A stretch of 60,008 nucleotides of DNA. Origin: Okeania sp. SIO2C9. Lineage in GTDB: Bacteria; Cyanobacteriota; Cyanobacteriia; Cyanobacteriales; Microcoleaceae. Under the pieces are notes generated by a model, which saw only the letters and a list, made by a program, of their open reading frames with translations, did not search any database and was not told the origin of the DNA. A program made the position numbers and the translations under genes. Below are positions 1-60,008 of this stretch, one piece after another. The stretch lies in the NCBI RefSeq assembly GCF_010672455.1, contig NZ_JAAHGO010000054.1:1-60008 (forward strand), read 5' to 3'. The first letter of the stretch is position 1; each line of letters begins with the position of its first letter.

Positions 1-127
1 TGTAAGACTAGCGCCAAGGTAGCGGCAGCCTGTGTTAGCGGAGCTTTGCGGAGCGCAAAACGTCAACCCACCCAGGAGCTAAGGCTCGGCAGGAATCCCC
101 GTGCCTAACAGCCGGGGAGGATGTCAA
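1..127 (+). mobile_element. IS200/IS605-type right end (tnpB 3' tail / omega-RNA-like)
   Basis: The segment ends with a GC-rich hairpin (AATCCCCGTGCC...GCCGGGGAGG) followed by ATGTCAA. This is the usual layout of the right end of cyanobacterial IS200/IS605 elements, which overlaps the 3' end of tnpB and the guide-RNA scaffold. Near-copies lie at 43999-44190 and 59882-60008, both in the opposite orientation. Any tnpB belonging to this copy would lie upstream of the window. The hairpin and the match to the other two copies are seen directly; the omega-RNA role is inferred from the TnpB family. Confidence 0.75.
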
Positions 128-235
128 AGACTACTGTAGATTCCCCTAGGCACAGCTTCTAAGTGACTATTGACTACTTCTTTCTACTTCCTCAATGATG
201 ATTTTTAGTATAGCAATAGACAGATAGGTTAGGAC

Positions 236-305
236 TTATACTGATACTGATAATGGTCTTTAGACAGGGAAATATTTTTCCTACTGTTCCCTGTTCCCAG
301 ATCCA
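236..305. repeat. Dispersed repeat, second copy inverted at 51027-51087
   Basis: A stretch with the order GATAATG, TCTTTAGACAGGGAAAT, TTTTTCC, CTGTTCCC and AGATC occurs here and, reverse-complemented, at 51027-51087 upstream of crtD. No gene is seen in 128-321. The function is unknown; it may be part of a mobile-element end. Confidence 0.5.
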
Positions 306-321
306 GTGTTTCCTGCTTTTT

Positions 322-1776
322 TTAGAAAAAGCTTCCTCCATCAGGAAATTCATTGATTGGCGGATTTCCTGCAACAATTGGATCGCCTACAGTAACTCCT
401 AATCTTACTGGAGCAAGACTAATAAAACCGTCAGGGACACTTGCATTTAAGGAAAAACCTCCAATAGGAATAGTAGGTAGCTCTGTATAAGTCAGGCGCA
501 ACAGATATTGAAATTCTGGTGCTAAAGTTAACTCCGCAGGAACACTTATGGGAGTATTGGTTCCTGGTGAAAGAATTGTTACATCTGATGGAACTCCCGG
601 TCCAATTCTAGCATTAACACCACCACCACCATTATCGTTAGCTGCAACTAAAATAGCTTGTTGGTTAGCCTCAAGCACAGGAGTATTTGGAGGAAGTTGA
701 TAAACTTCTAATAAGGGGTCAAAACCATTATTTATACCGATCATATCGATTGTTAATGGAGTGCCTGGTGTAGCATTTAAGAGAAAATCCTCTTTAGAAA
801 CGAAACTCATGTCTTCACGATTTGTCACAACTTCATCACTTCCATCTATCTGTCCATCAAAACGGATAGTTTGTGGTTGAAGGTTAGGGTTTGGTGGTGT
901 TGGTGGATTAGGGGGTGTTGGTGTTGGTGGATTAGGGGGTGGTGGAGTATTAATATTTGCACTTGCTGGAAACAGAGTTAAATCATAGTTACTGGTAATA
1001 CCAGGAGCAGTCTGAAAAACATTGATAAAATATTCGCCGGGGGTTAATAAACCTGACTGAAATGCCTCATTTGACGCTCCTAAGTTGTTACCGCGGGCAA
1101 TTAAGTTACCATTGCTATCTAATACATCTACATCAAGATTGCCAGTAATATTTTGCAAGGCAATTCCTGAAGTTATGGGTTGCTCAACTGTAACGCGATA
1201 GTAGTCTGCTGTGTCAAAATCATTAATTGTCGCCGAGCGAGTTATGGGTATTTCGGGAAATATACTACCTAAAGGAGTAGCTGTATTTATACTATTGTTA
1301 CTATTATCAGTAAGACCAGGAGGATTTACTGGCGGATTGATGGGAGGGTTTACTGGTGGGTTGATGGGAGGACTTACTGGCGGGTTGACTGGCGGATTTA
1401 CTGGCGGGTTATTGGAACTAATAGAGACTAAATCAAGTTGATAATTTGTACCTCCTAGAGGAAAATCATTAAGTGGTTGAAATACTAATACTTGATAGTT
1501 ACCAGGATTTAGAGGAATGGTAAAATTTTCTGGGGTAGAAAGTGGTTGACCTCCTGCTCCACCAGGAATAGGATTTCCATTACTATCATTTACTAAGACA
1601 TCAGCACTGGTGATAATATCGAATAAGTTAACTTCTAATAATTGAGGTTCATTGATAGTAATATCATAAGAGTCGAAGCCATCTGTTGCTCCTACAGTGC
1701 CGAATAATGAAACGGTAAATCCTGGTACAAGATTAATTTGATTAGAATCAATTTGAAGTGCTAAAATTTCTTTCAT
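322..1776 (-). CDS. PPC-domain-like repeat protein with proline-rich linkers
   Basis: A 484-residue protein with three beta-rich domains. The first (about residues 10-115) and second (about 160-285) look like bacterial pre-peptidase C-terminal (PPC) domains, with DSYDITI/DYYRVTV strands, DSNGN loops and a PGEYFINVFQ-type strand. The third is at about 310-470. Linkers are proline/asparagine repeats (NPPVNPP... at about 125-155, PNPPTPTPPNPP at about 287-305). There is no clear signal peptide, so export, if any, would be by a leaderless route. Such proteins are usually extracellular or surface-associated in cyanobacteria. The start (ATG at 1776) is the only plausible one. The neighbours do not suggest an operon. 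The exact function is unknown. Confidence 0.7.
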   Translation of the reverse strand: MKEILALQIDSNQINLVPGFTVSLFGTVGATDGFDSYDITINEPQLLEVNLFDIITSADVLVNDSNGNPIPGGAGGQPLSTPENFTIPLNPGNYQVLVFQPLNDFPLGGTNYQLDLVSISSNNPPVNPPVNPPVSPPINPPVNPPINPPVNPPGLTDNSNNSINTATPLGSIFPEIPITRSATINDFDTADYYRVTVEQPITSGIALQNITGNLDVDVLDSNGNLIARGNNLGASNEAFQSGLLTPGEYFINVFQTAPGITSNYDLTLFPASANINTPPPPNPPTPTPPNPPTPPNPNLQPQTIRFDGQIDGSDEVVTNREDMSFVSKEDFLLNATPGTPLTIDMIGINNGFDPLLEVYQLPPNTPVLEANQQAILVAANDNGGGGVNARIGPGVPSDVTILSPGTNTPISVPAELTLAPEFQYLLRLTYTELPTIPIGGFSLNASVPDGFISLAPVRLGVTVGDPIVAGNPPINEFPDGGSFF

Positions 1777-1949
1777 TGTTAATGTTTTTTTCTTTATGTT
1801 GATGAATTATCAAGCTTTTTAGGTATTTGCAAAGTCTTTTAAACTTAAGAAGCTACTATTATTATAAGACTTTTTTCTTGTTAAAAAGGTTTCAATGGGG
1901 AGATGGGGAGATGTTCAACAATTAATTATTAATTATTAATTATTAATAA

Positions 1950-2143
1950 TTAGGGTCTGCTGATTAAATCTCAAATAATTGCCAGATAAAGGTTTTAGCC
2001 TTTTTAGGTATTGAAAAAGTACATGGTTTTCAGCTCTTCATGCTCAAAAAGCTAGCATTTTTAGCGCATAGTTGGGCAAAAAAATTATCCCCTACTCCCC
2101 CGCTCCCCTACTCCTGAAAAAAGACTTTTTCAGCAAACCCTAA
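1950..2143 (+). repeat. Miniature inverted-repeat element, family G (copy 1)
   Basis: The ends are TTAGGGTCTGCTGA and TCAGCAAACCCTAA, a 14-bp terminal inverted repeat with one mismatch. A second copy in the same orientation lies at 3829-4076. Both continue inward with TTAAATC and contain a variable CT-rich part. No ORF is present. An A-family element begins at its right end. Confidence 0.75.
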
Positions 2144-2292
2144 TTACCTCTCCTTGAAAAGAAGAGGATTGACAAAGAGATGAAAATTTTTTCTTCTCTT
2201 GGTCTGATGGATATGGCACAGGTTTCCTCGCCATGCTTCGACCGCTGTTTCTCCTTTAAAGGAGAGGCTTTAAACCTTAATTCTTCGGTAAT
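2141..2292 (+). repeat. Miniature element, family A (copy A1)
   Basis: It shows the family-A order: AATTACCTCTCC hairpin, AGAGGATTGAC, GGATATGGC, GACCGC, a CCTTTAAAGG hairpin with GGCTTTAAA, then TTCGGTAAT. It is a compact form without the long AT tandem tails. Confidence 0.75.
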
Positions 2293-2316
2293 CAAACATA
2301 GCATTACTATTCTTGA

Positions 2317-2522
<206 letters not shown>

Positions 2523-3662
2523 TTACAGCATTTTTTCCACTACTTCTGTTGCTAAACCAAAGGATAAAGTCATACCTGCTCCACTCAAAGCATTAATAAT
2601 TGTGACTCCCGTTTCTGGTTGAGCGATAAATTCAGTTTTGCCTGGAAGTTTGGCATAAACTCCATGCCAAGTTTCCGCAATTTCTAATGTAGGAACCTGA
2701 GCAAATTTTTTCAAGTAATCTAATATATATTGATTGATTTGTACTCGGTCGAAAGGTTCTGGGTTCAAACCGTATTCATGGGAATCACCAATAATTAATT
2801 CACCTACTGCATTTTGTGACATCATTACATGAATTCCCCACTCAGGAAAATGGGGAGTTTCTGTTTCAATTCTGGTTTTGAGTGCTGCTAAAGATGGGCA
2901 GTGTGCAAAGGAAGTGTAATGAGTCAAGGTTAAACCGCCACATAATGCTACACCAGCACACCAGTTTTCAGGTTGAGGAACTGTTCGCATCATTTGTAAT
3001 TTTACTTTCGTCATCCCACTGTTGGCAAAAGTATCAGGATATAAAGTTTCAAAGTCAGCTCCACTACAGACAAAAATACGATCTGCTTGCCATTTTTCTC
3101 CACCTGCTGTGAGATAAGGATGGGAAATTTCTGTGACGACTGTGCCGAATTTGAACTCAACATTGTATTCTGCTGATAAGAAACCTGGTATTTTTTTGAT
3201 TGCTTCTCTGGGGTCAACTATTATTTCTGTTGCGCTCCACAATGCTCCTAATAAACCATCAGTAATTACGGCAGGAGTTTTTTCTGCTACTTGCTCGGGT
3301 GTGAGCAAAGCTAATGTCTCTTGTTCTTGTTGAGTTGTAGTTTCTATGAATTCCTTGATTACTTGTAGTTCATCTTCTCGGTAGGCAAGATGTAGGGAAC
3401 CACATCGATCTAAATGAAAACCTGCTTTTGCTCCGACTTCTAACCAAATTTCTCTTGATTTGAGAGCGCGATCGCGTAATTCTCCATATGGCTGTCCAAT
3501 TGGCCAAATCATACCAAAGTTACGAATAGATGCTCCTACTGCATAAGAGTTTCTTTCAAATACTACTACTTTGAGGCCAAGTTTGGCAACTGCTAAAGCG
3601 TGAGCTAAACCAACGATACCTGCACCGACAACGATAACATCTGCCTGATGAATTTGAGTCAT
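2523..3662 (-). CDS. FAD-dependent oxidoreductase, TIGR03364 type (phosphonate catabolism)
   Basis: A 379-residue DAO-fold enzyme. The N terminus has the FAD-binding motif VVGAGIVGLAHA (about residues 10-21) followed by an acidic strand end (FER). The segment SIRNFGMIWPIGQP (about 45-58) is characteristic of the TIGR03364 family, and the C terminus has ALSGAGMTLSFGLA. Members typically sit beside a phosphonatase-like HAD hydrolase, as here (4080-4805, same strand), and are thought to oxidatively deaminate an aminophosphonate to the aldehyde cleaved by that hydrolase. The substrate (2-aminoethylphosphonate derivative or 1-hydroxy analogue) cannot be told from sequence. The two genes are 417 bp apart with a miniature element between them, so co-transcription is uncertain. 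Confidence 0.8.
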   Translation of the reverse strand: MTQIHQADVIVVGAGIVGLAHALAVAKLGLKVVVFERNSYAVGASIRNFGMIWPIGQPYGELRDRALKSREIWLEVGAKAGFHLDRCGSLHLAYREDELQVIKEFIETTTQQEQETLALLTPEQVAEKTPAVITDGLLGALWSATEIIVDPREAIKKIPGFLSAEYNVEFKFGTVVTEISHPYLTAGGEKWQADRIFVCSGADFETLYPDTFANSGMTKVKLQMMRTVPQPENWCAGVALCGGLTLTHYTSFAHCPSLAALKTRIETETPHFPEWGIHVMMSQNAVGELIIGDSHEYGLNPEPFDRVQINQYILDYLKKFAQVPTLEIAETWHGVYAKLPGKTEFIAQPETGVTIINALSGAGMTLSFGLATEVVEKML

Positions 3663-3712
3663 ATTTTATTTCCTACTTTTTCTAATAGCGTTTCTCAAGT
3701 TACTGAGATAAA

Positions 3713-3790
3713 TTGGACTTACGCACTGACAATAAATATAGGTCTTTGTGCGTTACGCTAATGCGCTTCACACCCTACTGGACTGACACA
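3713..3790 (+). repeat. Family D half-element (GGACTTACGCA end)
   Basis: The sequence begins GGACTTACGCACTGACA, the left end of family D (complete copies at 10224-10312 and 54153-54267). No matching right end is visible, so it is a remnant. The rest of 3663-3828 shows only a GTGCGTTACGCTAATGCGC-type palindrome and no gene. Confidence 0.5.
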
Positions 3791-3828
3791 CTTTTCAAGG
3801 AGAGTAATTGTTAATTATTAATTATTAA

Positions 3829-4076
<248 letters not shown>

Positions 4077-4079
4077 TTA

Positions 4080-4805
4080 TTAATTGTTGAACATTTTGTC
4101 TTTTAATTCTAAGAGTGAGTTGAGTAATCCATCATTGCGGTATTGTGCTAATTGTTCTTTTGTGTGAGTACCATTTGTTACACCAAAAGTATATAAACAG
4201 TTAGCATGAATTCCTGCTTCTAAGTCAGAAGGAGTATCCCCAATTTTAATGACAGTTTGTGAGTCTTTTATTCCTAGTTTGTACATTGCTTTTTGAATCA
4301 TATAGGGTGTGGGACGACCTTCGTTATTATAAATTTCTGTGGGAGTAATAGAGGCTTGAATAATTGATTTTTGGTCTCCAATATAATCACTATTTAAATT
4401 TTTATCCCATCCTAAACGGTGTAATATAATGTTAGTTACTTCTCGATAAAATCCAGTTGTTAAAGCTATTTTTATATCTTGCGATCGCAACCAAGTGAAA
4501 ATTTCTAAACACCCGTTTGTTGGTTCTACAAGCTGAGTTTTGTAGTGATTTTCCAGGATTTCTTTAAATTTAGTAAAAGAGGTTTCAACTTTAGTGGAAT
4601 AATCAGGATGTTCTTGACCTATTTGTGCTTGCCAAAGTGTTTCAAGAACTAATTTTTTCGACCATCCCATCATTGAATTTACCTGTTCTGCTTTTGCGTC
4701 AAGTCCTGTAGTTGCAGCAGCTTCTAAAAAACAATTTTGGACTTCATTTTGGTCTTTGACAGTAGTACCTGCCATATCAAAGACTACTAATTTAACTTTT
4801 GACAT
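4080..4805 (-). CDS. Phosphonatase-like HAD hydrolase (TIGR03351/PhnX-like)
   Basis: A 241-residue protein from the MSKVKL start at 4805; an upstream in-frame ATG at 4847 would add a poorly supported hydrophobic leader. Motif I is VFDMAGTTV, the DxAGT form that marks phosphonatases instead of the usual DxDxT. In the cap domain MMGWSKK aligns with the PhnX segment that carries the Schiff-base lysine. Motif IV is KIGDTPSDLEAG. The family is expected to split the C-P bond of phosphonoacetaldehyde or a close relative, releasing phosphate. Together with the FAD oxidoreductase downstream on the same strand it makes a two-step phosphonate-use module. The substrate is inferred. Confidence 0.82.
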   Translation of the reverse strand: MSKVKLVVFDMAGTTVKDQNEVQNCFLEAAATTGLDAKAEQVNSMMGWSKKLVLETLWQAQIGQEHPDYSTKVETSFTKFKEILENHYKTQLVEPTNGCLEIFTWLRSQDIKIALTTGFYREVTNIILHRLGWDKNLNSDYIGDQKSIIQASITPTEIYNNEGRPTPYMIQKAMYKLGIKDSQTVIKIGDTPSDLEAGIHANCLYTFGVTNGTHTKEQLAQYRNDGLLNSLLELKDKMFNN

Positions 4806-4946
4806 AAGTAAATTATTTGGAATTAATATAAACACTATAATATACATTTACAGGGAACAGGGAACAGGGGGGAATAATTGATGACCTATCATAATAATTG
4901 ATTTTATTTTTGATTTATGGAGATGTCTAATAGAAATTATCATAAA

Positions 4947-5167
4947 TTACCGAATAATTAATAATTAATAATTAATAATTAAATAATTCTGGTTTAAAGC
5001 CTCCCATTTTAAGGGGAAAAAAAGCGGTTGAGGGATGGCGAGGTCTCCTCGCCATATCCAATCGACCAAGAGAATAAATAATATTTCTTTATCTTCAATC
5101 AAGAGCGGTTTTAACCAGAGGTAATTATCAATTATCAATTATCCATTATCAATTATCAATTAATGAA
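4947..5167 (-). repeat. Miniature element, family A (copy A2)
   Basis: Reverse orientation: TTACCG end, AT-rich tandem AATTAATAATT, GCCTCCC hairpin, AGCGGTTGAGGGATGGCGAG, CATATCCAATCGACCAAGAG, then AGGTAATTATC and tandem AATTATC units. It fills most of 4848-5294. No gene is seen there. Confidence 0.8.
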
Positions 5168-5465
5168 ATCAGCCTTTTTTTAATCGTTGTTTTATAGAGT
5201 TATCCTCATAAAAGTCTCTTGATTAAGTTTTCATTTGACATTAAAAAATACAGTCATTATAATAACCGATGTAGAGATAAAGGTCGATTCTTCTATGCTT
5301 CTGAAATACAAGTACAAGCTAAAACCTCATAAGAGCCAAGCGGTTATTATTGCTAATTGGTTAGAAATGGCTAGAAAGCAATATAACTACAGGTTAGCTG
5401 AAAGGTTGAATTGGTTTGAATCAACGCGCACACCAGTAAACGCTTGCCCACTGAATGTTTCAGTA

Positions 5466-5493
5466 GTAGGGACGTTGCATGCAACGTCCGTAC
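5466..5493. repeat. 28-bp palindromic repeat inserted in frame within tnpB
   Basis: GTAGGGACGTTGCA is followed by its near-perfect reverse complement, with one mismatch. A perfect copy stands alone at 24991-25018. Here it is translated as VGTLHATSV inside TnpB without breaking the frame. Confidence 0.8.
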
Positions 5494-6623
5494 ACCGGAT
5501 TTATCAAAACATTCCTGAGTTTAGAACACAAACACGCGACGGTAGAAAAAAGGACAGTAACGGTAATCCAATAACCAACAAAGGCGATAAACATCCGAAT
5601 ATAATTAATGGGTATGTTTTGTGGGAAACTGTACAACTAGCAGATTTAGCACAAACCAAAAATTTTTTCCCTGAATATAAGTCTATGCATTCTCAGGTTT
5701 TACAGGATGTTATCCAAAGAGTACAAACCACTATGGATAACTTCACTAAACCTGATAAAAACGGTAAAACCAGCGGTAGACCTAGATTTAAAGGAAAACA
5801 TTACTACAATTCCTTTAGCTATCCTCAATTATCCAATACCAACATTGTCAAAAATGCTAACGGTCTTACCAGTGCCAATTTACCAAAGATTGGATTAGTT
5901 CCTTTTGTCTATAATCGCCAAATAACAGCAGGTTTCAAGGTTAAGACAGGTACAGTAATTCGAGAAGCAGACGGGTTTTATATTAGCTTCACGATAGAGG
6001 ATAAGACCGTACCTGTAGAGGTTGCAGGAATTAAACCCACCTTAGATAACTCAAAAGGCATTGATTTAGGATTGTTATACTATGCTGTTACCAGTGATGG
6101 TGAATTCTTAGAAGTACCAAAATTTTTCAGAAAATCTGAACATAGATTATCTAAACTTCAGGTTAGATTAGCCAAGAAATCAAAGCATTCTAAGGCGTGG
6201 AAAATACTCAAGCGCAAAATATCTAAATTGCACCAACTGATAGCTAGACAGCGTTTAGACTGGCAATTCAAGCTGGCTTATCATCTGTTTTCAGATGTAA
6301 GTGTGATTTTTGTAGAAGACCTGCAAATAGCTTCTTTAGTCAGACGTTGCAAAGCCAAATTAGGCAAAAATGGTCAGTTTTTACATAATGGTCAATCAGC
6401 AAAATTAGGATTGAATAAGTCTTTACAGGATGCAGCTTTTGGTCAGTTTGTTCAGGTTTTAGAATATGTTGCCTGGAAACTTGGCAAGAGAATGATCAAA
6501 GTAGACCCAAAAGGTACATCTCAACATTGTTGGGAGTGTTTGAATAAAGTCTCTAAAAGCTTATCAGAACGATGGCATTCATGTATTGAATGTGGACAAG
6601 AGCTAGATAGGGACTATAACTCA

Positions 6624-6672
6624 CCCACCCCTCTAGCTCCCCTCCCAGGAGGGGATGGGGGTGGGTAGGATT
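6624..6672. repeat. 49-bp palindromic insertion (CCCACCCCTC / GGGATGGGGGTGGG)
   Basis: An inverted-repeat insertion between the Ser and Ala codons of the conserved TnpB segment DRDYNS-AIN. The centre is CTCCCAGGAGGGGA. Related sequence (ACCCACCCCTCGCCCCTCC ... CCCAGGAGGGGA) is present intergenically at about 53979-54020. The exact edges are deduced by restoring the TnpB frame. Confidence 0.75.
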
Positions 6673-6680
6673 GCTATCAA

Positions 6681-6778
6681 CACAGAGGGAGGACATCACC
6701 TCTGTCAAAACTGCGGTCAGGGTTTCTCTGGCTGAAGAATCCCGCGTTGTTGTAAGCGCAACGTCGGGAGTATGTCAA
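6681..6778 (+). mobile_element. Right end of the tnpB element (omega-RNA 3' region)
   Basis: GAGGGAGGACATCACCTCTG is followed by AATCCCGCGTTGTTG and a hairpin ending CGGGAGTATGTCAA. A close copy without a tnpB occurs at 48151-48255. The end lies 49 bp before the start of the kinase gene. Confidence 0.75.
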
Positions 6779-6827
6779 GGTTCAATTTTCTGTCCAATGT
6801 ATCAAAGGTCTAAAAAATTTACTAATT

Positions 6828-8669
6828 ATGACGAATCTACCAGAGTTTTTTAACCAACGTTATCAAGTTCAACAAGAACTAGGTTGTAATCCAAATGGGG
6901 GTCGCATTACTTATTTGTCAACTGATACTATGACAAAAACACCTGTTGTAACTAAACAATATCAATTTGCTAATTGGGCAGAATACGATAGTTATCATCG
7001 AGAAATTGAACTACTGCAACAAATCAATCATCCTAGTATTCCGCGTTATTTAGATTCATTTGAAACAGAAAATGGCTTTTGCTTAGTACAAGAGTACAAA
7101 AATGCCCCCTCTCTTGACCCAAAACAACATTGGACAGTAGCAGAAATTAAACAAATTGCTCAAGCAGTATTAGAAGTTTTAGTTTATCTACAACAGCAAG
7201 TACCACCAATTATTCATCGGGATATTAAACCAGAAAATATCTTAGTTGAACGCAACGTTACTCAACTAAAAGTTTACTTAGTAGATTTTGGATTTGCTCG
7301 CAGTGGGTATGGTAATGTAGCAATTAGTAGTGCAGTCAAAGGCACTTTAGGATTTATGCCACCAGAACAATTGTTCAATAGGGAACTCACAAAAGCATCA
7401 GATTTGTACAGTTTAGGTGCAACTTTAATCTGTTTATTAACTAATACAAAATCCAGAGAAATCGGCAAATTAATTGATGATAGTTATCGAATTAATTTTA
7501 AAAAATTGTTGCCAAAATTAGAACCAGCATTTGTTAATTGGTTAGAAAAAATGCTGGAACCAAATTTAAAACATCGCTTCCCCAATGCTGATATTGCTCT
7601 CAAAATGCTGAAATCTATTGATGATGCTGGAGATATGAAAACTAAAACAATGCAATTTGGGATGAAAAAAACTAGGAAAATATTTGCTGGGGTGGCAACA
7701 ATTAGTTTGTGCTTAATAGCATTTTCTAGTACCATAGCAGCACTAACAACCTGGGGTGAAAATAAATGGTTAAATTCTCGGATAGAGCTAGAAATATCTC
7801 GTTCTAATGCGAGGAAGCAGCATTTGCAGCAAGTTTTATTGCAAACAGGTCAGTGTCCTCGGTGTGAGTTAAACAATATTAACTTAGCTTATGCAAACTT
7901 GAAAGATGTCAACCTCAAAGATGCTAGTCTAGAAGGTGCGGATCTCAATAATACTAACCTTGAAGATGCCGATCTATGGAAAGCAAGTTTGGGAGGTATT
8001 AACCTTTCATCTGCTAACTTATCAAATGCTGACTTGAGAGGTGCTAAACTCAGATACGCAAATTTACAGTCTGCTAACCTCTGGAGTGCTAATCTCGGAT
8101 ATGCTAATCTGTGGAATGTGAACTTGAGTCAAGCAAATCTTCGAGATACTAATTTGTGGGGAGCTAACCTTGGTTATGCCAAGCTAGAAAACGCTAACCT
8201 GAAAAATGCTAATCTTTTAGGAGCAAATTTATTTAGTGCTGAGTTAGAGAATGCCGATCTCGAAAATGCGAATTTGAAGAATGCCAAGTTAGATGGTGTT
8301 AATCTCAAGGGTGCTAAGTTAAAACAGGCTAATCTTAAAGATGCTGTACTTGCAGGATACAAAGGTCATGGTTATCGCAGTGTGAATTTAGAAAATGCCG
8401 ACCTCGAAAGTGCTAATCTCGAAGGTAGTAATCTCGAAAATGCTAATCTACTGGGTGCTTATTTGAAGAATGCTAATCTTAGGGAAGCTTCTCTCGAAGG
8501 TGCGGACTTACGGGGTGCTAATCTTACGAATGCTAATCTCAGCAAAGCTTATTTACGAGGTGCAAATCTTCGTGGGGTCAATCTTAGCGGTGCTAAACTG
8601 GATACTGCAAATATTCGAGATACTGACCTCAAAGGTGCAATCATGCCTGACGGAAGTATTCATCCTTAA
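6828..8669 (+). CDS. Membrane Ser/Thr protein kinase with pentapeptide-repeat C terminus
   Basis: 613 residues. The kinase domain (about 1-275) has a Lys in VVTKQY, the catalytic loop HRDIKPENIL (about 133-142), DFGFA (about 155-159), GTLGFMPPEQ (about 173-182) and SDLYSLGATL. The glycine-rich loop is atypical (LGCNPNGGRIT). A single membrane segment follows at about 284-306 (IFAGVATISLCLIAFSSTIA). From about 345 to the end are roughly fifty A(D/N)LxN pentapeptide repeats, which form a right-handed quadrilateral helix and would lie on the other side of the membrane. The arrangement resembles SpkB-type cyanobacterial kinases, but the N-terminal cysteine motif of SpkB is not present. The tnpB element ends 49 bp upstream, so its original promoter may be displaced. 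The signal sensed is unknown. Confidence 0.88.
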   Translation: MTNLPEFFNQRYQVQQELGCNPNGGRITYLSTDTMTKTPVVTKQYQFANWAEYDSYHREIELLQQINHPSIPRYLDSFETENGFCLVQEYKNAPSLDPKQHWTVAEIKQIAQAVLEVLVYLQQQVPPIIHRDIKPENILVERNVTQLKVYLVDFGFARSGYGNVAISSAVKGTLGFMPPEQLFNRELTKASDLYSLGATLICLLTNTKSREIGKLIDDSYRINFKKLLPKLEPAFVNWLEKMLEPNLKHRFPNADIALKMLKSIDDAGDMKTKTMQFGMKKTRKIFAGVATISLCLIAFSSTIAALTTWGENKWLNSRIELEISRSNARKQHLQQVLLQTGQCPRCELNNINLAYANLKDVNLKDASLEGADLNNTNLEDADLWKASLGGINLSSANLSNADLRGAKLRYANLQSANLWSANLGYANLWNVNLSQANLRDTNLWGANLGYAKLENANLKNANLLGANLFSAELENADLENANLKNAKLDGVNLKGAKLKQANLKDAVLAGYKGHGYRSVNLENADLESANLEGSNLENANLLGAYLKNANLREASLEGADLRGANLTNANLSKAYLRGANLRGVNLSGAKLDTANIRDTDLKGAIMPDGSIHP

Positions 8670-8845
8670 TGAGAAGTCAAAAGTCAAAAGTTAAAAGTCA
8701 AAAGTTAGAAGTTAGAAGTTAAGAGGTCATTTCAGTTATCAGTTATCAGTTATCAGTACCTATAGCTTAAGCAAAAGGCTTGAGATCGGGAATATTCTAT
8801 TTTTTTATCCCCTTAAAAGGGGCTGGATCATAATTTTTTGCTAAA
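8670..8845 (+). repeat. AAAAGTC heptamers and a short family-A-like element
   Basis: Tandem AAAAGTC/AGTTAGA units (8676-8725) are followed by TCATTTCAGTTATCAGTTATC, a pause at AGTACCT, GGCTTGAGATC..GAATATTCT and a CCCCTTAAAAGGGG hairpin. This matches copy A8 at 55169-55285 (opposite strand) except for its right end. The rest of 8846-9203 shows no gene; GGTTAAATATTTTTGGAG with GCTCAAAT..CCCGTTA at 9110-9155 recurs near 43880-43915. Confidence 0.6.
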
Positions 8846-9203
8846 GAAGAAAGGTAAAGATAATTTTAGTATTTCTTAGGTACTGTCAGTTCTTAAATTT
8901 TATTTATAACTGACCCGTCCGAACTGGAATTAAAGGTATTTGATATATAAAGAGGCATGATTTAGATATTTTTTATCTATTTTTTCATATTTTTCAAAAT
9001 TACTTATAATTACCAGGTTAGGGGTATTTAATCATAGAAATTAATTCAGGTTTAAACATTTAAAACTTTATTTCAATTATCAAAATAATTGGATATAAAA
9101 ACCAGCTTTTTAAGGTTAAATATTTTTGGAGTCTTGCTCAAATCCCCGTTAAAAAAATAACTTCTGACTTCTAACTTCGTTAACCCCTATATATTAATAT
9201 AAA

Positions 9204-9809
9204 TTACTCACTTCTACAGCTTTCAATAAATTTCATGAAATGTTCGTGAAATTCTTCGGTTTCTTTCATATAACAAGCATGACCAGCATCAGTTAAAATA
9301 ACTTTTTGAGAATTTGGCATTAGTTTGACTAACAGTTCTGCTTGTGCTAAAGGTACGATACGATCATTACTTCCCCAAATAGCTAATGTGGGTAATTCAA
9401 TTCCTTTTAATTGATTCTGAAAACGTTGAATTCCGACGGTTGCAATTGCTACAAAACCTGCTAATTTATCTCCATGATTAATGACAAAAGGTAAGCTATA
9501 ACTTCCACTCATAGAAGGAGACACTAAAACTGGAAAATTTAATTTTAAAATATTTAATAATTCTAGTAAAAAACTTAAGCTAGAAACAGATGTTCTTTTA
9601 GAACGACCATACCCGGGAATATCTACAGCAACTGCTCGATAACCTGTCATAGCTAAAAGTTCAAGAGTCCCAATTTCTTGCCATGTCTGAGCACTAAAAC
9701 TTGCCCCATGTAACAAAAGTACACTAACCGAATTTTTTGGGCCTGTTTCAAGATAATGAATCCGAGCGTTTTCCAGATTTATATATTGAGAATTAATATT
9801 GGTATTCAT
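9204..9809 (-). CDS. Alpha/beta hydrolase, ABHD14-like
   Basis: 201 residues. LLLHGASFSAQTW (about 32-44) supplies the oxyanion region. The nucleophile sits in SPSMSGSYSLPF (about 98-109), close to the SPSxSG elbow of ABHD14 proteins and not a textbook GxSxG. The acid is in WGSNDRIVP and the histidine in DAGHACYM near the C terminus. The triad is therefore complete. The substrate is unknown. Human ABHD14B has been reported as a lysine deacetylase, which cannot be carried over with confidence. The gene stands alone, with no operon partner on its strand. Confidence 0.8.
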   Translation of the reverse strand: MNTNINSQYINLENARIHYLETGPKNSVSVLLLHGASFSAQTWQEIGTLELLAMTGYRAVAVDIPGYGRSKRTSVSSLSFLLELLNILKLNFPVLVSPSMSGSYSLPFVINHGDKLAGFVAIATVGIQRFQNQLKGIELPTLAIWGSNDRIVPLAQAELLVKLMPNSQKVILTDAGHACYMKETEEFHEHFMKFIESCRSE

Positions 9810-10223
9810 AATTTGATTGATAATATTTCATTATCTTACATTAGTTTGTAACTTAATTAGGTACTAGGTACAAAGTTATATCTGGAGTTTGAGGGAACAA
9901 AGATTAAGATTAAGAGTAGTCCTGTAGATGTAGTAATATCAGTTACTATAACCTTCTCTGCATAAGGAGAGAAAGGAGAGATATGGCAAAAATCACTATT
10001 TGTACACCACTACCCTTAAATTATCTATTTGACTTTTTTTAATAAGTTTTACTCTGAGTATTAGACTTCAGAAACATCTAGTACATTAGATGTTGTTTTC
10101 ATCAAAGATAAGGTTTTGTATATTTTGTGGAGCTATTTTACGCGATCGCACTTGATAAATTGTAATCAACCTGCAATATCTCTCAAGTTTTGCTTTTATT
10201 ATTGGGGTTAAGCTTAATAGATC
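9810..10223. other. Gene-free stretch, no recognisable element
   Basis: AT-rich sequence between the hydrolase start and a family-D element. It contains one HIP1-like GCGATCGC site. No ORF, hairpin with T-run or known repeat end was seen. Confidence 0.5.
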
Positions 10224-10312
10224 GGGACTTACGCAAAGGCACTACATATAGTATATAAAAGCTATAGCACTATGGTATATATAGTGTTTATTTCGGAAAA
10301 ATGCGTAAGCCC
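10224..10312 (+). repeat. Miniature inverted-repeat element, family D (complete copy)
   Basis: The ends GGGACTTACGCA and TGCGTAAGCCC form a terminal inverted repeat. An inner palindrome (CACTA..ATATA / TATATATAGTG) fills the centre. Relatives are at 3713, 43772, 53771 and 54153. Confidence 0.7.
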
Positions 10313-10344
10313 TGTAAATATCTTGATTGTGCTATTATTATAAG

Positions 10345-10540
10345 TAGAAATGAGTTCTCTACTGCAATAGAGAACTCATCTTCACAAGCAAAATTTTACT
10401 TGCTTAGGAAAGGCATCAGTAAAATTTTTTATTTAACTCAACCCTTAATTTCTATTTCAAAGATTACACTTGAGGGACACAACAACAAAAGAAAAGGTAT
10501 AACCAGCCTATAGTAGCATATTAGGCTGGTTTTTTTTGCG
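10345..10540 (+). ncRNA. Candidate structured small RNA with terminator
   Basis: Three successive stem-loops lie in a gene-free region. ATGAGTTCTCTA (10350-10361) pairs perfectly with 10368-10379 across a 6-nt loop. AAGCAA (10386-10391) pairs with TTGCTT (10400-10405). A strong terminator stem stands at 10501-10531. No convincing ORF overlaps. The order of hairpins ending in an intrinsic terminator suggests an independent small RNA or a leader that ends here. No known RNA family was recognised and no promoter was identified. Confidence 0.5.
10501..10537 (+). terminator. Rho-independent terminator
   Basis: The 10-bp stem AACCAGCCTA / TAGGCTGGTT with a 10-11-nt loop is followed by a run of eight T. 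It reads on the plus strand, where no protein gene precedes it, which is the main reason to suspect the RNA gene at 10345-10540. Confidence 0.8.
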
Positions 10541-10819
10541 TTCACTTTAGATGTATTCACTTGGTTTCTGGTATATACTTTCTCTTTTTCAATCAGTTTT
10601 TTAGAGGCAATATTTTTATTTCTAGTCATCAATAGTCTGCCATGATTCACATCATTAATTGTATCTTTTCATCATAAACTTTAATTGCCCAAAATCTTGT
10701 TAAATTTAAAAAAAATTACAATAAAAATATTCAAAATTTTGATGTTAATTTATTTCAAAAAAATCTTACTTATGAATATATTATAGTATTGATTTTTTTT
10801 GAAAAAAAATCTTATTTTT

Positions 10820-11008
10820 TATCCGGATAGGAAAATCCGGATAAAAAGTCTCAATCAATATAAATATATTTTATTTTGATCGCCAAAAAATATTGCAAAT
10901 TTTGAATTTAATTTATCCGGATAAGAAAATCTGGATAAAAAGCTTCAATCAATATAAATATATCTTATTTTTGTCAGCAAAAAATATTGCAAATTTTGAA
11001 TTTAATTT
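10820..11008 (+). repeat. 94-bp tandem duplication carrying a TATCCGGAT hairpin
   Basis: Two copies offset by 94 bp (hairpin starts at 10821 and 10915). Each opens with a 9-bp stem, TATCCGGAT / ATCCGGATA, and continues with CAATCAATATAAATATAT and AAAAAATATTGCAAATTTTG. The second copy has ATCTGGATA, which keeps the stem through a G-U pair. No coding potential was recognised. Confidence 0.75.
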
Positions 11009-11167
11009 GGGAACTTGGTTTAGGAAGACTGTTATTAATATAATAACTATTCTTACCAGTAGAATTAGAAGAGAAAATTTTATTAAACCAGTATAATTAG
11101 AAAAAAATTGTTTTTGACAGATAAAAACCGCTAATTAATAGTGGTATAAACCCGCTATTAATTTTAA

Positions 11168-11734
11168 TTATTCTGTAAAAATCTGACAAATTTTTGCCGA
11201 GAGTATCTGATAATTATTATCAGTAAAAACAGGAACTGAATTAGCAGTACTAATTGGTTGATTTAACTCTATCCAGGAACGACATCCTCCATACTCGCGA
11301 CGATAAAAAATCTCATAGTTCTGGGAAATTTGATAAGTTCTTAAAAGTAAAATATAAAGTGGTTGTTGAGGTTTCCATTTTAGGCGATCGCTGACAAATT
11401 TTTCATTCCAAATATGATAGACAAACAACTTATTTAAGATAGATTCATCGCTGACTGGCAAAATATGAGTAATCTCAGCAAAACTACTAATTTTAATTTT
11501 CTCAGGATGCCAACCTGAATCTACAACTTGCACCTGAGTTGCATATTCTGGTTTCAGTAAATCTGGCTGTTGATGTTCAAAAGTTGGATAGAGTAATACC
11601 TGTTTATACGCAACAGCAAAACGACCGCCCTGTTCCCGAATACCACCCTTTCTTAACAACATAATTGTGTTGCCTTTTTCTAAAGCATTAATAGCAATAT
11701 TCCACTCCTTAAGAGCAGCAGTAATAGTTTCCAT
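11168..11734 (-). CDS. DUF1802 family protein
   Basis: 188 residues. It opens METITAALKEWNIAINALEKG, continues with MLLRKGGIREQGGRF and the segment VAYKQVLLYPTFEHQQPDLL, and has KPQQPLYILLLRTYQI in the second half. This matches the DUF1802 family, which is common in cyanobacteria and of unknown function. No signal peptide or membrane segment is present. The gene is monocistronic, flanked by long gene-free regions. Confidence 0.8.
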   Translation of the reverse strand: METITAALKEWNIAINALEKGNTIMLLRKGGIREQGGRFAVAYKQVLLYPTFEHQQPDLLKPEYATQVQVVDSGWHPEKIKISSFAEITHILPVSDESILNKLFVYHIWNEKFVSDRLKWKPQQPLYILLLRTYQISQNYEIFYRREYGGCRSWIELNQPISTANSVPVFTDNNYQILSAKICQIFTE

Positions 11735-12887
11735 AATTACCTATTTCTAGCAATTGATAGTGATATGCAATCTAGTTAATTATTTATTATAAAACTAACT
11801 TTCCTATTTCTGGCTCCTAGAATTATGTGAAATAGAGACTTTGGAGAAACACTTTATGAGTTCAAATAAACTTTTCTGCTTTAATAAAAGATTAGACCTG
11901 TTATATAGTATCCAGATAATTAGTTATCGTATGATGAGCGGAAGACCGAGTCAGGAAGAGGAGTCCTCGGATTAGCGATCTACAGGAGAAAGGAAAGATG
12001 ATAGTGGGAATTATCTGGAGATATTCCGGAATTTTATGTCTGCATTGAATGGAAACTGCTGCAAAGTATAAGAAATCTAAATAATGACTTTTTTGTATAA
12101 CTTAAATAAATTAACCGGAAATTACGAAAAATCTTAGAATAATGATCAGAGGAGATTTTTAAGCATCTAGAAAATCTACTGAAAAAATCTTTACTCCCAT
12201 TTTAAAGTGGGGTAAGGAGAGAACAATTAAAGAATAGGAATGTATCTACAAGTTTTATAGACCACTTTAAAAAATCTGATCTAAATATTCGGTAAATCAA
12301 CTTCAAACTCTAAGTATATTTAGGGCAGTTTATCAATTTCCTAAATACCTAATATATAAGTCTTGTTGTAATTACAAAAGCATAGGTACAAGAAATATAG
12401 ATATAACTAATCGCTTCTACCAAAAAGGTTCATCTTGCAACTTATAAATACTGAAGTTAAATGTTAATTGTATTTGACATTCTGCACTTCAAGGGTACTG
12501 CAAGAGATTTTCAACGAATAAAGTTGATTTCATTCTTGATTCTTGAGAATAGAGTCAATAAGCTTGTGTAGTATTATAATTAATTCTGACAGTTTTAGTT
12601 TTTGTTATATAAAACTCTTGGCCATAAATAATTTGTACTACAAAATTAAGTGCGGAATGTGACCGATATAAGTACCGAAACAAAATAAGATGATTAAACG
12701 TCTACTTGACTAAGTTAATATGTAAATAAAATAGGTCAGGTCAGGTCAGGTCAGCTTAAGCAACAAAAGCAAATAATATTTTTTGAAATTAATTTTCAAC
12801 TTGTAGATACTGAAGCAAAACTAGGACATCAAACATCTATTCTACAAACATCATAGATTAGGCTTAATCAATAACTAAGAAGATATT
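11735..12887. other. Long gene-free stretch with a degraded inverted element
   Basis: No ORF above background on either strand. At 11908-12024 the ends ATATAGTATCCAGATAATTAG and AATTATCTGGAGATAT form an inverted repeat around a CCGAGTCAGGA..AGGAGTCCTC core, a diverged relative of the TATCATGTCCGG family. Four tandem AGGTC units lie near 12735-12755. AAGTGCGGAATGTGA at 12649 recurs at 53577. Confidence 0.55.
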
Positions 12888-13122
12888 TCATTAATGAATA
12901 ATGGATAATGAATAATGGATAATGGATAATTACCTCTCCCTTTTAGGGAGAGGATTGACGCTCAAGGAAAAAATTTATTCTCTTGGTCAATTGGATATGG
13001 CGCAGGTTTCCTAGCCATCCCACCCTACGGTTCGCTTTGAAGATCGACCGCTTTTTTCCCCTTGAAAGGGGAGGCTTTAAAGCGTGAATTATTTAATTAT
13101 TTAATTATTAATTATTCGGTAA
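12888..13122 (+). repeat. Miniature element, family A (copy A3, reference copy)
   Basis: The fullest simple copy. It has TCATTAATG with AATAATGG tandem units, a TTACCTCTCC/GGGAGAGG hairpin and ATTGACGCTC. Then come TCTTGGTCAATTGGATATGG, GATCGACCGC, a CCCCTTGAAAGGGGAGGC hairpin, AATTATTTAATTATT tandem units and TTCGGTAA. Confidence 0.85.
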
Positions 13123-13297
13123 ATATATTTGTGTTATTTTATTTGAGGCACAGAATTTTGATGTCTAAATTATTGCACGAATATACTGTGATGAATGTTA
13201 TGATTCGATATTTTTTGCCTAATTTATAGTTGAATTGATTTTACTGTTTGAATCCAAAAAGTCAATATTAGTTAATGAAAATCAATAAAAATTTACT

Positions 13298-14425
13298 ATG
13301 TCAGAAATTACTCCTAATCCAATTATTCCAGATTTCGGCGACGAGGAACCTATTATTAATCAACCACCAAGCGATCCTGCTGAAATTGGTGATAATGTAA
13401 CAGCTATAATTGACTCTCCTAACAATAACAACGAATCGTTGTTTGGTGGAAATGATAGGGATTTGATCCTAGGTCTTGATAGAGATGATTTGATAGAAGG
13501 TAGAGGTGGCCAAGAAACTATATTTGCTGGAAAAGATAACGATACTGTCTATGCAGGAGGAGATGATGATTGGGTTAGTGGAGATAAAGGAGATGATGAA
13601 CTTCACGGTAACCGACAGTCTGATACTATATTTGGCGGTGAAGGTAGTGATACGGCCTACGGAGGAAAAGATAATGATTGGGTAGATGGTGGAGAGGACA
13701 ATGATGAACTTCATGGTAACCGAGGGTCTGATACAGTTAGAGGTGGTGAGGGAAATGATACTGTATATGGAGGTAGAGATAATGACTTGGTGAGAGGTGA
13801 GGAAGGAGACGACCAAGTTTTTGGAGGTCAGGGGTCTGATAATGTCAGAGGCGGTACTGGAAATGATAGTGTCTACGGTGGTAGAGATGATGACTTAGTT
13901 GCTGGAGAAGAAGGAAACGATCTAGTTTCGGGAAACCGCGGTAATGATACTGTGCTTGGTGGAGCAGGTGATGATATGGTTTTCGGAGGTAAAGGGGACG
14001 ATATCATTGAGGGTGGTGCCGGTAATGACATCCTAGAAGGCGGTCAAGGAGAAGATATTTTCCATTTTGAGTTTTTCGAGTCAGAGACATTGATTCCAGA
14101 TGGCACTCAGATGTTTGGTTTAGATACTCTCAACAATTTTGTTCCTGGAGACTCTGGAGTAGACACTCTCACTGACTTTACTCCAGGAGAAGACAAGATA
14201 CAGCTTGATGCTAATAGCTTTGACGAGTTAATTGGGCCTGGTGGTACTTTCAACCCTAACGAATTTACTACTCTTGATGAATTCGATCAAAATCAAGATG
14301 CCAACCTAGTCTACGACTCAGACCAAGGTTTGATGTACTATATTGACGCAGACAATAATTCTATACAATTCCTGGAATTAGACAGTAATTTAGATATTAC
14401 TGGTGATGACTTTGAAACTATCTAG
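13298..14425 (+). CDS. RTX (haemolysin-type calcium-binding) repeat protein
   Basis: 375 residues. Residues of about 45-250 are nonapeptide GGxGxDxxx-type repeats (GGEGNDTVYGG, GGTGNDSVYGG, GGAGNDILEGG), which bind calcium as a parallel beta roll. The C-terminal part (about 265-375, with LTDFTPGEDKIQLD and GDDFETI) is acidic and uncleaved, as in type I secretion substrates. There is no N-terminal signal peptide, in keeping with that route. The start is the only ATG that covers the repeats; no strong ribosome-binding site is present. Secretion genes are not in the window. The role is probably surface or extracellular matrix. Confidence 0.85.
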   Translation: MSEITPNPIIPDFGDEEPIINQPPSDPAEIGDNVTAIIDSPNNNNESLFGGNDRDLILGLDRDDLIEGRGGQETIFAGKDNDTVYAGGDDDWVSGDKGDDELHGNRQSDTIFGGEGSDTAYGGKDNDWVDGGEDNDELHGNRGSDTVRGGEGNDTVYGGRDNDLVRGEEGDDQVFGGQGSDNVRGGTGNDSVYGGRDDDLVAGEEGNDLVSGNRGNDTVLGGAGDDMVFGGKGDDIIEGGAGNDILEGGQGEDIFHFEFFESETLIPDGTQMFGLDTLNNFVPGDSGVDTLTDFTPGEDKIQLDANSFDELIGPGGTFNPNEFTTLDEFDQNQDANLVYDSDQGLMYYIDADNNSIQFLELDSNLDITGDDFETI

Positions 14426-14882
14426 TTATAATTTGAGAAAAAGCTGAAACTAGCTAACCATGCTATTGAGTATCTGTGCAAAATTATTTAACACTTGATT
14501 AGTAGGGGACAGAGAATAGGGAATAGGGAATATGAAATAAAATATACTTTTGTGCTTGGGCAGTAGATATAAAAAAATTTCCTACCTATTTATCTGATCA
14601 TTAAATATACAATGAATGTTGCTTGACTATTGAAAAGGCAATATTTATTCAATCTGAAATCCTAAATCTGGTAGTGTTAATGATTGGGAATAACGATTAT
14701 TTATAATAGTTGTAGTTGACCTGTTATATCATGTCCGATGGAATACTTATAAATCTCTTAAGAGAGGGGATGAAAACGGACACGACGGGATTTATCCCGC
14801 AGTCTCTACGCAATCTTAACATTACAAATACACAATCAGGAGATAATTCATAATATATATTAAGGATAAGGAGGTGATTTAT
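14426..14882. other. Gene-free stretch, probable left end of the following tnpB element
   Basis: It contains a single TATCATGTCCGATGG end (14727-14742). Next come CTTAAGAGAGGGGATGAAAAC and the hairpin GACGGGATTTATCCCGCAGTC, then AAGGAGG just before the tnpB start. A GGGGATGAAAAC box also occurs beside the right-end relic at about 43962. This looks like an IS605-type left end but lacks proof. Confidence 0.45.
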
Positions 14883-16121
14883 TTGTATGGTTGTCAGCAA
14901 CATCTAATCAAGCCCGATGGTGACTTAAAATCAATTCTGGAGTTTATTTGTTCCGGGTCTCACAAACTAACCAATTGTGGTATTTATTATGGTCGTCAAT
15001 GGTTTTTCAAATCAAAAAAAATAATTGGCAAGTATGACCTAGAAAAAGAGTACAAATCAAATAAACATGTGTCAGCTTTGTATTCACAGGCAGCGCAGCA
15101 AATATTAAGGTCTGTCGCTGAATCTTTTAAGTCATTTAAAGAGTTAAACAAAAAATACAACAAAGGCAATCTGCATTTTCAATCAAGAATTCCTAAATAC
15201 CGAAAAAAAGATGGTTTAGCAATGGTGACTGATCCCAAGCAAGGTTTAAGACTTATTGAGGATAATATAAGAATTCCTCTGGGAACAACGATAAAACGAT
15301 GGTTTAAATTAGACAGCTTTTTAATACAAATGCCATCTAATCTACAGTTTTCAGATATCAAAGAACTGCGGATACTACCACGCAATAAATGTTTTTATGT
15401 AGAGTTTGTCTACAAGAAAAAAATTGTAGTTCCAGAAGTTTTAAACCCTAAAAATGTCTTGGGTATAGACCCCGGAATTAATAATTGGTTAAGTTGCGTT
15501 TCTAACCTTGGTACTAGCTTGATTATTGATGGACGCAAGGTGAAAAGCCTGAATCAGTGGTATAACAAACGAGTTTCCATACTAAAAGAAGGTACGGCCC
15601 AAGGTTATTGGGATGAGAAATTAGCCCACATCACAGAAAAGCGTAACCGTCAGATGAGAGATGCAGTTAACATTCGCTGCAAAAATAGTTATCAATCATT
15701 GTCTGAAGCATCAAATTGGTACAGTAGTTTTTGGGTGGAATCAAGGACAACGACAAGAGTTCAACAATTAATAATGAATAATGAATAATGAATAATGAAT
15801 AATGAATAATTACCTCTCCATGAATTGAAGAGGATTGACAAAGAGATGAAAATTTTTCTTCACAGGAGTCGATGGTCGGACAGCGAAAAGACCTCGCCAT
15901 CCCATCCTAGGTCATGCTGCGCAAACGACCGCTTATTATCCCCTATCCAAGGGGAGGCGCATACCCACAATTTTTCGGTAAATTTAGGCAAACAGACTCA
16001 ATCATTCGTACAAATACCCACAGCTAAACTTAAGCAACGAGTCAAACAATTGTGTGAGGAACACAACATTAAATTTATTGAAACAGAAGAGTCATCAAAC
16101 CCAAAATTCCAAATTGTATAA
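14883..16121 (+). pseudogene. tnpB: Second tnpB, broken by frameshift, miniature element and 3' loss
   Basis: The TTG at 14883 behind AAGGAGG opens LYGCQQHLIKP, a TnpB start common in cyanobacteria. The RuvC Asp is in GIDPGINNWL. Three lesions are visible. First, four bases (15672-15675) stand where three belong after MRDAVN; shifting frame restores IVINHCLKHQIGTVVFGW (the Glu/second RuvC region). Second, a family-A element at 15769-15982 splits the codons for FNN and LGKQ. Third, the gene ends after QLCEEHNIKFIETEESS, so the zinc finger and the last catalytic Asp are missing. It is only distantly related to the tnpB at 5295. The protein cannot be active. Confidence 0.88.
15769..15982 (+). 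repeat. Miniature element, family A (copy A4) inside tnpB
   Basis: AATAATG tandem units, ATTACCTCTCC, AGAGGATTGACAAAGAGATG, CGACCGCTTATTATCCCC, GGGGAGGC, and TTTTTCGGTAA at the right end. The TnpB reading resumes immediately after it. The flanks are compatible with a 2-bp AT duplication. Confidence 0.85.
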
Positions 16122-16145
16122 ACTCAAAGTTCAAAACTCATCACA

Positions 16146-19100
16146 ATGCACTACTATTCAAATATGAGCAGCGAATCCTCAAAAGTATTGAAGTTAGCTG
16201 AAGAAAAAGCTTCAAGAGGATTGTTATATCAAAAGCAGGGAAAACTAGAAGCCGCCATATTGTTATACCAAGAAGCATTAACTTTAGTACCAGACCTCCA
16301 CTACATTCAGTATAACTTGGGAATAGCTTTTCAGCATCAAGGAAATCTATCAGCAGCTTATATTCATTATCAACAAGCGATCGCTCATCATCCACAGCAT
16401 ATTCAAGCTTACTATAATATTGGCATTGTTTTACAACAACAAGGTTTACTAGATCGAGCAATTTCCAGTTATCAAAAAGTCATTAATTTATCCCAAGGTA
16501 AGGCGGAAAATATTTTAATTCAAGTTCAAGCTTATAGTAACTGGGGTAGTATTTTAGTTAAGGAAGGTAGAGCTAAGGAAGCAATCGAAATATTTCAACA
16601 AGCTATTAATTTAAAACCAGATGATGCTTCTCTCTATAATAACCAAGGCCAAGCATTTTTAGAGCTTGGGAAAGTAGAAAAAGCTATTACTAATTATCGT
16701 CAAGCACTGGCACTTAAGCCTCAATTAATAGTAGCTCGTCATAACCTCGGAAAAGTTTATCAACAACAAGGTTTGCACTCAGAAGCTATTGTTTATTTTC
16801 AGGAAATAATCAAACAGTATCCAGAAAATCTTTCTGCTCATAGTAACTGTGCTTTTTCTTTTTTGGAGTTAGGAAAGTTGGCAGCAGCAATACCCCACTT
16901 AAAAAAGGTAATTAATCATAATTCCTTTGTGGAAAGTTATTGTGAAAAAGCAGATTTTTTAACAGGGTTAGATGAATTAGAAAAAGCGAAAAGAGCTTGT
17001 GCTAGATTTCTCGTCACATTACTTGAAGAAGGAAGATGGAAGATGGAAGATGGAAAATGGAAAATGGAAGAGGGGAGAAGGGAAAAGGAAGAAGTCAAAA
17101 GTAACAAGGAAGAAGGAAGAAGGAAGAAGGAAGAAGGAAGAAAAAAGGAGTGGATGGGCACTGAAATTACTACCAGTCAAAATTCTGTAGAAGGGGGGAT
17201 ATTAAACTCAAAAGAAATAGATAATTTATATTTAGCACAAGAAGTCACAACTCAAAACTCACAACTCAAAACTCAAAATTTAAAAGGAAGAAAAAAGGAG
17301 TGGATGGGCACTGAAATTACTACCAGTCAAAATTCTGTAGAAGGGGGGATATTAAACTCAAAAGAAATAGATAATTTATATTTAGCACAAGAAGTCACAA
17401 CTCAAAACTCACAACTCAAAACTCAAAATTTAAAAGGAAGAAAAAAGGAGTGGATGGGCACTGAAATTACTACCAGTCAAAATTCTGTAGAAGGGGGGAT
17501 ATTAAACTCAAAAGAAATAGATAATTTATATTTAGCAGAAGTTAGAAAAAATTTAATCTTAACTTACTCAAGTTTGGGAAATGTATTATTTGAATATGGC
17601 GAATATTCACAGTCAGAGAATTATTATCAAAAAGCATTAAAATTTCAGCCATTAAATGTTGAATTGCATCTCAAATTAGGCAATAGTTTAGCAAAACAAA
17701 AACGCTTCAATACGGCTATTATTGTTTACCATTTAGGGTTGGCAGTTGAACCAGATAATTCTGCCATTTCTCAAGCATTAGAAAAAGTTTTAGCAAAACG
17801 CAATAACTCTGAAGAAATAAGAAGGAAGAAAGAAGAAGGCAGAAGTAGAAAGGAAGAAGTAGAAAGGAAGAAAGAAGAAGGCAGAAGGAAAAAGTCGATG
17901 GATACTCAAATCCTAACCCATTGTCAAAACCCAGTAGATGGCGAGATATTAAACCTAAAAGAAGAAGACAAAAATAATCAAGTTATTTGTCAAGGCTTAA
18001 ACTGCCAACCTTGTCTCAAACGAATATTTAAACAACTTCAACCAATTAATTTAGGAAATGGTATTCATAGTCTTTCTAGGGAAAAAACACAAACAATAAA
18101 TATTGACTTTCCAGAAACACCAAAATTCGTCACAGAAGTAGTAAATGGCAAAGCATGGATAGTTCCTCAAAAAAATAATTGGATGATTTGTAATGCCATT
18201 GCCATTATTAATCAAGAGAATCAATTATTAGCTGAAGTCTCCCGTGAATACCCAGGTCAGTTGCCAGGATGTGACAAATACGATATTAATAACCATCGAT
18301 TTTTTAGTACCGAAGAATTACCACCTTTAGAGCAAATAAACGGTACAGTAGCAGTTTTATCTGGATTGTCAGGAAATGTTTATTTTCATTGGATGGTAGA
18401 CATATTGCCCCGGATCGAAATATTGCGACGCAATGGCATAAATTTTGACCAAATAGATTGGTTTTTAATTAATAGTACTAAACAACCATTTCAACAGGAA
18501 ACTCTCCGGATTTTAGGAATTCCAGAAGATAAAATTATAGAAAGCGATCGCCATCCCTATATTCAAGCTAAAAAATTAATAGTTCCATCCTTTTCAAGCC
18601 ATTTAGCTTGGGTAGAAAAATGGGTCTTAGAATTTCACCGTCAAGTATTTTTAAACCGATCAATGTCTACTCTGCTTAAAGATAGGTTTAAACGAAAAGA
18701 AAATCAGCATAATCAAGTGATTTATTATCCTGAAAGGATTTATATCAGTCGGAATAAAGCTAAATATAGAAGAGTTATTAATGAAGAAAAAGTAATCGAT
18801 CTATTAAATCAATACGACTTCATAAGTATCGAACTAGAAACTCTTTCTGTTGTAGAGCAAGTAGCTTTATTTGCCAATGCCAAAGTCATAGTTTCTCCTC
18901 ATGGTAGTGGATTGACAAATATTATGTTTTGTACTCCAGAAACTACTGTTATTGAGTTAGTTTCTCCTAACTATATTAAGCATTATTACTGGGCGATCGC
19001 TCAAAAATTAGGATTAAAGTATTACTACTTAGTAGGAGAAGAATTTACCTATTACCCAATCCGCCAAATCATGTATCCTAATTCCCTAACTGAAGATATT

Positions 19101-22100
19101 ATAATTAACCTTAGTAAACTAGAAAAAATGCTATCGCAAGCAAGTATAATAAAAGTAAATTCCCATCCCACAGTAAAATTTCTGAGTGAGGAACAAACTT
19201 CTCAGGAAAAAATTCTTCTAGAGAAGAAACTCTCTAATTCTCAAGTTGATGTATTAACCTTTTCCCAAAAAGGTGAAGAAGATAATGTAAGTCGAACTGC
19301 AGTAAGTAATCAAATGGCACCTAAAGTTAATCAAACAGAAGCGGCCACTCACTTCCATAAAAAAGCTCTATTCTATTTAGATCAAAAGAAATTAGACGAA
19401 GCTAAAGCAGCTTGTGAACAAGCTCTAAAAAATCAACCAGATTTTGCCGAAGCCTGCAAAACAATGGGCATTATTGTGCAAAAAGAAGGTCAAATAGAAG
19501 CGGCTTTTGAGTGGTATTCACGAGCTATTAATATTCAACCAAATTTTGCCGAAGCCTATGTTAATATAGGCACTTTATATGCTCGCAAACAACAGTGGCA
19601 AGAAGCAATTGAGTACTATCAAAAAGCTATTACTATTAAACCAGATTTAGCCCCAGCCTACCGCAACATAGCTAAGGCATATCAGAAAGTTGGCAAAGTA
19701 GTAGAAGCAGCAATTTTTCAATATAAAGCCTACTGTCTAGAACCCACAAATATCAAAGAAAAAGAATATATAAACCTAGGCAATACTCTCTTAAAAAATC
19801 AGAAATTAACAGAAGCTATATCTTGTTATCGTAGCGCTATAAAATTAAATCCTAATTCAGCAGTAGCTTATCAAAATATCGCCGAAGCATTATCCCAAAC
19901 AGGTGATTTTGAAGAATCGAATACTTGTTATCGCAAGGCGATTAAATTAGGAATAACAAACCTCTCCAATGTCAATGGTAACTTAGGTAAAAAAATATCT
20001 AATTTATCTGCCAAAAATACAGCAAATCAAATAAATTCAACAATAATTAACCAGGAAGAAGGAAAAAATAAAAATTCAAAAGTCAAAAGTCAAAAGTTAA
20101 AAGGAAGAAGTGGTGCGACAGATAATCTTTCTGTAGAGCGAGATCATGTAGAAGCTTATAAAAGATTAGGAAAAATGCTGCAAAATCAAGGTCAGGCAGC
20201 AGAAGCTTGGCAGTGGTATACAAAAGCGATATCTATTGCACCAAAAGATCCAGAAATTTATAGAGATTTAGGTAGTTTATACGGACAACAACAACAATGG
20301 CAAGAAGCAATCCAATGTTATCAAAGAGCAATTGAAATATGCCCAAATATGGCAGATGTCAACCGTTATTTAGCAACAGCATTAACTCATGTTGGTCAGC
20401 ACGCAGAGGCCTCTAAATTTTGGGAAAAAGCTTATTCTCTAGAACCAGAAACAGCAACAGCAGAAGAACATTTGCTCTTAGGTAATACCCTGTTACGAAT
20501 GAATTTAGTAGAGCAAGCAATATCATGTTATTATCATGCTATACAAATTAATCCCAAATTAGCAGTAGCATATCAGAACTTAGGGGAAGCTTTGAAACTT
20601 CAATCTAATTCCCAACTCTCTCATCCACAAGTTGAAGAAGGAAGAAGAAATACCGAAGTTGAAAGAAGGAAAAAGTCGATGGGGACTCAAACCCCAACCA
20701 ATTCCAATTTTCAACACCCTGTAGACGGCGGGGTATTAAACCCAAAATCAAAAGATCAAACTTATGTAAATAATAGCGATATAAATCATCATATCTATAG
20801 TTTTAAACCAGATATTACACATAAAATTGATGGAGCAATAGATCAGGAGCGGGTCAGTAATTCGGATATTCAGTTAGTAGGAAATACTGGTACTTTTCAA
20901 TCACCATTAAAATATTTTGAGCAATTTTTCAAGCAGTTATTTTATGGAGTAGCTGCTGTTTTTAATTTCCATCATCAATCATCGAAAAAATATTTACAAC
21001 CATCTAAAAATATTCCCATACTTCAGGGTACAAATAATTACTTCCCTTTAAAACCAGAAATAGATTTTAATATCAAATATACAACAGAAACTGCTGGTGA
21101 AAACTTATTATTTCCTGTTGAAGTAAATTTAACCAATACTGATAAAAATGAGCAAAAAAAAGCATTAATAAAAGATGCAAGTAACGAATTAGAAAAAATA
21201 GAAGAAGCATTACCAAAAATAGATAGACCACAAATAGAAAGCAGCATTGTCAAAAGTCAAAAGTTAAAAGAAAGAAATCAGAAGTGGATGGGGACTCAAA
21301 CTCCAACAAATTTTCAACACCCTGTAGACGGCGGGGTATTAAACCCAAAAGATAAAATAGATACACAAATCAACGCTCAATATGTTGATGTCACAAAATC
21401 AGCGGTCGTACTACCCGATGTTTATATTCAAAAAGCCATAGCATACAACCAAGAAGGGTTATACGAACAGGCGATCGCCCAATGTCAGCAAGCTATAGCA
21501 GTACAACCAGAGATGGCCATGGCATACAAAATATTGGGTAATGCTCAACAAAAAATAGGCAGTGCTAGTCAACTCCAGGAAGCCAAACAAAATTATCTCA
21601 AAGCTATATCCCTCGATAGTCAAGATCCTTCAATTCATGTCAACCTAGGTAGTTTGTACGCACAAGAGGAATTATGGGAAAAAGCAATACCCTGTTATCA
21701 AAAAGCGATTGCCATCAAACCAGACTTTGCCGGAGCATATCGCAACTTAGCTAAAGCATGGACTCAAGTTGGTAAACAAGCAGAAGCAGCAGACTGTTGG
21801 TATGAAGCATACACTCTAACCCCGGAAAACATCACTCCCGACCAACATCTAAATCTCGGTAATACCCTCTGTCGTCAAGGTCAATTAACTAAAGCCATAT
21901 TCTGTTATCAGAAGGCGATAAAATTAAACCCAAACTACACTGCTGCTTATCAAAATTTGGCTACAACTTTGAAACGTCAAGGCAAGGTAAATGAGGCTGC
22001 TATTTATGCTCAAAAAGCTCGGGAAATTAGTAATATTTCAGTGAAAAAACAGGTAGAAGTGAACGGCAAGAAACTTCAATATGTTAATCCTGAAGATGTT

Positions 22101-23072
22101 TTGCAGTCATATTCAAATTCAATGGAAGAAGTCGAAAGTCAAAAGTTAGAAATCAAAAGTCAAAAGTTAGAAATTGAAGAAGTCAAAAGTCAAAAGTGGA
22201 TGGGAACTCAAAACCCAATCAATTTTCAACACCCTGTAGATGGCGGGGTATTACACCCAAAATCAAAAGATAAAAAAGAGAAGGAGAAGTTGCCTCAAAT
22301 TAATCAAGCAGATTTAATTAAACAAGCCGAAGCATATTTTGTCAATAGTAAATTCTATGACGCTATCGCCACTTGTGAAGAGGCAATTTCCATAAAACCC
22401 CATGCAGTAGCTTATCAAATAATGGGTAAATCTTGGGTAGAAATAAATAAACCAGACGAAGCGATCGTCGCTTATCAAAAAGCAATTGAAATCAAGCCAA
22501 ACTTTGCCGAAATTTATGTCAGTTTGGGAGAATTATACGTTCAACATCAACGACAAAAAGAAGCGATAATTGCCTACAAAAAAGCCATCAAATTTGCACC
22601 AGACTTAAAAGATAGTTATCGAGGTTTAGTTGAAGTCTTGCTAGACCAAGGAAAAGTTGATGAAGCAGAAGAATTATCTTACAATGCACTCATGCAACAT
22701 CCCGGTTGGGCAACTGCCCAAGAGTTTTGTACTTTAGGTAGTGGTTTAATAGCAGAGAATAAAACACAGCAAGGGATAGCTTGTTTTTATCAAGCAATTG
22801 AATTAGACCCCAAATTATTAGAAGCTCACTATAGTTTAGGCAAAGCTTTAGCAGAAAAAGGAGAATGGTTAGAAGCCATCAATTGTTATCAGCAAGTTAT
22901 TGAATTAGAAGCGAATGAAACTCAAGAAAATTATTCTGAAAGTGAGATAAATATAGATATAGGAGAAGTTTACCATCTTTTAGGAGATGCCTTACAAGAA
23001 ATAGGTAAACTTGATGAGTCTGTGGCAGCTTATCAAGGCGCTATTGAAATAACAGGAAATGAACCATATTAA
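16146..23072 (+). CDS. Giant TPR protein with embedded GT61 (DUF563) glycosyltransferase
   Basis: 2,308 residues from ATG 16146 (an ATG at 16164 is equally possible). TPR blocks lie at about 10-290, 470-550, 1065-1270, 1330-1490, 1760-1960 and 2055-2300, with typical YxNxGxxxxxxGxxxxAIxxYxxAIxLxP units. In the middle (about 625-985) is a GT61-type glycosyltransferase with HWMVDILPRIE, YISRNKAKYRR, SPHGSGLTNIMF and TVIELVSPNY. The linkers between blocks are low-complexity: EEGRRKK stretches and a recurring module KWMGTQTPTNFQHPVDGGVL. The DNA of these linkers matches intergenic repeats of this window. It has no signal peptide, so it is likely cytoplasmic and scaffolds glycan transfer. It heads the TPR/glycosyltransferase cluster. 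A long open frame despite many repeats argues that it is expressed. Confidence 0.88.
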   Translation: MHYYSNMSSESSKVLKLAEEKASRGLLYQKQGKLEAAILLYQEALTLVPDLHYIQYNLGIAFQHQGNLSAAYIHYQQAIAHHPQHIQAYYNIGIVLQQQGLLDRAISSYQKVINLSQGKAENILIQVQAYSNWGSILVKEGRAKEAIEIFQQAINLKPDDASLYNNQGQAFLELGKVEKAITNYRQALALKPQLIVARHNLGKVYQQQGLHSEAIVYFQEIIKQYPENLSAHSNCAFSFLELGKLAAAIPHLKKVINHNSFVESYCEKADFLTGLDELEKAKRACARFLVTLLEEGRWKMEDGKWKMEEGRREKEEVKSNKEEGRRKKEEGRKKEWMGTEITTSQNSVEGGILNSKEIDNLYLAQEVTTQNSQLKTQNLKGRKKEWMGTEITTSQNSVEGGILNSKEIDNLYLAQEVTTQNSQLKTQNLKGRKKEWMGTEITTSQNSVEGGILNSKEIDNLYLAEVRKNLILTYSSLGNVLFEYGEYSQSENYYQKALKFQPLNVELHLKLGNSLAKQKRFNTAIIVYHLGLAVEPDNSAISQALEKVLAKRNNSEEIRRKKEEGRSRKEEVERKKEEGRRKKSMDTQILTHCQNPVDGEILNLKEEDKNNQVICQGLNCQPCLKRIFKQLQPINLGNGIHSLSREKTQTINIDFPETPKFVTEVVNGKAWIVPQKNNWMICNAIAIINQENQLLAEVSREYPGQLPGCDKYDINNHRFFSTEELPPLEQINGTVAVLSGLSGNVYFHWMVDILPRIEILRRNGINFDQIDWFLINSTKQPFQQETLRILGIPEDKIIESDRHPYIQAKKLIVPSFSSHLAWVEKWVLEFHRQVFLNRSMSTLLKDRFKRKENQHNQVIYYPERIYISRNKAKYRRVINEEKVIDLLNQYDFISIELETLSVVEQVALFANAKVIVSPHGSGLTNIMFCTPETTVIELVSPNYIKHYYWAIAQKLGLKYYYLVGEEFTYYPIRQIMYPNSLTEDIIINLSKLEKMLSQASIIKVNSHPTVKFLSEEQTSQEKILLEKKLSNSQVDVLTFSQKGEEDNVSRTAVSNQMAPKVNQTEAATHFHKKALFYLDQKKLDEAKAACEQALKNQPDFAEACKTMGIIVQKEGQIEAAFEWYSRAINIQPNFAEAYVNIGTLYARKQQWQEAIEYYQKAITIKPDLAPAYRNIAKAYQKVGKVVEAAIFQYKAYCLEPTNIKEKEYINLGNTLLKNQKLTEAISCYRSAIKLNPNSAVAYQNIAEALSQTGDFEESNTCYRKAIKLGITNLSNVNGNLGKKISNLSAKNTANQINSTIINQEEGKNKNSKVKSQKLKGRSGATDNLSVERDHVEAYKRLGKMLQNQGQAAEAWQWYTKAISIAPKDPEIYRDLGSLYGQQQQWQEAIQCYQRAIEICPNMADVNRYLATALTHVGQHAEASKFWEKAYSLEPETATAEEHLLLGNTLLRMNLVEQAISCYYHAIQINPKLAVAYQNLGEALKLQSNSQLSHPQVEEGRRNTEVERRKKSMGTQTPTNSNFQHPVDGGVLNPKSKDQTYVNNSDINHHIYSFKPDITHKIDGAIDQERVSNSDIQLVGNTGTFQSPLKYFEQFFKQLFYGVAAVFNFHHQSSKKYLQPSKNIPILQGTNNYFPLKPEIDFNIKYTTETAGENLLFPVEVNLTNTDKNEQKKALIKDASNELEKIEEALPKIDRPQIESSIVKSQKLKERNQKWMGTQTPTNFQHPVDGGVLNPKDKIDTQINAQYVDVTKSAVVLPDVYIQKAIAYNQEGLYEQAIAQCQQAIAVQPEMAMAYKILGNAQQKIGSASQLQEAKQNYLKAISLDSQDPSIHVNLGSLYAQEELWEKAIPCYQKAIAIKPDFAGAYRNLAKAWTQVGKQAEAADCWYEAYTLTPENITPDQHLNLGNTLCRQGQLTKAIFCYQKAIKLNPNYTAAYQNLATTLKRQGKVNEAAIYAQKAREISNISVKKQVEVNGKKLQYVNPEDVLQSYSNSMEEVESQKLEIKSQKLEIEEVKSQKWMGTQNPINFQHPVDGGVLHPKSKDKKEKEKLPQINQADLIKQAEAYFVNSKFYDAIATCEEAISIKPHAVAYQIMGKSWVEINKPDEAIVAYQKAIEIKPNFAEIYVSLGELYVQHQRQKEAIIAYKKAIKFAPDLKDSYRGLVEVLLDQGKVDEAEELSYNALMQHPGWATAQEFCTLGSGLIAENKTQQGIACFYQAIELDPKLLEAHYSLGKALAEKGEWLEAINCYQQVIELEANETQENYSESEINIDIGEVYHLLGDALQEIGKLDESVAAYQGAIEITGNEPY
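17161..17541 (+). repeat. 150-bp coding tandem repeat, two full copies and a partial third
   Basis: 17161-17310 and 17311-17460 are identical, and 17461-17537 starts a third copy. The unit encodes TEITTSQNSVEGGILNSKE, IDNLYLAQEVTTQNSQLKTQ and NLKGRKKEWMG. The unit length is a multiple of three, so the frame is kept. Identity suggests a very recent duplication. Confidence 0.95.
17815..17965 (+). repeat. In-frame repeat module (EEGRxKK + MDTQ..NPVDGEIL)
   Basis: GAAGAAATAAGAAGGAAG-type units are followed by TCGATGGATACTCAAATCC and CCCAGTAGATGGCGAGATAT. It is a diverged coding copy of the module found intergenically at 24634-24706 and 2370-2415. Confidence 0.8.
20620..20755 (+). repeat. In-frame repeat module (KKSMGTQTP..FQHPVDGGVLNPK)
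   Basis: GTTGAAGAAGGAAGAAGAAA leads into ATGGGGACTCAAACCCCAAC, TTTTCAACACCCTGTAGACG and GCGGGGTATTAAACCCAAAA. The first half matches the non-coding copy at 24634-24706; the second half matches 2385-2415 and 46140-46170. Confidence 0.85.
21245..21352 (+). repeat. In-frame repeat module (KWMGTQTPTNFQHPVDGGVL)
   Basis: AAAAGTCAAAAGTTAAAAG heptamers are followed by AAGTGGATGGGGACTCAAAC, TTTTCAACACCCTGTAGACG and GCGGGGTATTAAACCC. The run from AAGTGG to CAACACC is almost identical to intergenic 24660-24703. Confidence 0.88.
22125..22265 (+). repeat. In-frame repeat module (KWMGTQNPINFQHPVDGGVL)
   Basis: Tandem GTCAAAAGT units (coding ESQKLEIKSQKLEIEEVK) precede GTGGATGGGAACTCAAAACC and TTTTCAACACCCTGTAGATG. 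It is the fourth dispersed coding copy in the same gene. Confidence 0.85.
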
Positions 23073-23119
23073 GGATTATTGTTTGTAGTTTTACTCTAGT
23101 CATTTCAAGAAATTTATCG

Positions 23120-23584
23120 GTAAGCATTTCCTCCGGAATGCTGCGCAAACAGCAGTCAGCCATCAGCTAGCCTCCTGCGGAGGAACTACGTTAACAGCTA
23201 TTTGTTATTAACTCATTATCATACTAGAGGGAAATTATCCACCAAAGAGCAATTTTAATTCATTAATGAAATTGCCTATAACCTAACCTTATATCATGTC
23301 CGGTTGAACAGTGATAAATAAATAACTACGGAGTCCTCAGGAGGACCGAGTCAGTCCTCAGGAGGAAAGAGGGAAGAAAGAAGAAGAACTGGAGTTGAAG
23401 GAGAAAGTTTTTTTATAACTAATTATCCGGACATGATATTAGCTCTTGCTTGAATATGTTCGTACATCTGATTGCTTTTTGCGGAGCATGACAAACGGAA
23501 ATGCTAATAGCTGAATGCTTACATTTATCGACTAAAGCTGATAGCTGACGGCTGTTTGCGCAGCATTCCGGAGGAAATGCTTAC
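23120..23584. repeat. Large inverted-repeat element, family M (copy M1), with nested insert
   Basis: A perfect 33-bp inverted repeat: GTAAGCATTTCCTCCGGAAT onward at 23120-23152 and its reverse complement at 23552-23584. Inside are GCTGATAGCTGACGGC-type units and a complete TATCATGTCCGG element at 23291-23438. A second M copy is at 39239-39440. It occupies most of the gene-free 23073-23621 and ends 37 bp before the Uma2 start. Confidence 0.85.
23291..23438. repeat. TATCATGTCCGG-family miniature element nested in M1
   Basis: ATATCATGTCCGG at the left and CCGGACATGATAT at the right make a 13-bp perfect terminal inverted repeat. The interior has AGTCCTCAGGAGGAC palindromes and a GAGGGAAGAAAGAAG/GGAGAAAGTTTTTTT tract seen again at 33790, 46225 and 46460. 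Confidence 0.85.
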
Positions 23585-24170
23585 TAATAGATAAATTTTG
23601 AATAATATTCGAGAAATAATTATGGAAACTCCCGCAATTTATTTACCGCCAAGATTAGAATTAAAAATTGAATTAACAGACGAACAATTTTGGCAACTTT
23701 GTCAGGAAAATGACGACCTCAGATTTGAAAGGAGTGCCACAGGATAACTAATTATTATGTCACCTATCGGAGGAAATACAAGCAAACCCAATATTAAAAT
23801 TAATACTCAATTAGATATCTGGAATTCTGAAAATAATCTGGGGGAAGTATTTGATTCTAATTGCGGTTTTCTACTTCCAAATGGTTCGCAACGTGCCCCT
23901 GATGCTTCTTGGGTAAGTCGTCAACGTTGGGATAATTTAACACTAGAAGAACAAGATAAATTTCCACCATTATGCCCAGATTTTGTAGTAGAACTCATGT
24001 CTCCTAGTGATACTTTAGAAAAAACCAGAGCTAAGATGAGAGATTATATGGAAAATGGGGCAAAATTAGGCTGGTTAATTAATCGAAAAAAACGACAATT
24101 AGAGATTTATCGACCACAGCAAGATGTAGAAATATTAGAAAATCCTCGGACAGTGTCAGGAGAAAATATA

Positions 24171-24596
24171 TTACCGAAAAATTGTGGGTATGCGCCTCCC
24201 CTTGGATAGCAGGGTCTATTTATTGTCACCAGAGAAAAAAGGAGGGGGGTGGGAAGTGTGGGGAGTGTGGGGAGTGTGGGGAGTGTGGGGAGTGTGGGGA
24301 GTGTGGGGAGTGTGGGGAGTGTGGGGAGTGTGGGGAGTGTGGGGAGTGTGGGAAGCACAGGATATCAAAAAAATATAGGGTTGTAAATATTCTCTGACGA
24401 CAAAGAATTAGCCCTGCCCCTTGGATAGGGGATAATAAGCGGTCGTTTGCGCAGCATTCCGTAGGATGGGATGACGAGGTCTCGGAGCCATATCCAATCG
24501 ACTCCTGTGAAGAAAAATTTTCATCTCTTTGTCAATCCTCTTCAATTCATGGAGAGGTAATTATTCATTATTCATTATTCATTATTCATTGTTGAA
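24171..24596 (-). repeat. Miniature element, family A (copy A5), itself interrupted
   Basis: Reverse orientation with TTACCG, GCCTCCCCTTGGATAG, then a 207-bp insert. The element resumes CCCCTTGGATAGGGGATAAT, AGCGGTCG, CATATCCAATCGACTCC, CCTCTTCAATTCATGGAGAG and ATTCATT tandem units. It interrupts the Uma2 gene. Confidence 0.88.
24210..24416. mobile_element. 207-bp insertion with 12-bp target duplication and minisatellite
   Basis: It is flanked by the direct repeat CCCCTTGGATAG (24198-24209 and 24417-24428). The ends CAGGGTCTATTTATTGTC and the reverse complement CAGGGCTAATTCTTTGTC match at 13 of 18 positions. The interior carries about eleven GTGTGGGGA nonamers (about 24256-24352). No transposase is present, so it is non-autonomous. 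Long target duplications are known in some IS4-type groups, but the parent family is not identified. Confidence 0.8.
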
Positions 24597-24633
24597 CAGG
24601 ATTTGTTCTGGATTTAACATTGATTTGATAATA

Positions 24634-24706
24634 GTTGAAGAAGGAAGAAGAAAGAAGAAAAAAGTGGATGGGGACTCAAACTCCAACCAATTTTCAACAC
24701 CGTTCC
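24634..24706 (+). repeat. Non-coding copy of the KWMGTQTPTNFQ repeat module
   Basis: GTTGAAGAAGGAAGAAGAAA leads into AAGTGGATGGGGACTCAAAC and CCAATTTTCAACACC. It is almost identical to coding DNA at 20630-20735 and 21283-21325, but lies between genes. Confidence 0.85.
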
Positions 24707-24809
24707 TTCCGTGGTTCCTGACTCCTAAAAAAAATACAACCCTTTTCAAATCCCTGGAATTTATTTATAGGAATTTTTTTCTATGTTGTCCACTCCCTTT
24801 TCCTTTCTT

Positions 24810-24958
24810 ATATCATGTCCGGTAGCATCGGTCTTGTATAGTCAATAGGCAACAGGCAACAGGCAACAGGCAACAGGCAACAGGCAAGAAAAAAACTTAA
24901 ATTTCCTGCAAATATCCACGCCAACTTTTACACAAACGATTGCCTTCGGACATGATAT
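24810..24958 (+). repeat. Subfamily C miniature element (copy C1)
   Basis: ATATCATGTCCGGTAGCATC, TCTTGTATAGT, GGCAACA tandem heptamers, AACTTAAATTTCCTGCAAAT, ACTTTTACACAAACGATTGC and CGGACATGATAT. Two further copies: 53105-53246 (same orientation) and 57537-57668 (reverse). Copies differ in heptamer number. Confidence 0.88.
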
Positions 24959-24990
24959 TATACCTATTTAATAAATGTTTGTTACAAATG

Positions 24991-25018
24991 GTAGGGACGT
25001 TGCATGCAACGTCCCTAC
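24991..25018. repeat. Perfect 28-bp palindrome, also present inside tnpB
   Basis: GTAGGGACGTTGCA followed by its exact reverse complement. The same palindrome, with one change, lies at 5466-5493 in coding sequence. Confidence 0.88.
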
Positions 25019-25312
25019 GAAAGAAGGAAGAGGAAAGAAGGAAGAAGGGATAAATATTGAAAAAAAGGGAAAAACAATATAAATAACTATCTAAAATGAA
25101 CTAGACTAGCTATTTTTAAGCATATTCGAGCAAGGTATACCTTTTTGTAGCATTCTTTTTTCAAATTGGTATTAAAAAATACAGTCCTTTTCAACTCTCC
25201 TCAATTTATTTAATTTCCTGTTCCCTGATTAATCAATTATTTCCGGATTCTATTGTAAATTCGTGTTTTTAGAATAAGAGCTGATTATACATTCAAAATA
25301 GGCCTAAATTAG

Positions 25313-25452
25313 CCTAGTTAATTAATCGCCAAAAGCGATGATTAGGGATTTATCGACCAGAGTAGGGTGTAGAAATATTAAAAAATCCCTAGACACTATA
25401 CAAAAAAAATATTTTGCCAGGATTTGTTCTGGATTTAATAGTAATTGCTTAA
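25313..25452 (+). pseudogene. Relic of an Uma2-family gene 3' end
   Basis: One frame reads PKLA*LINRQKR*LGIYRPE, then GVEILKNP*TLYKKNILPG and FVLDLIVIA before a TAA. It matches the C-terminal part of the Uma2 gene 1.2 kb upstream (KLGWLINRKKRQLEIYRPQ ... ILPGFVLDL). At least four in-frame stops are present and no 5' part is seen. It is a fossil of a tandem paralogue. Confidence 0.8.
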
Positions 25453-25517
25453 GAGGTAACTTTTTGAAGATATAGGGTGCGTGAGGCGGAGATCACCTTC
25501 GCAGTTAACTATTGAAC

Positions 25518-25728
25518 TTACCGAATAATTAAGGTTTAAAGCCTCTTTCTTAAAGGAGAAAAAAGCGGTCGATCTTCGCAGCTTCCCGTAGGGTGGGATG
25601 GTGAGGTCTCAGAGCCATATCCAATCGACCAAGAGAGAAAAAATTTTCATTATTAGTCAATCCTATCCGTTTTCAAGGAGAGGATATTCAATAATTATTA
25701 ATTATTAATTATTAATTATTAATTATTG
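25518..25728 (-). repeat. Miniature element, family A (copy A6)
   Basis: TTACCGAATAATTAAGG, AAAGCCTC hairpin, AGCGGTCGATCTTCGCAGC, CATATCCAATCGACCAAGAG, a GTTTTCAAGGAGAGGATATT segment and AATTATT tandem units. It ends about 50 bp before the start of the next gene. Confidence 0.8.
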
Positions 25729-25781
25729 AATATCTTCCTTAACACACCAATAACAAATATTTAAGACTGCAGATAGAGATT

Positions 25782-28700
25782 ATGCCAAAAACTCCCACAA
25801 ATTTTTCCCAACTTACACAACAACAACAAACTAATTTTAAGCAGGCAAAACATTTTTTTAGCTTAGGAAAAGTTTTCGCAAAAAAAAGTGAATGGAAAAA
25901 AGCGATCGCTGCTTATCGCAAGGTAATTGAATTAGATCCTGACTGGAAAGAAGCAAGACAGTCTTTGAAATATGCAGAAAATCAACTTCAGGAAAAAACA
26001 ATTAATACTCAACAGCAAATAGAACCTAGTAAAAATTTGAAAATCGCCGATCGTCCGTTAGATAAAATAGCTACACAAGAGGAGCAGATATCAGCGATCG
26101 CTACTGCTAATAATCCAGTTATAATCAACTCTAATTTGGCAGATAATTATCACCTTAATGGCGATAATTTAGTAGAAAAAGGAGAGAAAAAAGAGGCAAT
26201 TAAGTCTTATATTAAAGCAATTGAAATTAATCCTGAATTGTGGGAAGTACATCATAAATTAGGTAATTTATTGCAGGAAAAAGAGGAGTTAGAAGAAGCA
26301 GTTGCTGCTTATAATAAATCGATAGAATTAAAGCCTGATTTTTGTTGGTCTTATAATAATTTAGGAGATGTTTTAGTTAGGTTAGAGAAATGGGATGAAG
26401 CGATTGTTTCTTATCAAAAAGCAATTGAGTTAGAACCAAATTTTGCTTGGTCACATTATAACTTAGCAGAGCTTTATTTCTTTTTAGAAAAATGGGATGA
26501 AGCAGTGAATGCTTATCGTCAATTTATGGAAATTCAGCCTGATTTTTCTCCTAAAGTAGAGGAAAAATTAAATCAGGCATTGCATCAACAAGTTAAAGGG
26601 AAATTAGAGAAAGCATTAAGTCATTATCGGCAAGCAATTGAGAATGACCCGACAGATGTGGAAAGTTATCAAAAAGCTTTAGAGATTAAGCCAGATGATG
26701 CTCATTTATACTTAGAATTGGGTAATGCTTGGTATCAGAAAAGCGAGTATCAGAAAGCTATAAATGCTTATCAAAAGGTACTTCAGATTCAACCTGATTT
26801 AGTAGAAGTTGAGGAGAATGCAATTATTCTTGAAGCTTGTTGGCAAGCAGTAAAAATCCAGGCAGATGTGTTGGAAGTAGAGGAAGAAAAATTAGGTAAC
26901 AATGAAACAACAGAAAACTGGCAATATGATCCAATTTTACCTACAGCAAAACTTGAAACAGGGAATCAAGAAGAGATAATGGCTATTGATGAACAAACCA
27001 TTAGTTTCAACCTTGAAGAATGTATAGGTAATCGTATTAAAGGTTGGATATTTAGAGAGCAAGATTTAACCGATTCAGTCACAATAGGTGTTTTCATTAA
27101 TAATCAAAAAAATAGTGAAGTTATTTGTAATATTTTTAATGAAAAAAAGAAAAAAAATGGTTTAGAAAAAAGCAAGTATGGTTTTGATTTTACTATACCT
27201 GATGCTTACTTAGATGGAAAAGAGTATACATTAGAAATAAAAACTTTAGATAATCAACAAATAATTTTTCACAAAACTTTTAGCTTGCAAATCAAAGGCA
27301 ACATTGATGTGGCAGATCATACACGAATAGAGGGGTGGATAATTGATACAAATTCACCTCAGAATAGTTTAGAACTAGACGTTTATATCAATGGCTTAAA
27401 ATATCAGTCAATTGTAGCAAATTTTCAAAGAGAGGATGTAGGAGCAATTTTTGGTTTTTCTAAATTGGGATTTTTTGTTAATTTATTAGAGGAAAGACTG
27501 CGAGGTAGCGAAATAGTATTAACCTTGAAAGATTCCTATTTGCCAATCCTTAATACTCCTATTATGGCAGTTTCACAAGAAGCAAAAACTCACACCATTT
27601 CATTATTAAACCAAAAAGTATCAGGATTTGATTTCTTAACAGATGGTGAAAAACAATGGCTCACAAAAGTGGTATTTCCAAATTTAAAGAATTTCGCAAG
27701 ACATCAACAAGAAAATGAACAGCAATTATTTAATGCTAAAACATATCACCAACTATCATTGTGGCGATCGGTTAAACAAGAAGCTCCACTAAATGTTATT
27801 GTTCCAGTATATAGAAATTTAAAAGTAACACAACAATGTTTAGAAAGAGTAATTCAATCTAAGCGAAACCGTCCATATCATATCACAGTAATTAATGACT
27901 GTAGTCCTGAACCAGAAATTCACACTTATTTAGATGAATTAGCTAATTCAGGTCAAATAAAATTGATTAAACACGCTGAAAATGAAGGTTTTGTCAGGTC
28001 TGTTAATAATGGCATGATGTCCGATACAAACTCAGATGTTGTCTTGCTCAACTCAGATGCTTATGTCACAGATTATTGGCTAGACTATTTACGAGAAGCT
28101 GTCTATAAAGAAGATAGAATTGCCACAGGTACACCTTTTAGCAATAATGCAACAATCTTTAGCTATCCTATTAATTGTCAAGAAACTGAAGATATACCTA
28201 AAGATTTGACTTTAGAAGAATTAGCTCAAATATGTCGGCAAGTTAATCAAGATGTGACGATTGAAGTTCCTTCAGGTCATGGTTTTTGTTTGTACATTCG
28301 CCGTGATGCTTTGAGAGAAGTAGGTTATTTTGATGCTGAAACATGGGGTAAAGGATATGGAGAAGAAGTTGACTGGTGTCAGCGAGCTTTAGATTTAGGT
28401 TGGCGACATATTGCAGCAACAGGAGTATTTATTCAGCACGTTGGTAGTCAATCTTTTACTGGTGATAAAACTGATTTACTTAATCGTAGTCTTAAATTAA
28501 TTAGTGAAAAATATCCTGAATATGATTTAGTTATTCAGCAGTTTATTAAATCAGATCCTTTTGCTATTGCACGGAGAAATATTGATTTAGCACGTTTAAA
28601 ACGTTGTGGCGATCGCTTTATTTTAATGATTAATCATAACTTGGGAGGTGGAACTGAAATACATTTGCAAGATTTAGTTTCTATTTTAGAATCAGAAAAT

Positions 28701-29768
28701 ATAATTGGTCTAATTTTAAAACAAGATTCAGAATCAAAAGATTGGGTTGAATTAACTTATCCAAAGTTGGATTTATTAGCACGATATAATGTGAATCATG
28801 ATGAGCAAGCTTTAATTCAAGATTTACACGATTTAGGAGTATTTCATGTTCATATTCACCATACAATAGGTTTTTCCAAAAGTTTTCTTGATAATTTATT
28901 GAAAGGGTTAGCTCTTAGTTATGATGTTACTCTTCATGATTATGCCTCAATTTGTCCCAGGGTGACTCTGAGTCAGAATAGAGGTAAATATTGTCAAGAA
29001 CCACCTGTTAAAGTATGTGAATTATGTATTGAGGAACATGGTGCCCATAACAGTCTACAAAAATTATACGAAGAAATAGACAGCATGGAAATCTGGCGTT
29101 CAAACTCAGAAAATTTATTAAAAAAAGCCAGAAAAATCTTTGTTCCTAGTCAAGATATGGCTACAAGAATAAGCAAATATTTTCCGGAACTAGAGTTTAC
29201 ATTAAGGTATCATCCTGAAGTAGAACAAACTGTTACTTTGCGGTCTCAAAATGATAATGAATCTACCGTTAGAATAGGTTTAATTGGTGGTATATCACAA
29301 ATAAAAGGTCTAAAGACTCTTTATCATTGTGCCAGTTATGCTTCTAAAATTAAGAAGGACATTGAATTTATTGTCATTGGTACAACAGCAAATAATAATT
29401 TGTTTAAAAAATTGTCAAATGTTACTATTTATGGAGCTTATAAACCAGAAGAACTAAATGAGTTAATTAGTAAAAGTCAGTTAGATTTTGCTGCTTTCTT
29501 TAGTACATGGCCGGAAACTTATTGCTATACTCTTAGTGAAGCATTAGAAAATGGTTTATATCCTTTTGCTTTTGATATTGGAGCAGTAGGTGAAAGAATC
29601 AGCCAATTAGGAGTAGGTTATTTAATCGAGCCAAATATCAATGTTGCTTCTTTGGTTGAGGCATTATATAGTTTTGCTAGTCAATGCCGTCAGCAAGAGG
29701 ATACTGTTAATATAGGAAATGATTATAGTGATTTATTTACGAATAAATATTATAACTTACAACTATAA
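25782..29768 (+). CDS. TPR protein fused to GT2 and GT4-like glycosyltransferase domains
   Basis: 1,328 residues. TPR units occupy about 10-60 and 125-360. Residues of about 405-600 hold two related beta-rich repeats (each with a GWI(F/I) strand and a VYIN/VFINN strand) of unknown fold. A GT2 domain follows at about 665-890: NVIVPVYRNLKVTQQCL, LLNSDAYVTD (metal-binding region), ETWGKGYGEEVDWCQRA. The C-terminal part (about 940-1328) is GT4-like, with NHNLGGGTEIHLQDL, VTLHDYASICPR, LIGGISQIKG and YTLSEALENGLYPFAFDIGA. It is the first gene of a likely operon: the Stf0 sulfotransferase starts 105 bp later and another sulfotransferase after that. This suggests a glycan that is both polymerised and sulfated. 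The acceptor is unknown. Confidence 0.87.
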   Translation: MPKTPTNFSQLTQQQQTNFKQAKHFFSLGKVFAKKSEWKKAIAAYRKVIELDPDWKEARQSLKYAENQLQEKTINTQQQIEPSKNLKIADRPLDKIATQEEQISAIATANNPVIINSNLADNYHLNGDNLVEKGEKKEAIKSYIKAIEINPELWEVHHKLGNLLQEKEELEEAVAAYNKSIELKPDFCWSYNNLGDVLVRLEKWDEAIVSYQKAIELEPNFAWSHYNLAELYFFLEKWDEAVNAYRQFMEIQPDFSPKVEEKLNQALHQQVKGKLEKALSHYRQAIENDPTDVESYQKALEIKPDDAHLYLELGNAWYQKSEYQKAINAYQKVLQIQPDLVEVEENAIILEACWQAVKIQADVLEVEEEKLGNNETTENWQYDPILPTAKLETGNQEEIMAIDEQTISFNLEECIGNRIKGWIFREQDLTDSVTIGVFINNQKNSEVICNIFNEKKKKNGLEKSKYGFDFTIPDAYLDGKEYTLEIKTLDNQQIIFHKTFSLQIKGNIDVADHTRIEGWIIDTNSPQNSLELDVYINGLKYQSIVANFQREDVGAIFGFSKLGFFVNLLEERLRGSEIVLTLKDSYLPILNTPIMAVSQEAKTHTISLLNQKVSGFDFLTDGEKQWLTKVVFPNLKNFARHQQENEQQLFNAKTYHQLSLWRSVKQEAPLNVIVPVYRNLKVTQQCLERVIQSKRNRPYHITVINDCSPEPEIHTYLDELANSGQIKLIKHAENEGFVRSVNNGMMSDTNSDVVLLNSDAYVTDYWLDYLREAVYKEDRIATGTPFSNNATIFSYPINCQETEDIPKDLTLEELAQICRQVNQDVTIEVPSGHGFCLYIRRDALREVGYFDAETWGKGYGEEVDWCQRALDLGWRHIAATGVFIQHVGSQSFTGDKTDLLNRSLKLISEKYPEYDLVIQQFIKSDPFAIARRNIDLARLKRCGDRFILMINHNLGGGTEIHLQDLVSILESENIIGLILKQDSESKDWVELTYPKLDLLARYNVNHDEQALIQDLHDLGVFHVHIHHTIGFSKSFLDNLLKGLALSYDVTLHDYASICPRVTLSQNRGKYCQEPPVKVCELCIEEHGAHNSLQKLYEEIDSMEIWRSNSENLLKKARKIFVPSQDMATRISKYFPELEFTLRYHPEVEQTVTLRSQNDNESTVRIGLIGGISQIKGLKTLYHCASYASKIKKDIEFIVIGTTANNNLFKKLSNVTIYGAYKPEELNELISKSQLDFAAFFSTWPETYCYTLSEALENGLYPFAFDIGAVGERISQLGVGYLIEPNINVASLVEALYSFASQCRQQEDTVNIGNDYSDLFTNKYYNLQL

Positions 29769-29873
29769 AAACTTACATTATCAAATTAGTTATTTAGCTA
29801 AATATCAATAATTTTTGTACTTATTAGAATGTTAACTATCCATACTGAATCTAAATAAAATCAAGAAATAGCT

Positions 29874-30785
29874 ATGACTCAAACTATAACTAAGCAAACT
29901 CAAAATAAAATCTTACAAGTTTTAAGTGATTTTCAAGAACTAGCATCACTGGATAAGAGTCGAAATCTCATAAAAAGTTATCAACAATTGTCTCTTCCCA
30001 TTAATGAATATACTATATGTATCACTCCTAGAAGTGGTAGTTCTTGGTTAACAGAAATGTTATCAGAGACAAAAATTTTAGGAAACCCAGAAGAGTGGTT
30101 TAATCCAGGTAATTTACCTGGCATTATACAAAACCGTTATCCTTGCCTAGATGTAATAGAGTATTTTGACTGCATAAAAAGGACACAATGTACAGAAAAT
30201 AAAGTATTTGGAATGGAATTAAGCTTTTTTCAACACCAACTGGTTTGTGATGCTCTGGAAAAAACAAAAAAAGATTCATCCTTAAGTTTATTGAACCCAG
30301 AAAAAAATAAGTTTATTTATCTTTATAGACTCGATCTAGTTGCACAAGCAGTTTCGCTTTATAGAGCAGTAGAAACAGGTATGTTCCATTCAGCACAAAA
30401 AAATGCTTCTGAAAAAGCTCTAGTAGATTTTAAGTATTCGGATGATCGAATTTGGCATTGGTTAATTCATATTCTACAGCAAGAATTTGGATGGCAGCAA
30501 AACTTTAGCAAAAAAGGTATTTCGCCTTTGTGTTTAACTTATGAGGAAATGTGGTCTAATCCTAATTTAACTAAATTAAGAGTTATTAATCATATTTTAG
30601 GAAATTTAGATCAAATACATGAAATAGATGAATTATCTTCTTACAATCACACTAAAATTGCTAATTCCAAAAGTCATGAAATTATTACTAGGTTTTATGA
30701 AAATCATGCAAAAAAAATTGATTTTTGTTTAAAAAGAAGAGGAAAAATTGATAGTAACCAAATAAGAAAAAAATTAAAACTATAA
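29874..30785 (+). CDS. Stf0-type sulfotransferase
   Basis: 303 residues. ICITPRSGSSWLTEMLSET (about 44-62) is the 5'-phosphosulfate-binding loop of PAPS-dependent sulfotransferases in the form found in the Stf0 family. GNPEEWFNPGNL follows, as in trehalose 2-sulfotransferase relatives. YLYRLDLVAQAVSLYRAVET (about 152-171) corresponds to the 3'-phosphate-binding strand and helix. The enzyme would transfer sulfate from PAPS to a sugar hydroxyl. It is soluble, with no membrane segment. It sits between a TPR/GT2/GT4 gene and a second sulfotransferase on the same strand, with gaps of 105 and 65 bp. The acceptor is inferred to be the glycan made by its neighbours. Confidence 0.83.
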   Translation: MTQTITKQTQNKILQVLSDFQELASLDKSRNLIKSYQQLSLPINEYTICITPRSGSSWLTEMLSETKILGNPEEWFNPGNLPGIIQNRYPCLDVIEYFDCIKRTQCTENKVFGMELSFFQHQLVCDALEKTKKDSSLSLLNPEKNKFIYLYRLDLVAQAVSLYRAVETGMFHSAQKNASEKALVDFKYSDDRIWHWLIHILQQEFGWQQNFSKKGISPLCLTYEEMWSNPNLTKLRVINHILGNLDQIHEIDELSSYNHTKIANSKSHEIITRFYENHAKKIDFCLKRRGKIDSNQIRKKLKL

Positions 30786-30850
30786 AATAGTATTCATTCA
30801 AATCAATTTGAAATTAAAAAAAATTTTGATATCTACAAAGGAGTAAAAAA

Positions 30851-31852
30851 ATGGAAACTGTTTATCTTCATATAGGTCTTAATAAAGTAGGCTCAACATC
30901 ACTGCAAAATTTTTTATCTAAGAATAGAGATATTTTGCTATCTCATGGATACTTATATCCAATAACAGGGACTTTAGATAATAAGAGAACTCATCATAAT
31001 TTAGCTTGGAGTTTTCCCAATCACTTTCAGAAGTATAATCCTCAACTTGGAACTTGGGATGATTTATTTGAAGAAATAAATTCTTCTATAGCTGATAAAA
31101 TAATTATAAGTTCTGAATTTTTTAACACATTGAATGAATCTCAAATATCACAGCTTAAGCTGCAATTAAATAAATTTAAGATCGTTAAAATAATTGTATA
31201 CATAAGAAGGCAAGATATTAGGATAAAATCAATGTACAAACAAGGAATAAAGGCTAATGGTTTCTCCGAAAAAATAGAAAAAAGATTAGATATTTTCAAA
31301 TCCAAAAATGATTACTATAAGCTGTTAAAACCTTGGCGAAAAGCATTTGGATTAGAAAATATAATACTCAAAAATTTTGATCAGATAACTAAAAGTAAAA
31401 ATAATTTATATTATGATTTTTTAAAAACTCTAGAAATTGATAGAATCGAAGATTTTAAAATTACAAATATTCAGAACATGAGTCCTGGATATAAAGTAGT
31501 AGAAGTTATGAGATTTATGAATGAAATTATTATTGATAAATTAGGATACTCTAAAGAGTATTGCTTAAAAAAATATAAAACACCAATTATGAAAGCACAC
31601 TTTAATCAAAAATTTTTATTAGATGATAAAAAATATGACCTACTTTCTACATCTTTAATCCTAAGTTTATGGAAAGAATTTGAAGCTTCTAATAAAAAGG
31701 TGTCTCAAGAATATTTAGGTTTAGACAACGAGCCATTATTCTCGCCACCATCAACATCAGAAAGAGAAATATTTAATATTGATTATTTAACTTCGTATGA
31801 GTGGCAGCAAATGATGAATCTTACTTTAGAAAATGTTGAAAAAAACATCTAA
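30851..31852 (+). CDS. Sulfotransferase-like P-loop protein
   Basis: 333 residues, with AAAGGAG 8 bp before ATG 30851. HIGLNKVGSTSLQNFLSKN (about 7-25) has the PAPS-binding loop (GxxKxGSTSL) and IIVYIRRQDIRIKSMYKQG (about 114-132) the 3'-phosphate-binding segment. The rest is lysine- and asparagine-rich and poorly conserved by eye. The fold assignment is good, but the substrate is unknown. It is the third gene of the 25782-31852 unit. The low GC resembles that of its neighbours, so there is no sign of separate transfer. Confidence 0.75.
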   Translation: METVYLHIGLNKVGSTSLQNFLSKNRDILLSHGYLYPITGTLDNKRTHHNLAWSFPNHFQKYNPQLGTWDDLFEEINSSIADKIIISSEFFNTLNESQISQLKLQLNKFKIVKIIVYIRRQDIRIKSMYKQGIKANGFSEKIEKRLDIFKSKNDYYKLLKPWRKAFGLENIILKNFDQITKSKNNLYYDFLKTLEIDRIEDFKITNIQNMSPGYKVVEVMRFMNEIIIDKLGYSKEYCLKKYKTPIMKAHFNQKFLLDDKKYDLLSTSLILSLWKEFEASNKKVSQEYLGLDNEPLFSPPSTSEREIFNIDYLTSYEWQQMMNLTLENVEKNI

Positions 31853-31933
31853 TGAATGGGCTAAAAGTTAAATAAAATATAACTTGGGATAGAAAGCGAT
31901 TACCATTCAATTAATCTTGATTATTAGTGAGTA

Positions 31934-32600
31934 ATATAATGTCCGGATAAGAGCGTGATCAAAAAACTTTCTCCTTTTCCTCCTCTTCTTTCTTCCCTCC
32001 TGACTCCTTTACGGGCGAATGCCATTCGCCCCTACGACTCCTGACTCCTCCATCGTTTATTTATAGAATCCCTAACCGTATCTTTGCAAAGGTACAAGTT
32101 TTTGGCAAAGGAGTCAGGAGGACCGAGTCATATAGAATCCGGGTAATTAGTTATCGTATTACTGAGGAGTAAGGAGTAAGGAGTAAGGAGTAACGAGTAA
32201 CGAGTAACGAGTAATATCAAATCCAGTTGAATACTTAATTGTATTGTTGGGGGAGATGGGGAGATGGGGAGATGGGGAGATGGGGAGATTGAATAATGAA
32301 CATATACTATATAACCGGATTCTATATCAGGAGTTCCAGAAATAGGATAGGAGAAAAAGCGGATGCGACCCCGCGACGACCCTAGCGCAGCTCCTCTGAA
32401 GGAGGCAAGTCGCAAGCGGTCATACCCCGCGTTGCCGTCAGCTCCCTTGAGGAATGCTGACTCCTTTTCGGGAACGCGCACCAAGCAGGTAGAATAATGC
32501 TTCCATCTCCCCACACTCCCCACCCTTCCCACACTTCCCACACTCCCTTTTAAATAGATCCGCTTAGGGGTTCTATAAGTATTCAACCGGACATGATATA
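31934..32600. repeat. Composite of TATCATGTCCGG-type ends and other repeats
   Basis: It begins ATATAATGTCCGGATAAGAGC and ends CAACCGGACATGATATA. Inside are GGAGTAA tandem units (32163-32205), GGGGAGAT octamers (about 32250-32290) and a GC-rich block (32355-32500) that recurs at 50829-50945 (CTGACTCCTTTTCGGGAACG, CGCACCAAGCAGGT). TTTTAAATAGAT with GGGTTCTATA also recurs at 50990-51015. No gene is seen in 31853-32746. Confidence 0.7.
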
Positions 32601-32746
32601 AATCCTTCCAGTCCAAAAGGAAGAAATAGTAAATGCTAGAATCAGGGTTTTTAGCCGTTTTCCTCAAAACTTTCCTGACTATTGAATTGAATATAGTAAA
32701 TATCTAGTAATGTCACATTAAGTAAAGAAATTCTCAAGGCTTAGTT

Positions 32747-33616
32747 ATGTCCTCATCTTTCAAAGAAGCCGCTGCTGCCAAGAAAAATGTTGAAATTGGC
32801 AAACAGCTTAAAGATCAAGGTTCGCTCCAAGAAGCGATCGCCAAATACAAGATGGCCCTTAAACTGACTCCAGACAACATACAGGCTTTGACTCAGTTAT
32901 CTTCAGTTTATGAAGCTCAAAAAAACTGGGAAGAAGTGATCAAATGTTGCAGAAAAATAGTTGCTCTCCAACCTAATAATTCTAGAGCATATATCCGACA
33001 GGCCAGAGCTCTAAAGCAACAAAATAAAATCTATGGGGCAATAGCTGCATTTCAAGAAGCCATTGAAATGGACAAAAATGTACTTAGAGCCCAAGATTAC
33101 AAGGAATTAGGAGATCTGTTGGTTCAACTAAAAAGCTCTGAAAATCAACAAGCTCAGGCTAATGATGCGATCGCCGCTTATCAAAAAGCTATTGAACTGA
33201 AACCAGATTTTTCCCACAGGGTTTATATTAGTTTGGCTGACACTCTGCAAAAACAGGAACGCTTTGAGGAAGCTATTGCTTCATATCAAAAAGCGTTACA
33301 AGTAAAACCAGATTTGGGTGCAGGAGTCTATGCTAAGTTAGGGAACGCCCAACTCAAACAGGGGCAACTAGATCAAGCTATCACTACTTATCGAAAAGCA
33401 ATTGAGTTAGATCCGGATTCTGTAGCTGCCAACCAAAATATGGGCAATGCTTTACAACAAAAAAGCTTGTTCAATGATGCAATGAATTGTTATCAAAAGG
33501 CGATAGAACTCAATCCAAATGCTCCCGGTTTATATCGTTTAATAGGTGATACTTTAACAAAACAAGGTAAAACTCATGAAGCTTCTCAATATTACCAGAG
33601 AGCTGCTTCAATGTAG
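32747..33616 (+). CDS. Tetratricopeptide repeat protein
   Basis: 289 residues made of about seven TPR units from residue 12 to the end, e.g. DAIAAYQKAIELKPDFSH, AIASYQKALQVKPD, AITTYRKAIELDPDS and AMNCYQKAIELNPNA. No catalytic domain, signal peptide or membrane segment is present. The repeats are much closer to those of the flanking TPR/glycosyltransferase genes than to generic TPRs. It probably acts as a soluble adaptor for the same system. Start ATG 32747; two GCGATCGC sites lie in the coding region. Confidence 0.85.
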   Translation: MSSSFKEAAAAKKNVEIGKQLKDQGSLQEAIAKYKMALKLTPDNIQALTQLSSVYEAQKNWEEVIKCCRKIVALQPNNSRAYIRQARALKQQNKIYGAIAAFQEAIEMDKNVLRAQDYKELGDLLVQLKSSENQQAQANDAIAAYQKAIELKPDFSHRVYISLADTLQKQERFEEAIASYQKALQVKPDLGAGVYAKLGNAQLKQGQLDQAITTYRKAIELDPDSVAANQNMGNALQQKSLFNDAMNCYQKAIELNPNAPGLYRLIGDTLTKQGKTHEASQYYQRAASM

Positions 33617-33727
33617 AAGTTTGCTTTTATTGTCGCTGTAACGAACTATTACAGTTTCAATACATTTTGCTCTGACTCTCGTTTTTACTGCTTAGTTTTT
33701 AACAAAAACGGCGTTGGTGAAGCGCGT

Positions 33728-33855
33728 GTATGATATTAATCTTAATTATTGAGTCCTCAGGAGTCAGGAGTCAGGAGTCAGGAGGGAAGAAAGAAGAATA
33801 AAGAGGAATATAAGGAGAAAGTTTTTTGTTCGCGCTCTTATCCGGACATGATATC
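33728..33855. repeat. TATCATGTCCGG-family element (left end degraded)
   Basis: GATATTAATC ... AGGAGTC heptamers (33752-33783) ... GGGAAGAAAGAAGAATAAAG, GGAGAAAGTTTTTTGTTCGC, then ATCCGGACATGATATC. The interior matches 46200-46294. It lies in the gene-free 33617-33962. Confidence 0.75.
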
Positions 33856-33962
33856 ATACCTCTTTTCACCAACGCCACAAAAACTAGGACATGACAAACG
33901 GGAGTTTTTCTCTGTTTGTCATTTTTTTGCTTTTTATTAATCTCAAAACTTGAAGAACTCAA

Positions 33963-36623
33963 ATGGAACTCGCAGAAACTTATTTGGAATATGCAAAAAA
34001 TTACTCTTCTCAAGGAAACTGGAAAGAGGCTATTTCTTTTTATCAAAAACTTACCGAATTGCAACCTAATAACTGGGAAGCTTATCAAGATTTAGGAAAT
34101 GCTTTTTTTGAAATGGAAAGCTGGCAAGATGCTGTTAGTGCTTACCGTCACATTATCAAAATTAAGCCAGATTTTGATTTGTCTCATTATCAGTTAGGAG
34201 AAGCATTGATAAAATTAGAACAGTGGCAGGAGGCGATCGCCTCTTACCAAAACGCCCTCGAACTTAACCCCAACTTCCCAGGAATACATCAAAAAATCGG
34301 GGATGCTCTACAACAACAAGCAAAAGCAGAAAAAACCAATCTGCTTAACTATTACAAACAGAAAATTCAACAAAACTCAGACGATCTACAAACCTACTAT
34401 CAAGCATTAGAAATTTCTCCCAATGATACCGAAATTTACCTGGAGTTAGGAAAAGCGCTTGCCAAAAAAGGATTATTTGACCGCTCTCAACTCGCCTATC
34501 AAAAGGTTCTCCAACTGCAACCTAACCATCCCTTAGCAGAAAGTTTTCAATCTACTCAAAATCCCAATCTCTTATCACAAAACCCATCCTCTCCCCAAAC
34601 TCCCCAACTAGACCAAGCAAAACAGACTCTTGATACTCTTAACCAAATCACTCTTGATAGTTTCCTCAATACCAACTCTCAACTTAATTTCCCTAAAGTT
34701 CAAAATCCAGAAATTAGCATCATTATTATTCTCTATAACCGAGCAGAAATAACTTTAAGCTGCTTATACTCCCTTCTGAGAAACCCCTTTCAATCTTTTG
34801 AACTGATATTAGTCGATAACAACTCCACTGATACCACCCGTCAACTGCTACAACAGATAAACGGGGCAAAAATTATCCTCAATCATCAAAATTTTCATTA
34901 TCTCCTGGGATGTAACCAAGGTAGCAAAATTGCCCAAGGAAACTATATCCTATTTTTGAATAATGATACTCAAATTCTCGGCAATAGTATCCCCTCTGCT
35001 CTCGAAACCATTAAATTTTCAGATGATATTGGTGCAGTAGGTGGAAAACTAATCCTTCCCGATGGCACCCTCCAAGAAGCAGGAAGTATCATTTGGCAAG
35101 ATGGAACTTGCTTAGGATATGGACGTGGAAACTCACCCACTGCACCAGAATATCAATTTAAACGTACTGTTGATTATTGTTCCGCAGCTTTTCTCTTAAC
35201 TCGACGGGATTTGTTTTTACAATTAGGAGGATTTGATGAAGATTATCAACCAGCTTATTTTGAGGAAACTGACTATTGTGTGCGACTGCAAAAATTAGGA
35301 AAAAAAATTATATACGACCCCAATGTAAATATTCTCCATTATGAATTTGCTAGTTCCAGTAATACAGGTTCCAGCAAACAGGCGATCGCTCTGATGAAAA
35401 AAAATCAAAAGATATTTCAACAAAAACACAAAGAGTGGTTTTCGTCTCAATATCCTACCGAACTGAAGAATTTAATATTTGCTCGCACTCAAGCTAGAGA
35501 AAAACCAAAACGCATATTATTTATTGATGATAGAATTCCTCATCCTTGGGTAGGTTCGGGTTATACCCGCAGTCATTCTATTCTCTGTAATCTTGTTAAA
35601 TTAGGCTATTTTGTCACCCTTTATCCAGGGGATCTGCGTCATCTCGAAGATTGGTCAACTATTTATTCCGATCTTCCCCAAACTGTTGAAGTTATGCGCG
35701 GATATGGATTAATTATGTTAGAAGATTTTTTAAGAAAACGCAAAGGATATTATGATTTAGTTTTTATTAGTCGTCCCCATAATATTAAACATTTAAACTC
35801 TATTTTAGTGAAAGAAAATCTTCTTAAATCAGCCCAAATTATTTATGATGCAGAAGCAATTTTTAGTATTCGAGATTATGAATATAAACGTTTAAATCAA
35901 ATTAATTTTACGGAAATAGAACGTCAAAAAGCTATAACAGAAGAAATTCAACTAGCTAAAAATAGCCATCATATTATTACTGTTTCCTCCCAAGAACAAC
36001 AACAATTTCTTGCACAAGGTTATACCAATATCAGTTTATTAGGTCATTCTCTATCAATTAATCCTACACCTAAAACTTTTGCAGAAAGACAAAATTTACT
36101 GTTTGTTGGTTCAATATATGAAAAAAAATCTCCTAATGCTGACTCTATTTTATGGCTAACTTCGGAAATATTTCCCCTGATTCAAGAGCAACTTGGTTTA
36201 ACAGTGGAATTGATAATTATTGGGAATAACACAGTAGAAGAAATTGAACAAAAAGTAAATAATTTAAACAATCAATCAATCAAAATTTTGGGAAAAGTAG
36301 ATGATTTAACACCATTTTATAATCAGGCAAGATTATTTGTAGCTCCCACTCGATATGCAGCAGGAATTCCTCATAAAGTACATGAAGCAGCAGCTTATGG
36401 TTTACCTATTGTTACCACATCTTTAATTGCTCAACAGTTAGGATGGAAACATGAATCAGAATTATTAGTTGGCGATCGTAATGTAGATTTTGCTCAACAA
36501 TGTATCAAACTTTATCGAGATTTTACTTTATGGAATAAACTTAGAAAAAATGCTATAGAGCGAGTTCAAACTGAATGTTCTCCTCAAGTTTTTTCACAAA
36601 GATTGAGTTCTATTTTTAAATAA
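33963..36623 (+). CDS. TPR protein fused to GT2 and GT4 glycosyltransferase domains
   Basis: 886 residues. TPRs lie at about 1-200 (YLEYAKNYSSQGNWKEAISF, AIASYQNALELNPNFPG). The GT2 domain at about 255-490 contains ISIIIILYNRAEITLSCLYS, LILVDNNSTD, ILFLNNDTQ and GGFDEDYQPAYFEETDYCVR. The GT4 domain at about 515-886 contains ILFIDDRIPHPWVGSGYTR, LLFVGSIYEKKSPNADSILW and the nucleotide-sugar-binding helix IPHKVHEAAAYGLPIVTTS. So two inverting/retaining-type transferases sit on one chain behind a protein-interaction scaffold. It ends the 16-36.6 kb cluster on the plus strand. Soluble. The sugar donors are unknown. Confidence 0.9.
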   Translation: MELAETYLEYAKNYSSQGNWKEAISFYQKLTELQPNNWEAYQDLGNAFFEMESWQDAVSAYRHIIKIKPDFDLSHYQLGEALIKLEQWQEAIASYQNALELNPNFPGIHQKIGDALQQQAKAEKTNLLNYYKQKIQQNSDDLQTYYQALEISPNDTEIYLELGKALAKKGLFDRSQLAYQKVLQLQPNHPLAESFQSTQNPNLLSQNPSSPQTPQLDQAKQTLDTLNQITLDSFLNTNSQLNFPKVQNPEISIIIILYNRAEITLSCLYSLLRNPFQSFELILVDNNSTDTTRQLLQQINGAKIILNHQNFHYLLGCNQGSKIAQGNYILFLNNDTQILGNSIPSALETIKFSDDIGAVGGKLILPDGTLQEAGSIIWQDGTCLGYGRGNSPTAPEYQFKRTVDYCSAAFLLTRRDLFLQLGGFDEDYQPAYFEETDYCVRLQKLGKKIIYDPNVNILHYEFASSSNTGSSKQAIALMKKNQKIFQQKHKEWFSSQYPTELKNLIFARTQAREKPKRILFIDDRIPHPWVGSGYTRSHSILCNLVKLGYFVTLYPGDLRHLEDWSTIYSDLPQTVEVMRGYGLIMLEDFLRKRKGYYDLVFISRPHNIKHLNSILVKENLLKSAQIIYDAEAIFSIRDYEYKRLNQINFTEIERQKAITEEIQLAKNSHHIITVSSQEQQQFLAQGYTNISLLGHSLSINPTPKTFAERQNLLFVGSIYEKKSPNADSILWLTSEIFPLIQEQLGLTVELIIIGNNTVEEIEQKVNNLNNQSIKILGKVDDLTPFYNQARLFVAPTRYAAGIPHKVHEAAAYGLPIVTTSLIAQQLGWKHESELLVGDRNVDFAQQCIKLYRDFTLWNKLRKNAIERVQTECSPQVFSQRLSSIFK

Positions 36624-36778
36624 TATCATGTTCGGATAATTACTTATAATAAAGTATATGGTTTGTAGTTGGGCTTTAGCCCTTACAATGCTTAGTATTA
36701 GGACTAAAGTCCAACTACGAGCCTAATTATAACTGTTCTACCGCAATTCGTAGCTCCCCCGGAGGGGGAACATGATAT
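36623..36778. repeat. TATCATGTTCGG-type element with long inner hairpin
   Basis: AATATCATGTTCGG at the left and GGAACATGATATA at the right. The inner hairpin at 36665-36718 pairs GTAGTTGGGCTTTAGCCC with GGACTAAAGTCCAACTAC. It starts at the stop codon of the preceding gene and may act as its transcript end. 36779-36879 holds no gene. Confidence 0.75.
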
Positions 36779-36879
36779 AAGCCAAAGATTTTAATCCTTG
36801 GCTAATAGTTTAAGTCATCTTTAAGATGACTCTTGAGGAGTATCCACCTTTTTCATCTTTAGTAAAAGCTAATAGCTAT

Positions 36880-37692
36880 TTAACTCAACTCATTAGGATC
36901 AATACCTAACTCTCGTAGTTTCGCAGCCAAGCGATCGGCCTGTACCTCGGCATTGGTAGCCCGTTCCTCAGCATTAGTGGCCCGTTCCTCGGCATTGATG
37001 GCCTGTTGTTGAGCTGCAACTGCTTTCTCTTCTGGGGTTGGAATCAAATCTCCTTCCATACTCATCCAACGTAACCAAAGTCGCTCTATATTACTGTAAC
37101 TCCCCTGCCATAAACCCAGACTGAGTTCGATACTAGGAATTAATAAGCGTCCATTAGTCAACTCTGCTGTTTGGTAGCGATCGCCTACTAAATGAAACCC
37201 CTGCATTTTATTGGTATAGCGACTGAAAGTCACATAATAAGGAACTCGTAGAATTTGCTCGTAAACTTCCCACTTCGTAGCAGGTTTTCCCAGAGTTCGT
37301 ACTTTCTGTCCTAAATCTTCATCTTCCGTTCCTGGGGATAACAACTCCACTACCACTAAAGGGTTAACTCCTTCTTGCCAAACTACATAGCTCAAGCGCA
37401 TATCTTGTTCTTCGTATAACCTGGGCACTCCCACTACTCCAAACCAATCTGGGCGTTTATACCAACTGGGATGCTTGACATCGTAGTAGAGATTCATATC
37501 GCTGCCACAGAATAATAAATTGGGATACCAGTTGTGAGGTTGAAAAGTTTGGCGCAACAATTCTGGTTGCAAGTAGTGAAATTCGTCTGGCAAACCTGCT
37601 TCCTCCTGATTTTCACTTGGTAGATCGTACATTGTGGGCAGAGTTTGCTCTGCTGAAAGTGGTGGATCTGATTGAATGGATATATTTGTCAT
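36880..37692 (-). CDS. Uma2-family PD-(D/E)XK nuclease-like protein with coiled-coil tail
   Basis: 270 residues. The core has SDMNLYYDVKHPSWYKRPDW (about 64-83) and PLVVVELLSPGTEDEDLG (about 110-127), the acidic pair of the Uma2 nuclease fold. The C-terminal tail (about 215-262) is an alanine/glutamate-rich coiled coil built from EERATNA repeats, ending LRELGIDPNEL. Intact, unlike the Uma2 copies at 23622 and 25313. Members are often called endonucleases, but the biological role is not shown. It stands alone on the minus strand. Confidence 0.83.
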   Translation of the reverse strand: MTNISIQSDPPLSAEQTLPTMYDLPSENQEEAGLPDEFHYLQPELLRQTFQPHNWYPNLLFCGSDMNLYYDVKHPSWYKRPDWFGVVGVPRLYEEQDMRLSYVVWQEGVNPLVVVELLSPGTEDEDLGQKVRTLGKPATKWEVYEQILRVPYYVTFSRYTNKMQGFHLVGDRYQTAELTNGRLLIPSIELSLGLWQGSYSNIERLWLRWMSMEGDLIPTPEEKAVAAQQQAINAEERATNAEERATNAEVQADRLAAKLRELGIDPNELS

Positions 37693-38055
37693 ATCGGTTT
37701 ATTTCGCTATCGACATGGTTGGGTTTGAGCGGCTGATCGCAAAGTAGTGCGGAATACTATCATTTCATCTGACTGAAAAATAATGTTTTTTTATACTACT
37801 AATAATAACGACACTATTTGCGTCTATATTTATTCGTACTTACAGCTTAACATAGAATTTTGACTAAAGTAGTAATGACAGTTTCTATAGATTGACGTTG
37901 TATAAAAAATATTTTTTTTGCTTGAATCAGGTTAATTTTTTCCTAATATACACCTCCAGAAAATAAACTAAAAAAATAATTTTTCATATTTTTTTCCTAA
38001 AAAAATATTTCCTGTTCCCTATTCCCTACCTTGACCAAAATTCTATATCTTTTTA
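37693..38055. other. Gene-free stretch, nothing recognised
   Basis: AT-rich, with long T and A runs around 37905-38010. Presumably it holds the promoter of the minus-strand Uma2 gene. No repeat end, terminator or ORF was seen. Confidence 0.5.
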
Positions 38056-38829
38056 CTAAATTTCTAATAATAACTCTGCCAATTCACAAAAACCTTCTGC
38101 TTCTTTTTCGTTGGTAATATAAACTGGCTGATGATTCAATTTATCGGCATATTCTCGAATATTTGCTACTCCCACAGACAAAGGGAATTTAGTTTCATCA
38201 AATAGAGTTTCATCATTAGGACTATCTCCAACTGTAATAATTTTTTCTGTTGTTAATTCAGGAAAATATTCTGACAAAACTTGCAATAAACCTGTAGCTT
38301 TATCCTGTTCTAAAGGTTTAATATGACATTGTACAGTACTATAGGTAAAACCATAACCTTTGGAGTGACAGATATCTGCCATTTTTGTCAGTTCAGATAA
38401 ACTTAAGTCCTGAATATCAAAAGTCCAATCTGTGAGTCTAAACTGATTATCAACAGATTCTTCAATCCGAGGAAATAGACTTTTTAAGTATTGGAAAATT
38501 TCAGCTAAATTTTGTCTATGTAGATTAATATATGGTATAAAGGTTAAAAATTTAGGTGCTTCGCTATGAGTAGGATAAAATAAACCTCCATTTTCAGCGA
38601 TCGCTCCTACTACTGGCAGATAATTTTTAATAGCTTGTACCCAACCAGCAGAACGACCCGTAATTACTAATACCTGAATTTTTGCTGCTGCTAATTTTTC
38701 TAAACTGAGGAAAAGATTAGAAGAAAATTTACTATTTTTAGTTAATGTACCATCCATATCAGTAGCTATAAATTGAATATTTTTCAGGCTTGTTTTTGCT
38801 ACTGCTTTAGAGAGAGGAGTCAAAGGCAT
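38056..38829 (-). CDS. HAD-IIB (Cof-type) sugar-phosphatase-like hydrolase
   Basis: 257 residues. Motif I is ATDMDGTLT (about 20-28), motif II VLVITGRS (about 53-60), motif III the Lys in QDKATGLLQV (about 183-192) and motif IV TVGDSPNDETLF (about 208-219). The C2B-type cap lies between motifs II and III. The family removes phosphate from sugar phosphates or related small molecules. It resembles sucrose-phosphate and mannosyl-phosphoglycerate phosphatases in layout, but the specificity cannot be told. Single gene on its strand. Confidence 0.85.
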   Translation of the reverse strand: MPLTPLSKAVAKTSLKNIQFIATDMDGTLTKNSKFSSNLFLSLEKLAAAKIQVLVITGRSAGWVQAIKNYLPVVGAIAENGGLFYPTHSEAPKFLTFIPYINLHRQNLAEIFQYLKSLFPRIEESVDNQFRLTDWTFDIQDLSLSELTKMADICHSKGYGFTYSTVQCHIKPLEQDKATGLLQVLSEYFPELTTEKIITVGDSPNDETLFDETKFPLSVGVANIREYADKLNHQPVYITNEKEAEGFCELAELLLEI

Positions 38830-39238
38830 AATTAATATTTATGGTTGATAATTTCAAAACTTTTGAGATTATACCAGTTGGTAAGTTATATTTTGCTGCT
38901 TCTTCAGTATTTTTAACTAGCTATCAGCTATCAGCCTAAAAATTTGTGCATAGATGATGGTATCTGTTTGCGGAGCATTCCGGAACGTCCAAACTTGGGT
39001 TTAAATCCCCGACTTTTAGCTTATAGCAATTTCATAAAATATTGCTACAGTCACGGCACAGGAAATAGGGAATAGGTATGGAGGGAAAGAAAAACAGAAA
39101 TATTAAAGAGGAAAAAAGGTTGAATTGTTAGAATTTATGGGATTTATATTTTTTTATTGTAGGAATAAATCATCAACTAAGATGTAACTACCTTTTTTGA
39201 ATTTGGTATTATAGTTTAATTTTAGAATGAAATTACTA
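38830..39238. other. Gene-free stretch with short repeat fragments
   Basis: AGCTATCAGCTATCAGCC (38921-38938) and TGTTTGCGGAGCATTCCGGAA (about 38967-38987) are pieces of family-M sequence. No gene is seen. Confidence 0.5.
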
Positions 39239-39440
39239 TGTAAGCATTTCCTGCGGAATGCTGCGCAAACAGCTATTAGCTGTTATCTCTCAGCTCTCAT
39301 GAGGGGATTTTAATGAAAATAGACTGTTTCAGCCAGCTAGAGAGGGTAAATATAAATTCTGACTCAATTAGTAAAGCTTTTATCTAAAACTAAAAGCAAT
39401 AGCTGATGGCTGATAGCTGACGGCTGAATGCTGACATTAC
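39239..39440. repeat. Family M element (copy M2)
   Basis: TATGTAAGCATTTCCTGCGG, AATGCTGCGCAAACAGC at the left; GCTGATAGCTGACGGCTGAA and TGCTGACATTACTATA at the right. It has no nested insert, unlike M1. It ends 38 bp before the start of a nuclease-like gene, as M1 does. Confidence 0.75.
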
Positions 39441-39478
39441 TATAATAATAATGTATTAAATCAAGAATTATTCTTATT

Positions 39479-40548
39479 ATGTTTGAAACAATTACAGCTA
39501 CAAACCTAACCTTATATAATATTGAAACCAAATTCAATTTACAATTTTCTGAGGATGAGCAATTTTTTCGAGAATGGCTTGATGATTTACCAATAATTAA
39601 TGATTTAGAAAGACAAGGATTAGATAAACTAAAAGCTGGCTATCTCAACAATATTAAATATCAAATGTTAGAAAATACTGTCAAAATGGTGGTATTAGCA
39701 CCGTTATTATATTTAGCAGATTTATATATTCCTCCCTTTCATATTGAGTCTGAAAAATCAGTAGAACTTGTACTATAAGATGAGGATAAAATTGTGAGAG
39801 GAAGTATAGATATTTTGGTCTTAAAAGAAAATTTTTGGGTAGTTGCTATTGAAGCTAAACGGTCACAATATTCTCTAGAAGTAGGATTGCCTCAATTATT
39901 ATTTTATATGTTAACTAATCTGACTCCAGAAGTACCGACATTTGGATTATTGACAAATGGCAGTAATTTCCGATTTGTTAAATTAATGAAGGGAGATAAT
40001 TTACCGAATAATTAATAATTAATAATTAAATAATTCGCGCCTTGAAGCCTCCCCTTGGATAGGGGAAAAAAGCGGTCGAGGGATGGCGAGGTCCCCTCGC
40101 CATATCCAATCGACCAAGACAGCGGTCGTTTGCGGAGCATTCCGTAGGATGGGATGGCGAAGTCCCCTCGCCATATCCAATCGACCAAGACAGCGGTCGT
40201 TTGCTTTTGCTTCGCAAAACTGGCGTAACGCAACGCTGTCGCGTTTCGCGTCAGCGGAACGGAGTTCTCTCTTCAAAGCGAACCGTAGGGTGGGATGGCG
40301 CAATTCGGAGCGGCTCTGATAAGAGCGGGTCTCGGAGCCATATCCAATCGACCAAGAAAAGAAATAATATCTCCTGATATTCAATTCCGTAGCGGTTAAA
40401 ACCCGAGGTAATTATCAATTATCAATTATCCATTATCCATTAATGAAAGTATTCTATATCTCAAATTTTTGATATTCTTAATCCTGGAAACGATTTACAT
40501 CAGGTTTTTCAAATTTTAAAGCGTTTATCTCAATTAACTGAAAATTAG
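39479..40548 (+). pseudogene. Type I restriction R-subunit-like (HSDR_N) nuclease gene, broken twice
   Basis: ATG 39479 reads MFETITATNLTLYNIETKFN and continues to SEKSVELVL. A TAA at 39776-39778 stands where the family has Gln (VLQDEDKIVRGSID). The PD-(D/E)XK core follows: GSIDILVLKENFWVVAIEAK, with Asp and the E-A-K pair. After FVKLMKGDNL a family-A element (40001-40446) interrupts. Beyond it the frame resumes SQIFDILNPGNDLHQVFQIL, KRLSQLTEN, stop at 40546-40548. The nonsense codon and the insertion are separate events. The protein is related to stand-alone restriction-like nucleases with unknown function. Confidence 0.83.
40001..40446 (-). repeat. Miniature element, family A (copy A7), internally triplicated
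   Basis: TTACCG end, GCCTCCCCTTGGATAGGGG, then the unit AGCGGTCG ... GGATGGCGA ... CATATCCAATCGACCAAGA three times (about 40071-40119, 40129-40190 and 40193-40359). It ends in AGGTAATTATC tandem units. The central unit can evidently expand. It interrupts the nuclease gene at 39479. Confidence 0.85.
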
Positions 40549-40600
40549 GCTCGAAAATAATCATCATCAACAAATAAATGAACTATCAAAAAAGGTGAAA

Positions 40601-41071
40601 ATGACAGAAATATTATTGCCAAATCCCTGTACTCTCAGACCTGCATCTGCCAAAGATATTTGGTCTATTCGTAAAATAGTTTTTACTGCTAAACTTGACC
40701 CAACTCAATTAATTTGGCAACAATTTTGGGTGATTGAATGTGAAGAAAAATTAGTAGCTTGTGGGCAGTTGCGTAATTTTGAATATGCAGAAGAGTTAGG
40801 TAGTTTAGTCGTTATCAAATCTTGGCAAAAACGTGGTTTAGGAACAATACTAACCAAACATCTGATTCAACAATCAACTAAACCTTTATATCTAGAATGT
40901 CTGGGGAAAAAATTAGAATCTTTTTACCGTCGTTTTGGTTTTGTACCTATTTCTTTAACCGAATTACCTCAATCTCTAAAGTTCAAATTTGGTATATCTC
41001 AATTAGCTAGAAAAATCTTCAAAGTTCCCGTCATAATTATGCAGTATCAAGGAAAAAATTCAAGAATTTAG
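40601..41071 (+). CDS. GNAT family N-acetyltransferase
   Basis: 156 residues from ATG 40601, which has AAAGGTG just upstream; a GTG two codons earlier is possible. LRPASAKDIWSIRKIVF is the usual first strand and helix. The acetyl-CoA-binding loop is SWQKRGLGTILTKHLI (about 73-88). LYLECLGKKLESFYRRFGFV (about 95-114) is the C-terminal signature. The acceptor amine is unknown. The gene follows the broken nuclease gene by 52 bp, but no link is evident. Confidence 0.85.
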   Translation: MTEILLPNPCTLRPASAKDIWSIRKIVFTAKLDPTQLIWQQFWVIECEEKLVACGQLRNFEYAEELGSLVVIKSWQKRGLGTILTKHLIQQSTKPLYLECLGKKLESFYRRFGFVPISLTELPQSLKFKFGISQLARKIFKVPVIIMQYQGKNSRI

Positions 41072-41326
41072 AATTTAGAATTTAGAATTTAGAATTACCT
41101 CTTCTTATAAATAATACCAATTTGAAAAAAGAATGCTATAAAAAGTGTCTTTTGATCGGAATGGATAGCGTTAAATTATTAGGGAGGTGGCGGGTTCATC
41201 TAATAATTTGTAACGCCATTAATTTAACGTGGAACCCGCCCTTACTATTGCAACATTTTAGGTGTGTCACACCACTACTCCTAATCTCCCCACCTTCCCC
41301 ACACTCCTCACACCTCCCACACTTCC

Positions 41327-42532
41327 CTACTCCCCACTTACTGGTGGGATTCTAACTATATTTAATTTTGCTACATTATTCAAGATATCTGGTGCTGCAG
41401 TTTTAGGAATACAAACAACATTACCAGCACGCATTTTCTCCAGGCGATCGCCTACCACAGAAATAAGCTGCCTAACTCTCCAACGCACTATCTCTCCAGA
41501 CACAGGAATAATCTCGATTTCATCTCCCACTTCTACAGACTCAACCAATTGCAAAATAATATTTTCTGGTGTTGTCTCCATCACAATACCAAGATATTCG
41601 TGAGTCCCTCTACTACTTTCCAACTGCTTATATACAGAATCATTTCCAGCAAGAGTTTCCAATGAAGCAGAAGTATAGTCACGGTGAGGCACAGATTCTA
41701 ATTCACCACTAATCTGATTAACTAACTCTGGAGTCAACCTCCCCTCTGCATAAGCATCGATCGCTTGTCGATAAGCTCTACAAGTCACCGCCACATAAAA
41801 CGATGATTTCATTCGCCCCTCTATTTTCAGAGAACAAATTTGATGCTCAAAAAACGCTTCTACTTGATGAATACCCCACAAATCTTTAGAAGACATAAAC
41901 GTTACTGGTCGATCGTCTGTTTTTGCCTCCAACTGATAGGGAAAACGACATGATTGAATACATCCACCACGATTAGAATCTCGACCTGCAGTAAAATTGG
42001 AGATTGTACAATTCCCGGAAAAAGCCATACACATAGCACCGTGAATAAACATCTCCACATCAATACCAGTTTGTCTACGAATCAACCCACCCTCTGCAAC
42101 ACTGACTTCTCGCCCCACAATTAAACGCTTCACAGCAAATTCTTTCCACATTTGTCCTGCATAAGAATTAAGACAAGATGCTTGAGTCGAGAGGTGAATG
42201 TCAAGATTAGAACTATTTTTCACGACTCGCAAAACCCCCAAGTCGGAAACAATAACACCATCTACACCAATAGATTCGAGAAATTGACAATATTCGGCTA
42301 ATCCTTCAAAGTCATCATCGTGGAGAAAAGCGTTCAGAGTGAGGTAGACTTTAGCATAATTTTCGTGGGCAAAATTGACTCCGTATTCTAAGTCGTAGTC
42401 AGAAAAATTATCTGCTCGCGCCCGCAGACCGTATTTTTGCCCACCTACATAAACAGCATCAGCACCATAAGTAATAGCAACTTTTAGACGTTCGAGATTT
42501 TTAGCAGGAGCTAACAATTCTGGTTTCCACAT
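41327..42532 (-). CDS. U32 peptidase family protein (TrhP/RlhA-like)
   Basis: 401 residues. It starts MWKPELLAPAKNLERLKVAI and has YGADAVYVGGQKYGLRA, characteristic of the U32 family. The cluster region includes MCMAFSGNCTISNF and GGCIQSCRFPYQ (about 170-200), cysteines that bind an iron-sulfur centre in studied members, followed by SSKDLWGIHQ. Despite the name, characterised relatives (TrhP, RlhA) act in hydroxylation of tRNA or rRNA. Which of these applies here is not known. Upstream and downstream are repeats; the start ATG 42532 is the only good one. Confidence 0.83.
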   Translation of the reverse strand: MWKPELLAPAKNLERLKVAITYGADAVYVGGQKYGLRARADNFSDYDLEYGVNFAHENYAKVYLTLNAFLHDDDFEGLAEYCQFLESIGVDGVIVSDLGVLRVVKNSSNLDIHLSTQASCLNSYAGQMWKEFAVKRLIVGREVSVAEGGLIRRQTGIDVEMFIHGAMCMAFSGNCTISNFTAGRDSNRGGCIQSCRFPYQLEAKTDDRPVTFMSSKDLWGIHQVEAFFEHQICSLKIEGRMKSSFYVAVTCRAYRQAIDAYAEGRLTPELVNQISGELESVPHRDYTSASLETLAGNDSVYKQLESSRGTHEYLGIVMETTPENIILQLVESVEVGDEIEIIPVSGEIVRWRVRQLISVVGDRLEKMRAGNVVCIPKTAAPDILNNVAKLNIVRIPPVSGE

Positions 42533-42896
42533 AATTATTATTTATATACTGATTAACTTATTTTAGCTTGATCGCTCAATGATGGTTTGAGGAATCAGAA
42601 TCAACGATATAATTGAAATATAGCAATGTGCGCTGGCTTATGTACAAATTACAAGAACTGTCCAATAGCTAAAAGTCTTGAACCTATCCCACTATTTTTA
42701 ACCAGCTTATTTGTTTAAGTAAAACATGTTTGAAAAGCTTGATTTTTCGTTTTTAACTCTCAAAATATTTAGGGTTTTTAGCAAAAATCTTATTAGTGGG
42801 ATAGGTTCTTATATTATCAGTTTTTTATTTCCCCAGATGAACTGTTGCCTGCGCACAGCGCTATACAGAGGTTTTGCGGAAATTTTGAGGAAAGAA

Positions 42897-43697
42897 ATGA
42901 TGGTTAAACAACTCGAAACCCAAACCCATCGAGAAATTGTTTATCCCGATAGTGACGGCCAACCAATAGCAGATAATACAGTTCAATTTCGCTGGATCAT
43001 GGTTCTTTATCATAATCTAGCTTGGCTATTTGCTGAAAATCCTGATGTCTTTGTAGCTGGAGATTTGCTTTGGTATCCAGTACAAGGAGATAATAAGTTG
43101 CGTCAAGCACCAGATGTCATGGTAGCGTTTGGAGTACCTAAAGGAGATCGAGGTTCTTATCAGCAATGGAAGGAAAATAATATTGCTCCCCAAGTGGTGT
43201 TTGAGATTCTTTCTCCAGGAAATACTTTGAAGGAGATGAGCAAGAAGCGCCTATTCTATGACAATTATGGTGTGGAGGAGTATTATTTGTATGACCCAGA
43301 AAAAAATGATTTGACGGGATGGTTGCGTTCTGGGTCGTTACTAGATGTAATTGATGAGATGAACGGTTGGGTTTCCCCAAGATTGGGAATTCGCTTTGAG
43401 GTCTTGCCAGAAACTTTGCAATTGTATCGTCCAGATGGTCAATTATTTGCGGATTATCTGGAGGTTCAACAACGGTTGAAGGAAGTTCAAGAACAATTAG
43501 ATAATGTCCAAGAACAATTGGATGAGGAACGTCAGGCCAAAGAAGTTGCTGAGTCAGAACTCCAACAGGAACGTCAGGCCAAAGAAGTTGCTGAGTCAGA
43601 ACTCCAACAAGAACGTCAGGCCAAAGAAGTTGCTGAGGAACGTGCTAAACGTTTAGAACAGTTACTTCGAGAAGCAGGAATAGATCCACAGAAGTAA
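42897..43697 (+). CDS. Uma2-family nuclease-like protein with C-terminal coiled coil
   Basis: 266 residues from ATG 42897, chosen because GAGGAAAG precedes it at the right distance and the family begins here. The frame is open back to 42726, but that part looks like translated non-coding DNA. The core includes RQAPDVMVAFGVPKGDR and PQVVFEILSPGNTLKEMSKK, with the acidic residues of the Uma2 fold. The C-terminal 85 residues are a coiled coil with three near-identical QERQAKEVAESEL units (42-bp DNA repeats, about 43528-43640). It ends LLREAGIDPQK, like the Uma2 at 36880. Intact. Confidence 0.83.
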   Translation: MMVKQLETQTHREIVYPDSDGQPIADNTVQFRWIMVLYHNLAWLFAENPDVFVAGDLLWYPVQGDNKLRQAPDVMVAFGVPKGDRGSYQQWKENNIAPQVVFEILSPGNTLKEMSKKRLFYDNYGVEEYYLYDPEKNDLTGWLRSGSLLDVIDEMNGWVSPRLGIRFEVLPETLQLYRPDGQLFADYLEVQQRLKEVQEQLDNVQEQLDEERQAKEVAESELQQERQAKEVAESELQQERQAKEVAEERAKRLEQLLREAGIDPQK

Positions 43698-43998
43698 CAT
43701 CAAATCCGGCGGCGATCGAGAGTGTGGGAAGGGTGGGGAGTGTGGGAAGATGAGGAAATAAAGAAAGCAGGACTTACGCATAACCACCACATAAAGTAGG
43801 GGTTAACAGCCTCTACAAATGGCGCTTTCTTCCTTATGTTATAAATTATCAAAATAATTGGGTCGCGCAACTCTGCCAAGGCGAAATATTTTTGGAGAGC
43901 TGCTCAAATACCCGTTACCGAAAAGTAACATTGAAAGTCCCCGTGTTTTAACCGGGGGATGAAAACAAGCGAGTCGTTTAGACTAGACAACTTTAGCT
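43698..43998. other. Gene-free stretch with repeat fragments
   Basis: GTGTGGGAAGGGTGGGGAGT units come first. A family-D left end (CAGGACTTACGCATAACC, 43771) follows, then the segment GAAATATTTTTGGAG..GCTCAAATACCCGTTA shared with 9110-9155. The hairpin GTCCCCGTGTTTTAACCGGGGGATGAAAAC, split here as GTCCCCGTG / CGGGGGATGAAAAC (43937-43967), resembles an IS605-type left end. Confidence 0.5.
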
Positions 43999-44190
43999 TT
44001 GACATCCTCCCCGGCCTAAAGGCACGGGGATTCCTACTGAGCCGTAGCTCCTCGGCGGGTTGACGCTTTGCTTCGCATAGCTGCCGCTAACACAGGGTGC
44101 TGCTTCCTTGTCGGTAGTCTAACGCTTCCCTCCACGTCCGCGCACGAGTTTCCGAGTGCCCCCCGACAACTAATAACACTGTACCACATA
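43999..44190 (-). mobile_element. Solo IS200/IS605-type right end without tnpB
   Basis: On the minus strand it reads TGCGCGGACGTGGAGGGAAG (tnpB 3' coding tail), AGCGTCAACCCGCCGAGGAG, then the hairpin CCCCGTGCC..GGCCGGGG and AGGATGTCAA. It matches the window-start and window-end copies. No tnpB frame exists upstream on this strand (next gene begins on the other side), so this is a tnpB-less relic. Confidence 0.78.
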
Positions 44191-44218
44191 TTCAATTCAC
44201 TTGCACATAAAATAAAAA

Positions 44219-44350
44219 GTCGCCCTACAAGGGCGAGGCTTTAAACCCAATTTTTCGGTAACTTCTGAACTTCTAACTTTTTATTTCTTCCTTTTGACTT
44301 TTGACTTTTAACTTTTGACTTCTTCCTTCTTCCTTCTTCCTTCTTCCTTC
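44219..44350 (+). repeat. Family-A right-end fragment and heptamer tracts
   Basis: CGCCCTACAAGGGCGAGGCT with TTTTTCGGTAA is the right end of a family-A element. It is followed by ACTTTTG heptamers and CTTCCTT units up to the stop of the next gene. Confidence 0.65.
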
Positions 44351-44352
44351 TG

Positions 44353-45102
44353 CTATGGTTCCACAACCACAGTCGTACCCACCTGTACTTTCTCAAATAA
44401 AGCAATCACATCTTCATTCCGCATCCGCACACAACCGTGAGACGCAGCATATCCAATAGATTCTACAGTAGGAGTACCATGAAACCCAATCGTATCTCTT
44501 CCATCTGTCCAAAAACCAATCCATCTCAATCCTAAAGCAGTATTTGGCCCTGCTGGCATTACCTCACCTGTCCAGGGGTTTTGCCATTGCGGATTTTCCA
44601 CCAGTTGAATAACTTTAAATTCACCCGTTGGTGTTTCCCAACCTGGTTTACCCACTGCTACAGGATAACTAGCTATTTCCTGTTCTCCTTCATACACATA
44701 TACTCGTCGTTCCCCTAAGCGAAGTACCACCTGGATTAACTTTTCTACTTCTATTCTTTCTATTCCCAAATATTTTTGAAAGTCTTTAACAGCACGTTTC
44801 AGGTTTGGCATTAAGCCACCAAATGATGGATTAACTGATTCTCCTTCTGTTAGTAAATATTTTTGGAGGTCTTGAACAGGAGGTTGTCGCTTTGGCATCA
44901 AATCATCAAATGCTAAATGAGCTTCCTTCTGTATTTGCTGATTATTATTAGTTTTCTCAGCCGTATAAACAGAAGCTATGGATAACTTTTGACCAGATAA
45001 TATAATAATTGCTGTACTTAGGAAGATTGCTGTTAAATTATATGCTCCCTTGTTGATTTTCAACATAGAACTAAGCCATTTATTTATGGTAGATTCGATC
45101 AT
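44353..45102 (-). CDS. L,D-transpeptidase (YkuD/ErfK domain)
   Basis: 249 residues. One hydrophobic segment near the N terminus (about 20-45) suggests a signal anchor. The YkuD catalytic domain (about 120-249) starts VVLRLGERRVYVYEG and ends with GFHGTPTVESIGYAASHGCV, in which the His and the Cys of SHGCVR form the active site. It would make 3-3 cross-links in peptidoglycan or attach proteins to it. Residues of about 60-110 hold two copies of an LMPxxxxxVxDLQKYL motif of unknown role. The paralogue at 45194 lies just upstream on the same strand (91-bp gap), so they may be co-transcribed. Confidence 0.88.
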   Translation of the reverse strand: MIESTINKWLSSMLKINKGAYNLTAIFLSTAIIILSGQKLSIASVYTAEKTNNNQQIQKEAHLAFDDLMPKRQPPVQDLQKYLLTEGESVNPSFGGLMPNLKRAVKDFQKYLGIERIEVEKLIQVVLRLGERRVYVYEGEQEIASYPVAVGKPGWETPTGEFKVIQLVENPQWQNPWTGEVMPAGPNTALGLRWIGFWTDGRDTIGFHGTPTVESIGYAASHGCVRMRNEDVIALFEKVQVGTTVVVEP

Positions 45103-45193
45103 TTTTCACTCCTCAAATATTAATGATATAGATATTATCAAAAACTAATATTATTAGTAGCTGAATTTATCAATAAACTCTGCTCATATTCTT

Positions 45194-45856
45194 TTAAGGT
45201 TCTACGATGACAGTTGTACCAATTGCTACTTTTTCAAATAGGGCTAGTACATCTTGGTTTAGCATTCTAACACAACCATGAGAGACAGCTTGTCCTACTG
45301 TTTCTTCGTTGGGAGTTCCATGAAAACCTATATAGTTTGTGCCATCTGTCCAAAATCCAATCCATCTTTCCCCTAAAGGATTTTCCGGACCTGGTGGTAT
45401 TATTTCTCCAGTAAAAGGATGTTTCCAGGATGGATTTGGAATTTTTTGAATGACTTTATATTTACCAGTGGGAGTTTCCCATCCTTCTCTACCAATAGCA
45501 ATGGGATAGCTGGTTTTTAATCGGTCGTCTTGATATATATAGACACGGCGATCGCTTAATTTTATGACTAAATAAACTTTTTCATTTTGCTGAATATAAA
45601 GTTCTTTTAGTATTTTTTTTGTAATCGGTGATTTTGATTTTATTGGAGACTGAATTTCTATTAAGTCTGTAGCATTAGTAGAAGCTTTTTGATTTTGAAC
45701 AGGAGTTGAGGCATGAGCTTTCCGTTGTAAATAGTTCCAGCTAATGACTATACTTATGCTTAAGAGTATTAACAGATGAAAATCACTAAAAATATTGTGG
45801 TTTTGACTACTATTTCTCCATCTAGATAAAGATTTTTTTCTGACTTTTTCATTCAT
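45194..45856 (-). CDS. L,D-transpeptidase (YkuD/ErfK domain)
   Basis: 220 residues. A single N-terminal membrane segment at about 24-42 (FHLLILLSISIVISWNYL) anchors the protein. The catalytic domain (about 95-220) has VIKLSDRRVYIYQ and GFHGTPNEETVGQAVSHGCV with the active-site His and Cys. It is a close paralogue of the gene at 44353 but lacks the LMPxxxxxVxDLQKYL repeats. Probably the first gene of the pair. Periplasmic peptidoglycan cross-linking is the expected role. Confidence 0.88.
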   Translation of the reverse strand: MNEKVRKKSLSRWRNSSQNHNIFSDFHLLILLSISIVISWNYLQRKAHASTPVQNQKASTNATDLIEIQSPIKSKSPITKKILKELYIQQNEKVYLVIKLSDRRVYIYQDDRLKTSYPIAIGREGWETPTGKYKVIQKIPNPSWKHPFTGEIIPPGPENPLGERWIGFWTDGTNYIGFHGTPNEETVGQAVSHGCVRMLNQDVLALFEKVAIGTTVIVEP

Positions 45857-46008
45857 TTAGTCAATCCTTAACTACTGAAAATATGCTGGTTTTTGATTAT
45901 ACAGTAGTTTTTATGATTCGTAGACCACAGTAGAGACGTTTTATGGAATCTCCCTACAATGGTTTTGGTGCGCGACTATGTGGTTCATCCATTTAAAAAT
46001 CGCTCTAC

Positions 46009-46294
<286 letters not shown>

Positions 46295-46689
46295 ACTGCA
46301 AATCCACTACAGCGTTATAGCATATATAGCAGAAGGAAGAAGGCGTTTAGTTGTCTACAACAGAAGGAAGGAGGAAAAATCTGGCGTTGTCTGAGTTTTC
46401 AGCTTTTGATATGTCAAATACATTGGAGTCAGGAGGACTGGGTCAGGAGTCAGGAGGGAAGAAGAAAAAGTAGGAAAAGGAGAAAGTTTTTTTGTTCTAT
46501 CGCTAATTATCCGGACATGATATCACTGAAAATTCAGTACAGTGCTATAGCATATATAGCAGAAGGAAGGAGGCGTTTAGTTATCTACAACAGAAGGAAG
46601 GAGGAAAATCTGGCGTTGTCTGAGTTTTCAGCTTTTGATATGTCAAATAATACATTAATAGGCTGGAAAAAACCTAAAAAAATAACGGG

Positions 46690-47111
46690 AGGAAGTACGC
46701 AGCGCCTGTTTTAACGGCTGGTTGAATAACGACACGCGGATTTTAACCCGTAGTAAAAATCTGCTATACATGCTATGCTAGATATAGCAAGTAAGAACAA
46801 GGTTTGTCGCCATGACCTTTAGCTAGTGCGGTGAAATTCCGGTGGACAGGAGACGGGGAATTAATTTCCTACGACGGCTGAATGCGAGCGCATTCCGCAG
46901 GAAAAGCAAGCAGGCAGCTAAAGCAGCGATTTATTGCTCCAACATCTTGAGTAAAACCACTCGTGAAAGCTAAAAAAAGTAAGCTCACAGCTAGATTTTG
47001 GTCTATGCCGAGGAGTTTAGAAGTCTGCCCTTCAGGCTGTAAGCAAATGTGGATTGATCCCATTTGCGGTGGGTAAACCACGGAATCCAGGGTGTTTCAA
47101 CCCCTGGAGAT
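46690..47111 (+). mobile_element. Structured GC-rich relic ending in an IS605-like right end
   Basis: This region is richer in GC than its surroundings and has no credible ORF. It ends ACGGAATCCAGGGTGTTTCA, ACCCCTGGAGATGTCAA, the same hairpin-ATGTCAA layout as the other IS605-type right ends but a different sequence group. It is possibly the non-coding scaffold of a third TnpB lineage. No tnpB frame is adjacent. Confidence 0.45.
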
Positions 47112-47299
47112 GTCAACTATCTTCTCCCTTTAATGGTAAATCTCTTGCCTCATCAAAAAGCTGGTTGTTTGGTTCCGATGATTTATTACTATTGCGCAAT
47201 AGTAATGTAAACAAATAAAGCAACTTTTAGGGAAGTTGCCATAAATAAATCAAAATTCAATTAACAATTTTCTGCTAATAGTTATAGTTGAGGGAAATG

Positions 47300-47560
47300 T
47301 TACAGAGATCCTATATTTGCCAAACCAAGAATTACACCTGCACCTAAAATGTGACCAAAGCTAGTAGTTGCTAAAACTCCAGCTACACCAAAACCACCGA
47401 AAAAGTTAGATCCAGGCATTGCCGGTCCAACGCTAGGATATTTAACTGTAAACTTAGCGAAGGCGATCGCTACAATATTACAAATAATCATAATTAAAGC
47501 AATTTTGGGACTCCAACTAAAAGTATTAGGGCCAACTGCTAGTAAAGTTGAGTAAAGCAT
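47300..47560 (-). CDS. psaK: Photosystem I reaction centre subunit PsaK
   Basis: 86 residues, the normal size for PsaK. The N terminus MLYSTLLAVGPNTFSWSPKI is followed by a first membrane helix (IALIMIICNIVAIAFAKFTV), a stromal loop KYPSVGPAMPG, and a second helix (GVAGVLATTSFGHILGAGVI) ending LGLANIGSL. PsaK sits at the edge of the photosystem I monomer in the thylakoid membrane and takes part in antenna contacts and state changes. The gene is monocistronic. It gives the firmest evidence that the host is a cyanobacterium. Confidence 0.93.
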   Translation of the reverse strand: MLYSTLLAVGPNTFSWSPKIALIMIICNIVAIAFAKFTVKYPSVGPAMPGSNFFGGFGVAGVLATTSFGHILGAGVILGLANIGSL

Positions 47561-48150
47561 TTTTTCTTTTCCTTAATTATATGTAGTCAATCAAAAACCT
47601 AAGTGGCATCTTTATACCAGAAAATAATTGTATTTTCTCTTCTAGAGTAACTTAGTAATAATTCTTTACAAATCCAGCTTTAGATTTAAGAGGACTCTTA
47701 CAGAAATTGGGAGTAGGAAACAGTGGAAGGTATCAATAGAGTTTTTGTGATGAAAAAAAATGACTATAGGCGTTTCAAAATTTATGGGGTAAATCATAAG
47801 CTAGTGCCGCTACGCGGAAGTCAGAAGTCAGAAGTCAGAAGTCAGAAGTATTGATTGGTAAGGCTTTTAGGATTTTGTAACTGGTCAGTTATTTCCGCCA
47901 TTCTGCACTAGGTGATTTTATTTTATCTGGTTAATTATTGATGAAAAATATTTAAAAGTTAATAAATAGGTGATTTTTTTTTAACTTCCCGCCAGGGAAG
48001 TCCCGCGCTCTCCCGTTGGCGGAGGATGGTGGCGGTAGCTATTAGGGGAGCGGAGGGATGGTCAAGCCAGGGCCAATAGTCGGATGCCTCCACAAATAAA
48101 ACCTTCCTATACCCTTGACAAGCTAGGAGGTATGCATGTTATCGTCAAGG
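47561..48150. other. Gene-free stretch upstream of psaK
   Basis: Tandem AGAAGTC units lie at 47820-47850. A GC-rich block at 47980-48070 (CCCGCCAGGGAAGTCCCGCG, CCCGTTGGCGGAGGATGG) can form hairpins and leads directly into the solo right end at 48151. This may be further scaffold of that relic. No gene is seen. Confidence 0.45.
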
Positions 48151-48255
48151 TCAACATAGGGGGAGGACATCACCTCTGTAAAAACAGCGGTCATTTTTTT
48201 CATAATGTAAGAATCCCGCGTTGTTGCGCTATGCGCAACGTTGGGAGTATGTCAA
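48151..48255 (+). mobile_element. Solo right end matching the tnpB element at 5295-6778
   Basis: It shares GGGAGGACATCACCTCTGT, AAAACxGCGGTCA, AGAATCCCGCGTTGTTG and the hairpin-GGGAGTATGTCAA with 6681-6778. No tnpB frame precedes it. Only the last 100 bp of the element remain or moved. Confidence 0.8.
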
Positions 48256-48547
48256 TAAAAATATAATTACTATTAAGAGCTGATTTGTAAACTGAGCTGA
48301 AATCCCTTTCTAGCATGGGTTTTTCAAAAGTTATGCCCTTGGGACTTAGATAGTGTCAAACCCTTACAATGTAAAGTATTTATCCTCTTAATGTTTACTT
48401 TATAAATCAGCTCTAAGAGCGATTGGATAAAATTTTAAATATCAAATTACATTAAATAAATATAATTCTGAAGTTAGAAGTAGGGAGTTAGTAGGAGCAA
48501 GGTTTTAACCATCAAGTTCAATACATGAGGTTGATTTTTTTGAGAAA

Positions 48548-49747
48548 TTAGTTATTACACTTTATTGATTTTTTTCTTGAGTAAAGTCCAGCAAAACCAA
48601 CTCCTAACAAACCAATAACTACAGAAGGTTCAGGAATATCTTGGGCATCTTTAATAGAAGTATCAGGTTCTGGGGTAGGTTGTGATTTTGGTTGAAAGTC
48701 TGGGGTAAGTTGTGATTTTGGTTGAAAGTCTGGGGTAGGTTGTGATTTTGGTTGAAAGTCTGGGGTAGGTTGTGATTTTGGTTGAAAGTCTGGAGTAGGT
48801 TGTGATTTTGGTTGAAAGTCTGGGGTAAGTTGTGATTTTGGTTGAAAGTCTGGGGTAAGTTGTGATTTTGGTTGAAAGTCTGGAGTAAGTTGTGATTTTG
48901 GTTGAAAGTCTGGAGTAGGTGGTGATTTTGGTTCAGGTTCTTTAAAACTATCTGAAAAACTATTTGCCTGGATAAATACAGCAGAATCGAGAAAAGCATC
49001 TCCAGCATCAGCGATCGCTAATCTAATATGATGAGTTCCAGCATTAAGTCCTAGTGCCTGGGCAGTAAATACATTAGTAAAACCATCATATTCTAGGTCG
49101 AAAAATGGTCCACCCTCACTAGGGTCATTATTGTTGAAAAATTCAGGGTTACTAGCATCAGTTCCTAGTGGCTTACCCCCATTAACTGTATTAATAGCAA
49201 CTGGAGTAGATGTACCAGGAATTAGAGCAATATTGGTTCCATTGAGAAAGAAACCGAAAACATCATTGAATTCAGAGTTTGTCCATTCTACATATTCTTC
49301 AGAGGCAAATACATAATTGAAGAAAACATCGCCTCCTTCAGTTTGAAAGTCAAATTCCAGAATAGTTGCATCCTCAGTAGCAAACCCAGGAATCAACTCA
49401 TCCAAATCAGGATCTCCAGGAAATTCATTGTCGGTAGTTTTCTTATCTGAATCATTAGGACCTTTAGCATCGGTAGCTGTACCTGTAGTCAGAATAATAC
49501 CACTATCCATGCCAATACCAGATGATAATCCATTGGTGAAAATTCCAGAAGCACCAGAAGCACCTGTATAGTTGATAGAATCTGGTGCAATGGTAATCCC
49601 ACTGCCGAGGATTTCATTGAGCAAATCATTGCCATTACTGGTGGGAGTTATAGAAATTGCCTGAGTTGCTGTGGTACCACTAAGAGTAACGAAAGCTGTT
49701 CCGGCGAGAGTGGTGGCAAATTTTTTGATAAGTTTGGAAATAGTCAT
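48548..49747 (-). CDS. Choice-of-anchor L domain protein with PEP-CTERM anchor
   Basis: 399 residues from ATG 49747, selected because GGAG lies 9-10 bp upstream and a signal peptide follows (MTISKLIKKFATTLAGTAFV ... TQAIS). The choice-of-anchor L domain (about 32-265) has NGLSSGIGMDSGIILTTGTA, PGDPDLDELIPGFATEDATI, FNYVFASEEYVEWTNSEFND and AIADAGDAFLDSAVFIQA. Next come eight copies of a ten-residue TPDFQPKSQ(L/P) repeat (about 280-360). The end is a PEP-CTERM signal: PEPS, a hydrophobic helix (VVIGLLGVGFAGLY) and basic SRKKS. It should be exported and processed by an exosortase, then placed on the surface or in extracellular matrix. Confidence 0.88.
   Translation of the reverse strand: MTISKLIKKFATTLAGTAFVTLSGTTATQAISITPTSNGNDLLNEILGSGITIAPDSINYTGASGASGIFTNGLSSGIGMDSGIILTTGTATDAKGPNDSDKKTTDNEFPGDPDLDELIPGFATEDATILEFDFQTEGGDVFFNYVFASEEYVEWTNSEFNDVFGFFLNGTNIALIPGTSTPVAINTVNGGKPLGTDASNPEFFNNNDPSEGGPFFDLEYDGFTNVFTAQALGLNAGTHHIRLAIADAGDAFLDSAVFIQANSFSDSFKEPEPKSPPTPDFQPKSQLTPDFQPKSQLTPDFQPKSQLTPDFQPKSQPTPDFQPKSQPTPDFQPKSQPTPDFQPKSQLTPDFQPKSQPTPEPDTSIKDAQDIPEPSVVIGLLGVGFAGLYSRKKSIKCNN
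48670..48930 (-). repeat. 30-bp coding minisatellite (eight units)
   Basis: Tandem 30-bp units of the form TGATTTTGGTTGAAAGTCTG plus GGGTAGGTTG encode TPDFQPKSQ(L/P) in the PEP-CTERM gene. Units differ at only two or three positions, so the array is young and likely variable between strains. Confidence 0.9.
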
Positions 49748-50189
49748 AGGTTGATGTCTCCTGAATAATAAAATGTTTAAGTTTGTGGAAATAGTTAATA
49801 TTTGAGCGCTTTGTTGAGTTTTTTTTGGCCTTATCCTCAAGGCATTACGATAGTCTGTGCTTTTCAGGCTTATATTGCTGTCTTGAGAAGATGCCAAATT
49901 TGCCGCCGACTTAGTTAATAAAACATATCAGTAGCAATGATAAATATAGTTAGATTTTTGATGACAGCTGTAAAGTTTCTGTATGATTAATAGCTATTTT
50001 TAGAGTGATCGGGCATTGCTGTAACTGCAAAGACCGCGAACTCAATTTTAGTACTTTGAAAATAGTCTTACAGAAGAATTTGGGAGTGGTGGGGAAGGAA
50101 TGTGTTGTGCTGTATCTTGATAATTACAAAAACCTAATCCTCTAACCATCCCTGGGAGTAGAGTTATAGAATTCAGTAAGTATAAGATA
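49748..50189. other. Gene-free upstream region of the PEP-CTERM gene
   Basis: No gene is called here. The minus-strand frame stays open to 49897, but that part lacks a ribosome-binding site and family resemblance. Promoter elements were not identified. Confidence 0.5.
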
Positions 50190-50790
50190 TCAGCTTAATC
50201 ATTAATATTTTGGTCTTCTTATTCTTCTTAGCATATATACGGATAAACTCAATTACTTTTGACTAAATTTTCAGTAGCTTTACAGAATCTTCATAATAAG
50301 CTGCTAATCTAATGAAAATAATCGTAGGATGCACCGGGAAAAATATTTAAGCAATCGTCATCAATATTTTGATTGCTTTATTCTTCTTAGCATATATACG
50401 GATCAACTCTATTACTTTTGACTAAATTTTGAGTTGCTTTACAGAATCTTCATAATAAGTGCTAATTTAATGAAAATCATCGTAGAATACACCGGGAAAA
50501 ATATTTAAGCAATCATCATCAATATTTCGATTGCTTTATTCTTCTTAGCATATATACGGATAAACTCAATTACTTTTGACCAAATTTTGAGTTGCTTTAC
50601 AGAATCTTCATAATAAATTAGTTAGTTCGATCAAAATATTTTTGTACTTATGCGGATGTATAAAATAAACTTTATTGTTGATATTCTGTTGTTTCAGCTT
50701 GAAGAGAGTCTAAAATGTTTGAGCAATTATTATTTGTGAACATTTTGAATGGCTTTACAAAATCTTCATAATAAAAAGCTATTTATATAG
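50190..50790 (+). repeat. Four-fold iterated 158-159-bp block with CTTTACAgaatCTTCATA core
   Basis: The core CTTTACAGAATCTTCATAAT starts at 50278, 50437 and 50595, with CTTTACAAAATCTTCATAAT at 50753; spacings are 159, 158 and 158. The first three blocks also share TTCTTCTTAGCATATATACG and CACCGGGAAAAATATTTAAG. The fourth has diverged except around the core. CTTTACA and CTTCATA are 7-bp half-sites separated by 4 bp, the spacing used by OmpR/PhoB-type regulators. It lies between two divergent genes. Confidence 0.8.
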
Positions 50791-50828
50791 CAGTACTTTG
50801 TTTGGTTAGGACTATAAATTTGAGTGAA

Positions 50829-51087
50829 AAGGGATCAGGGAGTCGCGGTGCGACCCCGCGACGACGACAGCTCGCTTGCGGAACGCGCACTCCTGTGAGG
50901 GAATGCTGACTCCTTTTCGGGAACGCGCACCAAGCAGGTTGAAAAATACTCCCTACCCTCCCTGTCTACCCATCTACCCATCTCTTTTTAAATAGATATC
51001 AAATGGGTTCTATAGCAGGGAAAACCTGATCTGGGAACAGATGGAAAAACATTTCCCTGTCTAAAGATCATTATCCGCATCAGTCCT
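50829..51087. repeat. Dispersed repeat blocks shared with 32355-32575 and 236-305
   Basis: CTGACTCCTTTTCGGGAACG, CGCACCAAGCAGGT and TTTTAAATAGAT..GGGTTCTATA repeat sequence from 32455-32577. 51027-51087 is the inverted counterpart of 236-305. No gene is seen. Confidence 0.65.
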
Positions 51088-51260
51088 CACCGCTCTGGCT
51101 ATTTCTATATGATATTTCCTCGCTTCAGACCAGGCACAGCCTGAAATTTTTAGCAATTAAGCGACTATTAGTTATCTGAATTTGTCTAAACTTGAACTAG
51201 CAATACTTTTGAAATAGCAATACTTTGAAAGAGGTATAAATAACAATTGACATAAAAATA

Positions 51261-51288
51261 ATGCCTAATGTTTTATAGGCATTTTCTC
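51261..51288 (+). terminator. Terminator-like hairpin 95 bp upstream of crtD
   Basis: The stem ATGCCTA / TAGGCAT around ATGTTTTA is followed by TTTTCT, and on the other strand by ATTATTTTT. It could end transcripts in either direction or act as an attenuator in the crtD leader. Confidence 0.55.
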
Positions 51289-51383
51289 CTTGTTCTGTTC
51301 TGGCCTTGTCCAAAAAGCCGATAAAATTATAGATTATCGTTTATTATACTAATATTTAATTAAGAAATATTAATATAAATTCT

Positions 51384-52925
51384 ATGTTTTCTAAACAGAC
51401 TATACAAAAATCAAAAATTGTGGTATGCGGTGCAGGTGTTGGTGGCCTAACAACAGGAGCATTACTGGCCCATAGAGGCTATCAAGTCCACATATTCGAC
51501 CAAGCGATCGTTCCTGGTGGTTGCGCTTCTACTTTTAAACGACGCGGTTTCACTTTCGATGTTGGTGCTACTCAAGTAGCAGGTTTAGAAACTGGTGGTA
51601 TTCATCACCGGATTTTCTCTGAGTTGGAGATTGACATTCCGAAGGCTACCAACTGCGATCCTGCCTGTGCCGTATTTTTACCAGGAGAAACTCAACCTAT
51701 TAATGTTTGGCGCGACCCCAAAAAATGGCAACAAGAGAGACTTAGTCAGTTTCCCGGTTGCGAACCTTTTTGGCAACTAATGACAAAATTATTTGAGGTA
51801 AGTTGGAAGTTTCAAGGGCGAGACCCAGTGTTACCACCCCGTAATATTTGGGATATGTGGCAGTTAGCAAAAGCAGTACGTCTGGATACTTTGATTACAG
51901 TTCCATTTACTTTGATGACGGTGGCAGATGCGTTACGCTTGTATGGTTTGAATGATAATCTACGGTTGAAAACATTTCTGGATTTACAACTGAAACTTTA
52001 CTCTCAAGTAGGTACAGAAGAAACAGCTCTACTTTATGCTGCTACCGCTTTAGCTGTTTCCCAAGCTCCTCAAGGTTTGTATCATCTTCAGGGAAGTATG
52101 CAGGTATTAAGCGATCGCCTGGTTGCAGCCTTAGAAAGAGACGGAGGACAACTCTTGATGGGTCATACTGTAGAACAGATATGTATAGATAAGGGTAAAG
52201 CTACTGGTGTCAGAGTCAAAAATCAAAAAACTGGAGAAACTTGGGTAGAAACTGCCGACCATATTGTGGCTAATGTCACCGTGCAAAACTTAGTAAAGTT
52301 AGTGGAAGATGAAAATCAGACCTCACACCCAATACCTGGTTACAAACACCGAGTGAATAAACTCCCTTCACCATCGGGTGCATTTGTGATTTATTTGGGA
52401 GTAGATGAAAGTGCTATTCCAGCAAACTGTCCGCCTCATTTGCAGTTTTTCTACAATTATGACGGCCCCATTGGAGAAAATAATTCTTTATTTGTATCAG
52501 TGAGTCATCCGGGAGACGGTCGCGCTCCCACAGGCAAGGCAACAATTACAGCTTCCAGTTTTACCAATACTCAAATTTGGAGACATTGCAAAGATTATCA
52601 GGGGTTGAAGCAGCAATATACAGAGGAGGCGATCGCTCGTTTGAGTGAATATTTTTATTTAAAACCAGAAACAATAGTTCATCAAGAAGCGGCTACACCT
52701 CGTACTTTTTTTAAGTTTACGGCACGGGAGGAAGGTGTTGTGGGTGGTGTCGGTCAGCGTCTTTCAACTTTCGGACCTTTTGGATTTGCCAATCGTACTC
52801 CCATTCAGGATTTATGGTTGGTAGGAGATTCAACTCATCCAGGAGAGGGTACGGCAGGAGTGTCTTATTCAGCGTTGACTGTGGTGCGACAGATTGAAAC
52901 TGAGGGTAATATTATGTCTGGTTGA
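51384..52925 (+). CDS. crtD: C-3',4' desaturase CrtD (carotenoid biosynthesis)
   Basis: 513 residues. The FAD-binding motif VVCGAGVGGLTTGALLAHRG (about 12-31) begins a phytoene-desaturase-type fold. PGGCASTFKRRGFTFDVGAT (about 42-61), HLQGSMQVLSDRLVAALERD, FFYNYDGPIGENNSLFVSVS and the C-terminal DLWLVGDSTHPGEGTAGVSY match the cyanobacterial CrtD family closely. CrtD desaturates the 3',4' bond in the branch leading to myxol glycosides (myxoxanthophyll), acting at the membrane with FAD. The start ATG 51384 fits the family N terminus. No neighbouring carotenoid gene is present, as is usual in cyanobacteria. It is close in sequence to CrtH-type isomerases, but the motifs favour CrtD. Confidence 0.9.
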   Translation: MFSKQTIQKSKIVVCGAGVGGLTTGALLAHRGYQVHIFDQAIVPGGCASTFKRRGFTFDVGATQVAGLETGGIHHRIFSELEIDIPKATNCDPACAVFLPGETQPINVWRDPKKWQQERLSQFPGCEPFWQLMTKLFEVSWKFQGRDPVLPPRNIWDMWQLAKAVRLDTLITVPFTLMTVADALRLYGLNDNLRLKTFLDLQLKLYSQVGTEETALLYAATALAVSQAPQGLYHLQGSMQVLSDRLVAALERDGGQLLMGHTVEQICIDKGKATGVRVKNQKTGETWVETADHIVANVTVQNLVKLVEDENQTSHPIPGYKHRVNKLPSPSGAFVIYLGVDESAIPANCPPHLQFFYNYDGPIGENNSLFVSVSHPGDGRAPTGKATITASSFTNTQIWRHCKDYQGLKQQYTEEAIARLSEYFYLKPETIVHQEAATPRTFFKFTAREEGVVGGVGQRLSTFGPFGFANRTPIQDLWLVGDSTHPGEGTAGVSYSALTVVRQIETEGNIMSG

Positions 52926-53104
52926 ATACTTATACAAGGAAGGCAGAGGGCAGAACTCAGAAGGGAAAGAAAAGTTCAAACAGTACCGAAGAAATACTGA
53001 AATTATCTTTACTTTTGTTCCTTCTTTTTTTCTTCCCTCCTGATATTATGTCCGGTAGCATCGGTATTGTATAGAGAAGGTCATTTCAGTTATCAGTTAT
53101 CAGT
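52905..53104. repeat. Overlapping TATCATGTCCGG-type ends at the 3' end of crtD
   Basis: AATATTATGTCTGGTTGAATAC starts inside the last codons of crtD, which ends at TGA within this repeat, and GATATTATGTCCGGTAGCATC follows at 53041. The crtD stop is therefore supplied by mobile-repeat sequence. TCATTTCAGTTATCAGTTATC (53084-53104) is a family-A left end. Confidence 0.65.
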
Positions 53105-53246
53105 TATATCATGTCCGGTAGCATCGGTCTTGTATAGTAAATAGGCAACAGGCAACAGGCAACAGGCAACAGGCAAGAAAAAACTTAAATTTCCTGTAGA
53201 TATCCACGCTAACTTTTACACAAACGATACCAACGGACATGATATT
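53105..53246 (+). repeat. Subfamily C miniature element (copy C2)
   Basis: ATATCATGTCCGGTAGCATC, GGCAACA heptamers, AACTTAAATTTCCTGTAGAT, ACTTTTACACAAACGATACC and CGGACATGATAT. Nearly identical to C1 apart from heptamer count and a few bases. Confidence 0.88.
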
Positions 53247-53317
53247 AGTTCTGAGTTCTGAGTTCTGACTCCTCGCTAAGTTATTTACTATTGAAAAAAG
53301 TGTCTTTAATTGAATAA

Positions 53318-53575
53318 ATAACAGTTCAAAATCTCGACCACTTAGGAATAGTAGCATGACTAATTGACGAGATAGGAATTGTGGAAATAATTAACCAAAA
53401 TTTAGGAGTAGACAATCGAAAAAAAGAAAGCATTAAAGCTAGTAAAACAGTTGAAAAAACTGGATTTTATACAGTTCCTCAGGCTCAAAATTACTTGAAA
53501 TTCATCAACAAAAAACTGAAATTATGGGCTGAAATTCTGATCGCGATTCATGTATCTTTTTGTGCTACATTATGA
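53318..53575 (+). pseudogene. Relic of a DUF4277/IS1634-type transposase N terminus
   Basis: One frame reads ITVQNLDHLGIVA*LIDEIG and IVEIINQNLGVDNRKKESIK. The family has GLIDEIGIVEIIN, so TGA (53357-53359) replaces a Gly codon. The homology fades after KASKTVEKTG. Only the N-terminal domain remains and there is no start codon. It is a fossil of an IS1634-like element. Confidence 0.65.
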
Positions 53576-53611
53576 AGTGCGGAATGTGAGTTTCAAGATA
53601 ATTGAGAAGAA

Positions 53612-54267
53612 CATTTTTATTATATCAAATCCGGTTAAACAGTTATAGAATGGTTAAGTCAGGAGGAGTCAATCCACCCCTAATATCAAATCCGGTAGCA
53701 TCGGTATAAAATCTTTTGAAGTAGGAGTCAGAACTCAGAACTCAGAACTCAGGAGGGAAAAAATTTATCAGGACTTACGCATGCTTCACCTTGAAAACAC
53801 CATATGTAGGGGCGCCATTCGGAGCTTTGCGTTAGTAAATGGCATTTGCACCTTACCGATTGTATGACGAGCAACAGAATTATATTACTCCGAAGCTAAC
53901 GGATTTGATATAATATCATGTCCGGTAGCATCGGTATTGTATAGCAAAGGTAGGCAACAGCTCCGGAAGGCAACAGGGAACCCACCCCTCGCCCCTCCCC
54001 CTCCCCCTCCCAGGAGGGGAATAATTGATAATTTATGGATAAGAATTGATTTTATTTTTGATTTTTACTAGATGTCTAATAGCTTGCTTTAATTTTTTTG
54101 TCAAATAATCAATATTTTATAGATTTTTTCTTATCCTATATTCCTATATACACAGGACTTACCCAGAGACTCTACATATAGCGAGGGCGCCATTCGGAGC
54201 TTGGCGGAACGCCAATACCATTCGCCCCTACAAATGGTGCTTTAAAAGTCAATTTGCGTAAGTCCTG
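53612..54267. repeat. Repeat-filled stretch with two family-D elements
   Basis: TATCAAATCCGG ends (53626, 53683) and CAGAACT heptamers (53730) come first. A family-D copy starts at 53771 (CAGGACTTACGCATGC). A subfamily-C left end follows at 53917, then the ACCCACCCCTCGCCCCTCC palindrome related to the tnpB insert (about 53979-54020). A complete family-D element lies at 54153-54267 (CAGGACTTAC ... TTGCGTAAGTCCTG). No gene is seen. Confidence 0.7.
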
Positions 54268-54339
54268 ATACAGCATCTTTCATATCCGTGGGGTGCATCT
54301 GTTGCGGGCAAGATGCACGCACTACAAAAATCATTAATA

Positions 54340-54490
54340 TGGCGTTGCTGATTATGGGTATGATTTTGCCCCCCTAGCAGGCCAAAATTGGGGGGAATAA
54401 AACTCTAAAAGTCCCCCAAAATTGGGGGATGTGCGGGGGCTTTACCAGAACCAAACAATCGCACATTCATACTTCAATTCAGCAACGCCA
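54340..54490. repeat. Miniature inverted-repeat element, family J
   Basis: TGGCGTTGCTGA and TCAGCAACGCCA form a perfect 12-bp terminal inverted repeat, flanked on both sides by TTAATA, a likely target duplication. An inner hairpin pairs CCAAAATTGGGGGG-type segments. GGCGTTGCTGA ends are common on cyanobacterial insertion sequences. Confidence 0.75.
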
Positions 54491-54827
54491 TTAATATTTA
54501 TACCTCATATATCTGCAATCTGCTATATATATTTTATAATATCTGATTTGTAAACTTAGATAAAACCCTTATTTCATCTAACTCTCAGGGATTTAGGCAT
54601 TATTGGACTATAACTCCCAAGACCCTGGTATTGCCAGAGATTCAGCCTCTTAATAGACATCTCCAAAAATACTCAAACGCCTATCCTAACTACCTTTTTC
54701 CAGAGCTATCGCCATAGAGAAAAGTAGCCAATTTCTACCGTGTCATCAGTTCTTAGAGTTATTTGTTGTTACTAATCAACTTTTTGATTACACTTTTTTC
54801 CTCATTTTTTTTGTGTTCAATCCGAAT

Positions 54828-55891
54828 TTATACTAATATTAATTCTCCAATTCTTAACCTAACTAAACCACATATTGTTAGAATTACTTTTTCGTAATTT
54901 TTCTCTTTTAATCTCAATCTTTCTCGCGCCACACGCGCATATTTTTATCAACCTTATTACCTGTTCTACAAATATTCTTTTTTGGGCTTTCCGTTTATTC
55001 TCTTCTTTAGTTTCTGGTGACATTTTTGGGTTTTTAGTTTTTTTTGTGTAGAAACTCTTGCTCCACCTTGATCTCTTTTATCTCCTTTGAATTTTTGTTC
55101 ATCATCAAAATTTTTTTGTTGTTTCTTCAGTAAATTAATCTCACTTTCTGGCCTTCTTTCTCCCACTATTACCGAAAAATTCTGGGTATGCGCCTCCCCT
55201 TTTAAGGGGATAAAAAAAGAGAATATTTCAGATTTCAAGCCTCCTTATTGCAGAGGTACTGATAACTGATAACTGATAACTGAAATGACATCTACTATTT
55301 CTTGTCCTGTCTTGAGTGCTTCTTACATTCGCCGTGGGACGGCGAATTAAGCACTCGCTTTTTCTGTGGTAATTATTTGATTTTTCAAAGTATGTTTTTT
55401 GTTTCCCTGAGTAATATTTTTTTTGTTTGTGGTCCTCACCAGGTCTTTCTCTACAATGTTGCTGTACTATCTACAATCAATTCTAGTTCTGTTAATATTT
55501 CTTTAATCCATAAATATTCTGATTGTTTTTTCCTAAGCTTGTTCTCATAAACTTGCTGGTAATAATTCCCGAAAAATATCTATCCAATAATGAAATATAT
55601 TATTTGCTGTTGATTCACTTACTCCAAAAATTATCCCTAGTAATTTCAAGGTAGGCATATGATGCAAATAATACAAGGTCAAAATTATTTCTTCCCTATG
55701 ATTTAAAGATTTTTTCCTTCCTCCTCCTTGTTTGATTAATCTTTTTTCCTAGGCTAGCCATCGCTTGTCTTTTCTTTTATTCAATTTTTTGAGCATTTTC
55801 TATTAATTTTATTAGTTGTTTGTCTGTAATGCCAATAATTCTCTTTGTTTATGAGTGGATGGTTATAAATATATTCTAATACTTGGTTCAT
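54828..55891 (-). pseudogene. IS5-like (HARBI1-type DDE) transposase relic with an inserted family-A element
   Basis: On the minus strand ATG 55891 starts MNQVLEYIYNHPLINK. Broken frames then give GVSESTANNIFHYWIDIFRE, LTELELIVDS (first Asp region) and ALKTGQEIVDVI. Family-A element A8 (55169-55285) follows, then VGERRPESEINLLKKQQKNF, DDEQKFKGDK (second Asp region) and LTICGLVRLRIGELI. Several stops and frameshifts are present. On removing A8 the sequence reads IVDVI-VGERRPES without loss, so the insertion site is exact. The order of motifs matches cyanobacterial transposases with a DDE_Tnp_4 domain. Confidence 0.75.
55169..55285 (-). repeat. Miniature element, family A short form (copy A8) in a transposase relic
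   Basis: TTACCGAAAAATTCTGGG, GCGCCTCCCCTTTTAAGGGG, GAATATTTCAGATTTCAAGC, AGGTACTGATAAC tandem units and TGAA. Flanking AT on both sides is a possible 2-bp duplication. A sister copy is at 8726-8845. Confidence 0.8.
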
Positions 55892-56056
55892 TGGCCACAG
55901 CGTATATATAATTGGCTACTACAATTTTACATTAAATTTTATTTTGGAGATGTCTAATATTTACTTTATAAATCAGCTCTAAATCTCCGAAAAATGGTAA
56001 TAGTTAATAACTTTAAATAAATAACTTGTTTTTCCGAAAAGCTAATAAATTATTGC

Positions 56057-56386
56057 TTATTCCATCTGAAAATGATAACTGGTATGACTGCCATTTGGAT
56101 ATAAAAAAGTACAGACCACAGCAACTTCTGGATTATAATTATTAATCAATTTTCCTAAACCAGCTTGTTGCCAATCACTAATCATTGTTCCTATTTGACT
56201 CATCGGTTTAAACTTAACTTGCCAGTCTGCTAAAACGGTACTATTTTCTTCTAACTGTCTAAAAATTATTACCGTGCCTTTTTCGGAAAGTAGTTGATAT
56301 CCTTGATGGGCGATCGCTCCTATTTTTTCAGCATTTGCTTCTATTACTGCTAGTTGTTGTTCTTTTGACTCTAGGGCATTTTCCAT
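56057..56386 (-). CDS. Hypothetical protein
   Basis: 109 residues, MENALESKEQQLAVIEANAE ... TFLYPNGSHTSYHFQME. It has an N-terminal helix rich in Glu/Ala (about 1-30) and then beta-prone sequence (TVIIFRQLEENSTVLADWQV, AVVCTFLYPNGSH). There is no membrane segment and no recognised domain. Codon use and amino-acid composition look like a real protein, and a GCGATCGC site lies in frame. No clear ribosome-binding site is seen. I do not recognise the family. Confidence 0.55.
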   Translation of the reverse strand: MENALESKEQQLAVIEANAEKIGAIAHQGYQLLSEKGTVIIFRQLEENSTVLADWQVKFKPMSQIGTMISDWQQAGLGKLINNYNPEVAVVCTFLYPNGSHTSYHFQME

Positions 56387-56737
56387 TCTATTTATTCTCT
56401 TTTGATGATTTAATTTTCATAATTTATCATATAGCACTCCTCAATACAATTATATTTTTCATCAGCGTTATCTTCTAAAATATCCGCTTAATATAATCCT
56501 ACAGGCCAAAACTTTGATGTAGATTTTTCTAATTCCATAAATGTTTTAGTATAATTTGGTTTGCGATTAACCATCTTATTTTATTTTTCCTAAATTAAAT
56601 ATTTTACAACAAATCAATAATTAATTACTTAAGTGATTTAAGGAAAAGTAAAAAGCGATATTTTTATCTATAAAAACTTGCATATTTTACCATTTTACAG
56701 TAGATTAATTTTAATTAAAATTAATCAGAGATTATCA
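56387..56737. other. Gene-free stretch, nothing recognised
   Basis: AT-rich sequence with no ORF of note, no hairpin with T-run and no repeat end that matches other families. It ends at a family-A element. Confidence 0.5.
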
Positions 56738-56881
56738 TTCATTAATTGATAATGGATAATTACCTCTGGTTAAAACCGTTCTTGATTGAATGTAAGGAAG
56801 TATTATTTATTTATTTTTCCCGTGAAAGGGGAGGCTTCAAGGCGCGAATTATTTAATTATTAATTATTAATTATTCGGTAA
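56738..56881 (+). repeat. Miniature element, family A (copy A9)
   Basis: TTCATTAATTGATAATGG, TTACCTCTGGTTAAAACCG, TTCCCGTGAAAGGGGAGGC, GCGCGAATTATTTAATTATT units and TTCGGTAA. A degenerate TATCATGTTTGG element (56881-56964) begins at its right end. Confidence 0.8.
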
Positions 56882-57070
56882 TATCATGTTTGGATAATTA
56901 GTTATTATTCCTTTTTACCTTGAACATTCCATAAATATTATCAATATTCAATCAGACATAATATACAGCAAATTCGGTGGTATATGAAGTGCAAATATTA
57001 ATGATAAAGTCTTTGTAGTGTAGGCATCTTATCCACTACAGATTTACCTCACTGATATGAAACATGACAT

Positions 57071-57177
57071 TATAGCGGTTTTCACAAAGGTAGACTACAA
57101 AGCTTCTGCCTTCTGCCCTCAGCATAGCTGCCTTTAAGCCAAAATCTCTGTATTCTATGTTAATGAAAACTGCTATA
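57071..57177. repeat. Miniature inverted-repeat element, family K
   Basis: TATAGCGGTTTTCA at the left and TGAAAACTGCTATA at the right, one mismatch in 14. The outer TA pairs fit IS630/Tc1-type elements, which duplicate TA. Interior of about 80 bp, no ORF. It lies just before the crcB relic. Confidence 0.65.
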
Positions 57178-57231
57178 AGTACCACTAAATTAAGAAAACT
57201 AAAATCCTGAATTTAATTAAAGAGGTTTGAT

Positions 57232-57474
57232 GTGAATAATTTATTACAACAACTATTGCAAAGACCAGAAATTATAACTCCAATTGCTATTATTTTAGGA
57301 GCGATATCTAATGCTTTGAGTCGGTATTATCTAAGTAGATTTATTTCATATTTTCTCGCTTATACATTCCCTTATGGTAATCTTTTTGTTGATTTAACTA
57401 GGAGTTTTGGCATGGATTTTTTTTCACTCTATCTTGATGAGAAACCATTTTTATTCCACCATATTTTAGATTGA
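57232..57474 (+). pseudogene. crcB: Truncated fluoride channel gene (CrcB/FluC relic)
   Basis: 80 codons from GTG 57232. ITPIAIILGAISNALSRYYL (about 15-34) and YTFPYGNLFVDLTRSFGMDF (about 44-63) match the first half of CrcB/FluC, where the family normally has GALSRYYL and FPxGTLxxNxxGSFLMGF. At the pore segment Asn is replaced by Asp and Gly by Arg, and the remaining two membrane helices are absent; the last 16 residues are unrelated. Normal length is about 120-130 residues. A functional dual-topology fluoride channel is very unlikely. Confidence 0.7.
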
Positions 57475-57536
57475 TTATAGCTGTAGAATTCCTTGGCTAT
57501 TACACTACTTTCTCTACTTATGAGTTATATCATGTC

Positions 57537-57668
57537 CGAAGGCAATCGTTTGTGTAAAAGTTAGCGTGGATATTTGCAGGAAATTTAAGTTTTTTTCTTG
57601 CCTGTTGCCTGTTGCCTGTTGCCTGTTGCCTATTTACTATACAAGACCGATGCTACCGGACATGATAT
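57537..57668 (-). repeat. Subfamily C miniature element (copy C3)
   Basis: Reverse orientation of C1: ATATCATGTCCGAAGGCAAT, AGGAAATTTAAGTTTTTTTC, TGTTGCC heptamers, CAAGACCGATGCTACC and GGACATGATAT. It is followed by ACCAATTTGAAAAAAGAATG (57673), which also occurs at 41116 and, reversed, at 25147. The rest of 57669-58077 shows no gene. Confidence 0.88.
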
Positions 57669-58077
57669 TATACCAATTTGAAAAAAGAATGTTACGAAAC
57701 TGATAGTGCGGCAAAAGGCTGTTTATAAGAAAAAAAATATATAATTATATATTTGAAATCCCTGAAAATACTAATGTCACTTAGACTGATTTGATAAATG
57801 TTTATTACAAATTAGCACTTACAAATCTATCTCATCAAGGCTTGGTATTTTCAGAGATTATTCAAATTAGTATTACAGTATTAACTTTCAAATTAAACAG
57901 CTTTTTCCTTGACTACAAAGCAAATATTTAGAGTAAATATATGAACACAAAATGACAGCAAAGAAATAATTATTTTGAGATGAAAAATATAACAAATATA
58001 GCATTGTTAATAAATCCAATAAATTTATAGACTTTATTTCCTCCTTCTTCCTTATTTCTTCTTTCCTCTTCCTTCTT

Positions 58078-59703
58078 ATGTTAGAAAGCATTATTTGGAT
58101 ATTACTAATAGGTTTTTTTGTCGGACAAATAGCCTTTAGATTAAAAGCACCGCCACTGGTGGGAATGGTGTTAGTCGGAATATTATTAGGCCCTCAAATT
58201 AGCAATACCATTGACTCTAGTATTTTGCAAGCTGCCGACTCCCTACGCACGATCGCCGTTATGGTCATTTTAATGAAAGCAGGGTTAGGGTTAGACCGAG
58301 AAAAATTAGCACAACAGGGAAGTGTTGCGATACGGTTAGGTTTTCTCCCCGCAACCTGTGAAACTTTTGTTATCGCCCTCGCAGCAATGTGGTTACTTAA
58401 TTTTGACTTTGCCACCGGGTTGTTATTGGGTTGTATCATCGGTGCTGAGTCTCCCGCAGTTATTGTTCCCGGAATGTTGCGCCTCAAAAGTTTGGGTTGG
58501 GGTGTAACTAAAGGTATTCCTGATGCAATTTTGACAGGTAGTGCTTTGTCAGATGTTTTGCTATTGTTAATTTTTAGCCTTTTGCTGGCATTTTTATCTC
58601 AGGGAACAACTACTGGCATAAATTTACCTGGTGGCATCACTCTCAGCGCATTACAACTATTACCATTTCAAGTCATTTTACAAATTATTCTCGGAGCGAT
58701 CGCCGGGTTGTTGACAGCACGAATATTAGTATTGCTGTTAGTCAAACAAAATTGGACTCAAAATGCTACCCAGGATACTTTAGTCGCAGCCAGTTTTGCT
58801 CTCTTGTTAGTCGTCTTAGCGGAAAAATTTCCCATATTTTCTGGTTATTTGGCAGTCATGGCAACAGGATTTTTTGTCATCGAATTTGATGCACCCCTGG
58901 CGCGACGGTTGCGAAATAGTTTTGATACTTTGTGGGTGGTGGCGCAAATAATTTTGTTTGTGTTACTCGGTGCTAGTATTCCTTTGCAAGTGTTGGAAAA
59001 TGTCTTATGGGTGGGGTTGTTAATTTTAGCAGTCGGTACTTTAGTCGGGCGGATGTTTGGTTGGTACCTCTCAACTTTGGGCAGTAACTGGAATTGGCAA
59101 GAACGTCTATTTTTGCTGCCTGGAAATTCCGCTAAAGCAACCGTGCAAGCAGCTATTGGTGCTATTCCTCTAGCAGCAGGTATTCAGGGAGGAGAAACAA
59201 TATTAGCGATCGCTGCCTTATCTATCTTAGTCACAGCACCTTTGGGAGCTTGGGCAATACCTACCTTTGCTCCAAAACTATTACGCAAGGGAGAAGTCGA
59301 TCCAACAAAAGTAGCGATCGCTCGTCGTATTGTTTTGTTAGCTGCCGTTGATACTTCTCCTCTTGCTGCGGATGTGTTGTTAAAAGTTGCGGAGTTGGCG
59401 AGACGTTGTGATGGGGAAGTTGTGGTATTGCACGTTATTCAGTCTGAGGATGCCGAAAGTATTGAGCAACTACGACAGAAAACAAGGCAACTTTTGGCAG
59501 ATATTCGGTATCGGTTTGTGACTGTTGCGGGAGTGGTATCGGAGGAAATAGTTTCTGTTGCACAAGAGTATGGAGCAGCAGAAATAGTTATGGGGAAAAA
59601 AGGGCATCGTTTATGGGAGAATGTGTTAGTTGGTTCCGTTTCTCAAGCTGTTTTGGAAAAGAGTTTAATTCCTGTGGTGGTAGTTGAAAAAATAAAAATG
59701 TAG
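58078..59703 (+). CDS. Cation/proton antiporter (CPA type) with C-terminal UspA domain
   Basis: 541 residues. About twelve membrane segments span residues 1-405. They include an N-terminal helix ILLIGFFVGQIAFRL and the region GLLLGCIIGAESPAVIVPGM (about 117-136), which corresponds to the ion-binding helix. DAILTGSALSDVLLLLIFSL and FLLPGNSAKATVQAAIGAIP resemble NhaP/KefB-like exchangers. The cytoplasmic C-terminal part (about 415-541) is a universal stress protein-like domain: RIVLLAAVDTSPLAADVLLK and the nucleotide-binding end VMGKKGHRLWENVLVGSVSQ. It probably exchanges Na+ or K+ for H+ at the plasma or thylakoid membrane, controlled by nucleotide or stress. A tract of CTTCCT units precedes the ATG. 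Confidence 0.87.
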   Translation: MLESIIWILLIGFFVGQIAFRLKAPPLVGMVLVGILLGPQISNTIDSSILQAADSLRTIAVMVILMKAGLGLDREKLAQQGSVAIRLGFLPATCETFVIALAAMWLLNFDFATGLLLGCIIGAESPAVIVPGMLRLKSLGWGVTKGIPDAILTGSALSDVLLLLIFSLLLAFLSQGTTTGINLPGGITLSALQLLPFQVILQIILGAIAGLLTARILVLLLVKQNWTQNATQDTLVAASFALLLVVLAEKFPIFSGYLAVMATGFFVIEFDAPLARRLRNSFDTLWVVAQIILFVLLGASIPLQVLENVLWVGLLILAVGTLVGRMFGWYLSTLGSNWNWQERLFLLPGNSAKATVQAAIGAIPLAAGIQGGETILAIAALSILVTAPLGAWAIPTFAPKLLRKGEVDPTKVAIARRIVLLAAVDTSPLAADVLLKVAELARRCDGEVVVLHVIQSEDAESIEQLRQKTRQLLADIRYRFVTVAGVVSEEIVSVAQEYGAAEIVMGKKGHRLWENVLVGSVSQAVLEKSLIPVVVVEKIKM

Positions 59704-59801
59704 TTGTACATAAAGAAACAACTCTTTTTTCAAGACACGGTTAAAAAACTTGTTTTTTCTGTGAAAATTAGATGATAAATTGAACCAAAAATTAGCTATT
59801 A

Positions 59802-59885
59802 ATGAAACTATATTTAGATACTAGCGCATTGAATAGAATATTTGATGACCAATCTCAGGCAAGAATATATTTAGAATCAATTTGA
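59802..59885 (+). pseudogene. PIN-domain (VapC-like) gene fragment cut by an insertion sequence
   Basis: ATG 59802 opens MKLYLDTSALNRIFDDQSQA and RIYLES, the N terminus of a PIN-domain ribonuclease with its first catalytic Asp in YLDTSAL. After 26 residues the frame enters the IS605-type right end at 59882 and stops. The rest of the gene is expected beyond the other end of that element, outside the window. Only this part can be seen. Confidence 0.72.
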
Positions 59886-60008
59886 CATCCTCCCCGGCCT
59901 AAAGGCGCGGGGATTCCTACCGAGCCGAAGCCCCTCGGTGGGTTGACGCTTCACAGGCTGCTGCTGCCAGATGCGGTAGTCTTACGCTTGCCTCCACGTC
60001 CGTTTAAT
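59882..60008 (-). mobile_element. IS200/IS605-type right end at the window edge
   Basis: It reads TTGACATCCTCCCCGGCC, AAAGGCGCGGGGATTCC, GGGTTGACGCTTCACAGG and TTGCCTCCACGTCCG; on the minus strand this is the tnpB tail, hairpin and ATGTCAA. It matches 43999-44190 and 1-127. A tnpB on the minus strand would start beyond 60008. Confidence 0.78.

Follow-up and report, generated by a model that had tools for sequence, protein, structure and literature searches.

A dispersed DNA element with fixed ends (TTGAAGAAGG...AAAAAG) and a median length of ~120 bp is present in the genome of the cyanobacterium Okeania sp. SIO2C9, where copies lie between genes and, nearly always in one reading frame, inside the coding sequences of unrelated proteins. 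Sister species carry filled and empty alleles at the same positions, and most of the empty alleles locate the insertions at an ATAA tetranucleotide. We consider it probable that this repeat is a non-autonomous, transposase-less element of the IS200/IS605 type (i.e. a 'palindrome-associated transposable element') that is moved in trans and whose copies within genes are tolerated. The analysis followed from a window of 60,008 nucleotides (contig NZ_JAAHGO010000054.1), in which a sequence-only reading had noted that the linkers of a 2,308-residue protein are made of DNA that also occurs between genes.

Structure, copy number and distribution of the element

Copies were sought using a search model built from 27 examples. 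The own genome (10.88 Mb, 317 contigs) yielded at least 150 matches with E <= 1.5e-4 to this model, the figure of 150 being a lower bound, and a repeat with matches of this quality is not a product of chance. For the 146 matches that were read with their flanks, a recognisable 5' end was present in 92, a 3' ATAA in 123 and both in 77, with lengths of 87-243 bp (median 123) for the two-ended copies. In the coding sense, the element runs from TTGAAGAAGG through heptamer arrays (GAAGGAA, GGAGACA, GGAGTCA or AAAAGTC, occasionally with other nested repeats) to a 77-bp core, TGGATGGGGACTCAAACCCCAACCAATT..CACCCTGTAGACGGCGGGGTATTAAACCCAAAAGAAAAAG, followed by ATAA. Sequence conservation was 0.95 at the last A of GATAA and fell to ~0.5 and then to background. 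The number of heptamers varies between copies, and whole units also occur as tandem arrays.

Ten copies of the core, whole or partial, are present in the window, and all positions at which the sequence-only reading had placed its module do carry copies (Table 1), as part of a larger phenomenon, with 150 or more copies genome-wide and no fewer than 87 in any of the four congeners. Two of the intergenic copies, at 2385-2415 and 46140-46170, had been taken for second halves of the module and proved to be whole, diverged elements with both ends. Heptamers do accompany both coding and intergenic copies, as had been claimed, but they are internal, lying between the 5' end and the core and not in the flanks. 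Pfam families assigned to the window protein were TPR families and PF04577 (Glyco_transf_61, aa 746-936). Its five insertions have lengths of 498, 159, 123, 105 and 147 bp, every one divisible by 3, and share one reading frame, as the earlier reading had it; the tetranucleotide that follows each insert always falls in one codon phase of the gene and is altered by one base in two of the five (ACAA and ATCA). Elsewhere in the window, GGGGAGTGT units are arranged in tandem at 24255-24350, close to the intergenic copy that has lost its 3' part, and ATATCATGTCCGG is found in both orientations at around 23290, 23430, 24810, 24945 and 46010, and is probably another small dispersed element.

Table 1. 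Copies of the element and related features in the window. Copies are delimited from the element start to the last base ahead of ATAA; a slash marks the position of the junction in an empty allele; G001-G004 are congeners.
Feature	Position	Strand	Remarks
Host gene, 2,308-aa TPR/glycosyltransferase-61 protein	16146..23072	+	ORF; five insertions, seven core copies
Coding element, three tandem units, 498 bp, in frame	17023..17520	+	150-bp period
Empty target ATAA in the window gene	17755..17758	+	Same site filled in G003 and G004
Coding element, 159 bp, in frame	17809..17967	+	Directly ahead of the GT61 domain
Coding element, 123 bp, in frame	20632..20754	+	G003 filled; G021 and G016 (other genera) empty
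Coding element, 105 bp, in frame	21247..21351	+	G001 filled; G003 and G004 empty (GCAGCA/ATAAAATAGATAC)
Coding element, 147 bp, in frame	22123..22269	+	G001, G003 and G004 filled; G002 empty (TTTAA/ATAAAAAGG)
Intergenic whole copy, (GGAGACA)n subfamily	2313..2432	+	Followed by ATAA
Intergenic copy	24635..24701	+	3' part lost
Intergenic copy, whole but diverged	46032..46179	+	Followed by ATAA

Distribution was examined in 39 genomes. The own genome and four Okeania congeners gave 87-122 matches each (87-121 in the congeners), all of them lower bounds, and a single copy was observed in each of three of the 19 genomes from other genera of the family, with none in the 15 genomes from other families. 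In a stricter class-wide sample, seemingly without congeners, the element was found in the own genome only and in none of 290 others.

The termini (TTGAAGAAGG and AAAAAG), as read from the sequence, are not inverted repeats. Two subterminal helices were named by hand and their pairing then counted, with 87% of cells paired as compared to 38-52% when the helices were slid. No covariation beyond that of shuffles was detected in the two helices, RNAalifold returned 8 pairs only from the 27 copies, and the six weak Rfam matches for four copies (E of 1.4-8.6, all below gathering scores) were taken as chance. On the strand opposite to the coding sense, TTAT immediately precedes the element, whose last four bases are TCAA, and the order along this transposition strand is TTAT/CTTTTTCTTTTGGGTTTAAT-(hairpin ACCCCGC..GGGT)-...CAAT-(hairpin TGGTTGGGG..CCCCATCCA)-heptamers-CTTCTTCAA/, where slashes mark the two junctions. 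How far TCAA lies from the right hairpin depends on the heptamers.

Empty alleles and the target site

Congener genomes were searched for the sites of 17 of the 21 ORFs that hold copies (both ORFs of L041, L089 and L129 were left out), and presence or absence at exact positions was found to differ between sister species. Pairs of empty and filled alleles were obtained within the genus for 12 sites, of which three are intergenic and nine coding (i.e. the DUF1688 gene; 17755, 21247 and 22123 in the window; the ThyX intein; and sites G13, G16, G02 and G11). At ten of the 12, the junction of the empty allele reads ATAA (TTAT on the opposite strand), for which the chance probability is ~5e-19 at the window frequency of 0.0097 ATAA per base, with the motif having been chosen post hoc. 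At 17755, for example, the own genome and G002 read GTTGAACCAG/ATAATTCTGCC and G004 reads GTTGAATCTG(TTGAAGAAGG...CAAAAG)ATAATTCTGCC. In eight of the ten ATAA pairs the flanks match in length and differ by point changes alone; in the other two the right flank differs in length just 3' of ATAA, by 6 bases at 22123 (a few bases onward, in the empty allele of G002) and by 2 at C24:651705. The remaining two empty alleles show another tetranucleotide at the same place (CAAA at G11 and ACAC at C24:681877), and one base of the tetranucleotide is altered in the filled alleles of G13 and G02. No target duplication was observed in any of the 12 site pairs and the termini are unlike each other, without terminal inverted repeats, and a classical MITE was rejected on these grounds.

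Comparisons at C252:149655 (G002 and G004), C24:786448 (G002 and G004, with another insert there) and C113:75386 (G003, filled and longer) were set aside as unclean. RecJ, 17023 and 20632, for which empty alleles occur in other genera only, and 17809, which offered no clean comparison, stand outside the 12. At 17023, the inserts of G002-G004 are built differently and G021, G008 and G006 have none. The RecJ site holds inserts in the own genome and all four congeners, those of G001 and G004 consisting of heptamers without the core; the corresponding stretch has 13-19 residues in Trichodesmium, Hydrocoleum, one Microcoleaceae genome and two records likewise labelled Okeania (SIO2F4 and SIO3I5), and 2-24 residues in other cyanobacteria. 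The direction of change is read as insertion rather than loss because the window-gene orthologues from other genera (G021, G008, G006 and G016) lack the inserts. At the intergenic place C24:786448, the own genome, G002 (L263) and G004 (L262) carry three different inserts. Each of them closes with ATAA where the shared flank starts, which would fit the use of one target by several elements.

Reading frame, host proteins and selection

Coding copies were listed across the genome using ORFs that span 200 aa or more from stop to stop. Most copies are non-coding, and 38 of the 146 lie within 21 ORFs, in 20 of which they are read on one strand and in one frame, encoding variants of WMGTQTPTNxxHPVDGGVLNPKEKDK (RecJ is counted among the 20 despite a shifted model start). 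The exception, a 293-aa ORF of L041, departs from this frame over the first half of the core. Two of the 20 (337 aa in L041 and 257 aa in L089) have the copy near the N end and their true start may be downstream; in the former, the first ATG is located downstream of the copy. Pfam families could be named for 16 of 20 scanned proteins (L089 was left out of the scan), and the hosts include an Rce1-like protease, a PatG-like protease, RecJ, AAA_35, PNP_UDP_1, the ThyX intein, CbiG/CobJ, DUF1688, GT2/GT41, three histidine kinases, PPDK_N/PEP-utilisers, a response regulator, a WD40 protein and the window TPR/GT61 protein. Between 37 and 431 residues are added. The figure of 431 aa corresponds to eight units inside the PPDK_N domain of L118 1604-5938 (a PEP-utilising enzyme with a glycerol-3-phosphate acyltransferase domain), whose congener orthologues differ in unit number and always keep the frame. 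In RecJ, the insert is located between DHH and DHHA1, and an AlphaFold prediction from 59 sequences gave residues 303-357 a pLDDT of < 50 and no secondary structure, with a mean of 86.

Two observations concern nesting. In L095 (own genome, 3012-4559), L338 and L339 the element lies inside the ThyX intein, i.e. a mobile element within a mobile element, and the same intein stretch in G002 and G004 is without it. Other dispersed-looking repeats (GGGAATGCGCACCAAGAGAGG and CATCCCCCCTTGCCCCCCTTTGAAAGG) are nested in the coding copies of L087, L106, L108, L041, L065, L130 and L056, also in frame, as GNADQERECAPRE and HPPLPPFERG, so that proteins seem to be invaded by several repeat families at once.

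The codon phase of the target is NAT-AAN, with N being A or G, at all eight coding sites whose empty allele reads ATAA, and likewise at all six window positions examined, two of them with a changed base. In ten window genes, ATAA occurs 102 times in this phase, 56 times as ATA-A and never as NNA-TAA, and of 108 non-coding copies only 8 keep the element frame open on entry from ATA-A. The constant frame and the recurring junctions (I/V-EEG...K-D-K/N) are explained by ATAA encoding Asn/Asp-Lys/Asn in the mostly permitted phase. Orientation was then compared with what open frames would allow. Among the 108 non-coding copies, 55 have an open antisense frame versus 25 with an open sense frame (21 versus 18 among the 30 with the 77-bp core), and the ten window genes hold 245 TTAT versus 158 ATAA, so that antisense insertion into genes would be possible. 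In contrast to the 20 sense ORFs, no antisense ORF of at least 200 aa was found, apart from a stretch upstream of the first ATG of the RecJ ORF that holds one further copy; shorter antisense ORFs with a copy (127-190 aa) were present at four places. The probability of such sense-only ORFs under equal tolerance is < 1e-6, also after removal of the two doubtful ORFs. Antisense inserts would have been purged by selection, since the antisense peptide is hydrophobic.

Every orthologous insert that was measured has a length divisible by 3. Length remainders modulo 3 were 18:19:21 for complete non-coding copies and 9:1:1 for coding ones. Differences at codon positions 1, 2 and 3 were 79:85:73 within inserts versus 172:101:321 in flanks of the same genes, for 26 pairs from 8 genes (G01, G03, G17 and pairs with >18 differences left out) that are non-independent within genes, CbiG/CobJ and the response regulator contributing 16 pairs and most of the differences. 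A first pass with 33 pairs gave 99:97:94 versus 197:114:378; a non-coding comparison of four pairs was excluded from this result. Judged from these pairs, selection acts on the frame but not on the peptide sequence, which points to inserts that are probably translated and tolerated as passengers and that would be functionally neutral for the host protein. Removal of the insert in the manner of an intein or intron was thought unlikely because the frame and the freedom from stops are kept.

Mobility of the element and relation to known systems

An IS200/IS605-type mode of movement is suggested because the two subterminal hairpins and the TCAA right end resemble the ends of IS608. A Y1 (HUH) transposase acting in trans would cut at TTAT and TCAA, and the single strand would be pasted 3' of another TTAT without target duplication, as the junctions imply. 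On the sense strand, a target in the NAT-AAN phase would most often leave the frame open; the ATA-A phase would usually run into stops of the element, and with NNA-TAA the gene itself would terminate at the target. The permitted phase would fix the frame of the peptide, with entry at I/V-EEG and exit at K-D-K/N, and would place the insert at an Asn/Asp-Lys/Asn pair, presumably in most cases an exposed polar spot. Copies with a length that is a multiple of 3 could then survive as translated, disordered and functionally neutral stretches, and others would be removed by selection. We regard it as reasonably likely that the ATAA target, together with one open frame, lets a single-strand miniature transposon enter proteins at polar, mostly exposed residues and end as a neutral loop.

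A partner transposase was sought among 50 PF01797 (Y1) loci (all 20 own matches and 30 of the 64 in congeners), using R1 and local alignment of the element ends, and at none of these loci did the element flank the transposase gene. R1 matches were present at one of the 20 own and one of the 30 congener loci, neither with both ends, and right-end-like stretches at L250 and L311 scored above shuffles. Five near-identical 1,984-bp tnpA/tnpB copies in O. hirsuta (L398-L402) have a hairpin, CCCCGCCGTGTAGACGGACGGGG, that is much like the second hairpin of the element. This IS605-type element has only a hairpin in common with it (18 of 19 nt), and its ends differ.

An origin of the repeats in the coding linkers of the window gene, with the intergenic copies as its fragments, would fit the observation that this gene has the most separate insertion sites among the 21 ORFs. 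Intergenic copies, though, bear the element's own ends and are not decayed pieces of the gene, the compared orthologues from other genera lack the linkers, and other genes were invaded at a defined target; the empty alleles refute this origin, which is extremely improbable. It is also improbable that the linkers are functional, selected parts of proteins (e.g. charged spacers) spread by recombination. That the frame is kept in every insert measured could be read in this way, as could the 20 sense ORFs set against none of at least 200 aa that is clearly antisense, though non-coding copies leave the antisense frame open no less often than the sense frame. The inserts, on the other hand, show no codon-position bias, the same genes are filled or empty depending on the sister species, unit number varies freely and most copies are non-coding.

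Two further explanations concern how the element spreads. The presence of GTAG beside a stem recalls REP/REPIN-like elements moved by a RAYT-type Y1 transposase, and GTAG REPs have been reported in cyanobacteria, with REPs inside genes of several species, in the available part of PMC3733652. By helix count, GTAG in the element spans stem and loop of hairpin 2 and is no unpaired end tag, the element continues beyond this hairpin to fixed outer ends, and none of the 50 PF01797 loci is a RAYT gene flanked by the repeat; a GTAG REP with RAYT is very unlikely and was rejected. As far as that source describes them, intragenic GTAG/CGTC REPs are palindromic, lie in ORFs, including those of DNA repair genes, and encode 20-30 aa (PMC3733652), and REPs differ from the Okeania element in their size of 20-40 bp, tagged ends and RAYT association. 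Growth from heptamer arrays without a transposase, as a small retro-element or a replication-slippage repeat, would account for the variable heptamer arrays inside the element and the tandem arrays of whole units. Cyanobacterial SDRs are said by Elhai to lie in heptamers, with movement through RNA suggested, which would favour such an origin. Against it stand single, two-ended insertions at a defined tetranucleotide and empty sites without heptamers, and we consider it unlikely.

The IS200/IS605-type reading was compared with IS608, for which the available text of PMC5934647 gives TTAC and TCAA as left and right cleavage sites (CL and CR), insertion 3' of TTAC, guides AAAG and GAAT 5' of two hairpins, and pairing of A16 and A17 with target T-3 and T-4. 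The Okeania element resembles it in insertion 3' of TTA(C/T), a right TCAA and guides 5' of two hairpins, identified by eye and not by biochemistry (TAAT and CAAT at the hairpin bases, with the right end CTTCTTCAA/), and is unlike it in having no tnpA, a TTAT target and variable right-end spacing. PATEs of Haloquadratum are IS605-related, lack terminal inverted repeats and target duplication, have near-terminal palindromes and are too short for a transposase, and one of 52 bp may be mobile, according to the accessible account (PMC3119063). The absence of terminal inverted repeats and target duplication and the subterminal hairpins are common to both; the PATE account, in the part available, is without recurrent in-frame use in proteins, and no matching IS605 was found for the Okeania element.

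Among cyanobacteria, the SDR elements of Nostoc, reportedly described by Elhai in 2008, are said to be small (21-27 nt) and often to lie within heptamer arrays, and we know of no in-frame use of them in proteins. MITEb and MITEe of Anabaena PCC 7120 are named, in the accessible text of PMC10969869, among MITEs with ORFs that code for proteins or peptides. That mention aside, no cyanobacterial case like the present one was recognised in a literature for which coverage was thin on subscription papers and on the figures and files of PMC3733652. The earlier statement that no cyanobacterial equivalent has been described holds to this extent, but in-frame intragenic palindromic repeats are a known kind, published for several other bacteria (PMC3733652, in the part available).

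The closest parallel in behaviour is offered by the Rickettsia palindromic elements (RPEs), described in the accessible parts of PMC10969869 and PMC3733652 as short elements in many copies that encode a recurring peptide, in frame, within many unrelated genes. The RPE-like reading first given to the window was borne out by the single frame shared by 20 of 21 ORFs from several unrelated genes, by the recurrence of the peptide, by the same-position empty alleles of sister species and by the absence of inserts from the compared window-gene orthologues of other genera. Neither outcome that would have refuted that reading occurred, since these orthologues are without such linkers and the intergenic copies are elements in their own right; this likeness is one of behaviour alone and not of compared sequence. 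Unlike RPEs, the element is found in a free-living cyanobacterium and has defined ends, a TTAT target known from empty alleles, IS200/IS605-like termini and internal heptamer arrays. These termini are a refinement of the RPE-like reading and suggest a mechanism that it had not included. To our knowledge, the route by which RPE-like elements enter proteins is not settled. Filled and empty alleles in sister species make target site, codon phase, orientation bias, copy-number growth and peptide evolution directly readable, and hosts such as RecJ, CbiG/CobJ and the ThyX intein are assayable enzymes that provide natural insertion experiments on protein tolerance. The element is also a candidate for in vitro tests of a transposase acting on a protein-coding miniature element. 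If the proposed mode of movement is true, the RPE phenomenon would gain a transposition mechanism, and the invasion of proteins by DNA elements would be recurrent and predictable outside intracellular bacteria.
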